Both the position numbers and the translations under genes were made by a program. Below, piece by piece: positions 1 through 64,000 of a stretch of DNA of 64,000 nt (position 1 is the first letter of the stretch; each line of letters begins with the position of its first letter). The stretch comes from Acidobacteriota bacterium (GTDB lineage: Bacteria; Acidobacteriota; Vicinamibacteria; Vicinamibacterales; CAVVIG01): positions 186,001 through 250,000 of the forward strand of contig QHWB01000052.1 of NCBI GenBank assembly GCA_003222395.1, given 5' to 3'. The notes beneath the pieces are model-generated. The model did not search any database and had not been told where the DNA came from. It worked only from the letters and a program-made list of their open reading frames with translations.

Positions 1-204
1 CACTTCGGCCGCCGGACCCGCCGCAACGATCTTGTTGCCTTCGACGAGGACAGCGGCGCGATGAATCGGCGGAACCTCGTACCCGGTCACCAGCATGCCG
101 CCGACGAGCGCGAGCCGCTTCGGCGTCTGCGCGCGAGCCGCGGGCGCGCTGACGAGCGAGGCGGCCATGGCAGCGACCGTTATCCCTCGACGGATGAGCG
201 ACAT
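1..204 (-). CDS. Amidohydrolase, N-terminal part, cut by the window edge
   Basis: Sixty-eight codons are visible before the left edge. They start at an ATG and read MSLIRRGITVAAMAASLVSA, a typical signal peptide with an alanine-rich core that probably ends near ARAQ. The mature part begins LALVGGMLVTGYE and continues with IHRAAVLVEGNKIVAAGP. This is the small beta-sandwich found at the N-terminus of exported imidazolonepropionase-like amidohydrolases. The metal-binding HxH strand lies outside the window, so substrate and activity cannot be judged. It follows the broken TonB receptor by 24 bases on the same strand. Family assignment is fairly safe; specificity is unknown. Confidence 0.75.
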   Translation of the reverse strand, partial: MSLIRRGITVAAMAASLVSAPAARAQTPKRLALVGGMLVTGYEVPPIHRAAVLVEGNKIVAAGPAAEV

Positions 205-228
205 ACGAACCTCCAACTCCGACTCCGA

Positions 229-1347
229 CTAGAACGAATAGCGCAGGCCCCACTGAATCTGGCGGGCGGGACGCGCCGAGCTCGGGATGAGGAACGAGGT
301 CGTGTTCATGTTCCCGTTGTACCCGGACAGGTTCACGTGGTTCGTCAGGTTGAACGTCTCGAGGAACACTTCCATCCGATGATGATCGGCGAACGGGAAC
401 GCCTTGGTCGCGCGCATGTCGAAGCGGCGTCCGCTGCGTCCCGCGCAGCGTGCTGAAGAAATCGACGCCGTCAATCCGCTGCTTCGAGAACGTGTACGAC
501 ACCTGCAGGCTGTTGGCGCCGCGCACGCGCGTGCGCAGCTGCATCTGCAGCGCGTTGTAGGTGCTCGTGACGTAGTTCTCCATCGAGAGCACCTGCGCGA
601 ACTGCGGCACCGGCCGCGGGTTCGCCGCGTTGACCGCGCCGGATGCCGGCAGGTTCAGATCCACGAGGCCGATCTGATCGCGCCCGAGCGCGTTGACGTA
701 GTCGACGTCGAGCGAAGTGACGCGGTTGATCTGCCAGCCGAAGCCGACAGTGCTGTTCAGAGAGGATGGCAGCTTGAAGTGGTCCGAAATCAGCGTGCCG
801 ATGTTGGTCGCGGCCGTCGCCGCGAACTGGCTGAGCGTCTTCCCGCCGAGCACGCCCTTGATGTCCGGGAAGAACTTCATCGCGTTCGGATCGGTGATGA
901 ACACCGAGCTGCTCGTCGTCTGGTTCATCGTGCGCGTCTCGAACCACGGCCGGTTGCGCGTCACGTATCGGCCCCACCCGCCGCGCAGGACGAGCGATCC
1001 GGTGCCGCTCACGTCGAACGTGGCGCCGAGCCGCGGCTGAAGCGTGTCGAGGTCCATGCCGGCGTCGGCATTTCCGCGGAAGCGCGCGAGCGGCGCGTAG
1101 AACGGATCCTTCAGCAGGTCGCTGTAAAACCCGTTGATTCGCATGTTGGTGTCGGCGTCGTAACGCAGCCCGGCGTTGACGTGGAGCCTCGGCCGCAGCT
1201 GCCACTCGTCCTGGACGTAGGCCGCAACCTGCGTCGATTTGTAGTCGTAGAACCCCGGCAGCTGCATCGTGAACGACGTCGGATACGTGCGCCGATCCAC
1301 ATCAGCGCTGCAAACGCGAGGAACAACCGAGAGGTTGACTGCTTCAT
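229..1347 (-). pseudogene. TonB-dependent receptor remnant with internal deletion and frameshift
   Basis: A strong AGGAGG site precedes ATG 1347, which begins MKQSTSRLFLAFAALMWIGA, a good signal peptide. Within about 20 codons this frame becomes arginine-rich nonsense. A different frame then reads as mid-to-late beta-barrel: YKSTQVAAYVQDEWQLRPRL, NAGLRYDADTN, QVSYTFSKQRIDG. The carboxypeptidase-like domain and the plug, about 500 residues or more in intact relatives, are missing. Around 430-445 the frame changes again, and the C-terminus RRFDMRATKAF...QIQWGLRYSF, with the usual terminal phenylalanine, follows. This needs one large deletion near 1270-1330 and a one-base indel near 440. It lies 55 bases after the metallo-hydrolase on the same strand. 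It is either a dead gene or an assembly collapse; no functional receptor can be made as read. Confidence 0.85.
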
Positions 1348-1402
1348 GTTCACCTCCTGGGATACGCGATGAGAGCGCGAGAGAAGATGCGGCATGCCGT
1401 CG

Positions 1403-2410
1403 CTACTGTGCGCGCGCGAGACCGGCCTGCGCGCACTCGTCGACGACGGTGAGGTAGCGCTGAACGCCGCTCGTGCCGATCACGTACGGATGAGGCTCGC
1501 CGGGCTTGCGCCGCTCGAGCGCAGGAAGCTTGGTTTTCGATCCGTCGAAGATGGTGTGGTTCGAGATGAGCACGTCGGCGCCCGCTTTCGCGGTGACTTC
1601 CTTGAACCGGCGCGCCGACCTGCTGTAGGTCTCGAACCAGAAACGCGCGGGGCGATCCGGTGTGATGTATGCGGATTGATTCGCCATCCAGTTGAACGCC
1701 GTGCCGCCCCACGACGCCGCGACGTGCGGCGTGCCGTGGTCGGTCACCGGAAACACGGTCGACAGCGTGCCGAGCGTGTGGCCGGGCGTCGCGTAGATCG
1801 TGATGGTGGTGTCGCCGAGCGTGAGCTTCTGTCCGTCGGTGGCCACCAGATCGCGGCGCGGCCTGGTGCCGTTGCTGCGATCGAGCAGGTCCCAGTCGGC
1901 CGCGCCGAGGAGCACGTGCGCGTTGAAGCGATCCTGAAGGTACTTCGCGCCGCCGGAATGATCGGAGTGCCCGTGGCTGACGATCACATACTTGATCGTC
2001 GCGGGATCGAGCCCCATCTTCTTCAGCCCGCCCGCCACCTCGTCGTCGACTGAATAGTCGAAGATCGAGTCGATGAGGATGATGCCCGCGGACGTCGTGA
2101 CGGCCCAGACCGAGTATTCGGTCTGACCGAGGAAATAGAGATTGTCGAAGACCTTCACCGGCTCCGCGTGCCAGCTGTCGCGTGGCGGCGGACCGGCGGG
2201 TCGCGGCGGCGCGGCGCCTCGTGCCGATCCCGACGTCGCTGCAGCGGGGGACGGAACGGCCTCGGAGCAGATGCGGTTGAACACGCCGGCGAAATCGGCG
2301 CCGGCTGCCGCCTTCGCAGCGGCGACATGAGCCTCGCTCGCGGTCTGCGCGTCCGCGGAGACGAAGCTCACGGTGATCGCCAACACGACCGTCGAGACGA
2401 AGGCCTTCAC
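1403..2410 (-). CDS. Secreted MBL-fold metallo-hydrolase, subclass B3-like
   Basis: 335 residues. An AGGAGG site just upstream fits the GTG at 2410; the ATG in another frame at 2412 hits a stop at once, so GTG is chosen. Residues 1-22 are a signal peptide, so the enzyme is likely periplasmic. The fold signature SHGHSDH gives H146, H148, D150 and H151. A third zinc histidine sits in ATPGHT (H211) and a last one in SNHTIFDG (H285). This spacing matches subclass B3 metallo-beta-lactamases and related exported hydrolases. A Pro/Ala/Gly-rich stretch (about residues 52-78) separates signal peptide and enzyme. Known relatives include both beta-lactamases and enzymes of unknown substrate, so resistance should not be assumed. 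Confidence 0.88.
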   Translation of the reverse strand: MKAFVSTVVLAITVSFVSADAQTASEAHVAAAKAAAGADFAGVFNRICSEAVPSPAAATSGSARGAAPPRPAGPPPRDSWHAEPVKVFDNLYFLGQTEYSVWAVTTSAGIILIDSIFDYSVDDEVAGGLKKMGLDPATIKYVIVSHGHSDHSGGAKYLQDRFNAHVLLGAADWDLLDRSNGTRPRRDLVATDGQKLTLGDTTITIYATPGHTLGTLSTVFPVTDHGTPHVAASWGGTAFNWMANQSAYITPDRPARFWFETYSRSARRFKEVTAKAGADVLISNHTIFDGSKTKLPALERRKPGEPHPYVIGTSGVQRYLTVVDECAQAGLARAQ

Positions 2411-2411
2411 A

Positions 2412-2627
2412 TCATCCTCCTCGCGTGGCGCCGATTGTACTCGGGAAGGCGTCCGTCAGAGATAGGAGAGCCACCCCGATCGCGCCGAAGAAGTCGCGCG
2501 TGTGGTCGCGCGCCATCAGGATCATGATGGCGCCCCGGACGACGTCGATCGATTCGACGCGGCGGCGCCTGTGTCGAGCGGGCTCGGCGTGCGACCCTTC
2601 GAGAGCCTCAGGGTCGTCCCGCGCCAT
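2412..2627 (-). pseudogene. DUF1624/HGSNAT-like acyltransferase remnant
   Basis: The translation contains RVESIDVVRGAIMILMARDH followed by TRDFFGAIGV. This is the first transmembrane segment and the conserved D-H-R-FFG stretch at the N-terminus of DUF1624 (heparan-alpha-glucosaminide N-acetyltransferase-like) proteins, normally about 350-400 residues. After about 45 recognisable residues it turns into ALLSLTDAF and stops at 2412, inside the ribosome-binding region of the metallo-hydrolase. The rest of the membrane protein is absent. The gene seems to have been cut by a deletion that fused its start to the next gene's leader. Confidence 0.7.
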
Positions 2628-2974
2628 GTCGAGGGACGATGAACTCTGGACGCGCGAGTCGAAGGACGCAACGCCGCGAACGGTTTTGGTTGCCGTGGCC
2701 GCCTCGCTTCAGTCCTGCGGCCGTCGCGTGGGCGGCGTCGGCGCCGGCGTCGGCAGGTTCATGATGTTCCTCTGCGGAAGCGTGACAGGGTTTCCGGGCG
2801 GCGTGACGATAGCGTCGATTCGCGCGCGGCAAGCGGCAAATTTCGCCGATGGCCACGACGACAGGGGGACCGGAAATCGTGTAAGGCGATCTCCGATTAC
2901 GGATAGTCCAAAAACGTAATAAACAGCCCGCATGAAGCGAGGCTGGAGCAGGAAGGGAGGCGACGCCGGAACGA
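2628..2974. other. Stretch without a convincing gene
   Basis: Both strands carry only short frames without a recognisable domain. One minus frame (2709-2933) ends in a proline/threonine-rich tail (LPTPAPTPPTRRPQD) that could be the end of a lost protein. There is no good ribosome-binding site or homologous motif to support it. Part of this stretch may be the leader of the DUF1624 remnant. Confidence 0.4.
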
Positions 2975-4537
2975 CTACCGCCTCAGCAGACCCAGCAGTC
3001 CCTTCTTGACCGAGTCGTTGGTCAACCGCTTCTCCACTTCGTCGGCCGCCGCGTTGCGGATCGCGCGTTTGGTCAGGTCGGCGGTGTCGATGGCGACGTG
3101 CGGCGCCGCGATGGGACCGGCGACGGTCGCGGGCAGCGTGACGCGTCCGCTTTCCTGCGTGTAGCGCAGGAGATCGCTGCCGCCCTGCTGCGACAGCGCA
3201 TCGGACAGCTGCACCTTCCCCTTCAGGTTCACCGTCGACGCCATCGTCTGGACGGCGCCCTGAGCGTCCAGCATCAGGTTCTCCGATTCGAACCTGATGT
3301 CGTCGCTGGTCAGGTCGCCGTTGGCGATTCGCAGCGTCGCGCCAAGCCTCGAGAATTTTTCGTCCTTCGACCAGCCGGTCAACCCTCCGCCGGCACCGGG
3401 ACGCATCGACGTCGCGACGACGATGGTGCGCAGGAGACCGAGGTTCTTCACGACGCCGTCGACGATGTCGACGCGCGCCGTTCCGCGAATCGTCGACGCG
3501 ATATCGGCCGCGTCGCTCGCGCGTCCCGAGCAGTCGAGCCGTCCGGACAAACGACCCGAGATGGTGTCGGGGTTGCCGGCGAACCGCGTCGCGGCGGCCA
3601 CGTCGACGTCGGCGACGGTCGCGCGCGCGCGGAACGCGAGCGCGTCTGAGGCCGGAGCAAACGTCGCGGATCCGTCGTAGCGGCCGCCGAACACGGAGAA
3701 GCGAATCGGATCGAGCGCGACCGCCTGCGCGGATATGCGCGCGCGGCCGGAGAACTTGTCGAGCACGAGCCCGCGGAACGTCGCGCGATCGGCGTCGAGC
3801 GAGACCGCGAGATTCAACATCGCGCTTCCCGTCCGGCGGCGCGACGAAGGTGCGGCGCGTTCGGACGCGGCGCCGCCGGAGAAGGCGGACGCGAACCGCG
3901 CGAGCTGATCGACGTTCAACGCGCTCGCTTTCACGGCGATCTCGCCGGAGGGGCCCGAAAGGTCGAGGATCCTGCCCGTCGCCGTCATCCTCGTGCCGTC
4001 GGCAGCCAGCGACGCGCGGCGCAGCAGAATCTCGCGGTCTCGCGGCTCCAATTCGACGTCGCCGCGCAACGTCCGTCCGCCGCTCACGATTTCGACGTCG
4101 CGCAGCACGATTTCATCGATCGAGACGATCTGAACGGGTGACGGGCGTGCGGCGGCCGCGCCGGATGGCTCGTTCGGACGCTCCGGCATGTTGATCGGCG
4201 GCAGCGGCAGCTCGATGCGCGCGCCGTTCAACCTGACCGACCCGTGCTCGATCCGGCGCGACAGCAGCGCGCGGACGTCCGTGCCGACGCGCAGGTCGGC
4301 GAGCCGTACTCGCACGGGACTGCCGATGGCGACGTCGCCGAGCCGGATCTCCACGCGCGGAAACGCGCTCGCACTGATCTCGCCAATCGTCACCGGTTGC
4401 CCGATGGCCTTCGCGAGCTGCGCGGCGAGCGCGGAACGAACCGCGTCTCCGGTGAAGACGGCTCTCGCCCAGAGAAATCCGCCGCCCACGACAATGAGCG
4501 CCGCCATGAGTGCGGTGACAGCAATCCTCTTTTTCAT
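2975..4537 (-). CDS. AsmA family inner-membrane protein
   Basis: 520 residues from ATG 4537 (MKKRIAVTALMAALIVVGGG). This start is chosen because it opens directly on an uncleaved membrane anchor; the open frame continues upstream only through repeat DNA. After the anchor come VFTGDAVRSALAAQLAKAIG and VTIGEISASAFPRVEIRLGD, the opening of the AsmA domain. The C-terminal half has the second AsmA module: a beta-rich repeat with DGVVKNLGLL, then NLMLDAQGAVQTMASTVNLK and VAGPIAAPHVAIDTADL. AsmA-like proteins are long beta-taco proteins in the periplasm linked to outer-membrane lipid homeostasis. The ATG lies only 11 bases from a repeat cluster. Confidence 0.85.
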   Translation of the reverse strand: MKKRIAVTALMAALIVVGGGFLWARAVFTGDAVRSALAAQLAKAIGQPVTIGEISASAFPRVEIRLGDVAIGSPVRVRLADLRVGTDVRALLSRRIEHGSVRLNGARIELPLPPINMPERPNEPSGAAAARPSPVQIVSIDEIVLRDVEIVSGGRTLRGDVELEPRDREILLRRASLAADGTRMTATGRILDLSGPSGEIAVKASALNVDQLARFASAFSGGAASERAAPSSRRRTGSAMLNLAVSLDADRATFRGLVLDKFSGRARISAQAVALDPIRFSVFGGRYDGSATFAPASDALAFRARATVADVDVAAATRFAGNPDTISGRLSGRLDCSGRASDAADIASTIRGTARVDIVDGVVKNLGLLRTIVVATSMRPGAGGGLTGWSKDEKFSRLGATLRIANGDLTSDDIRFESENLMLDAQGAVQTMASTVNLKGKVQLSDALSQQGGSDLLRYTQESGRVTLPATVAGPIAAPHVAIDTADLTKRAIRNAAADEVEKRLTNDSVKKGLLGLLRR

Positions 4538-4548
4538 TTTCTTATCGC

Positions 4549-4653
4549 GCGGGGCCCCACCCCCGCGCGCTGATGCGCTCGGGGCATTGTTCAATGCCCG
4601 CGGGGCCCCACCCCCGCTCGGGCACCCCAGCGCGCCGACAACGCGCGCTGGGG
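4549..4653. repeat. Extragenic palindrome cluster, GGGGCCCC family, two copies
   Basis: The 18-mer GCGGGGCCCCACCCCCGC occurs at 4549-4566 and again at 4600-4617. Between them is a hairpin, GGGCATTG/CAATGCCC (4582-4599). A second hairpin, CCCCAGCGCG/CGCGCTGGGG, lies at 4625-4653. A third exact copy of the 18-mer occurs at 20002-20019, again followed by CGCTCGG and CATTGTT. The cluster ends 11 bases before the AsmA start codon. The following 4654-4926 is GC-rich and holds no gene that could be recognised. Confidence 0.8.
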
Positions 4654-4926
4654 ATCCCGCTCGCCTCGCTCGCGCGTTCGCGCTCGCTCGAGCCGCAGGC
4701 GCTGCCCTCGCGCATATCCAGAACAGAACGTCGCAAACAGCTGAAACGTCACCGCTCGCGGTTGCGCAAGGACCATACCAGCCAGACGAAGCGGCGAGCG
4801 AATCAGAACGCCGCACTTCTGCGTGGCGAATGCGACGGCCGCGTCGTGCTGCGGCCGCGGAGGCGGTCGTCTGTCTGACAGAAAGCGTTGGGCGGTTTCA
4901 GATGTTGCAGCCGGCGAAATGCGGCG

Positions 4927-5892
4927 CTACTTTCCCGTTTCGCCGGCGCGGGCGCCGCGAAGGACGCCTTCCACCGCCCGGTTTCCCTCGTGGCACGCGT
5001 ACTCGTAAATCGTGTACGCGCGATCGCGATGCAGCGGAATCGACACCGTCCACGGCCGCGTGAACATCGCCGGATCGTCAATCGTCGCTTCGTAGGTGAT
5101 CGTGTTCGCGTCGATCGGCGTGAAGCGCTCGACGACGTGCAGCGATTCGGTCTGCGGCACGCCTTTGATGCGGCCCGCCGCCGCCGACGTGGCAATCCAC
5201 CCCTTGTTGTTGTAATTCGTCGTGTCGACGATGAGCGTGTTCCCTTCCCAATGACCGCGCGGATCGCCGTTCCACGATCGGACGCGCGACGGCAGATGCG
5301 CGCGGCCGTCGATCGGGATGATGCGCGGCTCGTGAATCATCTCGTAGTGAATCATCACGTAGCCCGGCGTCTGTACGATCTGGTACGCGTTGTTGTAGCC
5401 GGCGGGGAACATGCCGCCGGGCACGCCGCGCGTGATGCACCGATCCCACACGCTCATGAACTCGTACGAGTCGCCTTCGTGCGCGGCGTTGTTGCGGCGC
5501 GCCGCTTCGGCTTCCGGCCGCAGCGGCACGCGCCCGTCCGGCGGATCGACGACGAGCGACGTGCGCCGCGTCGAGACGACGCGTTCGCCGGAATCGAACC
5601 AGAACTGGTTGTAGCTGCCGACGTCGCCGGCGCGCGGCGGACCGTCCTCTTCGCGGGCGCTGGCGGCCTGCCGCTCGAGCGCGGCGGCCTCCGCTTCGGT
5701 CAGGAACGCCTTGTCGCGCAGATTCGCCGGCCGTTCGAGCGGCGTGATCGTGGCGTTGGTCCAGACGCCCTGCAGGTTGGGTTGACCGTCGGGCGTGCGC
5801 GGCGGCGTCCACGCGCCGGATTGTCCGGCGGCGGACACGCCGCCGAGCGCGGCAGCGGCCACGACGAGGGCGAGTCGGATGTTTCGATGCAT
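4927..5892 (-). CDS. Secreted protein of unknown function
   Basis: 321 residues from ATG 5892. A GGAGG six bases upstream supports this start over the ones further 5'. Residues 1-25 form a signal peptide (MHRNIRLALVVAAAALGGVS). The mature part has QPNLQGVWTNATITPLERP near its N-terminus and YEMIHEPRIIPIDGR, HWEGNTLIVDTTNYN and VVERFTPIDANTITYEATI further on. This family of about 300-350 residues is common and multi-copy in acidobacterial genomes, always annotated as hypothetical as far as I recall. The regular beta-rich segments suggest a small beta-barrel or sandwich. No catalytic motif was recognised. It lies on the same strand as the propeller gene upstream, 85 bases away. Confidence 0.75.
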   Translation of the reverse strand: MHRNIRLALVVAAAALGGVSAAGQSGAWTPPRTPDGQPNLQGVWTNATITPLERPANLRDKAFLTEAEAAALERQAASAREEDGPPRAGDVGSYNQFWFDSGERVVSTRRTSLVVDPPDGRVPLRPEAEAARRNNAAHEGDSYEFMSVWDRCITRGVPGGMFPAGYNNAYQIVQTPGYVMIHYEMIHEPRIIPIDGRAHLPSRVRSWNGDPRGHWEGNTLIVDTTNYNNKGWIATSAAAGRIKGVPQTESLHVVERFTPIDANTITYEATIDDPAMFTRPWTVSIPLHRDRAYTIYEYACHEGNRAVEGVLRGARAGETGK

Positions 5893-5977
5893 CTGTCCTC
5901 CCGACTGCCGGAGCGAGAACCTACATAATCGATAGCTGTCATAGCCACATATATAGCGCCCGAGCGCCGGCATCAGG

Positions 5978-7114
5978 TCATCGCGGCCGCACGACGTGGA
6001 AGGTGTTGTACATCATGTCCGCGTCAAGGGTAATCCGGCGGAGGTACTTGAATCCCTCCGCCTCGTAGAGATCGATGGTGTTCCCTGCTTCGTAGATGTA
6101 GAGAATCCGGCCGTTGGAGCTCGATCGAAGGGCCATCCGCGGGCGCGCGTCGAAAGTCACCTTGCTCTGAAACTTTCTGCCCGACATGTCGATCGTCCAG
6201 AGCTCGTACCGACCGATGTCCTGGAGCAGCATGTAGCCGTGCTTGCGGTCGCCTGCGAGTGCGAAGCTCACCTCCGCGTGTTCCGACGCGGGACCGAGCG
6301 GAAAGAAATCGATGCTCTTCCGTCCGAGGTTGACGCGGCCGACGACCAGCATGCGCCGCTTCTGCACCGGATCGCGCACCGTGAACAAGGCGGTGAAGTA
6401 GCCGGGCTCATCGTTGGTCTCGTCCATCGAGCTCAAATCGAAGCGGCCGACCGCGGCTTCGTTGGGCAGCGACAAATCCCACGCGTCGACCTTCGACAGG
6501 CTGGCCGCGTCGTAAATCACGATCTCGTTGGCAAAGACGTACAGCAGCTTCCCGTCGGGCGAGAAGCGGAGCTGCAGGTAGTAGTACTGCGGCTCGGGAT
6601 CGGTCGCCCATGGAACCGTTCGAACGACCTTGTGCTCCTTCAGGTCGTATTGAATGAACGTCGGAGCGCCAATCTCGAACCGGTCGACGAGCTTGGTGGC
6701 GGTACGCGCGACGAGCACCATGAAGCGGTTCTGCGGATCGACGTCGAACGCGAGCGCGCGGACGTGTCGATCCCCTTCGCTCAACGTGAAGGTGTCGAGC
6801 GTCTTTCGGCTCGCCACGTCGATGATCTCGAAGCGCTCCTGATCGGCGCTCTGGACGTAAAAGCGCGTGGCGTCGGCGGAAAGACGCATCGCCCACATGA
6901 GGCCCGTCTGCAGTGGAATTTCCGCCGTCAGTTTTTCCGTGGCTTCGTCGATGACGGCGATCCGCCTCGCGTAGGACCCGAGGTAGATTGTGCCGGTACC
7001 GCCCGTGATCTTCGGCGGGTCTGCCGCATCGACTGCAGCCACAGGCGCAGCACGGGAGTAAATGACGGCGGCAATCAAGCTGCAGGCGGCCGCCGCGGAC
7101 GACACGCGTCTCAT
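5978..7114 (-). CDS. Secreted beta-propeller protein (YVTN / amine-dehydrogenase beta-like)
   Basis: 378 residues with an N-terminal signal peptide (MRRVSSAAAACSLIAAVIYS). The rest is a series of four-stranded blades, each with a hydrophobic strand and an aspartate turn: RIAVIDEATEKLTAEIPLQT, FEIIDVASRKTLDTFTLSEG, LLYVFANEIVIYDAASLSKV, YELWTIDMSGRKFQSKV, and ILYIYEAGNTIDLYEAEGF. This matches seven-bladed propellers of the YVTN or quinohemoprotein amine-dehydrogenase beta type. No haem or quinone ligand was seen, so a binding role is as likely as a catalytic one. It follows the TonB receptor gene by 31 bases and may be co-transcribed with it. Confidence 0.78.
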   Translation of the reverse strand: MRRVSSAAAACSLIAAVIYSRAAPVAAVDAADPPKITGGTGTIYLGSYARRIAVIDEATEKLTAEIPLQTGLMWAMRLSADATRFYVQSADQERFEIIDVASRKTLDTFTLSEGDRHVRALAFDVDPQNRFMVLVARTATKLVDRFEIGAPTFIQYDLKEHKVVRTVPWATDPEPQYYYLQLRFSPDGKLLYVFANEIVIYDAASLSKVDAWDLSLPNEAAVGRFDLSSMDETNDEPGYFTALFTVRDPVQKRRMLVVGRVNLGRKSIDFFPLGPASEHAEVSFALAGDRKHGYMLLQDIGRYELWTIDMSGRKFQSKVTFDARPRMALRSSSNGRILYIYEAGNTIDLYEAEGFKYLRRITLDADMMYNTFHVVRPR

Positions 7115-7145
7115 GGCGGCGGCCAGTCTACCATCGCGCGACTCC

Positions 7146-10088
7146 TCAGAACTGATATGACACGCCGAACTCCACGATGCGCGGCGGGATGATGGACGTC
7201 GGCAGCTGGAAGCTCGGGCCCGAGAGGCGGTTGACGTCGAGAACGGTATTCGAGTTCAGCGCGTTGAACACGTTCGCGCGGACCGCGACCTTCTGGCCGG
7301 AAATCACCTTGAACGTCTTCTCCACGCGCAGATCGAGCTGCGTGTTGCTCGGCAGCCGCCGCGCGCCGATCGGCTCGACGTTCATCGTGAAGTTCGGGAT
7401 CGTCCTGCCGCCGGTGAACCGCACCTGACGCGCCCACGGATAGCCGCTGCGCAGCTCGAAGTTGCCGGACACGAGGATCTGGTGCGGCAGTACGTACACG
7501 CCCGACACCTTCGCGCTGTACTCCCACTCCTGATCCGACTCGTTGATTTCGGCGTTCGGGTTGAGCGGCCCGCTTTCGACGTTGCCGTTGAACTCGAGGT
7601 TCGCCGACGCCGTCTGGCCGGTGAGCGTGCTCGACATGATCGGCACGTTTCGCTTCGTCGCCGAGTACGACGTCAGCAGCTGCCAGTTCTGCGACATCCG
7701 CTTGAACAGCGCAACGTCGACGCTGGTGTACTTCTGATCGGCCTTCGGATCGTTGACGCGCGCGAACAGCTCGTAGGTGCGCCCCGCCAGCGCAGTCGCA
7801 TATTCCCAATATGTGTAGGACACGCCCGGATCGTCGGCGTTGCCGCGCACGCCGTCAGGACCCGGATCGGTATTCGTCACGGGGATGTTGTAGGTGTTGT
7901 ACAGGCGAAGCAGGTTCACGGTGCGATAGACGTTGCGATATCGCGAGTAGATGCCGCTCACGCGCAGGCCGAAGTTCTGGCGCAGCTCGCGTTCCAGCGA
8001 CAATGAAAGCTCGTCGCTCTTCGGCTCCAGCTCGCTCCCAATCGGCACCGTATTCGAACCGCCGGACTGCGACAAGAAATCCGGGCCGTTCGTGTTCAAG
8101 TTCACCTCGCCGGGATCGTAATTGCGGTTGCCGTTCAGATCGCGCCACCGGTACGTCACCGTCGTCCTCACCTGCGCGTCCGCGGAATCGAGCTCGGGCA
8201 CCTGCTGCCGCTGGTGATCGAAGCGCCCCCAGCCGCCCTTGATCAACGTCCTGCCGTCGCCGCTCAGATCCCACACGGCGTGAAGCCGCGGCGCGAACGT
8301 GTTCCAGACGTTGAACTGCTGCTTCTGATAGCACGTCGCCGGAAACGCGATGTTGCCGGGTGGATCCGCCGCCTCGACGCACGATCCGGGCACGAACCCG
8401 TTGTCGTGAGCGAACCGGATGCCGAGATTGAGCGTGAGGCGGCGGCCGATGTTCCATCCATCGGTCACGTACGTGCCGAGGTAGTGGGTCACCACCTTCG
8501 CATACGCCGGGTTGTTCCAGACTTCAATCTGGAATGGCGCGCCGTTCTGATAGATCAACCGGTAGTTGTACAGATACGACGAGTACGCGCCCTCGAACTG
8601 CAGGTCCGATCCGAGCTTCGGGTACTGCCGGCCGAACCAGTTGTCGGTGTAGTCGAACCCGAACTTGAACTCGTGATTGCCGTGCCAGAGATCCGGCTCG
8701 AACAGGTTCACCGCGCCCTTGTAGTGGTGGCGCGGATTGTGCGGCCGCTGGCCGATCGTCGTCTGCGGTCCGCCGTTCATCTGCGTCACCTGATCGAAGC
8801 TGGGCGGAACGTCCCTGGGTGAAAAGCTCCAGTAGATGCTGTCGTAGGTCCAGAAGCCGTACTGGAACGACGTGACCAGCCTGTTGCCGTAGACGCGCTG
8901 CCATTCGATCTTGCTCGTCTTGCTCGGCGTCATCAGCCCTCCGCGGTACTGCCACGGGACGAACTGGCCGAGCGTGCTCGTGTCGTACTTGTGGTTGTAC
9001 TGATAGAAGCCGACGAAGCGGTTCGATCGCGACATCTGATACGAGATCTTTTCGGTGTTGTACCACGACAGCTCCTTCGCCACCGCGGGCGTGGTGCCGT
9101 CAGGCATGAACGTATTCAGCGGAATGTTGTCGTCGGTCTGGCGCCGGGCGGCGGCGTAGAACCACAGCTTGTCGCGGATGATGCGCCCGCCGAGATCGCT
9201 GCTGATGCTGTAGCGCGAGCTGATGCCGCTGCCGGCGTTCAGGCCGGCCGCGCGAAGCTTGGCGTCCAGGTTGTCGCTCTGAAGATCCGGGCTCGTGTAG
9301 TTGTAGCTGGTGATGCCGTGCGGCTCGTTGCTGCCCGATTTCACGACCGCGTTCAGATTCGCGCCGCGGCTCGGAACCTCAGCGCTGTTGCCGATCGTGC
9401 GGACCGACGCCTCTTCGAGCGCGGTGTAATCCCAGTAGTTCGCCTGACCGCTCGACGCCTGCAGGCTGCTCGTCTGCACCCCTTCGAGCGTCGAATACGC
9501 TTCACCAGCCTGACCGAATACGCGGTACGTCGGCACCTGGTTCAGGCTGCTGCCGCCCACGTCGCGCAAGGTCCTCACGCCAGGCGCCTGCGCGAGGATG
9601 CTGACGATGCCGTTGCGGCTCGTCGGCAGCAGCTCGATGGTCTCTCGCGTCAACTGAGTCGTCGCCGTCGTCGAGCGCGTGTCGACGACGGGCGAACTGC
9701 CCGACACCGTCACGGTCTCCTCGAGCGCGCCGACCTTCATCGCCACGTCGATCTTCGCCGTGAAGCCGACGGTGAGCCGCACGCCTTCGTGCCGCGCGAC
9801 TTCGAATCCCTGGAGCGTGTACTGGATGGTATAGGTGCCGATCGGCAGCGGCGTGATGCGATAGTCGCCGCGATGATCGGTCACGGTCACGACCGACGGC
9901 ACCTGGAGCGCCGGACCGGTGACGGTTACCGTGACGCCCGGCAGCACGGCGCCGCTCTCGTCCCTCACCGAACCGACGATGCCGGCGTCCTGCTGGCCGG
10001 CAAACACCGGCTGCGTCGAGAAGATCCCGAGGATCGATGCGGCGCAGAAGATTACACGTCCGAGATCGACGAACCGTCTTGTGGACAT
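7146..10088 (-). CDS. TonB-dependent receptor, Oar-like, with carboxypeptidase-regulatory domain
   Basis: 980 residues and complete. The signal peptide covers about residues 1-31. Residues 33-115 form a carboxypeptidase-regulatory beta-sandwich (AGIVGSVRDESGAVLPGVTV ... GDYRITPLPIGTYTIQYTL). The plug domain starts near 125 with VGALEETVTVSGSSPVVDTR. The rest is beta-barrel, ending in IVEFGVSYQF with the terminal phenylalanine needed for BAM recognition. Oar-like receptors are assumed to import large substrates across the outer membrane with TonB energy; the ligand is unknown here. A short inverted-repeat element (10138-10223) lies just upstream. The beta-propeller gene follows closely, and could encode a partner. 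Confidence 0.93.
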   Translation of the reverse strand: MSTRRFVDLGRVIFCAASILGIFSTQPVFAGQQDAGIVGSVRDESGAVLPGVTVTVTGPALQVPSVVTVTDHRGDYRITPLPIGTYTIQYTLQGFEVARHEGVRLTVGFTAKIDVAMKVGALEETVTVSGSSPVVDTRSTTATTQLTRETIELLPTSRNGIVSILAQAPGVRTLRDVGGSSLNQVPTYRVFGQAGEAYSTLEGVQTSSLQASSGQANYWDYTALEEASVRTIGNSAEVPSRGANLNAVVKSGSNEPHGITSYNYTSPDLQSDNLDAKLRAAGLNAGSGISSRYSISSDLGGRIIRDKLWFYAAARRQTDDNIPLNTFMPDGTTPAVAKELSWYNTEKISYQMSRSNRFVGFYQYNHKYDTSTLGQFVPWQYRGGLMTPSKTSKIEWQRVYGNRLVTSFQYGFWTYDSIYWSFSPRDVPPSFDQVTQMNGGPQTTIGQRPHNPRHHYKGAVNLFEPDLWHGNHEFKFGFDYTDNWFGRQYPKLGSDLQFEGAYSSYLYNYRLIYQNGAPFQIEVWNNPAYAKVVTHYLGTYVTDGWNIGRRLTLNLGIRFAHDNGFVPGSCVEAADPPGNIAFPATCYQKQQFNVWNTFAPRLHAVWDLSGDGRTLIKGGWGRFDHQRQQVPELDSADAQVRTTVTYRWRDLNGNRNYDPGEVNLNTNGPDFLSQSGGSNTVPIGSELEPKSDELSLSLERELRQNFGLRVSGIYSRYRNVYRTVNLLRLYNTYNIPVTNTDPGPDGVRGNADDPGVSYTYWEYATALAGRTYELFARVNDPKADQKYTSVDVALFKRMSQNWQLLTSYSATKRNVPIMSSTLTGQTASANLEFNGNVESGPLNPNAEINESDQEWEYSAKVSGVYVLPHQILVSGNFELRSGYPWARQVRFTGGRTIPNFTMNVEPIGARRLPSNTQLDLRVEKTFKVISGQKVAVRANVFNALNSNTVLDVNRLSGPSFQLPTSIIPPRIVEFGVSYQF

Positions 10089-10137
10089 ACCCTATCTCCC
10101 TTCGAGAGCGCGCGGTATGCGACACGATGAAGACGGC

Positions 10138-10223
10138 GTAGCGCGAACCTTTCAGGCGAGCGTCGGCCGCTCGATGAGCATCGGCCGCTCGACTGAACCG
10201 CTCGGCTGAAGGCCTCGCGCTAC
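10138..10223. repeat. 86-base inverted-repeat element
   Basis: The ends GTAGCGCGAACCTTTCAG and CTGAAGGCCTCGCGCTAC pair with few mismatches. The centre contains two copies of a TCGGCCGCTCGA-like word. There is no coding capacity. It lies in the leader between the TonB receptor start and the end of the next gene. Its inner word CCTTTCAGGC also occurs in the repeats at 12784 and 44374, so the families may be related. It looks like a REP or miniature inverted-repeat element. Confidence 0.7.
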
Positions 10224-10315
10224 GGGTCGACAGGCGGCAGTGTATGCGAATGCCGAACGTTCAAGACACCATTTTTGAGACACTTGCCGCTGACGAACTG
10301 ATGCGATCCAAGAAT

Positions 10316-13300
10316 TCACTGTCGCGCCCGAGCGAATCCGGCGCGAGCGGCGGTCGATTTCGGGTCGAGCGACAACGCCTCGGCGAAGTAGCCGGCGGCA
10401 GCGGCACGGTTGTCGGCCGACATCTCGAGAAGGCCGAGATTGACATAGGTGGCGGCGTCGCGCGCGTCGAGCCGGAGCGCGGTTTCCAGCGCCCGCCGCG
10501 CTTCGACCGTATGGCCAAGCATCGCCTCGATCGCGCCCGTCAGGTTGTGAGCCGCCGCATAACCCGGATCGATTGTCGTCGCTTGTCGCACCAGGCCGAG
10601 AGCCGCCGGCAGATCACGGCGCAGATATCTGGCCGCGCCCGCGTAGTACTCGGTGGCTGCGCGAAGCGGCGCCGCCCGCTGAAGCTCCGCCACGACCGGG
10701 TCGAGCCGTTCGACGTCGCCGACGTCGGCGAGGATCGACGCCAGTTGCTCGAGCGCAGCCGGCGTCCCCGGCGCGATGCGGCACGCTTCGGCGGCAATGT
10801 CGATTGCTCGATCGAGTGCGCCTGTCGCAGCCAGCAGCCTGGACATGGCGATCCGGATCGACGGATCACGCGGGTGCGTGCCGGCCCACGATTCGAGCAG
10901 CGTCAGCGCTCGCTCCTCAGCATGGGCGGCGATTGACGTGCGCACGAAGCCGTCGAGCGACGCCGCATCGGTCGCCTCGCGGGTCAGGCTGCTCAGATAG
11001 GCGTCGAAGGCGTTGCCGTAATCGTTCGCCGCAAGGAGCATCGCGCCGCGATTCCGCCACTCCGGCGCCGTCGCCGCTTCCCGGGCTTGCCGAATCGCAG
11101 CCGGCGCCGCTTTCTCGTCGACGGCCTGCCGCAACGCCGACGCGTTGTCGCGCGACGTGCGGTTCGCGACCGCGCGCGGCCCGGAGAATTCGAGCGCCGT
11201 GCGATCGTCGGTCTGTACGGCGGCGCCCGCGGCAAACCGCGAAATTTCGGCGGGGCCGGCCGCGAAGAGCGACAGGATCTCGAACGGTTCCAGCACCGAC
11301 TGCGCGCGCAGACCGGCCGCCACACCGGACCGCTGCCAGCCACGTGCGACGTTCGCCAGCAGATCGTCGATCGGACTGGTCGACGCGACCAGCAGAACGT
11401 CGCTGTCGCCCACGAGCCACGCGGTTGCGCCGGGGAAGACCGCCAGGAACGTCGCCAGAATCGATCGGAAATCGGCTTCGCTGATGTCGTACGTGTGCGC
11501 CCACTGGCAGACGATGCCGCCAGGCGCCAGCCGCCGGCGGACGGCGGTGAAGAACTCGCGCGTGAAGAGCGCCGCGACGCCCGCCATCCACGGATTCGAG
11601 GGCTCGGAGACGATGACGTCGTACTGCTGCGACGACAGCAGCAGATGCGAACGGCCGTCGCCGACGATCAGGCGGGTACGCGGATCGTCGAGCGCCTGCC
11701 GGTTGTCCGCCGCGAAATAGCGCGACGCGTCGACGACTTCGGGAGAGATCTCGATGACGTCTGCGCGCGAAACCGGATGCGTCAGCGCCGCGCCGAGCGT
11801 GACGCCGCTGCCGAGGCCGATGATGCCCACGTCGCGCGGCTTCGCGTGCAGCAGCAGCAGCAGATGCGCGAGCATCTTCTGCGTCAGCATGTCGCCGCCG
11901 TTCGACGCGTCGACTTTTCCGTCGACCGACATCGACAGCGTTCCGGTCAGCCGCTTCAACGACACGGTCGATACGGCGCCGTCGCGATAGTAGACCAGCG
12001 TTCCGCTCTTGAGCGCCGATTCGAGGTCGAGGTCGCGGTCGACGTACTGCGCGTACTTGTAGACGCCGCTCGCCAGCAGCTCGCGATCCCACGACGGCAT
12101 CCAGACGACGAGCGCAAGCGCGATCGCAATCGGCGCGAGGCTCGCGACGCGCGCGCGTCCCGGGACTCGGCCCCACACGACCACGACGCCGGCGGCAATC
12201 ACCACCAGGAGGCTCACGGCGCGAAAGGTGTGCTGAAGACCAATCGCGGGGATTGCGATGAAGCCGGCCGCCAGCGATCCGCCGACCGCCGCGACGGTGT
12301 TGACCGCGTAGACGACGCTGATGGACCGTGCCGACGAACCGTCGCTGCCGCCGGCCATGTCGAACGCCAGCGGAAATGCCGCGCCGAGACACACGGCGGC
12401 CGGCAGAAGCAGCGCCGCGGCGAGCAGCGTGTGTTCAGGAAGCGACTGGTTGAACGCGCTCGATCGCGCGAGCGACCGGGCGATGAGACGCGGAACGTAT
12501 CCGCCGATCAGCGCGCCGCTCCAGATCATCGCAATCGACGCGAGCGCGAGCACGAGTGACAACGCGACGGCCGGCCGGCGCGTGCGAGCCGAAAATACGG
12601 CGCCCAACGTCGACCCGATGGCCGTGCCCGCGACGAGCGCCGTCACCGTCGCGGAGAACGCGTACGTCGTCGGTCCGACGACGAGCGCCAGCGCGCGCGT
12701 CCAGGCGATTTCGTACATCAGCGCCGCGAACCCCGAGATGCCGAGAGCGGCCGCCGGCAGCCATGACGGAGATCGCGCCTGCTGTGGCGCGGGCCTTTCA
12801 GGCGGTGGCGCGCGCCTTTCAGGCCCGCGTCGGCGGCCCTGAAGGGGCCGCTCGACCCGATCGCCGCGACGGACGATCACCAGCGCGGCGGCACACGCGA
12901 CGCCGGCTGCCGCAATGCCGACGAACGTCGTCGCTCGCACGCCGATCGCTGGAATCAGGACGAAGCCCGCCGCCAGCGCGCCGGCGGCAGCGCCGACCGT
13001 GTTCGCTGCGTAGAGTGCGCCGCCGCCCCGCCCGGCCTCCCCCGAGCGCACGAACCACCGCACCGCGATCGGAAACGTGGCGCCGAGCGCCAGCGCCGGA
13101 ACGAACATCACCGTGAGGCACGACACGAGTCGGATCGATGAAAAGAGAAAACCGGCGGCGCCGTTTCGGTAGGACCAGACGAGCAGCGGCGTCAGCGCCG
13201 CGAGCTCGTATGGAACGACGATCGCGATCGCGGCGACCGTCAACTCGAGCGCGATGTACGTGTAAAGGGTTCGAGCCGGCGTCAGCCGCGGCGCGACGCG

Positions 13301-13471
13301 GCCGCCGAGAAACGATCCGGCGGCCAGTCCACCCATGAACGCCGCGACGACCGTGCTCGCGGCCGCGAGGCCGTGCCCCATGTAGAGCGTGAGGAGCCGC
13401 GTCCAGGCGACTTCATAAATGAGGCTCGCCAGCCCGGAGCACGCGTAGGCGGCGAGAAATAGGATGGGCAA
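10316..13471 (-). CDS. MFS-like / spermidine synthase-like / TPR fusion protein
   Basis: 1051 residues. Residues 1-205 and about 235-470 are two homologous membrane halves; both contain a GLASLIYEVAWTR-type motif (GFAALMYEIAWTR in the second). About residues 490-700 resemble spermidine synthase: MSVDGKVDASNGGDM, then the SAM loop GLGSGVTLGAALTHP, VIEISPEVVDASRYF and VGDGRSH. From about 745 to the end there are tetratricopeptide repeats. Membrane-fused SpeE-like proteins are widespread and mostly uncharacterised; polyamine synthesis is not proven for them. The 206-229 linker is encoded by repeat DNA (see 12784-12853). The gene starts 3 bases after the cytochrome/TPR gene ends, so the two are one transcript. 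Confidence 0.87.
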   Translation of the reverse strand: MPILFLAAYACSGLASLIYEVAWTRLLTLYMGHGLAAASTVVAAFMGGLAAGSFLGGRVAPRLTPARTLYTYIALELTVAAIAIVVPYELAALTPLLVWSYRNGAAGFLFSSIRLVSCLTVMFVPALALGATFPIAVRWFVRSGEAGRGGGALYAANTVGAAAGALAAGFVLIPAIGVRATTFVGIAAAGVACAAALVIVRRGDRVERPLQGRRRGPERRAPPPERPAPQQARSPSWLPAAALGISGFAALMYEIAWTRALALVVGPTTYAFSATVTALVAGTAIGSTLGAVFSARTRRPAVALSLVLALASIAMIWSGALIGGYVPRLIARSLARSSAFNQSLPEHTLLAAALLLPAAVCLGAAFPLAFDMAGGSDGSSARSISVVYAVNTVAAVGGSLAAGFIAIPAIGLQHTFRAVSLLVVIAAGVVVVWGRVPGRARVASLAPIAIALALVVWMPSWDRELLASGVYKYAQYVDRDLDLESALKSGTLVYYRDGAVSTVSLKRLTGTLSMSVDGKVDASNGGDMLTQKMLAHLLLLLHAKPRDVGIIGLGSGVTLGAALTHPVSRADVIEISPEVVDASRYFAADNRQALDDPRTRLIVGDGRSHLLLSSQQYDVIVSEPSNPWMAGVAALFTREFFTAVRRRLAPGGIVCQWAHTYDISEADFRSILATFLAVFPGATAWLVGDSDVLLVASTSPIDDLLANVARGWQRSGVAAGLRAQSVLEPFEILSLFAAGPAEISRFAAGAAVQTDDRTALEFSGPRAVANRTSRDNASALRQAVDEKAAPAAIRQAREAATAPEWRNRGAMLLAANDYGNAFDAYLSSLTREATDAASLDGFVRTSIAAHAEERALTLLESWAGTHPRDPSIRIAMSRLLAATGALDRAIDIAAEACRIAPGTPAALEQLASILADVGDVERLDPVVAELQRAAPLRAATEYYAGAARYLRRDLPAALGLVRQATTIDPGYAAAHNLTGAIEAMLGHTVEARRALETALRLDARDAATYVNLGLLEMSADNRAAAAGYFAEALSLDPKSTAARAGFARARQ
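12784..12853. repeat. Palindromic repeat cluster inside the MFS/spermidine synthase gene
   Basis: Two head-to-tail units, GTGGCGCGGGCCTTTCAGGC (12784-12803) and a close copy at 12805-12830, are followed by a hairpin, GCGGCCCT/GGGGCCGC with GAA loop (12833-12851). The same words occur at 16458-16494 and 44374-44400. The cluster stays in frame and encodes an Arg/Pro-rich linker (RRRGPERRAPPPERPAP) between the two membrane halves of the host protein. Confidence 0.8.
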
Positions 13472-13474
13472 ATG

Positions 13475-15553
13475 CTATCGCTCGACGAGCATGGAGTCGC
13501 GATACGGACGGTGATGCCGGTAGAGATCGGCGCGCGCCCGGACGAGCGAGGCATCGTCGCTCCTCCCGCGACGGGCCGCGATCTGCAGCGCCGATTCCGC
13601 GATCTCGACCGCGCGCCGGAAGTCGCCCGCAGCCGCGTGCGCCGCCGCAAGGGTATCGAGCGCTCTCAGGTCGGCGCGGTTCGTGAGGGCGGCCGCACGT
13701 TCGGCGAGCTGCACCGCTTCAGCGGGCCTGCGAATCGCGGCGTCGGGCGACGTCGCCAGAATCCACGCGAGGCTCGTGAGCGGCTCGATCAGATCGGGCC
13801 TCGTCGCCAGCGCGGATCGGTATTCGGCCATCGCGTCGCGCACCTGTCCTCGTGACACGAGCGCGCCGGCGAGATTCGTGCGCGCCGCCGCGTTCGACGC
13901 GTCGATCTTCAGCGCCGCCCGCAGCTGTTCGATCGACTCGTCGAATCGTCCCTGCGCTCGGAGGACGGCTCCGAGATTGACCCGCGCCGCCACGTGATCG
14001 GGCTGCAGCGCGAGCGCGCGCGTAAAATGCTCGGCCGACTCGGCGAGTCGACGCTCGGCCGCCAGCGCGAGGCCGACGTTGTAGTTCGCCTCGACCGATT
14101 GCGGATCGAGCCGCAGCGCGGCGTCGAGGTGCGCCATCGCACGATCGGTCCGTCCCAGCGACAGGTAGATCGCCGCCGCCGCCTCGTGAAGCCGCGCGCT
14201 GTCGGGATCGGCCGCAAGCATCGATTCGTAGCCAACCGCATCCTCGGCCATCACCTTCGGACCGAAGTCGCCGCGCAGCCGGACGCGGTCGGCGTCGGAG
14301 CGCGGCAGCACCTGCAGCCACAAATCGCCCATCTCGTCGTCGCTGTTCTGGCCCCATCGCACGCGCTTCGGCGGCCGATCGGGATTGCGCCGGTTCGCCG
14401 CTGAATTGTCGTAGGTGTAGCGCATCCGCAGCGTCGTGCCACGCGGAAGCGACACCGGCTCGACGTACCGGTACACGTCCTGCCAGTTGAAATCCCAGTC
14501 GGGAATCGAGATGAGCCATTTCCGCGTGCCGTCGGGCAGCGTCGCGGTTCCTTCGACGGATCGCGCGCGGTAGTGCGCGTGCGGCTGCACGCCGTAGACG
14601 TCGACGTCGACCGGCAACACGTATTCGTCGTTGATCTCGTAATGGCTATCGGCAGCGGCGATGTCGATGTTCTCGCGGCCGAGCCGCAGCATCACCGGCG
14701 TCCGCTGCGGCGCCTGATCGGTGAAGAAGAATCCGATGCTCGGCTGAACCGCCTGCAGCGTATCGGCAGGGTGCAGATGCAGCTGCATCACGAGATCGCT
14801 CGTCGGATCGAGCCGCCACGCCATCCCCGGCGCGAGCAGCGGGGGCAGCTGCCCGGGCGTCCATCCGAGAAAGTGCCCGTCCGGGAACTCGCCGGTCATC
14901 AGCCGGCCGTCGAATCCCGGCAGCGGATCGGCCTCATCGAGCGCGCGGGACGAAGAGGTCCGATCGATGCGCAGGTTTGCATGGTGAACGACGGCGGCGT
15001 TGCCGGGACGGAATTCGATCCCGCTGACGTACCGCACGCGATCGATCGGGAGCGGGATGACGAAATTTCGAAGCGCGTCGGCGCCGCCGGCTTGCACCAC
15101 GTACGGATCTCGAAGCGTGACGATCAGGTCGGGCACACCCAGCCGCCAGCCGTCAGCCGGTTGCGGGGGCGGCGGAAGATCGCGCCGGTCGCCTTCGATC
15201 GCTCCGTCGGCGACCCATCTTTGGATGATGTCTATCTGTTGATCGGTCAGACGCCGCGCGCCGGCGAACTCGCCGCGGCCCGGCTCCGGTTTCCACGGCG
15301 GCATCGCGCGGCTGCGCGTGGCGCGCGCGATCGCGGCGGCGCGCGGTCTGACGTCTTCGTACGCCACGAGGCTGAAGCCGCCGATGTCGCCGGGATGATG
15401 GCACGACGCGCAGTGCTCGAAGAGAATCGGCCCCACGTCCTTCGCGAACGTCATCGGCGCCGCAGCATCGGCGCGTCGCGCGATCGCGGCAAGTCCGGCA
15501 CAGAGCAGGCCGGACAGGAGGTGCGATCCGAGCGACGCTCGCCGCGAACTCAT
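13475..15553 (-). CDS. Cytochrome c / copper monooxygenase-like / TPR protein
   Basis: 692 residues. A signal peptide (about 1-31) is followed by a cytochrome c domain with one haem site, C48-A-S-C51-H52, and a possible axial methionine in SRAMPPWKPEPG. Residues of about 130-400 resemble the copper type II ascorbate-dependent monooxygenase fold: VVHHANLRIDR, MQLHLHPADT and VQPHAHYRARS supply paired histidines. From about 440 to 640 there are TPR repeats (AMAHLDAALRLDPQSVEANY and similar). It is therefore an exported haem protein with a possible copper centre and a protein-binding tail. The substrate is unknown. It lies 3 bases upstream of the MFS/spermidine synthase fusion and 30 bases after the gene at 15584. 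Confidence 0.85.
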   Translation of the reverse strand: MSSRRASLGSHLLSGLLCAGLAAIARRADAAAPMTFAKDVGPILFEHCASCHHPGDIGGFSLVAYEDVRPRAAAIARATRSRAMPPWKPEPGRGEFAGARRLTDQQIDIIQRWVADGAIEGDRRDLPPPPQPADGWRLGVPDLIVTLRDPYVVQAGGADALRNFVIPLPIDRVRYVSGIEFRPGNAAVVHHANLRIDRTSSSRALDEADPLPGFDGRLMTGEFPDGHFLGWTPGQLPPLLAPGMAWRLDPTSDLVMQLHLHPADTLQAVQPSIGFFFTDQAPQRTPVMLRLGRENIDIAAADSHYEINDEYVLPVDVDVYGVQPHAHYRARSVEGTATLPDGTRKWLISIPDWDFNWQDVYRYVEPVSLPRGTTLRMRYTYDNSAANRRNPDRPPKRVRWGQNSDDEMGDLWLQVLPRSDADRVRLRGDFGPKVMAEDAVGYESMLAADPDSARLHEAAAAIYLSLGRTDRAMAHLDAALRLDPQSVEANYNVGLALAAERRLAESAEHFTRALALQPDHVAARVNLGAVLRAQGRFDESIEQLRAALKIDASNAAARTNLAGALVSRGQVRDAMAEYRSALATRPDLIEPLTSLAWILATSPDAAIRRPAEAVQLAERAAALTNRADLRALDTLAAAHAAAGDFRRAVEIAESALQIAARRGRSDDASLVRARADLYRHHRPYRDSMLVER

Positions 15554-15583
15554 TTCCGGATGTGGCGTTCGGACACCCGAGCG

Positions 15584-16447
15584 TCACTTCACCGTGACGG
15601 TGATGTCTTTTCTCGTCGAGAGCCTGCCGTCGCTGGCCAGGGCGACCAGCGTGTAGGTTCCGGGCGCCGCAAAGCGCGCCGTCGTCGTCGTCTTGTCGCC
15701 GACGACCCGAACAGGATTGGTCTCGAATGTCACCTTCCCCGGCCCGCGATACGCGACCCACGTCAGGCGCAATCCGATCATCGCGTTCGGGTTCGATGAG
15801 GTGTTGCGCTGCGACTGAAAGCGGGAAGTCGGCTCGGTGGGGCGCGGCGCCACCGGCGCGCGCGGCTTCGGCAGCCCGTCGTCGGTGACATTTGCCGTGA
15901 GGCTGACGGGGGCGCCGGCGGTCGCCTCGTCAATCGGCGCGACGGCGAGCGTCGGCGGCTTGTTGAGATCCTCTTCGCCGAACCGCATCGTGTTGTTGCC
16001 GTTGGCGATCATGATGTGCTCGTTGATCTCTTCCGCCGGCAGCAGCTTCGACACGACCTTCTCGGTGACGCCGTTCGCCGTAATCGACCACGTCATCGCC
16101 TTGTCGCCCCAATCCTTCGGGACGCGGACGCGGAAAATCCGCGGCTGCCGACGCGGCGCGAAGTAGGTCGGCTGTCCTCTGTCGGGACCGTCAGGCATCA
16201 CCGAGTTGTCGGGCCCCGGCGGGATCACGAGCTCTTCTTCCGTATTGCGATTCAGGTAGCCGAACACGAAGTCGAACGTCTCGTCGGGATTCCTGATCCA
16301 CCCTTCGAGATATGGAACCACGCTCCGGCCGCTCGCGAACTTGATATCCGGAATGTAGGTGGGCGGAATCTGCGCCTGCACGAGATGCGCCGCGACGGCG
16401 AGCGCCGCCGTCGCAGTACAAATGACGCCGCCGACGCGTCTCATCAT
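15584..16447 (-). CDS. Secreted protein with Ig/PKD-like C-terminus
   Basis: 287 residues from ATG 16447; a second ATG follows at once, and AGAGG stands five and eight bases from the two. Earlier starts would lie in repeat DNA. MMRRVGGVICTATAALAVAA is a signal peptide. The N-terminal part (PTYIPDIKFASGRSVVPYLEGW, FGYLNRNTEEELVIPPG) is a beta-rich module of unknown role. The C-terminal part reads like a PKD or Ig-like domain: PVSLTANVTDDGLPK, then TTARFAAPGTYTLVALASDG and KDITVTVK. It is flanked by two cytochrome c/monooxygenase-like genes on the same strand, which suggests a shared complex or pathway in the periplasm. No enzyme motif was seen. Confidence 0.75.
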   Translation of the reverse strand: MMRRVGGVICTATAALAVAAHLVQAQIPPTYIPDIKFASGRSVVPYLEGWIRNPDETFDFVFGYLNRNTEEELVIPPGPDNSVMPDGPDRGQPTYFAPRRQPRIFRVRVPKDWGDKAMTWSITANGVTEKVVSKLLPAEEINEHIMIANGNNTMRFGEEDLNKPPTLAVAPIDEATAGAPVSLTANVTDDGLPKPRAPVAPRPTEPTSRFQSQRNTSSNPNAMIGLRLTWVAYRGPGKVTFETNPVRVVGDKTTTTARFAAPGTYTLVALASDGRLSTRKDITVTVK

Positions 16448-16457
16448 GGGAACCTCT

Positions 16458-16494
16458 GTGGCGCGGGCCTTACAGGTGTGGCGCGGGCCGCTCC
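16458..16494. repeat. Tandem GTGGCGCGGGCC repeat
   Basis: Two copies of GTGGCGCGGGCC (16458-16469 and 16478-16489) stand ten bases upstream of the start at 16447, in the space between two genes. They match the units inside the MFS/spermidine synthase gene and the palindrome at 44374-44400. Confidence 0.7.
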
Positions 16495-16523
16495 ACATCA
16501 ACTCTGCAATCCACCGTTGGCGT

Positions 16524-17873
16524 TCACCGATCCTGCGTCTGTGTTCTCGCCTTTGCTTTTTGACGATCGGACACGCGCTGATCGAAATCGCCCTTCTCGA
16601 GATACGTGAGGCTCACCCACGCGAAGCTCATGTCGTCGATCGAGCGCGGTCCCTGACCGACCCACGTGTTCGGATCGGGATTGGTCCTGTTGGCGCTCGT
16701 GTTGTCGTGCCACGAGATGATATGGATGATCGTGCCTTCCGGCAGCAGCGGCGCGACATCGTCGGCGTACGGATAGGTGACGCTCCAGTCGAAGTTGAAA
16801 TTGCTGACGCACGTGAGCATTTCGGTGCGCGCCGGTCCGGGCCGCGCCGAATCGGCGCGGATATCCGGATAGATGGCCTCGATGCACTGCGCCTTGCCGC
16901 GCATGTGCATGTGCGGCTGGAACGCCGAAATCAGCGCCGGCTTCGGCAGCCGGAAGTAGCCGTCGTTGCGCACGACCTGGCCGGCGGGAATATCGAGGTC
17001 GGTGACGTCGCCCATGTGCTGCGTGAACGCGACGTACTTCGGCACCTGGCGCTTCGGCATCACCGTCAGCCCGAGCTGAACGTCGACCGGCGTTTCTTCA
17101 CCGTCCGGCGTCATGTGCAGGTTGAAATTGATCCTCGATCCCGCCCTGATCAAACGTCCCGAATCGGGCGGGAAGACATCGGCGGCTTTGCCGATCGCGT
17201 ACTCGTTCAGGAAGAAGCCGGTCGGATCGTCTTCGTCCTCGATGACGTTCGTCGTGGCGTGATGAATCACTTTGTACGCGCTCATGTGGATCGGCCGCGT
17301 CTCGATCGCCGTCACGTACATGTCTTCCTTGAACCCGGGATCGATCGTCACGTCGATGAACTCATCGGGACCGTGGGCCTTCAGCATGTACGGCTTGGGC
17401 ATCTTGACGATGACGGTCGGCTGGATGTGCCACGCCTCGAGGTCGCCGAAGTTGCGCGCGGGCGGCATGTCGGCGGCGTTGCCCTGGGGCGCGCCCTGGT
17501 CGACCCACTTGACGATCGTTTGAATCTCCGCCTCGGAGAGCGACGGATCGTTCTTGTACTTCTGGATGCCGACGTGCTTGTCGATGAACCATGGCGGCAT
17601 CTCGCGGTTCGAGACTTTCGCCTTGATCGATCGCGCCCACGGCCGCGCTTCCTGATACGTCAGCAGCGACATCGGCGCCATCATGCCGGGCCGGTGACAG
17701 GTCTGGCACGAGCGCTGCAGAATCGGCGCGACGTCCCTGGTGAACGTCACCTGACGGTCGCCGGCGGCGGCCGATGAATCCTGCGCGCGCACTGCCGCCT
17801 GCGTCATCGTGGCCGCGGCAGCAACGACGACAACGCCGAGCAAGCTCGAGTTTCTTTGCCACCCGGAATTCAT
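16524..17873 (-). CDS. Cytochrome c / copper type II monooxygenase-like protein
   Basis: 449 residues from ATG 17873, with GAGGAGG seven bases upstream. Signal peptide 1-31. The haem site is C56-Q-T-C59-H60, followed by a REMPPWFIDKHVG stretch with a candidate methionine ligand. The C-terminal 300 residues carry the histidine pairs of copper type II ascorbate-dependent monooxygenases: VIHHATTNVIE, NFNLHMTPDGEE, AFQPHMHMRGKA and IISWHDNTSANR. Unlike the gene at 13475 it has no TPR tail. The two are paralogues separated by one secreted-protein gene. The protein probably acts in the periplasm; its substrate is unknown. The divergent spacing to the MBL gene at 18105 suggests back-to-back promoters. 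Confidence 0.87.
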   Translation of the reverse strand: MNSGWQRNSSLLGVVVVAAAATMTQAAVRAQDSSAAAGDRQVTFTRDVAPILQRSCQTCHRPGMMAPMSLLTYQEARPWARSIKAKVSNREMPPWFIDKHVGIQKYKNDPSLSEAEIQTIVKWVDQGAPQGNAADMPPARNFGDLEAWHIQPTVIVKMPKPYMLKAHGPDEFIDVTIDPGFKEDMYVTAIETRPIHMSAYKVIHHATTNVIEDEDDPTGFFLNEYAIGKAADVFPPDSGRLIRAGSRINFNLHMTPDGEETPVDVQLGLTVMPKRQVPKYVAFTQHMGDVTDLDIPAGQVVRNDGYFRLPKPALISAFQPHMHMRGKAQCIEAIYPDIRADSARPGPARTEMLTCVSNFNFDWSVTYPYADDVAPLLPEGTIIHIISWHDNTSANRTNPDPNTWVGQGPRSIDDMSFAWVSLTYLEKGDFDQRVSDRQKAKARTQTQDR

Positions 17874-17906
17874 CGTTCCCTCCTCGCCGTAACGGCTTCG
17901 GGCGCC

Positions 17907-17912
17907 ATTATA
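17907..17912 (-). promoter_or_regulatory. Candidate -10 box for the cytochrome/monooxygenase gene
   Basis: TATAAT reads on the minus strand, 34 bases before the start codon. No good -35 box was seen at the expected distance, so this is a weak call based on the hexamer and its position in the divergent gap. Confidence 0.4.
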
Positions 17913-18044
17913 ACCATTAGAGTCCGTTCCTCCGTGCCCTTCGTGTTCTCCGCGGTGGACCGCTCCACGGCGCGTTCGGATCTGCTGCGCCGAAACGGAG
18001 CTGATTCCAGGCGCGTCTCTGCCTTTCCGGTATTGTCTCCGCCG

Positions 18045-18050
18045 TATAAT
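18045..18050 (+). promoter_or_regulatory. Candidate -10 box for the MBL gene at 18105
   Basis: TATAAT reads on the plus strand, 54 bases before the ATG. The best upstream match to -35 (TTTCCG) is poor. With the minus-strand TATAAT at 17907 it makes a plausible divergent promoter pair. Confidence 0.4.
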
Positions 18051-18104
18051 CCAGCACGCTCGTTCCGGATCCATTTCCTTCTTCCTGCGACAGGCGGTGA
18101 GGCC

Positions 18105-19073
18105 ATGAGACGGTGGACGACGCTCGGTGTTCTGGTGGCGATCGCCGCGCTGACGATCGCGGTCGTCGGCGCGCAGCAGAGCCCCATCGACATCCGGCTG
18201 GAAAAGGTCAGGGACAACCTCTTCATCGTCACCGGCGGCCGCGCGAGCCCGACCGAGGGCGGCGTCAGCGGCGTGACGACGGTGTTCGTTGCCGAAGGCG
18301 GCGTCGTCCTGATCGACACGAAGTATCCCGGGTTCGGCAACACGATCCTCGCGCAGGTCAAATCGGTGACCAGCAGGCCGGTGACGACGATCATCAACAC
18401 GCACACGCACGGCGATCATACCGGCAGCAACGGCGAGTTCCCGCGCACCGTGGAGTTCGTGGCGCACGAAAACACCCGGACGAACATGGCTCGCATGAGT
18501 CAATTCCAGGGCGACAACGCCGCGTTCCTTCCAAAGCGCACGTTCAAGGATCGGCTTTCGCTCCTCGGAGGCAACGACCGGATCGAGCTGTACTACTTCG
18601 GCCGCGGTCATACCGACGGCGACACCGTGATCGTGTTCCCGGCGCTGCGGTCGGCGGTCATGGGCGATCTGTTCGCGCGGAAATGGGCGCCGCTCGTCGA
18701 CGCGAACAACGGCGGCAGCGCCCTCGCGTACCCGCAAACGCTTGCGAAAGCCCTGGCGACGATCAAGGACGTGGACACGGTGATCACCGGGCATAGCACG
18801 ACGCAGCACGGGTCAGGCCGCGACGTGACGTTCGTCCGTTCGAATCCGATGATGAAGTGGCCCGACCTCCAGGAGTACGCGGAGTTCACCCGAACGTTCG
18901 TCGCGGCGGCAGAAGCCGCTCAGAAGGCGGGCAGGAACGCGGACGAAGCCGCGCGCAACCTGCGGCTGCCGGACAAGTACAAGGACTACGACATGGCGAA
19001 CGCGAAGGCCGACGTGCAGAGGGTGTACGAGGAGCTGAGCGCGTCACGGTCCAGGAGCAAGTTGCAGAATTAA
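18105..19073 (+). CDS. Secreted MBL-fold metallo-hydrolase
   Basis: 322 residues from ATG 18105 (MRRWTTLGVLVAIAALTIAV). This start is chosen because it opens on a signal peptide; the upstream open frame has none. The zinc motif is H100-T-H102-G-D104-H105, followed by RGHTDGD and VITGHST with further ligand histidines. Relatives are annotated as cyclase or Zn-dependent hydrolases of the MBL superfamily, mostly with unknown substrate. The protein lacks the GHGHSDH spacing of the B3-like enzyme at 1403. An amidohydrolase remnant begins right at its stop codon, showing that the downstream DNA was rearranged. Confidence 0.85.
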   Translation: MRRWTTLGVLVAIAALTIAVVGAQQSPIDIRLEKVRDNLFIVTGGRASPTEGGVSGVTTVFVAEGGVVLIDTKYPGFGNTILAQVKSVTSRPVTTIINTHTHGDHTGSNGEFPRTVEFVAHENTRTNMARMSQFQGDNAAFLPKRTFKDRLSLLGGNDRIELYYFGRGHTDGDTVIVFPALRSAVMGDLFARKWAPLVDANNGGSALAYPQTLAKALATIKDVDTVITGHSTTQHGSGRDVTFVRSNPMMKWPDLQEYAEFTRTFVAAAEAAQKAGRNADEAARNLRLPDKYKDYDMANAKADVQRVYEELSASRSRSKLQN

Positions 19074-19395
19074 AGCTATCCAGCGCGGGTGGCTGGGCAG
19101 CGACACCGCCGGCGACGGCAATCGCTGGATCGGGATGATGACGCTGCTCGAGCTCGACAACATGGCGTCCGCCGGCTTCACGCTGATGGAGACGATTGTC
19201 GCGGCGACGCGCGAATCGGCAAGAGTTCTGCGTCTCGATCGGCTCGGGATGGTTGCCGCCGGCAAGAGCGCCGACTTCATCGTCCTCGACGCCAACCCGC
19301 TCGAGAAGATCTCGAACGTGCGCCGGATCGACAAGGTCTATCTTTGCGGAAAGGAAGTGGACCGCGCCGGTCTGCGCGCCAAATGGAAGGATTAG
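19072..19395 (+). pseudogene. Amidohydrolase C-terminal remnant
   Basis: The frame reads LGSDTAGDGNRWIGMMTLLE, then VAATRESARVLRLDRLGMVA, AGKSADFIVLDANPL and ISNVRRIDKVYLCGKEV. This is the last third of an imidazolonepropionase-like amidohydrolase, including the conserved SDT aspartate and the C-terminal beta-sandwich. There is no metal-binding N-terminal part. The preceding frame runs into the end of the MBL gene at 19073 without a start or ribosome-binding site. The gene was cut by a deletion at this border. A short internal ATG at 19135 could in theory start a fragment, but it would lack any active site. Confidence 0.8.
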
Positions 19396-19601
19396 AACTG
19401 CGCTGCGTGAACGGGACGCCAGCCGTCCGTCAAGAGCGCGCGCGGGATCTGGTGAATGTGATCGAGTAACTCGCGCGGCGTCTCAACGCTCTGAATCGAA
19501 GCCGTTCCATCGGCCCGCTGCACACAGAGCTCATACAGCGCGCCCGATCGCCGCACTTCCCACGTCAGTCGCTCGTCTCCCCGCGAAAAGAACCATGTCA
19601 T
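19392..19601 (-). CDS. Small hypothetical protein
   Basis: 69 residues starting MTWFFSRGDERLTWEVRRSG. It has a balanced composition, unlike the arginine-rich shadow frames nearby. The sequence ALYELCVQRADGTASIQSVE followed by LLDHIHQIPRALLTDGWRP reads as a small beta-alpha domain. It contains no known motif and is cytoplasmic by appearance. It ends four bases inside the amidohydrolase remnant in convergent orientation. Confidence 0.55.
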   Translation of the reverse strand: MTWFFSRGDERLTWEVRRSGALYELCVQRADGTASIQSVETPRELLDHIHQIPRALLTDGWRPVHAAQF

Positions 19602-19803
19602 GGCAGCAGGGAGAGCAACCTCTCTGCCAGCCCGGCCCCGCAGAAATACGGCGTGATTTCGAGGCTCTCACGCCAATGGTCGAACGGACGGTGTGCGGGC
19701 TTGTCGTGTGCGCACACCGGCCGCCGCACACCTTCCTGACGGAGGCTGCGCCTGATGGATGCGGCCGACAGGTGCGCGGAGCCCAGGGCCGGGAGGGCTC
19801 GAC

Positions 19804-19986
19804 TCAGAGCGAACGCGCCCGGCGGGCGAGATAGAGCATCGCCGCGCCGACCAGCAGGAGGACGAAGCCCCACCAGAGGTTCACATTGATTCCCAGGACG
19901 CGCGTGCCCTGGATCGCGCCCGTGGCGATCAGGATCACGCCGTAAAACGAGAGCAGCAGTCCGAGCGGCAGCCGAAGGTCAGTCAC
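19804..19986 (-). CDS. Small two-helix membrane protein
   Basis: About 60 residues from GTG 19986 (VTDLRLPLGLLLSFYGVILI); two other in-frame GTG codons lie at 19995 and 20013, the last one inside a repeat. Two transmembrane helices are clear: LPLGLLLSFYGVILIATGAI and GINVNLWWGFVLLLVGAAML, with a positive C-terminal tail. It lies 89 bases downstream of the sodium:solute symporter on the same strand. Small membrane proteins of this kind beside symporter genes could be accessory subunits, but that is inference. Confidence 0.6.
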   Translation of the reverse strand: MTDLRLPLGLLLSFYGVILIATGAIQGTRVLGINVNLWWGFVLLLVGAAMLYLARRARSL

Positions 19987-20001
19987 TTTTTCCACTTTGT
20001 C

Positions 20002-20064
20002 GCGGGGCCCCACCCCCGCGACCTGTGCCTTCGCGGCTTACGCCGCTCGGCATTGTTGCGGCGT
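20002..20064. repeat. GGGGCCCC-family extragenic palindrome, third copy
   Basis: The exact 18-mer GCGGGGCCCCACCCCCGC (20002-20019) is followed by CGCTCGG and CATTGTT, as in the cluster at 4549-4617. A GCCGC/GCGGC hairpin surrounds the CATTGTT word. It lies between the symporter end and the start of the small membrane protein. In both loci the repeat abuts the start region of a minus-strand membrane-anchored protein. Confidence 0.7.
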
Positions 20065-20075
20065 TATCGCACGTT

Positions 20076-21746
20076 TCACCAGAACAGAAGATTCAGCGCT
20101 ACCGTGAGCACCGAGACGACGAGGCCGAGCGCGGCGGGACGCTTGTACCACACGAGTCGATCGTCGGCGATTCGCGGCGTCAGACTGTACACGAGTCCCG
20201 CCAACTCGCCCGACGGCCGCGGCCGCGTGATCACGCTGACGGCGATGGTGACGATGAAGCACGATGTCCAGGCCCAGATGGCGCCCCAGAAATTCTGCGC
20301 CATGTCGGACGGATAGGTGTGCAGCACCGCGACCTTGCCGACGAGCGACGATGCGGCGGCGACGGCGGTGACCTCGTAGTGCAGCGCCGCGGCGAGCGTG
20401 CCGGCGATGAGGCCGGAGAACGCGCCGTGACCCGTCGTGCGCCGCCAGAACATGCCGAGCAGGAACGTCGCGAACAGCGGCGCGTTGACGAAGCTGAACA
20501 CGAGCTGCAGCATGTCCATGATGTTGTTGAAGCGCATCGCGACGTACGCCGTCGCCACGCTGATCGCGACGCCGACGACCGTCGTCGCACGTCCCACCCA
20601 CAGGTAGTGCGCATCGGTCGCGCGTGGAACGAGATACGACTGGTAGATGTCGTACGTCCAGACCGTGTTGAACGCGGTCACGTTGCCCGCCATCCCGGAC
20701 ATGAAGCTCGCGAGCAGCGCCGTGATGCCGAGGCCGAGCAGCCCTGACGGATAGTAGCGTCCGATCATCATCGGCAGCGCCATGTTGTAGTCGTACCCGC
20801 CGCCGGGATTCTGCTGCAGGATCGGCGCCGCGCCGGGATTGGGCTGCAGCGTCAGGCCGAGCGCGAGGATGCCGGGGAGGATCACGATGAAGGGAAACAG
20901 CATCTTCGGCACGGCGGCGATGAGCGGCGTTCGCCGCGCGGCGTTCATCGAGTCGGCGGCCATCGCGCGCTGCACGACGAGGAAGTCGGTGCACCAGTAG
21001 CCGAACGACAGCACGAACCCGAGACCCATCACCATCCCGAACCACTCGATGCCCATCGGATTCGCCTGCGCGCTCCCGATGTACTGCCACGACCGCAGGT
21101 ACGTATCGGGCACGCGCGAGGCGAGGCCGCTCCATCCGCCGATGTCGCGCAGTCCCAGCCACACGAGCGGAACGAACCCGAACACGATGAGGAAGAATTG
21201 AACGACCTCGTTGTAGATGGCGCTCCGCAGGCCGCCGAGCGCGATGTAGCCGAGGACGACCACCGCCGAGACGACGATGCTCGCGTGAATGTTCCATCCG
21301 AGGAGCAGCCGCAGCAGCGCGCCCATCGCGTACATGCTGATGCCCGAGGAGAACACGGTCATCGTGGCGAAGGTCAGCGCATTGAACGCGCGCGTCTTCT
21401 CGTCGAACCGCAGCTTCAGGTATTCGGGGACGCTTCGCGCGCGCGAGCCGTAGTAGAAGGGCATCATGAAGATGCCGACGAACACCATCGCCGGGATCGC
21501 GCCGACCCAATAGAAATGACTCGTGAGCATCCCGTACTTCGCGCCGCTCGCCGCCATGCCGATCATTTCCTGCGCGCCGAGATTGGCCGACAGGAACGCG
21601 AGGCCGGCCACCCACGCCGGAATGGAGCGTCCGGCGAGAAAGAAATCGCTGCTGTGCGCGACGCGTTCCTTCAGCAGCACGCCAATCCCCAGGACGAACA
21701 CGACGTACGACGCGATGATCAGCAGGTCGGTCGGAGTGAGATGCAT
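20076..21746 (-). CDS. Sodium:solute symporter family protein
   Basis: 556 residues from ATG 21746 (MHLTPTDLLIIASYVVFVLG), the first ATG before a first membrane helix. The sequence has about 13-14 hydrophobic segments. DFFLAGRSIPAWVAGLAFLS and ANLGAQEMIGMAASGAKYG are the family's sodium- and substrate-site helices (TM1-TM2), and VPEYLKLRFDEKTR follows. The IALGGLRSAIYNEVVQFFLI segment matches the SSS signature. These carriers drive uptake of sugars, organic acids or vitamins with sodium; the substrate here is not evident. The SGLT-type features (long N-terminal half, W-rich C-terminal helix) favour a sugar or related compound. The small membrane gene downstream may belong to the same transcript. 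Confidence 0.9.
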   Translation of the reverse strand: MHLTPTDLLIIASYVVFVLGIGVLLKERVAHSSDFFLAGRSIPAWVAGLAFLSANLGAQEMIGMAASGAKYGMLTSHFYWVGAIPAMVFVGIFMMPFYYGSRARSVPEYLKLRFDEKTRAFNALTFATMTVFSSGISMYAMGALLRLLLGWNIHASIVVSAVVVLGYIALGGLRSAIYNEVVQFFLIVFGFVPLVWLGLRDIGGWSGLASRVPDTYLRSWQYIGSAQANPMGIEWFGMVMGLGFVLSFGYWCTDFLVVQRAMAADSMNAARRTPLIAAVPKMLFPFIVILPGILALGLTLQPNPGAAPILQQNPGGGYDYNMALPMMIGRYYPSGLLGLGITALLASFMSGMAGNVTAFNTVWTYDIYQSYLVPRATDAHYLWVGRATTVVGVAISVATAYVAMRFNNIMDMLQLVFSFVNAPLFATFLLGMFWRRTTGHGAFSGLIAGTLAAALHYEVTAVAAASSLVGKVAVLHTYPSDMAQNFWGAIWAWTSCFIVTIAVSVITRPRPSGELAGLVYSLTPRIADDRLVWYKRPAALGLVVSVLTVALNLLFW

Positions 21747-21843
21747 AGGTGTTCCGCCGCGATCGAACGGATCGCGGCGTCGAAGGCGGAGGGTATCGTA
21801 CTTTTCGTGAGTTTCGTCGACAGCGTGATGGTCCGAGCGTCGC

Positions 21844-24267
21844 TTACCCGTCCCGCAGAACAATCCCCGGCTGCAGGCCGGTCGCTCGCGCCGCCGGCGC
21901 CAGACACGCCAGCAGCGCAACCGTCAGCATCACCGCGCAGACGCCCGCGAGCGCGACGGGATCGTTCGAGCCGACGCCGAACAGCAGGCTGGAGGTCAGC
22001 CGCGTCAGGACCAGCGCCGAGACGAGGCCGATGCCGACACCGCTCGCCACGACCGTCATCCCCTGCACGACGATCAGGCGCAGCACCTGGAGGCGGCTGC
22101 CGCCGAGCGCCAGGCGAATGCCGATTTCCTTCGTGTGCTGCTGCACGTAGTACGCCATGACGCCGTAGATGCCGATCATCGACAGCGCGAGCGCGACGAT
22201 CGCGAGGCTTCCGATGAGAAACGACAGCGACCGCGGCTTCTCGAGCGCGCGTCCGACGAGGTCGTCGATCGTCGCGACGCTCGACAACGGAAGGTCGGGA
22301 TCGATGGCGCGAACGGCTTGGCGAACAGCCGTCACGACCGACGAAGGATCGACACTCGTCCGGACGATCAGATTCCGCAATAACCGTTGCGGCGCCATCG
22401 GCTGATAGACCGTGCCTTCGTCGGGTTTGTCGAGGCCGGCATATTTCACTTCGCTGACGACGCCGACGACGGTCGTCCACGGACACGTCGTGCATCCGCC
22501 CTGCCTGATGCGGCGGCCGACCGCGCTGGCGCTCGGGAAGAATCGCCTGGCCCACGCGCGGTCGACGACGATCGCGAGAAGGTTGGTCGCCTGCGCGTCG
22601 CGCTCGTCGAGCAGACGTCCTTCGAGGAGTGGAAGGCCGAGGACATGGAAGTAATCCGGGCTGACGGCGACCCACGGCGTGACCGGCTGCGACTGACCCG
22701 GCGGCGTCGGCGCATCTTCCAAATCGAAGTTGTTGAAGTTGTTGACGTCGCTCGGCGGCCGTCCGTCGGCGAACGCCACGCCGGCGACGCCCGGAATCGA
22801 AGCGACGCGGCGATGGAGATCGTCCCAGAAGGCCGCGATTCGTCCGGCCTCCGAGTACTGAGTAGAAGGCAACAGGATCAAACCGGTGAGGACGTTCCGC
22901 GTGTCGAAGCCGAGGTCGACGCGCCTGAGCTGATTCAGGCTGACGATCAGCAGCGCCGCCATGACGAGCAGCGGCGTGGCAATCGCGAATTGGGTCGATA
23001 CGAGTACCCGCCGCAGGCGACGCACGCCGACGCTGCCGGTCGACGTCCGACCCTCGGCTCGCAGCGAATCTTCCACCGGCGCACCGGCGCCATGAACGGC
23101 GGGCACGAGTCCGAACAGCAGCGCGCTCGATGTCGTGAGAAATGCGAGCAGCCAGAGCGCCGTCGAGTCGAGGGCAATTTCCTGCGTCCGCGGAAAGGAC
23201 GCCGCGCCGAGATTCCGCAGCAGGTCGACTCCGGACCAGGCGATCGCGATGCCGAGGATGGCGGCGCCGCACGCGAGCAGGACGCTCTCCGCCAGCAGAT
23301 GGCGGACGACGCGTCCGCGAGAGGCGCCAAGCGCCGCACGGACCGCGAGTTCGCGGCGCCGGCTCGCGACGCGTGCGATGAGCAGATTCGACGCGTTCGC
23401 GCACGCGATCAGCCAGACGAGCGCTACCGCCGCCAGCGCGAGCCCCGCGGTGGTCCGCACGTCGCCGACAACATGCTGCTTCAGCTCCATCATGCTCCAC
23501 GTCGCACGATCGTCCTGGTACGACGCGCGCCAGATCGGAAACAGCCGGCGGTTGATGCTTCGCAGTTCCGCGCCCGCGGCCGCTCGATCGGCGCCGCCCC
23601 GCAGGCGTCCGAGCGCGGTGATGAAGAATGGTCCCTTGCGCGCCGGCGTCTGCCATCGAGCGGCGACGAAGAAGTCCTGCCCCTGCTCGAGCGGTCCCAC
23701 CGTCTGCGAAAGAACGCCGGCGAGCGTGTAATCCTCACCGTCGAACCGAACGGGTCTGCCGATCGCGTCGGCACGTCCGCCGAACCGCCGCTGCCAGAAG
23801 TCGTGGCTCACGACAACGACGCGCTGACTGCCCGGACGGCCGTCCTCATCGGTCAACGCGCGGCCGAGTGCGGGCCGGATTCCGAGCAGCGTGAAGTAAT
23901 CGGCCGAGACGTCACGTCCCCGCACGCGTTCGGCGACGGTGCCGTCGGTGAAGGTCATCCCGCGACTGGCGTACCCGGCAATCCGCTCGAACTCGGTCTG
24001 CTGTTCCTTCAGCGCGAGATAGTCGACTACCGAAAACGGAAACTTGTTCGGCGGAGCGTCGGTGTAGATGCGCACCAGTCGGCCGGGGTCCGCGTACGGC
24101 AGCGGCCGAAGGAGCACCGTATCGACTGCGCTGAACACGGTCGTCGTCGCGCCGATGCCGAGTCCGACCGTTGCGACGATGACCGTCGTCATGATCGGAG
24201 CACGGACCACGCCTCGCAGGCAGACCCGGAGATCGTGCGCGAGATCGTCGAGCATCGAGGCTGGCAT
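21844..24267 (-). CDS. ADOP-type ABC transporter permease (MacB/FtsX-like duplicate)
   Basis: 807 residues, complete. An N-terminal LAHDLRVCLRGVVRAPIMTT precedes TM1. The long periplasmic MacB-type domain holds YFTLLGIRPALGRALTDED. The first FtsX block is around WLIACANASNLLIARVASRR/RELAVRAALGASRGRV. A second periplasmic domain (DYFHVLGLPLLEGRLLDERD) and a second FtsX block (TKEIGIRLALGGSRLQVLRL) follow, ending DPVALAGVCAVMLT...LRDG. These acidobacterial permeases are thought to move peptides or lipids with a separate ATPase; none is adjacent. A heavily deleted second ADOP gene lies just upstream, so this was once a tandem pair. Confidence 0.9.
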   Translation of the reverse strand: MPASMLDDLAHDLRVCLRGVVRAPIMTTVIVATVGLGIGATTTVFSAVDTVLLRPLPYADPGRLVRIYTDAPPNKFPFSVVDYLALKEQQTEFERIAGYASRGMTFTDGTVAERVRGRDVSADYFTLLGIRPALGRALTDEDGRPGSQRVVVVSHDFWQRRFGGRADAIGRPVRFDGEDYTLAGVLSQTVGPLEQGQDFFVAARWQTPARKGPFFITALGRLRGGADRAAAGAELRSINRRLFPIWRASYQDDRATWSMMELKQHVVGDVRTTAGLALAAVALVWLIACANASNLLIARVASRRRELAVRAALGASRGRVVRHLLAESVLLACGAAILGIAIAWSGVDLLRNLGAASFPRTQEIALDSTALWLLAFLTTSSALLFGLVPAVHGAGAPVEDSLRAEGRTSTGSVGVRRLRRVLVSTQFAIATPLLVMAALLIVSLNQLRRVDLGFDTRNVLTGLILLPSTQYSEAGRIAAFWDDLHRRVASIPGVAGVAFADGRPPSDVNNFNNFDLEDAPTPPGQSQPVTPWVAVSPDYFHVLGLPLLEGRLLDERDAQATNLLAIVVDRAWARRFFPSASAVGRRIRQGGCTTCPWTTVVGVVSEVKYAGLDKPDEGTVYQPMAPQRLLRNLIVRTSVDPSSVVTAVRQAVRAIDPDLPLSSVATIDDLVGRALEKPRSLSFLIGSLAIVALALSMIGIYGVMAYYVQQHTKEIGIRLALGGSRLQVLRLIVVQGMTVVASGVGIGLVSALVLTRLTSSLLFGVGSNDPVALAGVCAVMLTVALLACLAPAARATGLQPGIVLRDG

Positions 24268-24322
24268 GTTTCGCTTGGACGGCGTGGCGATGGATACGGT
24301 TGGCTGACCTGAATTCAGCGCA

Positions 24323-24795
24323 CTATTCCTCGCGCAGCGCGACGATCGGGTCCACCCGCAAGGCTCGTCTCGCGGGAACCGAGCAGGCGGCCAGCGCCAC
24401 GAGCGAAAGGAGGGCCGCGACGCCCATCCCTTCCTTCACGACGAGCCGCACCACGCCGTCGGCGCGGGCGCCGAGCGCGATGCGCCGAGCGCCGTACGCA
24501 CCGCAATCTCTTTCTGCCGCGCTGTCGCGCGCGCGAGCAGCAGGTTGGCGATGTTCGCGCAGGCGATGAGCAGCACGAAGCCGACCGCCGCCAGCAGAAC
24601 GAGGAGCGCTGTCTCGAGCTGCGGCGTGACGAAGGTCTCGAAGAACGTCAGGAGATGAATGCCCCAGTCGCGCATCTCGCGATACGTGCGCGCCATCCCG
24701 GCCGCGATCGTGTCGCATTCGGCTTGCGCCTGCTGAAGGGTCACGCCGGGCTTCAGCCGTCCGGCGACGAAGATGCTGCTGAAAAGCTGAGCCTT
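24323..24795 (-). pseudogene. ADOP permease remnant with two internal deletions
   Basis: The frame starts FVAGRLKPGVTLQQAQAECD, runs through the first FtsX block (LIACANIANLLLARATARQK, EIAVRTALGAS) and then shifts frame. The next readable stretch, ALGARADGVVRLVVKEGMGV, belongs to the second FtsX block. It jumps again to ALLSLVALAACSVPARRALR and ends DPIVALREE. An intact protein has about 800 residues; about 150 remain. At the first junction GCGCTCGGCGC is repeated twice within 25 bases, the expected scar of a deletion between the duplicated halves. The 5' part is cut at the end of the binding-protein frame at 24801. Confidence 0.82.
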
Positions 24796-24800
24796 CCCGA

Positions 24801-26807
24801 TCAGAAATCGAACCGGTCGATGTTCTCTTTGTTGAAGAGCAGCGGCGGTCCCAGTACGATTTCCGATCCCCTGATGCTGATCGCACCCAGCCTGCCGGCC
24901 TCGATCGCGCGCGTGCCTGCGGGGAGTTTCCGATCGGCTGCCAGCGCGCCGGCGTATACGGTGAGATATCCCAGATCGCGCGTGTTCCACAGGACGACGG
25001 TCTGCACGACGCCGGCGTGCACGTACGGTTTGTTGATGTTCGGCAGCGACAACCCGATCACGCGGACATCTGATCGGCCGGCCTGGCGGACCGCCTCGGC
25101 GGCGCCCGGCACGGCGGGGGCGGAGATCGCCATCATCAGTTTCACCGACGGATAGACTTTCAGAATCGTCTGCGTCTCCGCGAACGCCTTGTCGCGGTCG
25201 TCGTCGCTCGGCCGAATCGTCGCGAGCTTCAGACCGCTGTGTTTCTCGCTGACGCGCTTCCCGATGAACGCGATCCATTCGTTCTGATTCGCCGCGGTCA
25301 GCGCGCCGGTGATGATCGCGAAATCGCCGGCGCCGCCGAGCAGACGCGCCGCTTCGTCGGTCAGCGCGTTCGCGATTCCCTCGGCGGTCGCCTGGTTCAC
25401 GAAGAAGTCGCGCGCGTCCGGCTCCGCGTCGGCGTCCCATGTCAGCACGCGGATGCCACGTTCGCGCGCCTTCCGAAGCACGGTCGAGATCGCGGCGCGA
25501 TTCTCGACGGCGACCGCGATGACGTCGACGCCGCGTGTAATCCAGTTCTCGACCAGCTCGTTCTGCTTCGCGGCGTCGAGGCTCGTCGGGCCGTCCCAGA
25601 TCAAATCGACGCCGAGCTCCTGCGCCGCCTCCTCGGCGCCGGCGCGGCAGCTCACGAAATAGGGATCTCCTTTGGCCTTGGGCATGACGGCGACGACGGG
25701 ACGATGCGCCCGCCGCGACGCCGGCACGGCCGCGCCCGCTCCGCGAACGTTCGATTCGATTGAACGCACGAGCCAGACGTTCGTGCCGGCCACGATCAGC
25801 GCGCCGGCGATGACCGCCGCACACAGCACGGCGACTTGAGAGTTCCTCACGATTGTGTCTTCCTCCTGGAGGCGGCCGCCGAGCGCGCGGCTGCGGCGCC
25901 GCATGCGATCGATCGCGATCGTGCCGATGAGGAGCGTGCCGACGAGCACGCCGATCAGCTCGGACGGCAGCGCGGCGAGATGCAGTCCGTTCTGAAGCAC
26001 GGCGATCGCGAACAGCCCGCCGAGCGTACCCCAGATGGTGCCGCGGCCACCGAAGACCGATGTGCCGCCGAGCACGACGGCGGTGATCGCGTCGAGCTCG
26101 TAGCCGGTGCCCGCGTCGGCCCTCGCCTGGCCGAGATGCGCGACGTACACGATCGCCGCCAGGCTCGACACCAGACCGGAAAGAACGTACGCGAGGCCGA
26201 CCCTTCGCGCGACCGGAATGCCGGCGTATCGCGCGCCCGATGCGGCGAATCCGATCGCGTACCACGCGCGCCCGATGACGGATCGATGCAGCACGATCGC
26301 GTACGCAAGCACAATCGCGAGGAGTATCGGCAGCTGCGCGGGGACGATGCCCCACAGGTATCCCTGTCCGATGCGAAGAACGGTCGGCGGGAAGCCGGAA
26401 TAGTTCGTCGCGCCGTGCGTGATGCCCTCGGCCAGGCCTCGAAAGAGCGACAGCGATCCGAGCGTCACGATGAGCGGCGGGATGTCGAGCGCAGAGATCA
26501 GCGCGGCGTTCAGAACACCGCCGCCGCAGCCGGCCAGCAGGGCCGCGGCCGCGGCCATGCCGATCGGCAGGCTCCAATCGCGATACGCCGCGCCGAAGAT
26601 GACCGCCGCGAGGCCCATCATGGCGCCGACCGACAGATCGATCCCGCCGGTGACGAGGATCGGCGTCATCGCGACCGCGAGCAGGCCGACCTCGACGCTG
26701 AGGCGCATCACCTCGAAGACATTCGCCACCGTCGCGAAGTTCGGCGCGATGGCGGCAAACACGACGGCTTCGATCCCGAGCGCGGCGAGGAGGATCCGGC
26801 TAGGCAC
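24801..26807 (-). CDS. CUT2 sugar ABC permease joined in frame to substrate-binding protein (rhamnose-type)
   Basis: 668 residues in one frame. Residues 1-300 are a RbsC/RhaQ-like permease (TPILVTGGIDLSVGAMMGLA; VVLGGTSVFGGRGTIWGTLG). Residues 324-344 are one hydrophobic segment, and 369-668 are a periplasmic binding fold (VVAVMPKAKGDPYFVSCRAG; VDVIAVAVEN; ending LLFNKENIDRFDF). That C-terminal motif is typical of RhaS/LsrB-type binding proteins. There is no stop between the parts, yet an AGGAGG stands 11 bases before an in-frame GTG at 25850. So the binding protein may also be made separately with its own signal anchor. The gene overlaps the first permease gene by 8 bases. Rhamnose as ligand is inferred from the neighbours. 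Confidence 0.88.
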   Translation of the reverse strand: MPSRILLAALGIEAVVFAAIAPNFATVANVFEVMRLSVEVGLLAVAMTPILVTGGIDLSVGAMMGLAAVIFGAAYRDWSLPIGMAAAAALLAGCGGGVLNAALISALDIPPLIVTLGSLSLFRGLAEGITHGATNYSGFPPTVLRIGQGYLWGIVPAQLPILLAIVLAYAIVLHRSVIGRAWYAIGFAASGARYAGIPVARRVGLAYVLSGLVSSLAAIVYVAHLGQARADAGTGYELDAITAVVLGGTSVFGGRGTIWGTLGGLFAIAVLQNGLHLAALPSELIGVLVGTLLIGTIAIDRMRRRSRALGGRLQEEDTIVRNSQVAVLCAAVIAGALIVAGTNVWLVRSIESNVRGAGAAVPASRRAHRPVVAVMPKAKGDPYFVSCRAGAEEAAQELGVDLIWDGPTSLDAAKQNELVENWITRGVDVIAVAVENRAAISTVLRKARERGIRVLTWDADAEPDARDFFVNQATAEGIANALTDEAARLLGGAGDFAIITGALTAANQNEWIAFIGKRVSEKHSGLKLATIRPSDDDRDKAFAETQTILKVYPSVKLMMAISAPAVPGAAEAVRQAGRSDVRVIGLSLPNINKPYVHAGVVQTVVLWNTRDLGYLTVYAGALAADRKLPAGTRAIEAGRLGAISIRGSEIVLGPPLLFNKENIDRFDF
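25850..25867 (-). promoter_or_regulatory. Internal ribosome-binding site and GTG inside the permease/binding-protein frame
   Basis: AGGAGG (25862-25867, minus strand) precedes an in-frame GTG (25848-25850). The GTG opens VRNSQVAVLCAAVIAGALIV, a credible signal anchor for the binding domain. It decides whether the frame gives one fusion protein or two proteins. Confidence 0.55.
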
Positions 26808-27738
26808 CGACGAGAGCAGTCCTGGAAAGGCCCGCGCGCGCGGCGTCCACGGTCACGGCAGCCAGAATGATCGCGCCCTGCAGCGCGCGCTCCCACTGCG
26901 CGCTCACGCCGAAGAAGGTCAACGCCGGCCCGATGGCGCCGAGCAGCATCACGCCGAGCACCGTTCCCGTGAACGTGCCGCGGCCGCCGGTAATCGCCGC
27001 GCCCCCGACCACGACGGCGGCGATGACTTTCATTTCGAGCCCGATGCCGGTGTTGCTTGGAATCTGGTTGAACCGAACCGAGTTCAGCAGCGCGGCGAGG
27101 CCGGTGAGCGCGCCGCCGGCGGTAAACACCGCCAGCTTGACGAACGCGGTGTCGATGCTCGCCAGGCGCGCCGCCTGCGCGTTCGATCCGGTTGCGTAGA
27201 CCGCGCGGCCGGCGGCGAGATTCCGCATCGCCCACGCGAAGGCGACCACGAGCAACCCGGACGCGAGGCCGGCGACGACGGGAAACGTTGACTGGGCCAC
27301 TCCGAGCCATTGGAACCGCGGCGGCAGATCGGCGATCCACGCACCTTGCGTCGTCCAGCGCAATCCGTCGCGCAGCGCCACCATCGCCGCGAGCGTCACG
27401 ACGATCGATGGAATGCCGGCGTACGCGACGAGTGCACCGTTCACCGCGCCGGCCGCGGCGCCGACGGCGCATGCGGTGAGTCCCGCCAACGCGGTCGGCA
27501 TGCCCGCCTTGGCCGCGACGCCAGCGGCGACGCTGCACACCGCGAACGCCGAACCGACGGAGATGTCGATCTCGCCGGTCAGGATGACCAGCGTCGTCCC
27601 GATGGCGGCGACGAGAACCGGCATGTTGACCAGGAAGATGTCGCGCAGGTTCTCGGCGGAGAAATACGACGGCGCCACGAGAGCGAGCGCCGCCGCCAGC
27701 GCACCGATCGCAATCGCGACCGACCATTCACGCCGCAT
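26800..27738 (-). CDS. CUT2 sugar ABC transporter permease, RhaP/RbsC-like
   Basis: 312 residues with about 8-10 membrane segments. The conserved loop TTLVILTGEIDISVGSAFAV matches the GEIDLS-type motif of this family. VVVGGAAITGGRGTFTGTVL matches the second conserved glycine-rich motif. Together with the permease half at 24801 it would form the heterodimeric channel in the inner membrane. Its start overlaps the end of the ATPase gene by 11 bases and its end overlaps the next gene by 8, so translation is coupled. Confidence 0.9.
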   Translation of the reverse strand: MRREWSVAIAIGALAAALALVAPSYFSAENLRDIFLVNMPVLVAAIGTTLVILTGEIDISVGSAFAVCSVAAGVAAKAGMPTALAGLTACAVGAAAGAVNGALVAYAGIPSIVVTLAAMVALRDGLRWTTQGAWIADLPPRFQWLGVAQSTFPVVAGLASGLLVVAFAWAMRNLAAGRAVYATGSNAQAARLASIDTAFVKLAVFTAGGALTGLAALLNSVRFNQIPSNTGIGLEMKVIAAVVVGGAAITGGRGTFTGTVLGVMLLGAIGPALTFFGVSAQWERALQGAIILAAVTVDAARAGLSRTALVGA

Positions 27739-29224
27739 GGCCCAGCGCCAGCGCCATCACGCGGTCGGGGGTGGCGTCGCTTCGCGACACGATTCCGGCA
27801 ATCGCACCGCGCCGCATCACCGCGATGCGGTCCGCCATCGCCAGCAGCTCCGGGAGCTCGGAGGAGATCATCAGGATTGCGACGCCCGCCTCCGCGAGGC
27901 GTTCCATGATCTCGTGAATCTCGGCCTTCGCCGCGATGTCGATGCCTTGAGTGGGCTCGTCGAGGATGAGCACCGCCGGCTGAATCGACAGCCAGCGCGC
28001 GAGCGCGACTTTCTGCTGGTTTCCGCCCGACAGCCCTTCGACCGCGTCCAGAACCGACGGCGTCCTGATGCGCAGCTCCTCGACGTACTTCGTCGACGCG
28101 CGCCGCTCCGCAGCACGATCGATGAGACCCCGCGACGAAACCGCCGCGAGGTTGCTCAGCGTCGTATTCGCCGCGATCGACATCGCCGGAATCACGCCGT
28201 GCCGCTGCCGATCCTCCGGCACGTAGCCGATGCCGAGCCGAATCGCGTGTGCCGGCGACGCGATCGCCGCGGCGGCGCCGTTCACGAGGATGTCGCCCTC
28301 GTCCGGCGGCGTGAGGCCGAACAGCGTTTCGGCAAGCTCGGTGCGCCCCGATCCGACGAGGCCGGCGACGCCAACAATCTCACCGCGGCGCACGGTCAGC
28401 GAGATCTGCCGCACGCCGCGCGTCCGGTTCGACACGCCGCGCAGCTCCAGCGCGACGTCTCCGAGAGGAACGACTCGTTTGGGATACATGGTGGTCAGCT
28501 CGCGCCCGATCATCAGGCGCACGAGCTCGCCGCGCTCGATCTGGCCGCGCGGCCGCGTGGCGATCGACTCGCCGTCGCGCAGCACGGTGACCCGATCGGC
28601 GACCGCGAAGATTTCCTCGAGCTTGTGCGAGATGTAGATGACGCCGGCGCCGGCGGCGCGGAGGCGCCTCACGACCTCCAGCAGACCGCCGATCTCACGC
28701 TCGGTCAACGAGGCGGTCGGCTCGTCCATGATCAGGATGCGCGCGTTCGCGCCGATCGCCTTCGCGATCTCGACGAGCTGCCGTTCGGGCATGCTCAAGC
28801 GTCCGACCTCACGATCCGGATCGATCGCGGCGCCGACCTGTTTCAGAATCTGCGATGCGTTGCGTCTGCGCGCGCGCCAGTCGACGCGGCCGAACGCGCG
28901 GCCGCCGTCGAGCGGCAGCGCGATGTTCTCGGCGACGGTCAGCCCCGGAAACAAGGCGGGGTTCTGATAGATCGCCGCGACGCCGAGCGCGCGCGCCGTC
29001 GGCGGATCCATGCGATGGATCGCGCGTCCCGCGACGGTCAACGTGCCGGAGTCGGCGCTCTCGGCGCCCGTGACGATCTTGATGAAGGTGGACTTGCCGG
29101 CGCCGTTCTCGCCGACGAGCGCGTGCACCTCGCCGGCCGCGAGATCGAACGACACGCCGCGCAGCGCGTGCACGCCCGCGAACGTCTTGGTGATGTGCGC
29201 GGCTTCTAAAAGGAGTCCTGCCAA
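27728..29224 (-). CDS. CUT2 sugar ABC transporter ATP-binding protein, RhaT/RbsA-like
   Basis: 498 residues with two ABC domains. The first has Walker A GENGAGKST, signature LSMPERQ and Walker B LIMDEPTASLT. The second has a degenerate Walker A (GSGRTE), a canonical LSGGNQQK signature and LILDEPTQGID. This asymmetry is the hallmark of RbsA-like carbohydrate ATPases. The two halves work as a pair on two permease subunits. It is the first gene of the importer transcript. Upstream there is a 189-base inverted-repeat element between it and the end of the TonB receptor gene. Confidence 0.92.
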   Translation of the reverse strand: MAGLLLEAAHITKTFAGVHALRGVSFDLAAGEVHALVGENGAGKSTFIKIVTGAESADSGTLTVAGRAIHRMDPPTARALGVAAIYQNPALFPGLTVAENIALPLDGGRAFGRVDWRARRRNASQILKQVGAAIDPDREVGRLSMPERQLVEIAKAIGANARILIMDEPTASLTEREIGGLLEVVRRLRAAGAGVIYISHKLEEIFAVADRVTVLRDGESIATRPRGQIERGELVRLMIGRELTTMYPKRVVPLGDVALELRGVSNRTRGVRQISLTVRRGEIVGVAGLVGSGRTELAETLFGLTPPDEGDILVNGAAAAIASPAHAIRLGIGYVPEDRQRHGVIPAMSIAANTTLSNLAAVSSRGLIDRAAERRASTKYVEELRIRTPSVLDAVEGLSGGNQQKVALARWLSIQPAVLILDEPTQGIDIAAKAEIHEIMERLAEAGVAILMISSELPELLAMADRIAVMRRGAIAGIVSRSDATPDRVMALALGHAA

Positions 29225-29252
29225 ACTGCGAAAGGATAGATCAGGGATAGAT

Positions 29253-29441
29253 CACGAAAACCACGAAACCACGAAATGCACGAAATAACCACAGAGAACG
29301 CTGAGCGCGCAGAGGAGACGCCGATCGATTCGGCGGCCGCCGAATCGACGCGCTCGGTGTCTCGGTGTCTCAGTGGTTTGCCTTCTGCGCGCTGAGCATT
29401 CTCCGTGGTTTGCTCTTCTTCGTGTCTTTCGTGTTTTCGTG
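29253..29441. repeat. 189-base inverted-repeat (MITE-like) element
   Basis: The left arm has CACGAAAACCACGAAAC... followed by ACCACAGAGAACGCTGAGCG and ends GCGCAGAGG. The right arm is its near reverse complement (CTTCTGCGCGCTGAGCATTC, CCGTGGTTTG, TTTCGTGTTTTCGTG). The centre is a perfect 22-base palindrome at 29326-29347, CGATTCGGCGG with its complement. It has no coding capacity. It separates the TonB receptor stop (29444) from the ATPase start (29224). Half of the CACGAAA arm recurs at 46731-46764. The element could fold into a long hairpin in RNA and modulate expression between the two genes. Confidence 0.8.
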
Positions 29442-29443
29442 GC

Positions 29444-32400
29444 TTACCACGCCACGCGCACCCCCAACTGCAGATTGCGCCCGTCGTCGGCGGTCGTGAT
29501 CGTGCCGACCGTCCCGTTCGAGATGTTCGTGTCAGGGTTACCGAAGTTGTCGTGGTTCAGCAGATTGAAGATTTCGGCGCGGAACTCCAGCCGCGCGCGA
29601 TTGATCGGGAACCGTTTGCTCAGCGAGAGGTTGACCTGCTGCGTCCCCGGACCGCGGATCGTGTTGCGTCCCGCGTTGCCCTGCGTGCCGTTGGCGGGCA
29701 CCGCGTACGCCGTCTGATCGAACCAGTGCGTCACCGTCGGGTCGTCGAGGATCCCGAAGTTGCCGGATGTGACGATGTTCACGCGCTGCGGCACGAACGA
29801 TCCGCACTGGCAGACGTTGGTCGACGTGACGGTCAGCGGGAACCCGCTGCCGAGCCTGATGATGCCCTGCACCTGCCAGCCGCCGAAGACGTACGCGAGC
29901 GCGCCGCCGTTCGACAGCAGCGCCTTGCCGGGACCGAACGGCAGCTCGTATCCCCAGCTGATCGCGGCGCGGTGCCGCTGGTCGTACCGCGAGTAGCTCT
30001 CGTCCGCGTTGAGATTCCAGGCGAACGCGGTGTCGTTCGCTTCCACCTCGCCCGAGCCGTTGTCGATGCTCTTCGAGAGCTGGTAGTTGCCGAGGAAGAA
30101 CAGCCCGCTCGAGTAGCGCTTCTCGAGACGAAGCGACAGACCGTTGAACCGCGCCCATCCGCCGTCCGACGAATACAGAATCGCCGACTGAAACGCCGGA
30201 TACGGCACGCGCGTCGCGATCGGCGTCGTCCCCGGCTGCGCCTGGTTGATGTTGTACCGCTTGTGCTCGTTGTAGCTGCGGCTGCCGGTATACGCGACCT
30301 CGAACACGTAGTGGTTGCCGAGCGTGCGCTGTACGTTGCCATTCCACTGGACCGTGTACGCCGTGCGGTTGGTCGGATCCATCGAGAACGGCGCCGGGAA
30401 CTGCGGAATGTTGTTCAGATCGGGGAAGAGCGTATCGACCTGCATGCTGAGGTCCGTCCGCGTCGGCTGCAGCGAAAACTGACCGTAGAACGGCGGCACC
30501 AGCCGCGAGAACTGCAGCTCGTTCAGATTGAGGTTGTCGTAATACATGCCGAATCCGCTCCGGACGACGGTGTTGTCGTTCACCGTGTACGCGGCGCCGA
30601 TTCGCGGTCCCCAGTTGTTCAGATCTTTCTGGAGGATGCCGGGCGGGAAGAACCCGTTCTGATTGATGATCAGCGGGACGAGCTGCGCCGGCAGGTTCGA
30701 CGGCACGACGTTGAAGGCAATCTTGCCCGTCGCGGCGTCGAACGATCCCTCCTGATTGTTCTGCTCGTGCCACGGGCCGAGATACTCCCAGCGCAGCCCC
30801 ATCTGCAGCGTGAGCCTGGACGACATCTGCCAGTTGTCGTCGATGAACGGCGCGATGGTCGGCGACGTGTACAGGGATCGCGAGCTGCCGAACGCGCCGG
30901 TGCAGGTCGAACAGTACCCGAGCAGGAAATCGGCGACGTTGTTCCCGGTGAACTGACCGTTGAACGTGAACCCGCCACGAGGCGGCACTTCGGTGAGCTG
31001 TTGGTACCGCCGATACTGCGCCTGCAGTCCGAACCGGATGTTGTGGCTGCCCCTCACCCAGCTCGTCGCGTTCGACACGCTGAAGATGTTTTCCGTCGCG
31101 CCCTGCGTGATGCCGCCTTCGCCGTTGCCGGTGAACCCGGTCATCGTGAAGCCAGGCCGGCCGTAGTCGATCGGATCGGTGGCGCCGGCAAGATTGCGCA
31201 GGCCGATGTCGCCGACCCAGTTTCGGCCGTTGAGGCTGATCGGCGAGTTCAGGTGGTAGGCGTAGTTGTAGCCGAACCGGATCTCGTTGACGATGTTCTG
31301 CGAGACGACCCACGTTTCGCCCATTGCGAGGTTGCGGCCGTTCTGCGGAAAGTTCGTGAAGCTGAACACGCTCGGGTTGACCTGCGCGCCTTTGTAGTAG
31401 AGAAACCGCTCGAACAGCTGGTGCTTCGCGTTGAGCGTCTGATCGCCCCGCAGCGTCGCGGTGTCCGCATCGTCGTTGAACGGCTGAATCGTCACGTAGT
31501 TGTTCACCCCGCTCGCGTTCGGCGCGGGAACGGTCGGCGCGAGAATCCGCGCGAAGTTCGAGAAGCGAGTCGACGGAACGATGTTTCCTTGGAAGGGCTG
31601 ACCTGTCAGCGGATCGATGATCGGCGTCGACAGGCTCGAGAAGTCGCCGCGCACGAACGCCGGATTCGGCACGCTCGCGAACAGCGTCTTGTCCTGATCG
31701 GTTCTGAGCCCTTCGTACGCGCCGAAGAAGAACGCGCGGTTCTTCATCGCCGGCCCGCCGAACGTCGCACCCGCCTGCGTGCGGTTGCCAGGTTTCTGAC
31801 CGAAGAAGTTCGCCGCCTCGTAGGCGGTGTTGCGCATGTAGTCGTAACCGGATCCGCTGAAGCTGTTCGATCCCGACTTGGTGACGATCGAGACGACGGC
31901 CTGGCCCTGTCCGTACTCGGTGGTGAACGAGTTGCGGAGCACGTTGACTTCCTGCACGGCGTCGAGCGGCGGATTCAGCGAGATGTTGTTGAACCGCAGC
32001 GAGCGGACGTACACGCCGTCGATGGCGTAGTTGGTCGAGCTGTCGCGGCCGCCTTCGACCGTCACGAACTGACTGCGGCTGCTGCCGGCGGCGCCGAACT
32101 GCGTGCCGCGCGTGAACGCTTGCGGCGAGACGCCGGCCGACAGCGCCGCGAACGCCAGCAGGTTTCTGCCGGCAACCGGCAGATCTTCGATCTGTTTCTG
32201 CGTGATGGTCTGACTCACCGACGCGTTCGCCACCTGCAGGAGTGGCGACAGTCCCTGAACGATCACGTTCTCGGCGACGTTCGCCAGCGCCATCGTGAGC
32301 GTCGGCTTCGCAATCTCGCCGTTCCGCACGATGAAGTCTTTCAACTCGACTGCGGTGAAGCCGGACAACTCGACGCGAAGAATGTAGGTGGCCGACGGCA

Positions 32401-32617
32401 GATTCGGCACGGTGAATCGCCCTTCGGCATCGGTCGTCACGACGCGCTGCGCGTTGGTGCCGGCATTGATCACGGTCACGGTGGCGCCCGGAAGAGCGGC
32501 GTGCGTCGCATCCAGCACCTGACCGGCGATCCCGCCGGAGGCCGATTCCTGTGCGCGTACACCGGCGCACAACAGCAGAAGCGCGGCAGCGGTCAGGCTC
32601 ATCAGCCTGCGGAACAT
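29444..32617 (-). CDS. TonB-dependent receptor, Oar-like, in the sugar island
   Basis: 1057 residues from ATG 32617, with GGGAGGG eight bases upstream. The signal peptide (MFRRLMSLTAAALLLLCAGV) is followed by a carboxypeptidase-regulatory domain (GGIAGQVLDATHAALPGATV; GRFTVPNLPSATYILRVELS). The plug starts near residue 120 (NVAENVIVQGLSPLLQVANA) and the barrel ends RNLQLGVRVAW. Unlike most, the last residue is W, still aromatic. Position next to the rhamnose-type importer and divergent to a sugar-responsive regulator suggests it imports a rhamnose-containing oligomer. This is inference from context. Confidence 0.92.
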   Translation of the reverse strand: MFRRLMSLTAAALLLLCAGVRAQESASGGIAGQVLDATHAALPGATVTVINAGTNAQRVVTTDAEGRFTVPNLPSATYILRVELSGFTAVELKDFIVRNGEIAKPTLTMALANVAENVIVQGLSPLLQVANASVSQTITQKQIEDLPVAGRNLLAFAALSAGVSPQAFTRGTQFGAAGSSRSQFVTVEGGRDSSTNYAIDGVYVRSLRFNNISLNPPLDAVQEVNVLRNSFTTEYGQGQAVVSIVTKSGSNSFSGSGYDYMRNTAYEAANFFGQKPGNRTQAGATFGGPAMKNRAFFFGAYEGLRTDQDKTLFASVPNPAFVRGDFSSLSTPIIDPLTGQPFQGNIVPSTRFSNFARILAPTVPAPNASGVNNYVTIQPFNDDADTATLRGDQTLNAKHQLFERFLYYKGAQVNPSVFSFTNFPQNGRNLAMGETWVVSQNIVNEIRFGYNYAYHLNSPISLNGRNWVGDIGLRNLAGATDPIDYGRPGFTMTGFTGNGEGGITQGATENIFSVSNATSWVRGSHNIRFGLQAQYRRYQQLTEVPPRGGFTFNGQFTGNNVADFLLGYCSTCTGAFGSSRSLYTSPTIAPFIDDNWQMSSRLTLQMGLRWEYLGPWHEQNNQEGSFDAATGKIAFNVVPSNLPAQLVPLIINQNGFFPPGILQKDLNNWGPRIGAAYTVNDNTVVRSGFGMYYDNLNLNELQFSRLVPPFYGQFSLQPTRTDLSMQVDTLFPDLNNIPQFPAPFSMDPTNRTAYTVQWNGNVQRTLGNHYVFEVAYTGSRSYNEHKRYNINQAQPGTTPIATRVPYPAFQSAILYSSDGGWARFNGLSLRLEKRYSSGLFFLGNYQLSKSIDNGSGEVEANDTAFAWNLNADESYSRYDQRHRAAISWGYELPFGPGKALLSNGGALAYVFGGWQVQGIIRLGSGFPLTVTSTNVCQCGSFVPQRVNIVTSGNFGILDDPTVTHWFDQTAYAVPANGTQGNAGRNTIRGPGTQQVNLSLSKRFPINRARLEFRAEIFNLLNHDNFGNPDTNISNGTVGTITTADDGRNLQLGVRVAW

Positions 32618-32653
32618 AAGAACCCTCCCTCTCCGATAGCGTGTTGCTGGGAC

Positions 32654-32683
32654 CTTGTAGGCTCGTCGCTTCGATCGCGTCAA
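32654..32683 (-). promoter_or_regulatory. Candidate sigma-70-like promoter of the TonB receptor
   Basis: On the minus strand TTGACG (32678-32683) is followed after 18 bases by TACAAG (32654-32659). The start codon lies 37 bases further. The spacing and hexamers fit a weak housekeeping promoter. It stands in the divergent gap to the regulator at 32880, where AACCAAC and GTTGGTT words lie about 70 bases apart as possible operator halves. Confidence 0.45.
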
Positions 32684-32879
32684 AACAATTCGACAGCGCT
32701 CAGTCCGTTTGGCACTGCAAAACCAACCATTCAACCGGATCGATCCCCTAACCTCCACAATCAGAGGCACTAATCCTCGCAAATCGTCTAAAGTGTTGGT
32801 TCGCCCAGCGCGACCCGATCGAAACGCGACGTTGTGCGATCTGCAACTGCGAGGGTGGTTCAACGAGTCCGAGGTGTCC

Positions 32880-34025
32880 ATGTCTTCGAAGACGGCGTCC
32901 CGCGATCCCTATCTCGTCAAGTCGGTCGTCCACTCGTCGCGCGCGCTCTCTGCCTTTCGCGTGTCGGGCGAGGCGCTGCCGCTCAAGGAGATCTCCGCCC
33001 GCAGCGGATTGCCGAAGAGCATGGCCTTCCGCCTGCTCTACACGCTCGAACGCTGCGGCATGATCGAGAAGGTCGGGGAAAACCTCTACCGATCGTCGGT
33101 GCGGCCATTCAAGCAGCGGTTGTACAGAATCGGCTACGCCGCGCAGGGCACCGATTATCAGTTCTCCAAGGAGGTGTCAGCCGGCCTGCAGCGCGCCGCT
33201 GCCGCCGAAGGCATCGAGCTCATTTGCGTCGACAACCGCTACAGCCCGCGGATCGCGCAGCGCAACGCCGACGTTCTCGTCCGCGAGCGCGTCGACCTCG
33301 TCATCGAGTTCCAGACCGACGAGCAGATTGCGCCGATCGTCGCCGCCAAGTATCGCGAAGCGAACATCCCGCTGATCGCGATCGAGATTCCACATCCGGG
33401 CGCGACGTACTTCGGCGCGAACAATTACGAAGCGGGCCTGATCGGCGGCCGTTACCTCGGTCGATGGGCGAAGCAGCACTGGGGCGGAGAGGTCGACGAG
33501 ATCGTGCTCGTGGCATTGAAGCGGGCAGGAAGCCTGCCCCAGATGCGTCTGACCGGCATGCTCGTCGGGATGAAAGAGGTGTGCCCGCACCTCGAAAGCT
33601 GCCGCGCCACCTACGTCGACGGCGACGGCGTGCTCGGCGACAGCTTCGAGGCGATGCGCAAGCACCTCCGCACCAGCAAGTCGCGTCGCATCGTCGTCGG
33701 CGCCATCAACGATCCGAGCGCGCTCGGCGCGCTGCGCGCGTTCCAGGAAGCCGGCCGCACGGCATCGTGCGCGATCGTGGGGCACAACGCGTCGCCCGAA
33801 GGTCGCGCGGAGCTGCGGCAGCCCGGCACACGCCTGGTCGGATCGGTCGCCTACTTCCCCGAAAAATACGGCGACCAGATTCTCAAGGTTGCGCTCGACA
33901 TCCTGCATCGCCGTCCGGTGCCGCCGGCGGTCTTCGTGAAGCACCAGATGGTCACGCCCGACAACATCAATCACATCTATCCGAACGATGAGTTGATGGG
34001 GGTGTCGTCGGCGGTGATGGCTTAG
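32880..34025 (+). CDS. Transcription regulator: IclR-type HTH fused to periplasmic-binding-like sugar domain
   Basis: 381 residues from ATG 32880 (GAGG five bases upstream). Residues 11-75 resemble the winged helix of IclR regulators: VHSSRALSAFRVSGEALPLK, EISARSGLPKSMAFRLLYTL, ERCGMIEKVGENLYR. Residues of about 82-370 are a class I periplasmic binding fold, as in LacI-type sensors: FSKEVSAGLQRAAAAEGIEL, RVDLVIEFQTDEQI, and GGRYLGRWA. The IclR effector domain is absent. It is divergent from the TonB receptor and convergent with the rhamnulose aldolase gene (four-base overlap of ends). It is the likely sugar-responsive switch of this island, presumably sensing rhamnose or a phosphate ester. 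Confidence 0.85.
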   Translation: MSSKTASRDPYLVKSVVHSSRALSAFRVSGEALPLKEISARSGLPKSMAFRLLYTLERCGMIEKVGENLYRSSVRPFKQRLYRIGYAAQGTDYQFSKEVSAGLQRAAAAEGIELICVDNRYSPRIAQRNADVLVRERVDLVIEFQTDEQIAPIVAAKYREANIPLIAIEIPHPGATYFGANNYEAGLIGGRYLGRWAKQHWGGEVDEIVLVALKRAGSLPQMRLTGMLVGMKEVCPHLESCRATYVDGDGVLGDSFEAMRKHLRTSKSRRIVVGAINDPSALGALRAFQEAGRTASCAIVGHNASPEGRAELRQPGTRLVGSVAYFPEKYGDQILKVALDILHRRPVPPAVFVKHQMVTPDNINHIYPNDELMGVSSAVMA

Positions 34026-36274
34026 CGCAGGAACGCCTCGGGCAGCCCGCCGTCGACGGGAATGATGTGCCCCGTCGTCTTCGCGCTGAGATCGCTGGCG
34101 AGCCAGCAGATCGCGCGCGCGCAATCCTCCGGCAGAATCGGACGACGTGTAATCGTCCGCTGCGCATAGAACTCCGCCAGCTTCGTCCGCAGCGCCTCGG
34201 TCGTTTCGTCTTGGGCGAAAGCGATGTTGTACTTCTCCAGCGACGCGATCACGCGGTCGCGCGGGAACATCGACGATCCGGCCACGACCGTCGCCGGGGC
34301 GATGCCGTTGACGCGGACCAGCGGGCCGAGGCGGACGGCGAGCTCGCGAATCAAGTGGTTGATGGCGGCCTTGCTGACGTCGTACGCCTCGCTGCCCGAC
34401 TTCGGCACAATGGCGTTCGCCGAACTCGTCAGCACGATGGCCGCCGGCAGGTTCTGCGCGGCGAGGACGCGGCGTGCTTCCTCGGCCAGCACGTAATTGC
34501 CGGTCACGTTGATCTGCAGCGTCCGGCCCCACGCCGAATCGGATTCTCCAGCGCCCGGCTCGGGCGTGGGGTAGATGGCGGCGGTATTCACAATGATGTC
34601 GACGCCGCCGAACTCCAGGACCGTGGCGCGTAAAGCCGCGGTGATGCTCTCCCGAACCGACAGATCCAGCGGCGTCGCCATTCCCGTCTCGGCCGACGAC
34701 ACCTTCCGCGCCTCGGCACATGCGGCCTGCGCCGCGGCAACGTTCTGATCCGCGACGACGACGTGGCCGCCGCGCTTCGCGATTTCGAGCGCGACCTCGC
34801 GGCCGATGCCGCTGCCACCTCCCACGACGAGCGCGATCTTCCGGCTGAACTCGCGCTCCGGCGGCATGCGCTGCAGCTTGGCCTCCTCGAGCGCCCAGTA
34901 CTCGATGCGGAAGGCCTGCGAACGTGGCAGCGCGACGTAGTTGTGGAAACTGGCAAACGCGTCCGCGTCTTCCGCGTGTCGCACCTGCGGCAGCGCCTTC
35001 GGCGCGACGCCGCCGTCTTCGAGCGCGGTTGCGCCGGCCATCACGTGAACCGCATTGACGAAGAACTCCGTCGTAATCCGCGCCTCGCGCTTGTCCTTGC
35101 CGAATCCGAAGACGCCGACCGCCGGAATGACGACGACCGACGGGTTCGAGCCGCGCAGCGCCGGTGAATCCGGACGCGCGTGCGCCTTGTAATACGCGAC
35201 GTACGCGTCGCGATACGACGTGAGGCGCTCGCTGATGCGCTGCTGCAGTGCGTGGTAGGGGACGGCCTTAAGGCCGTCCCCTACCGGCTGGCCGGGATCC
35301 CACCGAACGAACATCGGAGAGATGCGCGTGCGCCCGAAATGGTCGGGACAGCTCGTTCCGAGGTCGCACAACGGTTCGGCCCACGCGCTGTTCGCGAACG
35401 CGAGCGCCTCGTCCGATCGCTCGAAGTGCGCGATCACACGCCGTTCGCATGAGACGGCGCCGCGGAGATACGGAAGAATTGCCGCGGCCGTCAACTCGCG
35501 ATCGATCGCGCCGGTGACGGCCTGGCCGCCGAACGGCGCCGTTCGGCGACTCCGAACGTGATCGTCGACGAACTCGCCCATCTGGTCGATCGTCTTCACG
35601 CTGTTGACGTAGCAGTCGCGCCCGCTGTCGCCCCAGGTGAACAGGCCGTGGCTGCCGAGCACGATCCCGTCGCAACCGGGATGATCCGCGACCGCCTTTC
35701 GAAGCATCAACGCGAGCTCGAAGCCCGGACGCTGCCACGGCACCCACGCGATGTGCCGTCCGTACCGGCTGTTGAACTCGTCGAGCTTCTCGCGGCCGTT
35801 CGCGCTCGCGGCGAGCGCGATGGCCCAGTCGGGATGCAGATGATCGACGTGGTCGAATGGAAGAAACGCATGCAGCGGCGTGTCGATCGACGCGGCGACG
35901 CGGTTCTCGCCGAAGGCGCACAACGGATAGAAGGCGACCATTTCGTCTTCGTGCGCTTCGCCGCGGTAGCGGCCGATCAGCCGCTCGAGCCTGTCGAGGT
36001 GCAGCATCGCGAACCCCGCGTTCGTGATCGACCGGAGGTCGCCGCCGCTCCCCTTTACCGCCATCACGCGGACCGGTTCGCCGGTCAGCGGATCGGCCAG
36101 CTCGAATTTCGAGCTCGTGTTGCCTCCGCCGAAGTTCGTGATCCGCAGATCCGCGCCGAGAAGATTCGATCGATAACGAAGGAGGCTCAACGGATCGCCC
36201 GCGAGCCGCGCGGCCTCGCCGCCGTCCCACATGTTCTGGAGGAATTTCGTCTCGGCGGTTATCGAATCAGGCAC
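34022..36274 (-). CDS. rhaEW: Bifunctional rhamnulose-1-phosphate aldolase / lactaldehyde dehydrogenase (SDR)
   Basis: 750 residues from GTG 36274, with GGAG upstream; it overlaps the kinase gene by 8 bases. Residues 1-420 are a class II aldolase: GADLRITNFGGGNTSSKFEL, HVDHLHPDWAIAL (about 138-150, metal histidines) and SHGLFTWG. Residues of about 477-750 are a short-chain dehydrogenase: LVVGGGSGIGREVALEIAKR (NAD site), IIVNTAAIY, and Y-D-V-S-K near 628. This is the known architecture of B. subtilis RhaEW. It splits rhamnulose-1-P to DHAP and L-lactaldehyde, then oxidises lactaldehyde to lactate. A perfect 32-base palindrome lies inside residues 330-341 (see 35254). Confidence 0.92.
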   Translation of the reverse strand: MPDSITAETKFLQNMWDGGEAARLAGDPLSLLRYRSNLLGADLRITNFGGGNTSSKFELADPLTGEPVRVMAVKGSGGDLRSITNAGFAMLHLDRLERLIGRYRGEAHEDEMVAFYPLCAFGENRVAASIDTPLHAFLPFDHVDHLHPDWAIALAASANGREKLDEFNSRYGRHIAWVPWQRPGFELALMLRKAVADHPGCDGIVLGSHGLFTWGDSGRDCYVNSVKTIDQMGEFVDDHVRSRRTAPFGGQAVTGAIDRELTAAAILPYLRGAVSCERRVIAHFERSDEALAFANSAWAEPLCDLGTSCPDHFGRTRISPMFVRWDPGQPVGDGLKAVPYHALQQRISERLTSYRDAYVAYYKAHARPDSPALRGSNPSVVVIPAVGVFGFGKDKREARITTEFFVNAVHVMAGATALEDGGVAPKALPQVRHAEDADAFASFHNYVALPRSQAFRIEYWALEEAKLQRMPPEREFSRKIALVVGGGSGIGREVALEIAKRGGHVVVADQNVAAAQAACAEARKVSSAETGMATPLDLSVRESITAALRATVLEFGGVDIIVNTAAIYPTPEPGAGESDSAWGRTLQINVTGNYVLAEEARRVLAAQNLPAAIVLTSSANAIVPKSGSEAYDVSKAAINHLIRELAVRLGPLVRVNGIAPATVVAGSSMFPRDRVIASLEKYNIAFAQDETTEALRTKLAEFYAQRTITRRPILPEDCARAICWLASDLSAKTTGHIIPVDGGLPEAFLR
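35254..35285. repeat. Perfect 32-base palindrome inside the aldolase/dehydrogenase gene
   Basis: GGTAGGGGACGGCCTT is followed at once by its exact reverse complement, with no loop. It stays in frame and encodes PVGDGLKAVPYH in the C-terminal part of the aldolase domain. This makes a strong hairpin or cruciform within the gene. Its form (GGGGACGGCC arms) resembles short dispersed repeats found between genes in this phylum, as I recall. Confidence 0.9.
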
Positions 36275-37736
36275 ACGTGAACTCCAGGTAGTCGAGGAAG
36301 CGCCGATACTGCGCGTCCCATCGATCGGTCGCCGACGGCTCGAACCGCTCCACGGGGAACGATCGTTCGATGACCGCCCGCGCTTCACCAACGGATCTCA
36401 CGGCGCCCGTCGCGAGCATCTGCATGCCGATGTTGCCGAGCGCCGTCGCTTCGACGGGGCCCGCGAGCACGGTCCGTCCGGTGGCGTCGGCCGTGAACTG
36501 ATTCAGCAGTCGATTGCGCGCGCCGCCGCCCACGATTCGGATCTGATCGAACCGGCGGCCCGTCAGCTCCTCGAGCGAATCGATCACGACGCGGTACTTC
36601 AACGCGAGGCTCTCCAGAATCGTGCGCGCGTAGGCCGCCGGTCCAGACGGTTCGCGCTGCGACGTCTGGCGGCAATAGAGCGCGATCTGCGAGGGCATGT
36701 CGCTCGGATTCAGGAACGCGTGGCAGTCGGGATCGACCAGCGACGCGAACGACAGCCGATCGTCGGCGGCCTCCGACAGGAGCGCGTCGTAGCCGAACGG
36801 CTGTCCCCGCGCGGCCCACGAACGACGGCACGCCTGCAGCAGCCACAACCCGCTGACGTTCTTCAACAGCCGGATCGTCCCGCACACGCCGCCTTCGTTA
36901 GTGAAATTCAGATCGCGCGCTTTCGCCGTGATCACCGGCGCGTCGATTTCGGTGCCGACCAGCGACCAGGTCCCCGAGCTGATGAACGCCGTCGATCCGC
37001 CCGCGCACACCGACGCCACCGCCGATCCGGTGTCGTGGCACGCCGGCGCCACGACCGGCGTGCCGGCGAGCGCGCGGGCCGCATCCTTTCGGATCGCGCC
37101 GATGACGGTGGCCGGCTGCACGATCTCCGGCAGCGTGCGCGTCGGCAGACCAATCTCCGACAGGAGCCGCGTCGCCCACGTCCGCCGACGCGCATCGACG
37201 AACTGGGTCGTCGTCGCCACGGTGTACTCGGAGCACAGCCGGCCGGTCAACCAGTAGTTCAGCAGATCGGGAATCGTCACGAGCGCCTCCGCCGCGTCGA
37301 CGATTCGCGGCGTGAGGCGACACGCGGCGTAGAACTGGAACAGCGTGTTGATCTGCAGGAACTGGATGCCGGTGACGGCGTAGATCTTCTCGCGGCTCAC
37401 GCGCTCGAAGACCGCCTCCATCATCCCTTCGTTGCGGACGTCGCGATAGTGATACGGGTTCTCGAGCAGGTTGCCGCGCTCGCCGATGAGCGCGTAGTCG
37501 ACGCCCCAGCCGTCGACGCCGACGCCCGTCAGCCGCGTGTCGGCCGCGGACTCGAGCGCCTGCGTCACCTCGTGCCAGAGGCGCAGGACGTCCCAGTACA
37601 ACGAGCCGTTCTGCCGGACCGGCTCGTTCGGGAACCGTCGAATCTCGCGGAGATCGAGCGTGCCGCCCTGCAGCGTGCCGAGCATGGCGCGCCCGCTCTC
37701 GGCGCCGAGATCGAACGCGAGGTACGTGTCGCTCAC
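36267..37736 (-). CDS. rhaB: Rhamnulokinase
   Basis: 489 residues from GTG 37736, whose GTGA overlaps the stop of the DUF1080 gene. It is a FGGY-family kinase: [16 protein letters not shown] (N-terminal phosphate loop), [20 protein letters not shown] (substrate domain), [15 protein letters not shown]-like ATP-domain motif in [20 protein letters not shown], and [20 protein letters not shown]. The length and motifs match RhaB. It makes L-rhamnulose-1-phosphate for the aldolase encoded directly downstream. Tight overlaps on both sides show a coupled operon. Confidence 0.93.
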
Positions 37737-38499
37737 AATTTCTTGAGCCAGATGTTCCGGAACTCCGCTTTCATCGGGGGCCCGACGTGCATCTGGAAGC
37801 CCAGGAGTCCCCCGAGCGCGCGATTCTTCGAGTCGTCGTCGACGACGATGCTCGTGACGGCGCCGTTCAGGATCTGGATGATCGTGTTGCCGCGCGCGAC
37901 GATGTGCACCTGGTTCCAGTCGTTCGTCCTGATGATCGCTTTCAGCTCGTCGGCGCTCTGCTGGAGGTTGCCGATCACTCTCGGCCGTCCGTTGTCGGGC
38001 ACGTACACCGCCTGTCCTCGCATGGCGAGGAATCCGCGTCCGCGCTCTTCGTAGATTTGCCCGGTGAACTGGTTGGCGAAATCGATGTCGGCCTGATAGC
38101 CCTTCATCACCCACTTGCCGGTGTCGGGGCCGGCCGGCAGCTGCACGCTGCGGATCTGCACGCCGCTGTTCGTCGAATTCATCCGGAATTCCACCTTGAG
38201 CTCGAAATCCTTCGGTTCGCCGCCGCGCCAGATGATGAAGGTGTTCTGCTTGACCGGGTTCTGCTCCGTGCTCTGGCCGACGATGGCGCCGTTTTCGGCG
38301 CGCCAGAATGCGGGATCGCCGTCCCAGCCCCTGAGCGTCGTCCCGTCGAAGATCGCCTCGAAGCCGGTGTGGTCGTCGAGCACGAGCGGTTCGGCGCCGC
38401 GCGGACCGCCTCCGCCCCGGCCCCCGCCCTGGCCTCGCTGTGGTGGCTGCGCCGAGAGCAACGCGACGGAGACGAAGAGAAGCGCAAACGTGATTCGAT

Positions 38500-38503
<4 letters not shown>
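37733..38503 (-). CDS. Secreted DUF1080 (3-keto-disaccharide hydrolase domain) protein
   Basis: 256 residues. The signal peptide ([18 protein letters not shown]) is followed by a Gly/Arg-rich stretch ([15 protein letters not shown]). The rest is one DUF1080 jelly roll: [60 protein letters not shown], and [19 protein letters not shown]. Members of this family include 3-keto-glycoside hydrolases or lyases acting on oxidised glycosides in the periplasm. The gene overlaps its neighbours by four bases on both sides: upstream an oxidoreductase, downstream rhamnulokinase. That context points to cleavage of a 3-keto-rhamnoside or similar, but no activity is shown. Confidence 0.88.
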
Positions 38504-39660
<1,157 letters not shown>

Positions 39661-39680
39661 GTCGTGGTCTCAGAGGGCAC

Positions 39681-40745
<1,065 letters not shown>

Positions 40746-40775
40746 GATGCCTCCGACTCCGACAGCGGTGCGCTG

Positions 40776-41993
40776 CTACGTTCTCCGCCTCCGCAGCGGC
40801 TCCGCATCAGGATTCCCCGGCCCGAAATGCTTCAGGATGACCAGCGGATCGGTGTCGCTCTTGTTCTCGACGCGGACGCCCGACACCGCGGCGTCGACGG
40901 TGACGAACAATTCGTCTTCCGTCATCTCTCCATATCGAATCATCGTCGGCGCCGACACGCCGAGCGTTTCGAAGGTCCCGTGCCCCTGCACGACAATGAG
41001 TCCGTACGCGGCCGCGTCTTTGATGGACGCGGAGCGCTTCGGCAGAACGGTGAGCTCCTTCGCCGAGTAATACCCGGTTCCGTAGCACACCCACTGTTCG
41101 CGATACCCGGCGTCCTCGGTTTCGGCGAACGGCCGTACGGGACATGGAAAGACGCGATTCGATTTCGCGAACTCCGGGTTCACGTTCGCGTCCCAATCGA
41201 GCATGTCGACGAGGTAGTCGAGATCGTGATGGTGTTCTTTCGGCACGTCCTTCGTCAGCAGCTCCCACGGAACGATCCGGCCATCGACTTCCGACTGGAA
41301 CATGGCGAAGACGTCGCTGTTGACCTGCGGTTCGTAGGTGACGAGCGATCCCGGTGCGTGCAGGATGCGCGGGTTGATCTGCCAGCCGGTTCCGGGCTCG
41401 AGCCTGAACGCGCGCGACAGGTTGAGGATGCCGTTGTCGCCGCGCTTCCAGTTGTCGAGACACCGCCGCACGTCGGCTTTCGTCGTGCCGGGCTCGAGAC
41501 CCATGAACGTGTGCGGGAAGGCGTTGAAGATCTGATTGTATTGCGGCGGAAAGTAGTACGCCTCCGGCTTTCCACGGCGCCCGACCAGCTTCGCCTGCTC
41601 CTCGCTCTGGTGCATGTGATGCGGAATGGGACCGAGGTTATCGAAGAACTTGCACAGCAGATTCCATCCGCCGTCACGCGCCATCGTCGCCGCGCCGATG
41701 AGCAGGTCGCCTGCGGCCGCAACGGCGTCTTTCAGCAGGAAGCGATTGCCGTTCGCGCGCACGTAGCTCAGACCTTCGTCGGCCGGCGTTCCGGGACCGT
41801 TGTCGGCATTCGTCGTCGACGAAAACCACCGCTCGTTGATGCCGCCGCGATGGCCGCCGAGCGCGTACCAGTCGTCGGGATGAAGCCGCAGGCGGCGGCC
41901 GGGAATCATGAAGGTGCGCGGCACCCAGGCGGGCTCGAGGCGCAGCATCCCCGCGCCGGCGTCAATCGCATCCTGAACGGTGCGCCGGTTCAC
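40776..41993 (-). CDS. Cupin-type sugar isomerase-like protein
   Basis: 405 residues from GTG 41993, two bases after the stop of the PQQ-type gene. The metal site HHMHQSEEQAKLVGRRGKPE, with a later RILHAPGS histidine, matches cupin proteins related to type I mannose-6-phosphate isomerase. The N-terminal segment has RTFMIPGRRLRLHPDDWYAL. The C-terminal part includes a second beta-barrel (IVVQGHGTFETLGVSAPTM). No signal peptide is visible. It probably binds one divalent metal and a sugar. Its exact reaction is unknown. Position between the PQQ-type protein and the sugar isomerase suggests a role in the same catabolic module. Confidence 0.72.
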   Translation of the reverse strand: MNRRTVQDAIDAGAGMLRLEPAWVPRTFMIPGRRLRLHPDDWYALGGHRGGINERWFSSTTNADNGPGTPADEGLSYVRANGNRFLLKDAVAAAGDLLIGAATMARDGGWNLLCKFFDNLGPIPHHMHQSEEQAKLVGRRGKPEAYYFPPQYNQIFNAFPHTFMGLEPGTTKADVRRCLDNWKRGDNGILNLSRAFRLEPGTGWQINPRILHAPGSLVTYEPQVNSDVFAMFQSEVDGRIVPWELLTKDVPKEHHHDLDYLVDMLDWDANVNPEFAKSNRVFPCPVRPFAETEDAGYREQWVCYGTGYYSAKELTVLPKRSASIKDAAAYGLIVVQGHGTFETLGVSAPTMIRYGEMTEDELFVTVDAAVSGVRVENKSDTDPLVILKHFGPGNPDAEPLRRRRT

Positions 41994-41995
41994 GA

Positions 41996-43636
41996 TCAGT
42001 GCTCCATCGGGATGCCGAAGCAGTAGAGCGTGTTGTCGTAGGTCGTGAAGTAGACGCGGCCGTTCGCGATCGACAGCTCGCCGTTGTGCGTGAACGATGT
42101 GACCTGATTTCCGCTCGACCACAGCTCCTTGCCGCTGGTCGCGTCGAGCGCGTACAAGACGGCCGGCGCCGACTTCTGCGCGCGCGCGTCCGCCTGGTAC
42201 AAACCGCCTTCCCTGTCGTTGGCCTGACGCACCCATTCGCCGGTCGCGAGTGCGAAGACGACGCCGTTGGCGATGGCGGGCGCGGCCGGAGTGAGCAGGT
42301 TGCGCGACGTCCATGCGTTGGTGAGCACTGTCTTGCCGTTCTTCTCTTCGACCTTGAACGCGGCGATCGTTCCGACGTTCGTCTCGCCGTTCGAGATCGG
42401 GAATTTGGCGTTCGGATGCTTCGGGCCCCAGACCGGCGCCAGCACCCAGCGCGTGCCGGCCGAGTCTTCCCACGACGCGAGGCTGCCCCACGTGCCCGCG
42501 CCGGCGAAGTCGACTTCTTCGTTCGAAATCAGATCGGAGCGATAGAGCGGCGTGCGATGATCCGCGCCGCCGAGCGAGGCGCTGTCGAGCATGAAGAAGC
42601 GCCCTTCCTTCCCCGAACCGACGATCAGGTCGCGTCCCTTGTACGGAACGACGACCGGCGTCACGTTCATGTCGAGATCGCGTTTGAAGAGCCATTCGGC
42701 ATTCGACGGCGTGTACCAATCCTTCAGCTTCAGCTCTTTCGGCGTCAGCGCGACGACCGAGTTCGCGTATCGGTTCGTCGCCGGGTCGTACTGTCCGTCG
42801 CCGGTCTCGGCGTAGACCGTACCGTCCGATCCGATCGCAGGTCCGGCCGTTCCCCACAATCCGCCGCTTCCCGATCGCCAGTAGCGAACCGTGTGGCCCG
42901 GGTCGTTGAGATCGAGCGAGTAGACGCTGTTCGGATTTCCGCCGCAGCCCTGCCCGGTGATCGTGTAGATGACGTTGTCGACGTACGCGAGGCTGTACGG
43001 CTTGCCGTTGGGCGGAAGGAACTTCAGCGGCGACATGAGATCGTCGCCGGTGTTGATGTTCACCGCGTGCAGATCGCCGTCGCCGGAGAGCACGTAGATC
43101 GGACGGATCGCGAAGGGTCCTCCCCCGCCGCGCTGTGGAGCGGGCGCAGCAGGCGCGGCGCCGCGGGCGGCCGGCGGCGGCGGTCCGCCGGGGCCGCGGC
43201 CGCGCGCCGGCGGCGGCTGAAGGACCGGCCACGCCGTCAGGCCGCCCGGACACAGAAACGAAGCCTGTTCGGTTTCGGGGATCTCGGCGTGCCAGTCGAA
43301 ATGCTTCTGCCAGAGCAGCTTGCCCAAATCGGCGTCGACGGCGAACAGATCGTTGTTGGCGCCGGCGACGAACGCGATCTCCTTGAAGCCGCGATCGGTG
43401 ATCGACCGTTCGACGATCAGCGGCCCATACAGCGAATAGACCGACCGCTGCTTGGTCTCGAGCCTGATCTTCCACAGCAGCTTCAGATCCTTGAGCGTGT
43501 CTTTCGAGATCTTCGTTTCGTTCCGCTGCCAGCCGTCGCGCTGATTGCTGCCGCTGTGCGTCACCCAGTCGGCGCCGCCGAGTGGCGCCACGACGAGGCA
43601 CGCGACCAACACCGTCCATCCCAGCAGTCTTCGCAT
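41996..43636 (-). CDS. Secreted PQQ-type beta-propeller protein
   Basis: 546 residues from ATG 43636 (MRRLLGWTVLVACLVVAPLG), chosen for its signal peptide. Blades with the alanine-tryptophan docking pattern are present: LWKIRLETKQRSVYSLYGPL, DLFAVDADLGKLLWQKHFDW, LYALDATSGKELWSSGNQVT and NTLYCFGIP. A proline/glycine/arginine-rich insert (about residues 150-190) separates the first and later blades. The family includes quinoprotein dehydrogenases and non-enzymatic BamB-like scaffolds; no cofactor ligand set was confirmed. It may oxidise a sugar in the periplasm in support of the DUF1080 step. That is inference from the neighbouring genes. Confidence 0.8.
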   Translation of the reverse strand: MRRLLGWTVLVACLVVAPLGGADWVTHSGSNQRDGWQRNETKISKDTLKDLKLLWKIRLETKQRSVYSLYGPLIVERSITDRGFKEIAFVAGANNDLFAVDADLGKLLWQKHFDWHAEIPETEQASFLCPGGLTAWPVLQPPPARGRGPGGPPPPAARGAAPAAPAPQRGGGGPFAIRPIYVLSGDGDLHAVNINTGDDLMSPLKFLPPNGKPYSLAYVDNVIYTITGQGCGGNPNSVYSLDLNDPGHTVRYWRSGSGGLWGTAGPAIGSDGTVYAETGDGQYDPATNRYANSVVALTPKELKLKDWYTPSNAEWLFKRDLDMNVTPVVVPYKGRDLIVGSGKEGRFFMLDSASLGGADHRTPLYRSDLISNEEVDFAGAGTWGSLASWEDSAGTRWVLAPVWGPKHPNAKFPISNGETNVGTIAAFKVEEKNGKTVLTNAWTSRNLLTPAAPAIANGVVFALATGEWVRQANDREGGLYQADARAQKSAPAVLYALDATSGKELWSSGNQVTSFTHNGELSIANGRVYFTTYDNTLYCFGIPMEH

Positions 43637-43904
43637 CGCAGGGGTCCTCAGTGCGAAAGAGCCGACTGTTGTTCGCTTCGTTGCCGAGACCATACTGCGC
43701 CCATGGATACCCTTCAAGCGCCAGAAGGGCGGGACGAGCGGGTTTCGCAGAAGGAGATGACGGTCGGGACGCAAAAAGATGCGTAATTGGCTGAGAAGCA
43801 ATGATTTTTGCGCCGTCGGCGCCGAGCCGTCGGCCGCGTCGCGCCAGGAGGCGCCGGCACGCGCGAGTTTCGCGATGCAAAACAGCGCGCGCGTCGACGA
43901 CCGA

Positions 43905-44411
43905 TCAGAAGACGAAGCGATCCCTGCGCGCGTCGACGGTCGCCGGGTCGAGCCCCGGGACTTTCTTGAGATCGTCGATCGCCGTGAAGGAGCCGTGCTC
44001 GTCGCGGTACTTCACGATCGCCTCCGCCGTCGCTGCGCTGACGTCGAGCGTGCTCGCCAGCTGCTTCGCGTCGCCCTTGTTGACCGGAATCAGCGAGTAG
44101 TTCTTGTCGAGGTACTCGAGGATCTGGTTCCATTCCTCGTCGGTGCCCTGCGCGCCGTTTGCCGCCATCTCGTCGAGCGTCTTCGTCCACTCGTCGCGCG
44201 TCTTGAGCTGACCGACCGCGCTTTCCGGCCCGTGGCAGTCGCTGCACACCTTCAACAACGCCGCTTTGCCGGGACCGTCGGGAAAGGTCGGATTCTTCGC
44301 CGGCGGCGTCTGCGCGGAGATCATGCACGTCAGCAGCGCGGCGCCGCAGACAGCAGCACTCGCACGCGGAAACCACGCGGGCCTGAAAGGCCCGCGCCAC
44401 AAGATCATCAT
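43905..44411 (-). CDS. Secreted haem-binding helix-hairpin-helix protein
   Basis: 168 residues from ATG 44411 (a second ATG follows). The N-terminal signal region (MMILWRGPFRPAWFPRASAA, then VCGAALLTCMISAQ) contains residues encoded by a palindromic repeat, yet still looks exportable. A single haem site, C-S-D-C-H, follows in LLKVCSDCHGPESAVGQLK. The second half has helix-hairpin-helix motifs: LASTLDVSAATAEAIVKYRD and IDDLKKVPGLDPATVDARRD. HhH motifs usually bind DNA, but in exported proteins of this kind they may serve protein contacts. The electron partner is unknown. It is divergent from the epimerase-like gene with about 30 bases between starts. Confidence 0.82.
   Translation of the reverse strand: MMILWRGPFRPAWFPRASAAVCGAALLTCMISAQTPPAKNPTFPDGPGKAALLKVCSDCHGPESAVGQLKTRDEWTKTLDEMAANGAQGTDEEWNQILEYLDKNYSLIPVNKGDAKQLASTLDVSAATAEAIVKYRDEHGSFTAIDDLKKVPGLDPATVDARRDRFVF
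44374..44400. repeat. Palindrome in the signal-peptide codons of the haem/HhH gene
   Basis: GCGGGCCT, a GAA loop and AGGCCCGC form a hairpin (44378-44396), flanked by CAC and GCCAC. It matches the GTGGCGCGGGCCTTTCAGG units at 12784-12830 and 16458-16494. It lies in frame and encodes WRGPFRPAW near the start of the signal peptide. Confidence 0.85.
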
Positions 44412-44441
44412 GTCGCGATGATAACGCAGACAAGATCCATA

Positions 44442-45506
44442 ATGACGCCCGTGACGCCCACCCACACCTATCGCGGCCGCCGCGCCGCAACGATCGAAGA
44501 CGAAGCGATTCGTGTCACTGTGCTCGCCGAAGGTGGACATATCGCCGAGGTGCTCGACAAGGAAACCGCCGTCAACCCGCTGTGGACGCCGCCGTGGCGG
44601 TCGATCGAACCGTCGACGTTCGACGCGGCCGTCCATGGCAGGACGTACGGCACCGGGAGCGACGCGAAACTGCTCGCCGGGATCATGGGCCACAATCTGT
44701 GTCTCGACATTTTCGGTGGGCCGTCGAACGACGAGGCGGCGGCCGGGCTGACTGCGCATGGAGAAGGGTCGGTGGCGGAGTACGAGATCGTCGAATCGCC
44801 CGGCGCGCTCGTGATGCGCGCGATGCTGCCGCTCGCGCGGCTCCGCTTCGAGCGGCGGATCGAGTTGCGCGCACGCGACATCCGCGTTCACGAACGCGTC
44901 GAATCGCTGTGCGCCTTCGATCGGCCCATCGGGTGGACCCAGCACGTCACGCTCGGGCCGCCCTTCCTCGAGAAGGGCCGCACGGAGTTCCGCGCGTCCG
45001 CCACGCGCTCGCACGTCTTCGAATCGGAGTCCGGCGTGGCCGATTACCTGCGCCGCGGCGCGCAGTTCGATTGGCCGAACGCTCCGCGATCGGACGGCGG
45101 CGTCGCCGATCTCAGCTGCTTCACCAGCGCACCGAAATCGAGCGCGTACACGGCGCATTTGATGGACTCGAAGGCCGACGCATTCTTCCTCGCCTTCTCG
45201 CCTGCGCTCGGTCTCGTCTTCGGTTACGTCTGGAACCCGCGCGACTTCCCGTGGATGGGAATCTGGGAAGAGAACTGCAGCCGCGCGAGATCGCCGTGGA
45301 ACGGCGAGACGGTCGCGCGCGGAATGGAGTTCGGCGTGTCGCCGTTTCCGGAAACGCGGCGGGCGATGGTCGATCGCGGCCGCATGTTCGACACGCCGAC
45401 GTTCCGCTGGCTGCCCGCGAACGGACGCCTCGAGACGGACTACTCGATCGTTCTCCGTCGTGCTGACAGAATTCCCTATCCTCTGGACGGGGGACCCGCC
45501 CGATGA
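44442..45506 (+). CDS. Galactose-mutarotase-like (aldose epimerase) protein
   Basis: 354 residues from ATG 44442; an in-frame ATG at 44418 is possible but overlaps the neighbour's leader. The fold is a beta-sandwich of mutarotase type: DEAIRVTVLAEGGHIAEVLD, MGHNLCLDIFGGPSNDEAAA, LGPPFLEKGRTEFRASATRS and GYVWNPRDFPWMGIWEENCS. A histidine in TQHVTLGPP and glutamates of the E-N-C segment are candidate catalytic residues. The stop overlaps the ATG of L-rhamnose isomerase by four bases, so coupled translation is likely. It could interconvert rhamnose anomers. No signal peptide is visible, so it should be cytoplasmic. Confidence 0.8.
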   Translation: MTPVTPTHTYRGRRAATIEDEAIRVTVLAEGGHIAEVLDKETAVNPLWTPPWRSIEPSTFDAAVHGRTYGTGSDAKLLAGIMGHNLCLDIFGGPSNDEAAAGLTAHGEGSVAEYEIVESPGALVMRAMLPLARLRFERRIELRARDIRVHERVESLCAFDRPIGWTQHVTLGPPFLEKGRTEFRASATRSHVFESESGVADYLRRGAQFDWPNAPRSDGGVADLSCFTSAPKSSAYTAHLMDSKADAFFLAFSPALGLVFGYVWNPRDFPWMGIWEENCSRARSPWNGETVARGMEFGVSPFPETRRAMVDRGRMFDTPTFRWLPANGRLETDYSIVLRRADRIPYPLDGGPAR

Positions 45507-46690
45507 AGACATCTCATTCCGAACGGATCGCGCGGGCGCTCGACACGTTCCGCATCGAGCTCCCCTCCTGGGGCTTCTCGAACACCGGCACGCGCTTCGG
45601 GAAGTACCTGCAGCCGGCCGCAGCGCTGACGATCGACGAGAAGTTTTCAGACGCCCGGCAGGTCCACCAGCTCACCGGCGCGTGCCCGACGCTCGCACTC
45701 CACGTGCTCTGGGATCTTCCGAGCGGCATCGGCGACGTCGATCGCATCGCGTCGCTGGCGGCAAGCCGCCAGGTCGAGCCTGGATCGATCAATCCGAATC
45801 TGTTCGAGGATCAGGCCTACAAATTCGGATCGTTCGGCAACCCGGACGAGCGCGTGCGCGCGCGCGCCCTGGAGCACGCGCGCGACAGCGTCGCCATCGC
45901 GCGGCGCCTGCGCAGCCGCGACGTCGTCCTCTGGTTCGCCGACGGTTCGAACTACCCCGGAACCGCGAACATTCGACAGCGTAAGCGGTGGTTCGAAGAG
46001 AATCTCGCCGTCCTCCATTCGGATCTGCAGGGCGGGGAGCGCCTGCTCGTCGAGTACAAGCCGTTCGAGCCGGCCTTCTATCACACGGACATTGCCGATT
46101 GGGGCATGGCGCTCGCGTTTGCGCGAGCGGCCGGACCGCGCGCCCGCGTGCTCGTCGACACCGGACACCATTACCAGTCGCAGAACATCGAGCAGATCGT
46201 CTCGTGGCTCCTGTCGGAGGGCATGCTCGGCGGCTTTCACTTCAACGATCGGCGGTACGCCGACGACGACCTGACGCTCGGATCGATCGACCCCTATCAG
46301 GTGTTCCGGATCTTCCACGAGATCCTGTTCTTCGAGTGGGAGTCGGGGCGGCGCGCCGACATCGCCTACATGATCGATCAGAGCCACAACCTCAAAGGGA
46401 AGATCGAGGCGATGATCCAGACCGTCGGGTACGCCCAGGAGCTGTACGCGAAAGCCGCGCTCGTCGACTACGAAGCGCTCGCATCGGCCCAGGCCGGCTG
46501 CCGGCTGGTCGAAGCCGAATCGGTGCTGCGCGACGCGTTCGCGACCGACGTGCGGCCGATCATCCAGGACTGGCGCCGGACCAACCGGCTGCCGGTCGAT
46601 CCGCTCGATGCCTTCCGGCAGAGCGGCTACCTCGAACGCATCACGGCCGAGCGCGGCGGCCGGACCTCAGCGGCCTCGTCGTACGCGTAG
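45503..46690 (+). CDS. rhaI: L-rhamnose isomerase, RhaI type
   Basis: 395 residues. The sequence matches the Pseudomonas stutzeri-type isomerase: FSNTGTRFGKYLQPAAALTI near the N-terminus, then INPNLFEDQAYKFGSFGNPD, SNYPGTANIRQRKRWFEENL, LLVEYKPFEPAFYHTDIADW and VDTGHHYQSQNIEQIV. GGFHFNDRRYADDDLTLGSI supplies late metal ligands. It converts L-rhamnose to L-rhamnulose, the first step of the pathway completed by rhaB and rhaEW. Its gene lies with the mutarotase-like gene on the opposite strand from rhaB. The four-base overlap suggests one transcript. Specificity on other deoxy or aldo-sugars is known to be broad in this type. Confidence 0.93.
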   Translation: MKTSHSERIARALDTFRIELPSWGFSNTGTRFGKYLQPAAALTIDEKFSDARQVHQLTGACPTLALHVLWDLPSGIGDVDRIASLAASRQVEPGSINPNLFEDQAYKFGSFGNPDERVRARALEHARDSVAIARRLRSRDVVLWFADGSNYPGTANIRQRKRWFEENLAVLHSDLQGGERLLVEYKPFEPAFYHTDIADWGMALAFARAAGPRARVLVDTGHHYQSQNIEQIVSWLLSEGMLGGFHFNDRRYADDDLTLGSIDPYQVFRIFHEILFFEWESGRRADIAYMIDQSHNLKGKIEAMIQTVGYAQELYAKAALVDYEALASAQAGCRLVEAESVLRDAFATDVRPIIQDWRRTNRLPVDPLDAFRQSGYLERITAERGGRTSAASSYA

Positions 46691-46730
46691 CCCATCGTCC
46701 GCCGAATCACTCCCGGCGTCCGCATCGGCC

Positions 46731-46764
46731 ACAAAACACACGAAACCACGAAAAACACGAAAAA
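46731..46764. repeat. CACGAAA half-element
   Basis: Three spaced CACGAAA words lie in the gap between rhaI and gltB. They match the left arm of the 189-base inverted repeat at 29253, without its partner arm. It could be a decayed copy. Confidence 0.5.
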
Positions 46765-46825
46765 TATTGAATAGAGAAGAAAGACCTCGTCCACGGCGGC
46801 GCGGAGCGCTGCGCCGTCACCGCCG

Positions 46826-46855
46826 TTGAACCATTCCCATAACGAATGGGTTCAA
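46826..46855. promoter_or_regulatory. Hairpin upstream of gltB
   Basis: TTGAACCATTC and GAATGGGTTCAA pair with one bulge around a CCATAAC loop. A T-rich run follows (TTGTATTTTGTTTC). It lies 52 bases before the chosen gltB start. It could be a terminator of the rhaI transcript or an operator/leader structure of the nitrogen operon; the sequence does not decide. Confidence 0.4.
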
Positions 46856-46907
46856 TCCGATCATTGTATTTTGTTTCTGGCTCGTGGTCTGGGATAACTG
46901 GCAGGCC

Positions 46908-51468
<4,561 letters not shown>

Positions 51469-51476
<8 letters not shown>

Positions 51477-52878
51477 GGTCACCGGGTTCCTCGAGATCCA
51501 GCGGCAAAAGGCGCCGTCGCGTCCGATTGCCGAGCGCGTGCGCGACTGGCGGGAAGTGCCGCTTCCCCACGAGCCATCGGCGCTGAAGGATCAAACCGCG
51601 CGCTGCATGGACTGCGGGATTCCGTTCTGTCACCACGGCTGTCCGCTCGGCAACCTGATTCCCGACTGGAACGATCTCGTGTATCGCGACAGGTGGCGCG
51701 CCGCCATCGATCGGCTGCACGCGACGAACAATTTCCCGGAATTCACGGGGCGGCTGTGCCCCGCGCCGTGCGAGGGATCGTGCGTGCTCGGGATCAACGA
51801 CGCGCCGGTGACGATCAAGTCGGCGGAGGTCGCGATTATCGAGCGCGCGTTCGCCGAAGGATGGATTGGCGCGCAGCCGCCCGCATCGCGGACGGGCAAG
51901 CGTGTGGCCGTCGTCGGCTCGGGACCGGCGGGCCTGGCGGCCGGCGATCAGTTGAACCGCGCGGGCCACCACGTGACCGTCTTCGAGCGCGCGGATCGCA
52001 TCGGCGGACTGCTTCGCTATGGCATCCCGGCATTCAAGCTCGAAAAACGGTGGCTGGAGCGCAGGCTGGCGCTGATGCGCGAGGAAGGCATCGTCTTCCA
52101 GACCGGGTGTCACATCGGTGTGAACCGCGATGCGCGGGCGCTGAAGCGCGATTTCGATGCCATCGTGCTGGCGGGCGGATCGACCGTGCCGCGCGACCTG
52201 CGCGTGCCCGGTCGCGAGCTGGCGGGCATTCATTTCGCGATGGACTATCTGACGGCCCAGAATCGCGCGTGCGAGGGCGACGAAGTCGAGACGATCAGCG
52301 CGCGCGACAGGCACGTCATCATCATCGGCGGCGGCGACACCGGCGCCGATTGCCTCGGCACCGCGCATCGCCAGGGCGCGCGCAGCGTGCGGCAGCTCGA
52401 GCTGCTGCCGCGTCCACCCGATACGCGCGCTCCGCAGAATCCGTGGCCGACGTGGCCGAACATCTTCCGCGTGTCGCCGGCGCACGAAGAAGGCGGCGAG
52501 CGCCACTACGCCATCGCGACCGAACGGTTCTCCGCCGCGCCCGGCAGGAACGACGGCCGCGTCGCGCTGCTACACGCCGTCACGCTCGACACGAAGGAGT
52601 CGATCGAGTTCGACGCCGATCTCGTGCTGCTCGCGATGGGATTCCTCGGACCCGAACCGAACGGCGTCGTCGACGGATTGGGGATCGAGCTCACCGCGCG
52701 CGGCACGGTCGCCCGCAATAGGGACTGGATGACGAACGTGCCGGGCGTTTTCGCGGCCGGCGACATGCAGCGCGGCCAGTCGCTCATCGTCTGGGCGATC
52801 GCCGACGGCCGAAGCTGCGCGCGCGGCGTCGACGCGTACCTCATGGGCAGTTCGTCGTTGCCGGCGCCCGTCGCGTAG
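51469..52878 (+). CDS. gltD: Glutamate synthase (NADPH), small subunit
   Basis: 469 residues. Two Fe-S cysteine groups are visible: C46, C49, C54, C58 ([18 protein letters not shown]) and C97, C101, C105 ([14 protein letters not shown]). FAD binds at [15 protein letters not shown] and NADPH at [20 protein letters not shown]. The C-terminal FAD segment [20 protein letters not shown] is intact. It supplies electrons from NADPH to GltB. It starts 8 bases before the gltB stop and ends 5 bases before glnD. Confidence 0.95.
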
Positions 52879-52883
52879 CGCGC

Positions 52884-55376
52884 ATGGCGACGTCGCTCTC
52901 CGCCGTGGAAAGCGCGCGAGAGGAGCTGTCGGCGGCTGCCGCGCGCGGCGAGGGCGGACGCGCGGCCCTTCGGCGCTTTTCGGACTGCGTCGACGAATTC
53001 CTCGAACGGCTGTTCGCTGAAGCACCGCGCGCGGCCGTCGCCAGCCTCATCGTCGCGCTCGGCGGCTACGGTCGGCGCCAGCTGTGTCTGCACTCGGACA
53101 TCGACGTCCTGCTCCTGTTCGACGGCCAGATCGAGGAAGCCGAAGAGAAACGCGTGCGCTCCATCCTGCATCCGCTGTGGGATGCGCGCTTCTCGGTCGG
53201 CCATCAGATCCGGCAGATGGCCGACTTCGCCGAGCTCGAAATCGACAACCCGGAATTCCTGCTCGCGCTGCTCGACGCGCGCGCGGTCGCCGGCGACGCG
53301 ACCCTTCTCGATCGCATCGCGAGGCGCGTCCGCTCTCCGGCCGCCCATGCGCGGATTCTCGACGCGCTGAAGCGTCTGATCGACGAGCGGCACGCGCGCT
53401 TCAACGACACCTTCTACCAGCTCGAACCGGATGTCAAAGACGCTCCCGGCGCCCTGCGCGACGTCTGGGCCGCGCGAACGATCGCCGCCATCACCGATCC
53501 GGCGGTCATCGATCGAGGCGCGTCCGACCGCTCCCGTCTCGACGAAGCGGAGGAATTCCTGCTGCGTCTGCGGTCCATCCTCCACGTCGAGCACAAACGC
53601 AACAACAACGTGCTGAGCCACGAGAATCAGGAACAGGCGGCGCGCCTGATGCGATACGCCGGCGCGCCGCGCCAGCAGGTCGAGCGTCTGATGGGCGACT
53701 ACTTCCGCCACGCTCGCGCCGTCAGCCGATCGCTCGAATGGGTCCGGCAGGTCGCGCCCGTGCCGGTGGCGGCGAATCTCGTGCGGTCGCGTGACGGCAT
53801 TCGGTTCATCGACGCCGATTACGCCGACGCGCATCCCGAGAGCTGGCTGCAGCTGTTTCAGACCGCGATCGAAGCCAACGCCGCGGTCACGGACGGCACG
53901 CTGGCGTGGATTCAGCAGCGGGTCGAACGGCATCGACCGGAGGAATTCTTCCCGAGGCCCGTGAACCGCGCGGCGCTGCTCGCGTTCCTGCGGCCGCGCG
54001 CCGGACTCTACGCGCGGCTGTCGGAGATGCACGACTGCGGACTGCTCGGGCGAATGTTCCCCGAGTTCCAGGCGATCTTCTGCCGCGTCGTGCGCGACTT
54101 CTATCACAAGTACACGGTCGACGAGCACACGCTGCTGACGATCAGAAATCTCGAACGGCTCGCGACGCGCGCGGTGAAGGGCCGCGAGCGCTTCAGCGCG
54201 CTCGTCGACGATCTGGCGCAGCCGGAGCTGCTGGTCCTGTCGCTGCTCTTCCACGACGTCGGCAAATGGCGCGACGAGGATCACGTCGAAGAAAGCGTGC
54301 GGATGGCGCTGGAGATGATGCGGCGCCTCGAGCTTCCCGAGGAATCGATTGCACTCGTCGAGTTCCTCATCCGCCATCACACGCGGATGTCGCTCGTCGC
54401 GTTCCGCCGCGATACCGAGGATCCGGAGATCGTCCGGCAGCTGGCCGATCTCGTCGGCATCGAAGAGCGGCTGAAGATGCTGTGCCTGCTCACGCTCGTC
54501 GACGTCGAGGCGGTCAACCCCGACACGCTGACGCCATGGCGCGAGGAGCTGCTCTGGCGGCTGTACGTGGACACGTACAACCACCTCACGCTCGAGTACG
54601 CCGACGAGCGCATCGAGCACGAGGAGTCCGGGCTGCGCGCGTTGATCGCCGGTCGTCCCGCTGACATGACGGAAGCCGAGATCGCGCGATTCGCCGAGGG
54701 GCTGCCCCGCCGATATCTGCAGCTCTTCCCCTCCGAGGAGATCTACCGCCACGTCCGGCTGTCACGCGACATGCACCCCGACGACCTCCATGCGGATCTC
54801 AAACGGAAGGATTCGCTGTGGGAGCTGACGGTCGCCACGCTCGACAAGCCGTTCCTGTTCTCGAACATCTGCGGCGCGCTGTCGTCGTTCGGCATGGACA
54901 TCGCGCGCGGTCACGCGATGACGAACCCGAACGGCCTCGTGCTGGACGTGTTTCAGTTCACCGACCAGGAACGCTTCCTCGAGCTCAACGCGACCGGCAA
55001 GGATCAGTTCCTGAACGTGCTCGGCGCGGTCATCTCCGGGCGGACGGACGTCACCGACCGGTTGCGCGCGCGCGAGCAGAGCGTGCTCTACCGGCGACGC
55101 GCCGGCGTGACGCCGACGCCGCCGGTGATTCACGCGGACAACCAGGCATCGCGCCGCTACACGATCCTCGATCTCGTGGCGGACAATGCGCTCGGCCTGC
55201 TGCACCGCGTCAGCCGCGTCATCTCGCGGCATGGCTGCGACGTCGACCTCGTGCTGATTTCCACCGAGGGTCAGAAGGCCATCGACGTGTTCCACATCAC
55301 GAAGGCGGGCGCCAAGCTGACCGACGCGGCGATCGCCGATCTGACCGCGGATATCCACCGGACGCTGGAGGCATGA
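52884..55376 (+). CDS. glnD: [Protein-PII] uridylyltransferase / uridylyl-removing enzyme
   Basis: 830 residues. The nucleotidyltransferase site is in ALGGYGRRQLCLHSDIDVLL (G60-G61, S71, D72, D74). The central HD domain (SLLFHDVGKWRDEDHVEESV, about residue 457) would remove UMP. Two C-terminal ACT domains follow: ATLDKPFLFSNICGALSSFG (about 650) and LVADNALGLLHRVSRVISRH (about 760), which bind glutamine. It modifies the PII protein encoded one base after its stop. The start is fixed by the tight junction to gltD; no alternative is needed. Confidence 0.95.
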   Translation: MATSLSAVESAREELSAAAARGEGGRAALRRFSDCVDEFLERLFAEAPRAAVASLIVALGGYGRRQLCLHSDIDVLLLFDGQIEEAEEKRVRSILHPLWDARFSVGHQIRQMADFAELEIDNPEFLLALLDARAVAGDATLLDRIARRVRSPAAHARILDALKRLIDERHARFNDTFYQLEPDVKDAPGALRDVWAARTIAAITDPAVIDRGASDRSRLDEAEEFLLRLRSILHVEHKRNNNVLSHENQEQAARLMRYAGAPRQQVERLMGDYFRHARAVSRSLEWVRQVAPVPVAANLVRSRDGIRFIDADYADAHPESWLQLFQTAIEANAAVTDGTLAWIQQRVERHRPEEFFPRPVNRAALLAFLRPRAGLYARLSEMHDCGLLGRMFPEFQAIFCRVVRDFYHKYTVDEHTLLTIRNLERLATRAVKGRERFSALVDDLAQPELLVLSLLFHDVGKWRDEDHVEESVRMALEMMRRLELPEESIALVEFLIRHHTRMSLVAFRRDTEDPEIVRQLADLVGIEERLKMLCLLTLVDVEAVNPDTLTPWREELLWRLYVDTYNHLTLEYADERIEHEESGLRALIAGRPADMTEAEIARFAEGLPRRYLQLFPSEEIYRHVRLSRDMHPDDLHADLKRKDSLWELTVATLDKPFLFSNICGALSSFGMDIARGHAMTNPNGLVLDVFQFTDQERFLELNATGKDQFLNVLGAVISGRTDVTDRLRAREQSVLYRRRAGVTPTPPVIHADNQASRRYTILDLVADNALGLLHRVSRVISRHGCDVDLVLISTEGQKAIDVFHITKAGAKLTDAAIADLTADIHRTLEA

Positions 55377-55377
55377 G

Positions 55378-55710
55378 ATGAAGCTGATCAAGGCCATCGT
55401 GCGCCCCAACAAAGTCGACGACGTGAAGGACGCGCTCGGACGCGTGAGCCTCCCGGGCATGACGGTGACCGAAGTCCGCGGCCACGGAAAACAGAAAGGC
55501 CACACGGCGATCTACCGCGGCAAGGAATACGACGTCAGCCTGCTGCCCAAGATGGAAATCGAGGTCGTCGTGCCCGACAACCTCGTCGACGATGCGGTCG
55601 CCGCCATCATCACCGCCGCGCGGACCGGCGAGATCGGAGACGGCCGCGTGTTCGTCATTCCCGTCGAGCAGAGCTATCGCATCCGTACGGGTGAACGGAG
55701 CGACACGTGA
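55378..55710 (+). CDS. glnK: Nitrogen regulatory protein PII
   Basis: 110 residues, a full-length PII protein. It begins MKLIKAIVRPNKVDDVKDAL. The T-loop reads GHGKQKGHTAIYRGKEYDVS; the tyrosine in KEYDV corresponds to the uridylylated Y51. VVPDNLVDDAVAAIITAART precedes the second signature GEIGDGRVFVIPV. It binds ATP/ADP and 2-oxoglutarate and should block the Amt channel. Coupling to amt (GTGA overlap) is the classic glnK-amtB arrangement, so the symbol glnK is preferred over glnB. Sitting with its own modifying enzyme in one operon is less common. Confidence 0.93.
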   Translation: MKLIKAIVRPNKVDDVKDALGRVSLPGMTVTEVRGHGKQKGHTAIYRGKEYDVSLLPKMEIEVVVPDNLVDDAVAAIITAARTGEIGDGRVFVIPVEQSYRIRTGERSDT

Positions 55711-57146
55711 AACCAACCCACCCGACCTACCCGACCTGCCTGGCCCTCGCGATCCTCGTGTTGCTGTGCGTCACGCTCCCGATTGGAGCGCTCCACGCGC
55801 AGCCGACCTCCAGCGCGCCTGTCGCGGCGGCGGCACAGACCGATCTCGCGAAGCTCGATCAACGCCTCATCGCCGCGCAATCGTCGGCCGACAACGCGTG
55901 GATGCTCGTGAGCGCGGCTCTCGTGTTGATGATGACCGGCCCGGGGCTCGCGCTGTTCTACGGCGGGCTCGTCCGCCAGAAGAACACGCTCGCGATCATG
56001 ATTCAGAGCTTCGCGCTCATGGCGTTCATCACCGTGCTGTGGGCCGTCGTCGGCTACAGCCTCTGCTTCGGCGAAGGGACGCCGATCATCGGCGGATTCG
56101 GTCACGTGCTCCTCCGCGGCGTCGGCGTCGATCCGAACGCCGACTACGCGGCGACGATTCCGCAGCTGACGTTCATGGTCTATCAGCTGATGTTCGCGAT
56201 CATCACGCCGGCGCTGATCACCGGCGCCACGGCCGAGCGGATGACGTTCAGCGGCACGGTCGTCTTCATGGCGTTGTGGTCGCTCTGCGTCTATGCGCCG
56301 CTCGCGCACATGGTGTGGGGCAAGGGCGGCCTGCTGAACGCGACGCTCGGCGGCCGCTTCCCGACGCTCGACTTCGCGGGCGGCACCGTCGTGCACATCA
56401 CGTCGGGTGTGTCGGCCCTCGTCTGCGCGCTCTATCTCGGCAAGCGCACCGGCTATCCGAAGGAGCCGATGCCGCCGCACAGCCTCGTCCTGAGCTTCAT
56501 CGGCGCCTGCCTTCTGTGGGTCGGCTGGTTCGGGTTCAACGCGGGCAGCGCGCTCGCCTCGAACGGTCTCGCGACGAGCGCGTTCGTCGCGACGCATTTC
56601 GCGGCGGCGTCGGCGACCATCGGCTGGCTCGCCGCCGAATGGACGACGCGCGGCCGGCCGAGCGCGCTCGGCGCCATCTCCGGCGCCGTCGCAGGTCTCG
56701 TGGCGATTACGCCGGCGTCAGGGTTCGTCGCGCCGGTGCCGGCAATGATCATCGGCCTCGCCGCCGGCACCGGCTGCTTCGTGATGGTGACGATTGCGAA
56801 AGGCCGCTTCGGCTACGACGATGCGCTCGACGCATTCGGCGTGCACGGCGCGGGCGGAACGATCGGCGCGCTGCTGACCGGTGTGTTCGCGACGCAGAGG
56901 GTCAATCCGATCTTTCACGATTCGCAGGGACGGTCCTTGCCGGTCGGCTGGGTCGACGGCAACCCGTCGCAGATTGGCTATCAGCTCGTGGGGATCGCGA
57001 CGGCGTGGATCTTCGCGCTCGTCGGCAGCATCGTGCTGCTCAAGATCACCGACCTCGTCGTCGGCGTACGCGCGAGCGAGGAGCAGGAGATCGAAGGGCT
57101 CGACCTGACGGAACACGGGGAGGAAGCGTACAACTTGGAAATGTAG
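55707..57146 (+). CDS. amtB: Ammonium transporter
   Basis: 479 residues from GTG 55707, whose GTGA overlaps the PII stop. A signal peptide (about 1-32) precedes the eleven membrane helices, so the N-terminus is outside. The helix ALVLMMTGPGLALFYGGLVR and the pore histidines in TVVHITSGVSALV and DAFGVHGAGGTIGALLTGVF are present. The cytoplasmic C-terminus has the DLTEHGEEAYNLEM tail, with the conserved region that contacts PII. It conducts ammonium into the cell under PII control. Confidence 0.95.
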   Translation: MKPTHPTYPTCLALAILVLLCVTLPIGALHAQPTSSAPVAAAAQTDLAKLDQRLIAAQSSADNAWMLVSAALVLMMTGPGLALFYGGLVRQKNTLAIMIQSFALMAFITVLWAVVGYSLCFGEGTPIIGGFGHVLLRGVGVDPNADYAATIPQLTFMVYQLMFAIITPALITGATAERMTFSGTVVFMALWSLCVYAPLAHMVWGKGGLLNATLGGRFPTLDFAGGTVVHITSGVSALVCALYLGKRTGYPKEPMPPHSLVLSFIGACLLWVGWFGFNAGSALASNGLATSAFVATHFAAASATIGWLAAEWTTRGRPSALGAISGAVAGLVAITPASGFVAPVPAMIIGLAAGTGCFVMVTIAKGRFGYDDALDAFGVHGAGGTIGALLTGVFATQRVNPIFHDSQGRSLPVGWVDGNPSQIGYQLVGIATAWIFALVGSIVLLKITDLVVGVRASEEQEIEGLDLTEHGEEAYNLEM

Positions 57147-57172
57147 CAGCTATTACAGAGCAGACCGTTTAA

Positions 57173-57643
57173 TTACGTTGGTCGTCGAGTCGGCGTTCGG
57201 AAAACGTACACGAGAAAGCCACCAATCGCCATCCCCACGACGGCGTCAAGGCGCATCAACAACGGCCCTGCACTCGCCAACCGGTTCAGGACCGCCCGCG
57301 CGCGGGCAACGCCGAACCCCGGCGTCGTCAGTCCCGCGATGATCACGACGAGGCCGAGCACGCGGAGCGTCCGCGGTGCCCGCGATGCCGGCGCGGCGAG
57401 CACGAACACCAGCCCAATTGCGATTCTCAGGGCGGCGATCGCGTAAAGTCCGGCCGGCGTCATCACCGAGCGCTCCAGTGAGAGGCGCAGATCGGGTGCC
57501 GCAAAGCTGATCGCACTACCGAGGATGACAAGCGCGCCAATAACGAGCCCAAGCTTGTAAGAAATGTGGGGCCCCACGCGATTGAGAAATGCTCGGGCCA
57601 GCATGGCGAGTTGGCTGTCCACTGACGGTCTCAGCGCGCACAC
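57173..57643 (-). CDS. Hypothetical membrane protein
   Basis: 156 residues with four predicted helices: LGLVIGALVILGSAISFAAP, LYAIAALRIAIGLVFVLAAP, LRVLGLVVIIAGLTTPGFGV and LDAVVGMAIGGFLVYVFRTP. Base composition is less GC-rich than its neighbours. An ATG further in (MLARAFLNRVGPHISYKLG, codon 14) may be the true start. No function is recognised. It points towards the nitrogen operon, so it is not part of it. Confidence 0.65.
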   Translation of the reverse strand: MCALRPSVDSQLAMLARAFLNRVGPHISYKLGLVIGALVILGSAISFAAPDLRLSLERSVMTPAGLYAIAALRIAIGLVFVLAAPASRAPRTLRVLGLVVIIAGLTTPGFGVARARAVLNRLASAGPLLMRLDAVVGMAIGGFLVYVFRTPTRRPT

Positions 57644-57655
57644 TGACGAGAATCG

Positions 57656-57998
57656 TTATCCAGCGTGGGCCAACCATCCGAAGCCCCCCGCCGGGTAGAC
57701 GACGATGAAGCCGTGCTCATCGGCCACCCTGTTCCAGTGAGTTATTGCCATTTGCGCGGCCGGCCACAGCGCGGCGGCGTGCATGCTGATGACGAGCGGG
57801 CGTGGGCCTGGCGCGGTCGTTGCTCCGTGGGACGTACAGCAAGTAATCTCGCTTCTGGCCCGAGGAGATGATCGTGCCGTTGGTCCGATTCAGGGCGTAG
57901 ACAGACACAGCGGCTATCGAGAACAACAGCAAAGGCAGGCCGGCGACAGCCAGCACAGCGCCGATCACGATCTTCCTGACCTTCACCGTCGATTTCAC
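57656..57998 (-). pseudogene. Alpha/beta hydrolase (PHB-depolymerase-like) remnant
   Basis: From GTG 57998 the frame reads VKVRKIVIGAVLAVAGLPLL, an N-terminal anchor, then NGTIISSGQKRDYLLYVPRS. Near 57803 one extra C shifts the frame. The correct frame continues HAAALWPAAQMAITHWNRVA and DEHGFIVVYPAGG, the start of the hydrolase domain, and stops at 57656. The rest of the enzyme, including the catalytic Ser, Asp and His region, is missing. A frameshift plus truncation makes this inactive. Confidence 0.75.
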
Positions 57999-58045
57999 GT
58001 GTCCTCGTTCGACCACCGAGAGAAGGGGGCGACCATGAGGCGTGA

Positions 58046-58231
58046 ACAGATGAAAACCATAGCGCCGTGATACTCGGCACCTGGAAGCTGCTCGGTGCGA
58101 TCGCCATCGCCGCCCCGGGTCTTCCACGAGTGAAGGAATGGGCCTATGCCGGTTTCGTGTTCGACCTGACCGCGGCCGCTGTCTCGCGGGCGGCGGTCGG
58201 CGACGGCGCAGCGGACATTATCGCGGTGTGA
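58046..58231 (+). pseudogene. DoxX-like membrane protein fragment
   Basis: A short frame reads VILGTWKLLGAIAIAAPGLP and KEWAYAGFVFDLTAAAVSRA, ending AVGDGAADIIAV. This is the middle of a DoxX-like protein (usually about 120-130 residues), with neither its first nor its last helix. No ribosome-binding site stands before it. It faces away from the hydrolase remnant. Confidence 0.65.
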
Positions 58232-58245
58232 CTACCTAAAACAAA

Positions 58246-61200
58246 TCAAAAGAGCAGCTTCACCGCGAGCTGCATGTTGAACGGCTCACCGGGGCCGATG
58301 CCCGGGGAGCCGCGCGAGTCGCCGATGGTGTCGCCGACGCGTCCGAGCCCGCCGCCGACGCGGCTGCCGGGCTGCGCGAGGTTGACGCGGTTGAATATAT
58401 TGAACATCTCGAGCCGCAGCTGCGCGCGCACCTGGTCGCGCAGCGGAATCGCCTTGAACACCGAGAGATCGACCGACGCGTATCCGGGTCCATAGAGTGA
58501 GTTGCGGGCGATGGCTCCGTAGTTGCCGCTCGCCGGGTTGACGAACGACGTCCGGTTGATCCAGGTCACCGACTGTCCGCTCGTCACCGCGTGCGAGACG
58601 CCGTCGAAGGGATCGGCCACCTGGTTGGCGCGCGTCGTATTCTCGCCGGTGCCGCTCGTGTCCGAGGACGCGCGGACGGTGAACGGGAATCCGGTGCGAA
58701 CCGAGATGTTCGTGTTCAACTGCCAGCCGTGCGACAACCACGCCGGCCCGTGCGACGATCCGGGAACGTCATAAAGCAGATAGCCGCCGACGTGGTGACG
58801 GATGTCCGATGCGGCGTTGCTGTAGTCGCCCATCAGGTTGTTGCTGTCCTGCGGCAGCGAGGTGGCGTTGGACGCCTCGTCCCGGTTGTGCGCCAGAGTG
58901 TAGGAGAGCTGCGAGATGACGCCGTGCCAGTTTCGCGTGCGCAATGTCGCCTGCAATGAGTTGTAGCTGGAGATGCCGACGCTCTCGAGCTGATCGATCA
59001 CGCCGAAGTTCGGGAACTGCGCGAAGTACGGCCGCGTCTGCTGTTGAAACGTGAACCCGGCCGCGTTCGTCCCTCTGACGAAGCCGCTCCCCATCGCCGC
59101 CTGGTTGATGTCGCGCACGATGTTGAGACGCCGCCCCTTCGACCCCACGTATCCGATCTGCACGATCGCGTTCCGTCCCAGCGTCTTTTCGACGTTCACG
59201 TTGTAGCTCGTCACGTACGCCGGCCTGAAGTCCGGACTGACCGAAAACAGATTGATCACGTTGTTCCCGGAAAGCGAGATGTTCGCCGGAAAGATCGCCT
59301 GGCTGGGCGCGATGGTGTAGCCGTTCCTCGTAATCTGGTAGACAGGCTTCGATCCCGCGGGGTTCGCTTCCACGCCGATCGCGCCGTTGTTGGCGAGCGA
59401 GGCCTGATCGAGGAAGGGAGACATCGACGGCGTATCGTAGAAGAGCCCGAGGCCGCCGCGCACGACGAGGTCGTCGCGCCCGTTCGGCTGATACGTGAAT
59501 CCGAGGCGCGGGCTGAAGTTCTTCCACGATCGCGGATAGAGATCCTCGATGTCCCGGCCGACGACGACCAGTCCTCCACGGTTCGGATCGAACGTCGAGA
59601 GATCCTGTCTGCCGTCGTGCATCGGTCCCTCGAAGTCCCACCGCAGACCGAGGTTGATGTTCAACTGACGGTTCAGCCGCCACGAATCCTGCGCGAACAG
59701 GTTGGCCAGGTTCTGGTCGACGTGACGTCTGACGTCGCCGCTGAGGATCGTCGACTGATATACGTATCCGGCCAGGAAGTCAGCGAGCGCGGCGATGTTC
59801 GTGTCGTAGCCGGTCACGCTCAGCAGGCCGCCCCATGGTCCCTGAGTGCCGTTGAAAAAGAAATTTCCGCGGCCGCCGTCGTTGTTGCCGCCGCCGGCGC
59901 CGAACTCCTCGATGCCGACACGCCGGATTTCCCCTCCGAAGCGCATCTCGTGCTTCCCCTTCGTATACGAGAGGGCGTCGGACACGTGCGTGATGACATC
60001 GGTGCGGCCCGAGTTCGGACTGACACCGGTGGGATCGAATCCGGTGATCGAGAGAAACGGCGCGCCGGCCAGATCGCTCCCGCTCACGCCGGTGTTGAAG
60101 CCGAGGCGCACCGGGTCGAAGCTGCTGTTCGCGTCCGAGAACGTCTGGTTGAAATAGTTCACGCCGACAAGGAGCTGATTCGTGAGCGACGATCCGAGCA
60201 CCGCGTTGTGGACCGCCGAGTAGTTCTGCACGCGCATCGGTCCGACCTGGAAGTAGTCCGAGATCAGCGATCCGACCGGCGCCGTCTGGCTCCCGCGGCC
60301 GAAGAACGCTCGAAACGACAGCCGGTGATCGTTGTTGAGGCTGTGATCGACCTTGACGAGAAAATTGTGGCTGTAGCCGGTCTGCGGCGTCGGATTGAAG
60401 TAGTTGTTCGACGAAGCCGCTCCGGTCAACGTATCGGCCGGCCACAACGTGTTCAGAAGCGTCAGGGACACGGAGTTCACCGGCACCGAATACTGCTGCA
60501 GCAGCTGCATCGCGGCCGCCTGATACGCCGCCGACGGCATCGTGGCCAGCGCCTGATTGCCGATCACGAAATTCTGATGCTCGTAGGTCGTGAAGAAGAA
60601 CGTCTTGTCGCGCTCGATCGGCCCGCCGAGCGAGAAGCCGTAGTGCTCGTTGCGCAGTTTGTTCTTGGGCGAGTCGGTCGGCGCGAACGGCGACAGCGCG
60701 GCGAGCGCTTCGTTCCGGTTGTAGTAGTACGCGCTGCCGCGAGGCTGGTTCGTCCCCGACTTGATGATCAGGTTGACCGCGCCGCCGGGATTGCGTCCCG
60801 TCTCGGCGGACGCCTGCGTCTGCACCGAGTACTCCTCGACCGAGTCGAGCGGCAGCAGCACGCCGGGGATGCTGTTGATGCCTCCCTGGTTGACCGCTTT
60901 GATGTTGAACCACTGATCGTTGTTGTCGGTTCCCTCGATCTGCCAGTTGAACTGGTTCGATCGCGATCCGTTCATCGACGCGGCGCCGCCGCCTTCGTAA
61001 CCCGAGAAGCCGGGCGTCAACGCGAGCATCTGGCTGAAGTCGCGTCCGTTCAGCGGCAGATCCTGCACCGTGCGCGTGGAAAGGACGTTGGTGAGCGTCG
61101 TGGACGTCGTCTCGACGGCGACCGCCGCGGCCGATACCTGAACGTTCGCTTCGATCTGCGCCACGTTCAGCCTGACCGATACGGTGTAGATGGCGCCCGC

Positions 61201-61482
61201 CGACACGCGCACGCCGCGGATGGTGATCGTCTCGAAGCCGCTCTCCGAGACGACGATCGTGTAATCGCCCAGCGGCAGATCGGCGAACGTGAACGCGCCC
61301 GCTGTCGACGATATCGTCGAATACGACAGGCCGGTCGCTTCGTTGGTCGCCTTGACGTCGGCGCCCGGCAGGATGGCGCCGGTCTGATCGGTGACGATGC
61401 CGTTGATGCCGCCGCGGAAGGTTTGAGCGCCGGCGGCGCCCGCGATCATGAGGAAAACAAGAAGGCCGGTGAGAACGCGCAT
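58246..61482 (-). CDS. TonB-dependent receptor, Oar-like
   Basis: 1078 residues from ATG 61482. The signal peptide (MRVLTGLLVFLMIAGAAGA) precedes a carboxypeptidase-regulatory domain (GGINGIVTDQTGAILPGADV; AFTFADLPLGDYTIVVSESG). The plug begins near 105 (VQVSAAAVAVETTSTTLTNV). The barrel ends NMQLAVKLLF with terminal F. The ligand is unknown. It lies alone between gene remnants and the MNT/HEPN pair. TATAAG about 55 bases upstream of the start could be part of its promoter. Confidence 0.92.
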   Translation of the reverse strand: MRVLTGLLVFLMIAGAAGAQTFRGGINGIVTDQTGAILPGADVKATNEATGLSYSTISSTAGAFTFADLPLGDYTIVVSESGFETITIRGVRVSAGAIYTVSVRLNVAQIEANVQVSAAAVAVETTSTTLTNVLSTRTVQDLPLNGRDFSQMLALTPGFSGYEGGGAASMNGSRSNQFNWQIEGTDNNDQWFNIKAVNQGGINSIPGVLLPLDSVEEYSVQTQASAETGRNPGGAVNLIIKSGTNQPRGSAYYYNRNEALAALSPFAPTDSPKNKLRNEHYGFSLGGPIERDKTFFFTTYEHQNFVIGNQALATMPSAAYQAAAMQLLQQYSVPVNSVSLTLLNTLWPADTLTGAASSNNYFNPTPQTGYSHNFLVKVDHSLNNDHRLSFRAFFGRGSQTAPVGSLISDYFQVGPMRVQNYSAVHNAVLGSSLTNQLLVGVNYFNQTFSDANSSFDPVRLGFNTGVSGSDLAGAPFLSITGFDPTGVSPNSGRTDVITHVSDALSYTKGKHEMRFGGEIRRVGIEEFGAGGGNNDGGRGNFFFNGTQGPWGGLLSVTGYDTNIAALADFLAGYVYQSTILSGDVRRHVDQNLANLFAQDSWRLNRQLNINLGLRWDFEGPMHDGRQDLSTFDPNRGGLVVVGRDIEDLYPRSWKNFSPRLGFTYQPNGRDDLVVRGGLGLFYDTPSMSPFLDQASLANNGAIGVEANPAGSKPVYQITRNGYTIAPSQAIFPANISLSGNNVINLFSVSPDFRPAYVTSYNVNVEKTLGRNAIVQIGYVGSKGRRLNIVRDINQAAMGSGFVRGTNAAGFTFQQQTRPYFAQFPNFGVIDQLESVGISSYNSLQATLRTRNWHGVISQLSYTLAHNRDEASNATSLPQDSNNLMGDYSNAASDIRHHVGGYLLYDVPGSSHGPAWLSHGWQLNTNISVRTGFPFTVRASSDTSGTGENTTRANQVADPFDGVSHAVTSGQSVTWINRTSFVNPASGNYGAIARNSLYGPGYASVDLSVFKAIPLRDQVRAQLRLEMFNIFNRVNLAQPGSRVGGGLGRVGDTIGDSRGSPGIGPGEPFNMQLAVKLLF

Positions 61483-61631
61483 CAGGATTCCCTTTCACGG
61501 GCGACGCCAGTCGCTCGCGGTCTTCTTATAGCACCGCCCATCGAGGCTTCTTTCACACGTAGCATCTACCCGGACGACGGCGATCCAGGCAGCAACGCGC
61601 GGCGTCGCCGGCTCCGCCAGGCGAACAGCGG

Positions 61632-61988
61632 TCAGCGCACCCAGACCGTTTCGCGGAGCAGCATCGATCCGAAACGGCTTTCGCTCGTCTCGAGATCGCG
61701 CCACTCGTCAGCACTGTAAACCAGCAACTCCGCCGGGACCGGAAGATCGGTAAGGTCCCAATCGATCGCACGTCGATCTCGCGGCTCGCGCGATTGCGCG
61801 ACAACCGCGATCAGATCCAGATCGCTGCCGACGCCCCAGTCGCCCCGCGCGTACGAGCCGAAGTAGCCGAGCCGACGCACGTCGCGGTGCTCCGCGACGA
61901 TACGGTTCGCCCAGTCCCGCACTGCGCGATCAACCTGCGCGCGGTTCGGCCAGACGAGCACGGACGAATTCAATGATCTCACCGGCAT
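61632..61988 (-). CDS. Nucleotidyltransferase domain protein (MNT type)
   Basis: About 118 residues from ATG 61988; a GTG at 61961 (VLVWPNRAQ) is an equal candidate. The active-site motif is G-S-Y-A-R-G-D with S-D-L-D-L in FGSYARGDWGVGSDLDLIAV, a minimal pol-beta nucleotidyltransferase. It overlaps the HEPN gene, its usual partner. In known pairs the MNT protein transfers AMP to the HEPN protein and neutralises it. Whether this pair acts as toxin-antitoxin is not shown. Confidence 0.8.
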   Translation of the reverse strand: MPVRSLNSSVLVWPNRAQVDRAVRDWANRIVAEHRDVRRLGYFGSYARGDWGVGSDLDLIAVVAQSREPRDRRAIDWDLTDLPVPAELLVYSADEWRDLETSESRFGSMLLRETVWVR

Positions 61989-62325
61989 ACCGGATCGCTT
62001 CGTTGCTCTGAATCGGACCGTAGTGCTCGAACGGCGCTCCTTCGGCGTGACCGTTCGCATATCGCGTCGCCACATAGAAGTTATCGAGCACCTTGGCTTT
62101 CTCGCGCAACTCGTCTGGCGCCGATGGCAGCTCGCTCAACAATCGGGCGACGACGTGGCCCCACGCTTCCTGTCCGAGCGCGAGGTGCGTCGCTTTGACC
62201 GCCATCTCCGCGGCCTGCTGGGCAGCGAAACACGCCCACTCGTGCCGACCGTCTCGCTGTGACGCGCGCGCCTGGTCCAAGTCCCGTTCGGCCTGCGCGA
62301 ACCAGTCGCGAGCGCGATTTGGCAC
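61930..62325 (-). CDS. HEPN domain protein
   Basis: About 131 residues from GTG 62325 (VPNRARDWFAQAERDLDQAR), which matches the usual family start PNRA-DW; an upstream ATG at 62367 would add a poor N-terminus. HEWACFAAQQAAEMAVKATH is the typical first helices. The RNase-like R-x4-H motif is present in ATRYANGHAEG, but the tyrosine that follows it in HepT toxins is absent. It is paired with the overlapping nucleotidyltransferase gene. Confidence 0.8.
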   Translation of the reverse strand: MPNRARDWFAQAERDLDQARASQRDGRHEWACFAAQQAAEMAVKATHLALGQEAWGHVVARLLSELPSAPDELREKAKVLDNFYVATRYANGHAEGAPFEHYGPIQSNEAIRYAGEIIEFVRARLAEPRAG

Positions 62326-62521
62326 GCGGCCGAGTGTACCAGACGGAGCGGCGTCGTTATAATTCACGCGCTGTCACCGGGTCACTGGTGTATTTCGCAA
62401 TGCTCTCAGAGTCAGCCAACCCGAACGGGAAAGCGGAAACGCGCCGTTCGAGACGCGTCTGGCGCCGGCCGCGAGATGGAGATTCGAACGGCGTATACGA
62501 CTGTGTCCTTGGCGTCGGCGG

Positions 62522-62956
62522 TCAGATCTTCGCGGGGCGCGCGAACGGGACGATGTGTTCCCACTCGCTCGCGTCGGAGCGGGCGACGACCGCGACGACC
62601 GGCTCGGTCTCGCTGAGATTGAACACTTCGTGCGGGACGCCCGGCTCGATGAAGATGAAATCGCCGGCCTCGTTTTCGATCGTGAATTCCAGCGACGGTC
62701 CGTATTCGTGCCGGACGCGTCCCTGCAGGATGTAGAGCATCACCTCGAAGCCGACGTGGATGTGCGCCGCGGCGACGCCGCCGGGCGGAATGGTTGCGAC
62801 GTTCATCGACAGCTGCTTCGCGTTGACGTTCTTCTCGGACAGGCCGCTCTTGTATCGAATGCCGTTCCATCCGCGGACGTTGCCACTCGCCCGGACCGCG
62901 AAGATTCCGTCGCGCCCCTCCGCCGCCGCGACATCGGAACGTAAAATCTCGGTCAT
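62522..62956 (-). CDS. Cupin domain protein
   Basis: 144 residues from ATG 62956, with GGAGG seven bases upstream. The fold is a single cupin: AAHIHVGFEVMLYILQGRVR (metal histidines and glutamate) and PGVPHEVFNLSETEPVVAVV (second motif). AKQLSMNVATIPPGGVAA precedes it. Cytoplasmic by appearance. Substrate unknown. It is divergent from the kynureninase-like gene, with 76 bases between the starts, and could share a promoter region with it. Confidence 0.8.
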   Translation of the reverse strand: MTEILRSDVAAAEGRDGIFAVRASGNVRGWNGIRYKSGLSEKNVNAKQLSMNVATIPPGGVAAAHIHVGFEVMLYILQGRVRHEYGPSLEFTIENEAGDFIFIEPGVPHEVFNLSETEPVVAVVARSDASEWEHIVPFARPAKI

Positions 62957-63032
62957 CGCATCCTCCGGCGTGTATCGTAGACGCGAATCTGGTTCGTGAC
63001 ACTCCGAACCTCGAACCCGAACGGTCAACAGC

Positions 63033-64000
63033 ATGCAATTGTCCACCGACCTCGAGGCCTGGCGCGCGGAATTTCCGATCCTGTCATCGACCGTCTACAT
63101 GATCAGCAACTCGCTCGGGGCGATGCCGCGCCGGACGGCGGACTCGCTGGCCGAGTACGCGCGCGTCTGGGCGGCGCGCGGCGTGCGCGCATGGGAGGAA
63201 CGGTGGTGGGAGATGGCGCGCGAAGTCGGCGACAAGGTCGCCGCCGTCATCGGTGCGCCGGCCGGCTCCGTCAGCATGCACGAGAACGTGACGACCGCGG
63301 CGATGGTCGCGCTTGGATGCGTGCGGCCGCCTGCCCTGAGCGCGGTCGAGGGGAGCCGGACGCGTAACCGGATCGTCTGTCTCGCCGCCGATTTCCCGTC
63401 TCTTGTCTACTTGTATCGCGCGCAGCAGCCGCTCGGCTTCGACGTCATCGTCGTTCCCGCCGATTCCGACTTCACCGTGCCGCTCGATCGGCTGCTCGGC
63501 GCGATTGACGAACGCACGGCGTTCGTCTCGTTCTCGCACGTGCTGTTCAAGACGTCGTACATCATGGACGCGGCGGCGATCGTGGCGCATGCGCGCGAGC
63601 GCGGCGCGCTCGTGATGCTCGATGGGTACCAGTCGGCGGGAATCATTCCGGTAGACGTCACCGCGCTCGGCGTCGACTTCTTCGTCGGCGGATGCCTCAA
63701 GTGGCTCTGCGGAGGGCCAGGCACGGCATTTCTCTACACGCGGCCCGATCTTCTTCACACCGTCGAGCCGCGATTCACCGGCTGGTTTGCTCATCGCAGC
63801 CCGTTCGCCTTCGACACCGGCGCGATCGACCCGCGCGGCGACGCCATGCGCATGATGAACGGCACGCCGTCGATTCCCGCGTACTACGCCGCGCTGCCCG
63901 GGCTGGAGATCATCGCGGAGGTCGGCGTCGACCGCATCCGCGCCAGATCGAAGCAGATGACCGCGCGCATCTTCGAGCTCGCCGATCGCTACGGCTTCCC
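63033..64000 (+). CDS. Kynureninase-like PLP enzyme (aminotransferase class V), cut by window end
   Basis: 322 codons are visible without a stop. MQLSTDLEAWRAEFPILSST, VYMISNSLGAMPRRTADSLA and SVSMHENVTTAAMVALG fit the kynureninase N-terminus. LVMLDGYQSAGIIPVDVTAL carries the PLP-pyridine aspartate. K223 in GGCLKWLCGGPG is the PLP lysine. Kynureninase cleaves kynurenine to anthranilate and alanine; class V relatives vary in substrate. A short repeat in frame encodes PALSAVEG between residues of about 100 and 108 (see 63332). The C-terminus lies outside the window. Confidence 0.82.
   Translation, partial: MQLSTDLEAWRAEFPILSSTVYMISNSLGAMPRRTADSLAEYARVWAARGVRAWEERWWEMAREVGDKVAAVIGAPAGSVSMHENVTTAAMVALGCVRPPALSAVEGSRTRNRIVCLAADFPSLVYLYRAQQPLGFDVIVVPADSDFTVPLDRLLGAIDERTAFVSFSHVLFKTSYIMDAAAIVAHARERGALVMLDGYQSAGIIPVDVTALGVDFFVGGCLKWLCGGPGTAFLYTRPDLLHTVEPRFTGWFAHRSPFAFDTGAIDPRGDAMRMMNGTPSIPAYYAALPGLEIIAEVGVDRIRARSKQMTARIFELADRYGF
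63332..63354. repeat. TGCCCTGAGCG...GTCGAGGGG repeat inside the kynureninase-like gene
   Basis: TGCCCTGAGCGCGGTCGAGG is in frame and encodes PALSAVEG. This word resembles, as I recall, a short repeat common in several phyla (CCCTGAGCGNNGTCGAAGGG). It lies between the N-terminal helices and the RNRIVCLAADFP strand, where the family has a loop. Confidence 0.65.

Follow-up and report, generated by a model that had tools for sequence, protein, structure and literature searches.

Genes of the locus

The window, by which we mean the whole 64,000-base stretch of acidobacterial DNA that was analysed, holds four close-packed genes, all on the minus strand, which encode in turn a copper protein (CuS), a PKD-like protein, a second copper protein (CuTPR) and a synthase/TPR protein; from CuS to the synthase/TPR gene the intergenic gaps are 76, 30 and 3 bases. 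Together with a receptor-like gene on the same strand, the features are as follows.

16524..17873, minus strand: CuS, predicted secreted c-type cytochrome with a PHM/DBH-fold dicopper core, 449 aa
15584..16447, minus strand: PKD-like partner, from an ATG start (an alternative TTG at 16501 is possible)
13475..15553, minus strand: CuTPR, paralogous cytochrome with a PHM-like core and a C-terminal TPR tail, 692 aa
13484..14194, minus strand: TPR tail of CuTPR, residues ~454-690
10316..13471, minus strand: fused MFS-like membrane domain, spermidine-synthase-like domain and TPR tail, 1051 aa
7146..10088, minus strand: TonB-dependent receptor-like protein (CarboxypepD_reg and OMP_b-brl_4)

An earlier note on this DNA had described two haem proteins with copper-type parts, one of them bearing a TPR tail, next to a membrane spermidine-synthase/TPR fusion, and this description holds. 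Haem motifs (CQTCH and CASCH) and copper ligand motifs were found across both window copper proteins, and the tail lies where the list places it in CuTPR. The synthase-like protein scores 120.8 bits against the NCBIfam model NF037959, "fused MFS/spermidine synthase", whose cut-off is 40. It carries TPRs, and its first 460 residues contain, on a simple hydrophobicity scale, 14 hydrophobic segments that partly overlap; the TPR tail is an addition to the NF037959 architecture. It misses the equivalog cut-offs for spermidine synthase itself (TIGR00417, 95 against 249.55 bits; NF002956, 114.9 against 472), and reads EPSNP at the place where synthases carry an acidic motif.

The dicopper core and its fused haem

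The textbook examples of dicopper hydroxylases, PHM and DBH, are known from work on animals, where ascorbate supplies their electrons; the animal enzymes of this kind make noradrenaline and peptide amides. Judged from its structure model (mean pLDDT 84.7), CuS has the same two-domain jelly-roll core. Residues 151-429 of the model align with human DBH at a VIA-align Z of 20.9 (261 aligned, 2.8 A), and the model aligns with PHM at 19.8 (242 aligned, 2.7 A), the next-best family being a PNGase at 8.1; Foldseek returned an E of 8.1e-11. At the level of sequence the relationship is faint: CuS and human DBH are 13% identical, and searches of solved structures by sequence or sequence profile did not reach PHM. 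Pfam Cu2_monoox_C has no match in CuS, scores 16.5 bits against a cut-off of 23 in CuTPR, matches 3 of 35 A1 members at E 0.01, and is passed by a distant relative, L191, at 23.5 bits. The copper-domain identity of CuS, despite the missing Pfam match, follows from the fold and the ligands, which are listed here with the haem motifs of the preceding domain.

17694..17708, minus strand: haem-binding motif CQTCH, CuS residues 56-60
17586..17600, minus strand: MPPWF, CuS residues 92-96, with M92 the candidate axial haem ligand
17259..17264, minus strand: predicted CuH ligands H204 and H205, kept in 108/108 CuS-type rows
17115..17117, minus strand: predicted CuH ligand H253, kept in 108/108 CuS-type rows
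16905..16913, minus strand: predicted CuM ligands H321 and H323 (HxH), kept in 108/108 CuS-type rows
16629..16631, minus strand: predicted CuM ligand M415, which corresponds to DBH M487 and PHM M314 when counted from the ends of the alignment

The copper ligands of human DBH (PDB 4zel) are H262, H263, H333, H412, H414 and M487 (PMC4846438); the enzyme has the same two-domain CuH/CuM core, and its six ligands match those of CuS in order. It is ascorbate-dependent, with an Ig-like beta-sandwich (DOMON) before the core and without a cytochrome c. In rat PHM (PDB 1phm, 6ala), the CuH ligands are H107, H108 and H172 and the coppers are reduced by ascorbate (PMC6123673), without a fused haem, unlike CuS, which has one; the CuM methionine is M314, according to a structure title.

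All six ligands are complete in 108/108 CuS-type rows, of which all but 3 have a partner gene (105), and in the 15/15 rows nearest CuTPR, 12 of them TPR-tailed and 3 short. These counts descend from 157 copper hits, reduced to 133 by a coverage filter and to 123 distinct rows, and since the filter demanded coverage to near the CuM methionine they are biased towards proteins that keep it. One paralogue in the window's own genome (L024) has 1/6 ligands in the alignment and was dropped from the filtered count.

Alongside the copper sites, the CuS family displays the hallmark of a c-type cytochrome, CXXCH with a candidate axial methionine. Among CuS-type rows with a letter at the position, H60 is kept in 102/102, C56 in 101/102 and M92 in 104/104; M92 is also kept in the 15/15 rows nearest CuTPR, and is likely the axial haem ligand. 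In the window, Pfam Cytochrome_CBB3 reaches 20.7 bits and so misses its cut-off of 27; across the A1 members, 24/35 match a cytochrome c family at E 0.01. On a simple hydrophobicity scale, CuS and the PKD-like protein begin with a hydrophobic, signal-like segment, and the same scale found no such segment at the N-terminus of the TPR-tailed copper protein.

The partner and its link to CuS

The partner comprises a signal-like segment, an N-terminal "FGYxNRN" domain (~58-160, in the numbering of the TTG start) and a C-terminal Ig/PKD-like domain (177-305). The fold search, which bears on the C-terminal domain, found an Ig/PKD beta-sandwich at ~177-305 with Z up to 10.2 (9.0 for the PKD domain 4xed), values of a size common among beta-sandwiches. 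Pfam PKD at E 0.01 matches 8/32 partner members, the window protein not among them. Weak Foldseek rows to ammonia monooxygenase were read as the common beta-sandwich arrangement, and we rejected that relationship.

The gene link between CuS and this partner is real and near-strict. Among the best 80 of 561 confirmed stretches, the two genes adjoin in 76/79 named-genome loci, and in the remaining 3 the partner lies at a contig end. The pairing recurs in 29/29 best-match loci of relatives (whose genomes are partly shared with the 79) and in 8/8 intact copies of the window's own genome. Outside the order it is found in 12/12 matches listed, from 11 genomes, with 8 of the 12 in one genus; a weak match to the C-terminal domain only, in a genome of the same order where no copper protein was found (G029), stands outside this count. 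Because some loci come from the same contigs (L029-L057 and L058-L136 overlap in part, e.g. L038/L069 and L039/L070), the pooled pairing counts are not independent.

The distances of the two proteins also co-vary, with an r of 0.74 over 105 pairs against a maximum of 0.13 in 2000 permutations, and in one lineage they are fused into a single 716-aa protein (L012:7072-9219). In a search of 60 genomes, this fusion was found near full length in the own genome and in G024, G016, G025 and G021, over residues 41-631 in G010, and in 3 further matches that span the junction. In a distant genus (L191), the partner is cut down to its N-terminal domain and overlaps CuS by 4 bases. The pairing has exceptions: in 9/129 tree rows, besides 12 TPR-tailed ones, the copper protein has no partner gene close by, and in the genomes of the phylum, with up to 12 and 8 candidates scored per genome in the two scans, at least 41/199 hold a copper protein but at least 20/199 a partner match.

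Acidobacterial genomes hold several copies of this two-gene module. Partner genes number 8-18 per genome in the five genomes counted. The own genome contributes 8 intact copies plus one broken place, and four relatives have 8, 15, 16 and 18 places (10-21 matches before gene pieces were merged).

Proposed function and alternatives

We suggest that CuS, together with the PKD-like protein, makes up an exported copper monooxygenase of two components, periplasmic or at the surface, in which a monohaem c-type cytochrome precedes a catalytic core with CuH (three His) and CuM (two His and a Met). Electrons from the periplasmic respiratory chain would pass to the CuS haem and on to the coppers, and with electrons entering through the haem ascorbate would not be needed, unlike in the animal relatives. 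CuM would then activate O2 and hydroxylate a C-H bond of the substrate. We infer that the partner's N-terminal domain may bind CuS and place it on the substrate or at the cell surface, with the Ig/PKD-like domain in an accessory role. The paralogous pairs, of which each genome has many, could be variants for different substrates, and the TPR-tailed paralogue would be a related enzyme. Taken as a whole, we hold this exported, haem-fed, partner-bound hydroxylase with diversified substrates to be the probable function, with moderate confidence; the CuS haem could instead be a sensor or a structural part.

Cellobiose dehydrogenase, which feeds lytic polysaccharide monooxygenases, likewise passes electrons from a haem domain to a secreted copper monooxygenase. 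The likeness to CuS is one of principle only, as that system has another copper fold, a single copper and a b-type haem. We found no description of the CuS-partner arrangement in the full-text literature searched, a collection with a minority of the subscription papers and preprints. In a bacterial family that combines both PHM/DBH copper sites with a fused haem and a near-constant partner, electron entry into the coppers could be watched at the haem, and the family points to an unexplored oxidation capacity of common soil and water bacteria. More tentatively, and as a possibility to which we lean less than even, these proteins could form a large and unnamed class of dicopper hydroxylases that are wired through cytochrome c, do without ascorbate and depend on a dedicated beta-sandwich partner, with the partner's N-terminal domain in the DOMON role of animal DBH. 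Given the 8-18 partner genes in each genome counted, they could be a main route by which these mostly uncultured acidobacteria start the extracytoplasmic oxidation of many substrates.

It is unlikely, in our judgement, that CuS is a copper/haem redox protein and no oxygenase, serving as an electron relay or a copper/oxygen sensor with the partner as a docking module. In favour of this, a protein with such a haem domain could be a simple relay, the ligand-poor paralogue exists, and multihaem cytochrome genes occur at 8/97 loci, although their place beside pairs in a few lineages also suits the hydroxylase reading; against this, both hydroxylase copper sites, the CuM methionine included, are present in 123/123 rows under the coverage filter described above. 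The 97 loci comprise the window, the 79 partner loci and 17 own-genome copper-protein loci, some of which lack a pair; several of the 97 share genomes, and their neighbour genes were called by a crude purpose-made gene caller.

That the whole stretch, from CuS to the receptor, encodes one complex held together by TPRs strikes us as improbable. The earlier note was right about the paired haem/copper proteins and about a link with the PKD-like protein, which the counts above show to be the near-constant neighbour of CuS, but its proposal that two TPR tails join the four proteins finds no support. The tight gene spacing would suit such a complex, as would TPR-type copper genes (42-57% identical) at 6/79 pair loci (L069, L070, L104, L107, L114, L118) and a synthase/TPR gene near a pair in two other genomes (L066, L092). 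However, neither CuS nor the PKD-like protein appears in any of 20 fetched regions around synthase/TPR relatives, the closest (74%) included; these regions came from 27 matches other than the window, and some end at contig ends. One contig outside the 20, G010:C170, is by its coordinates that of L092 and has a pair. The gene-order check likewise went against the proposal: among 11 contigs that carry near relatives of the pair (CuS 61-77% identical; several contigs short), none repeats the succession of pair, TPR copper gene, synthase/TPR gene and receptor gene seen in the window. A synthase/TPR gene lies near the pair in 1/11, a receptor gene (64-72% identical) in 3/11 and a TPR-type copper gene in 2/11. 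The synthase/TPR protein is probably outside the CuS-partner module, and a local operon in the window genome is possible.

A bacterial peptidylglycine-type hydroxylase amidating peptides, to which the fold and copper ligands shared with PHM might point, is highly improbable, because the peptide-carboxylate residues of PHM (R240, N316 and Y318) are not kept in CuS-type rows, which at the places set by offset from the ligand motifs have Q 82, E 19, M 4, A 2 and T 1 (n=108) for R240, two before HxH, and mainly F/I/H and W/L for N316 and Y318.

Among other neighbours, PQQ alcohol dehydrogenases occur at 25/97 loci. This suggested a relay from the hydroxylase to such a dehydrogenase, which we do not claim: in one genome, G063 (3 contigs), 3/16 partner genes lie within 10 kb of one against 1.8 expected (p 0.27), a weak test among 40 of 62 dehydrogenase matches listed, which does not establish an enrichment of these catabolic neighbours near partner genes. 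TonB receptors occur at 27/97 loci and in 8/20 regions around synthase/TPR relatives; we claim no general link between them and the pairs.

In a fast tree the TPR-tailed copper proteins group apart from the others as a single clade (12/12 rows, support 99), and the TPR tail may have replaced the partner in this paralogue. At two loci (L206, L207), a weak PKD-like gene (27-28%) lies directly upstream of a TPR-type copper gene and is read in the same direction, an arrangement that matches the window and would suit a single complex; it sits between that copper gene and a divergent CuS-type gene; at both, a receptor gene 64-69% identical to that of the window directly follows the pair.

Fold, copper ligands and haem of CuS

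The four genes named in the earlier note are indeed present on the minus strand (10316-17873), and the gene next after this stretch encodes a receptor-like protein:

16524-17873, minus strand, copper protein (CuS)
15584-16447, minus strand, PKD-like protein (the partner; with CuS, the pair)
13475-15553, minus strand, TPR-tailed copper paralogue (CuTPR)
10316-13471, minus strand, fused MFS-like/spermidine-synthase-like/TPR protein (synthase/TPR)
7146-10088, TonB-dependent receptor-like gene

In CuS (449 aa) the N-terminus is signal-like and CQTCH lies at residues 56-60; the C-terminal region matched no Pfam or NCBIfam family. Among the relatives of CuS no NCBIfam copper family was matched; three of 35 matched Pfam Cu2_monoox_C at E 0.01, and the copper protein of locus L191, from another family of the phylum, lies above that model's cut-off. 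A structure model of CuS built from 35 sequences (mean pLDDT 84.7) scores Z 20.9 against human dopamine beta-hydroxylase (DBH) and 19.8 against rat PHM; a PNGase, at Z 8.1, represents the family ranked after them. H204-H205, H253, H321-x-H323 and M415 follow the order expected for PHM/DBH; the structural alignments end at model 426 with DBH 498 and PHM 325, and M415 equates to DBH M487 and PHM M314, provided that the last 11 aligned residues are gap-free. Counting only rows that cover the region, all six ligands are kept in 108/108 CuS-type rows and in the 15/15 nearest to CuTPR (12 of these TPR-tailed), and the haem motif is retained in nearly all alignment rows with letters at that place. 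Given the fold match, the kept ligands and the haem motif, the core of CuS is a PHM/DBH-type dicopper core preceded by a c-type haem. The peptide-binding residues of PHM are substituted in CuS, which makes peptide amidation unlikely. One own-genome paralogue (L024:7332-8549, contig C63) keeps the cytochrome part and only one of the six copper ligands in the alignment.

Pairing of CuS with its partner

The partner has an N-terminal domain marked by FGYxNRN...GQPTxF and a C-terminal Ig/PKD-like domain. Among 79 named-genome loci found with the partner alone, from the best 80 of 561 confirmed stretches, CuS adjoins it in 76, and in the other three the partner begins at most 64 bases from a contig end. 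CuS also stands beside the partner in 29/29 best-match loci of relatives, in all eight intact copies of its own genome (7.74 Mb in 118 contigs) and, outside the order, in 12/12 matches from 11 genomes (coordinates compared by eye; eight matches are of one genus). When partner hits are pooled, with some redundancy, 123 of 128 have a same-strand CuS neighbour within 600 bases; the others are three contig ends and two weak PKD-like genes (L069, L070), each with a TPR-type copper gene on one side and a CuS-type gene in divergent orientation on the other. CuS precedes the partner in 118 pairs and follows it in six.

Pairwise distances of the two proteins correlate (r 0.74 over 105 distinct pairs, against at most 0.13 in 2000 permutations), as they do within the eight own-genome paralogues (r 0.75). 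In own-genome locus L012 the pair is fused as a single 716-aa protein, partner first; a search of 60 genomes with it found near full-length fused relatives in G024, G016, G025 and G021 (65-79% identity), one over residues 41-631 in G010, and three more partial matches spanning the junction. In a distant genus of the phylum (f55/g121), 8/8 sampled genomes match the N-terminal domain only, directly upstream of CuS (reading frames inspected in two), so this domain is probably the partner's essential part. At L191:3102-6542, an AbgT-type transporter gene is followed by a 166-aa single-domain partner and a copper protein, the latter two genes overlapping by 4 bases.

Partner places number 8 (own genome, intact), 18, 16, 15 and 8 in five genomes (pieces merged by eye), and in a phylum sample of 199 genomes the copper protein occurs in at least 41 and a partner match in at least 20. 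Records with related partner genes are mostly labelled Acidobacteria or its subgroups Bryobacterales, Terriglobia, Vicinamibacteria and Vicinamibacterales; a few environmental assemblies carry odd labels, e.g. Acidimicrobiia, Pseudomonadales and Bifidobacterium.

CuTPR, synthase/TPR and gene order

CuTPR shares 53-55% identity with its best own-genome relatives and about 33% with CuS, and TPR-tailed proteins fall on one side of a branch (12/12 rows, support 99) in a fast tree that carries a warning of long branches meeting. The TPR-tailed proteins are an old sister lineage; recent duplication of the neighbour does not account for them. Five other TPR-type copies occur in the genome; the fetched stretch holds no PKD-like gene in four, and in the fifth it holds a separate pair. 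TPR-type copper genes (42-57% identity) lie within the pair's locus in 6/79 loci. We infer that the TPR tail may do the partner's job, although L206:2904-5705 and L207:2815-5820 speak in part against this: there a weak PKD-like gene (27-28% identity) immediately precedes the TPR-type copper gene and is divergently oriented to a CuS-type gene.

Conservation of gene order, named in the earlier note as a check, was not seen: the order pair, CuTPR, synthase/TPR, receptor occurs in none of 11 contigs, several of them short, with CuS 61-77% identical to the window's. A receptor (64-72% identical) is near the pair in three (divergent in L198; directly after the pair in L206 and L207), CuTPR is found in two, on the other strand beyond the receptor, and synthase/TPR is near the pair in one (L201).

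The synthase/TPR gene is present in 19/27 family genomes, its own included (E 1e-100). No CuS or PKD-like gene was near its relatives in 20 fetched regions, which held a TonB receptor in eight, a TPR-type copper gene in L161 and only a TPR match in L174; L066 and L092 have synthase/TPR near a pair. The window protein falls below the equivalog cut-offs for spermidine synthase and has EPSNP in place of the acidic motif of these synthases, which makes polyamine synthesis doubtful; on these features it is probably not a polyamine synthase.

A proposed electron route and the pair's neighbours

The likeliest scheme goes beyond the observations (fold, ligands and haem motif; pairing, fusion and co-variation of the two proteins): exported CuS would accept electrons from periplasmic carriers via its own haem, which would hand them on to CuH and CuM, and CuS would hydroxylate a C-H bond with O2, its predicted reaction. 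The partner, putatively bound to CuS by its N-terminal domain, may supply substrate or surface contact. CuS shares its fold and copper sites with enzymes of a known kind; we found no description of the haem fusion, the constant partner or the expansion in the full-text literature searched, which covered few subscription papers and preprints.

Over 97 loci (the 79 partner loci, 17 own-genome copper-protein loci and the window; several share genomes) the pair's neighbours vary, with TonB receptors in 27, PQQ dehydrogenases in 25, and metallo-beta-lactamase-fold proteins and cytochrome proteins of DUF1592 kind in eight each; none of the pair's neighbours was shown to be enriched over background. 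Such variety fits, without proving, adaptation of the module to many substrates. In 8/97 loci there is a 7- or 8-haem cytochrome (about 555-684 aa), a possible electron feeder: downstream of the pair in L105, L106, L107, L127 and L132, upstream on the other strand in L011 and L091, and beside a PKD-like gene at a contig end in L122. In three loci a gene of membrane fatty-acid hydroxylase kind starts 28-29 bases downstream of the PKD-like gene, and an HpcH/HpaI-type gene is encoded upstream on the opposite strand:

L110:3244-4041, fatty-acid-hydroxylase kind
L111:10861-11667, fatty-acid-hydroxylase kind (PF04116)
L123:4656-5036, fatty-acid-hydroxylase kind

G063, G044 and G054 each have a large set of PQQ-dehydrogenase-like matches, 60 to 63 per genome. 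In the window, a beta-propeller protein (5981-7114) weakly matches the quinohemoprotein amine dehydrogenase beta subunit (48.5 bits; cut-off 223.2), and the protein at 4930-5973, without any Pfam match, has relatives in 17/97 loci.
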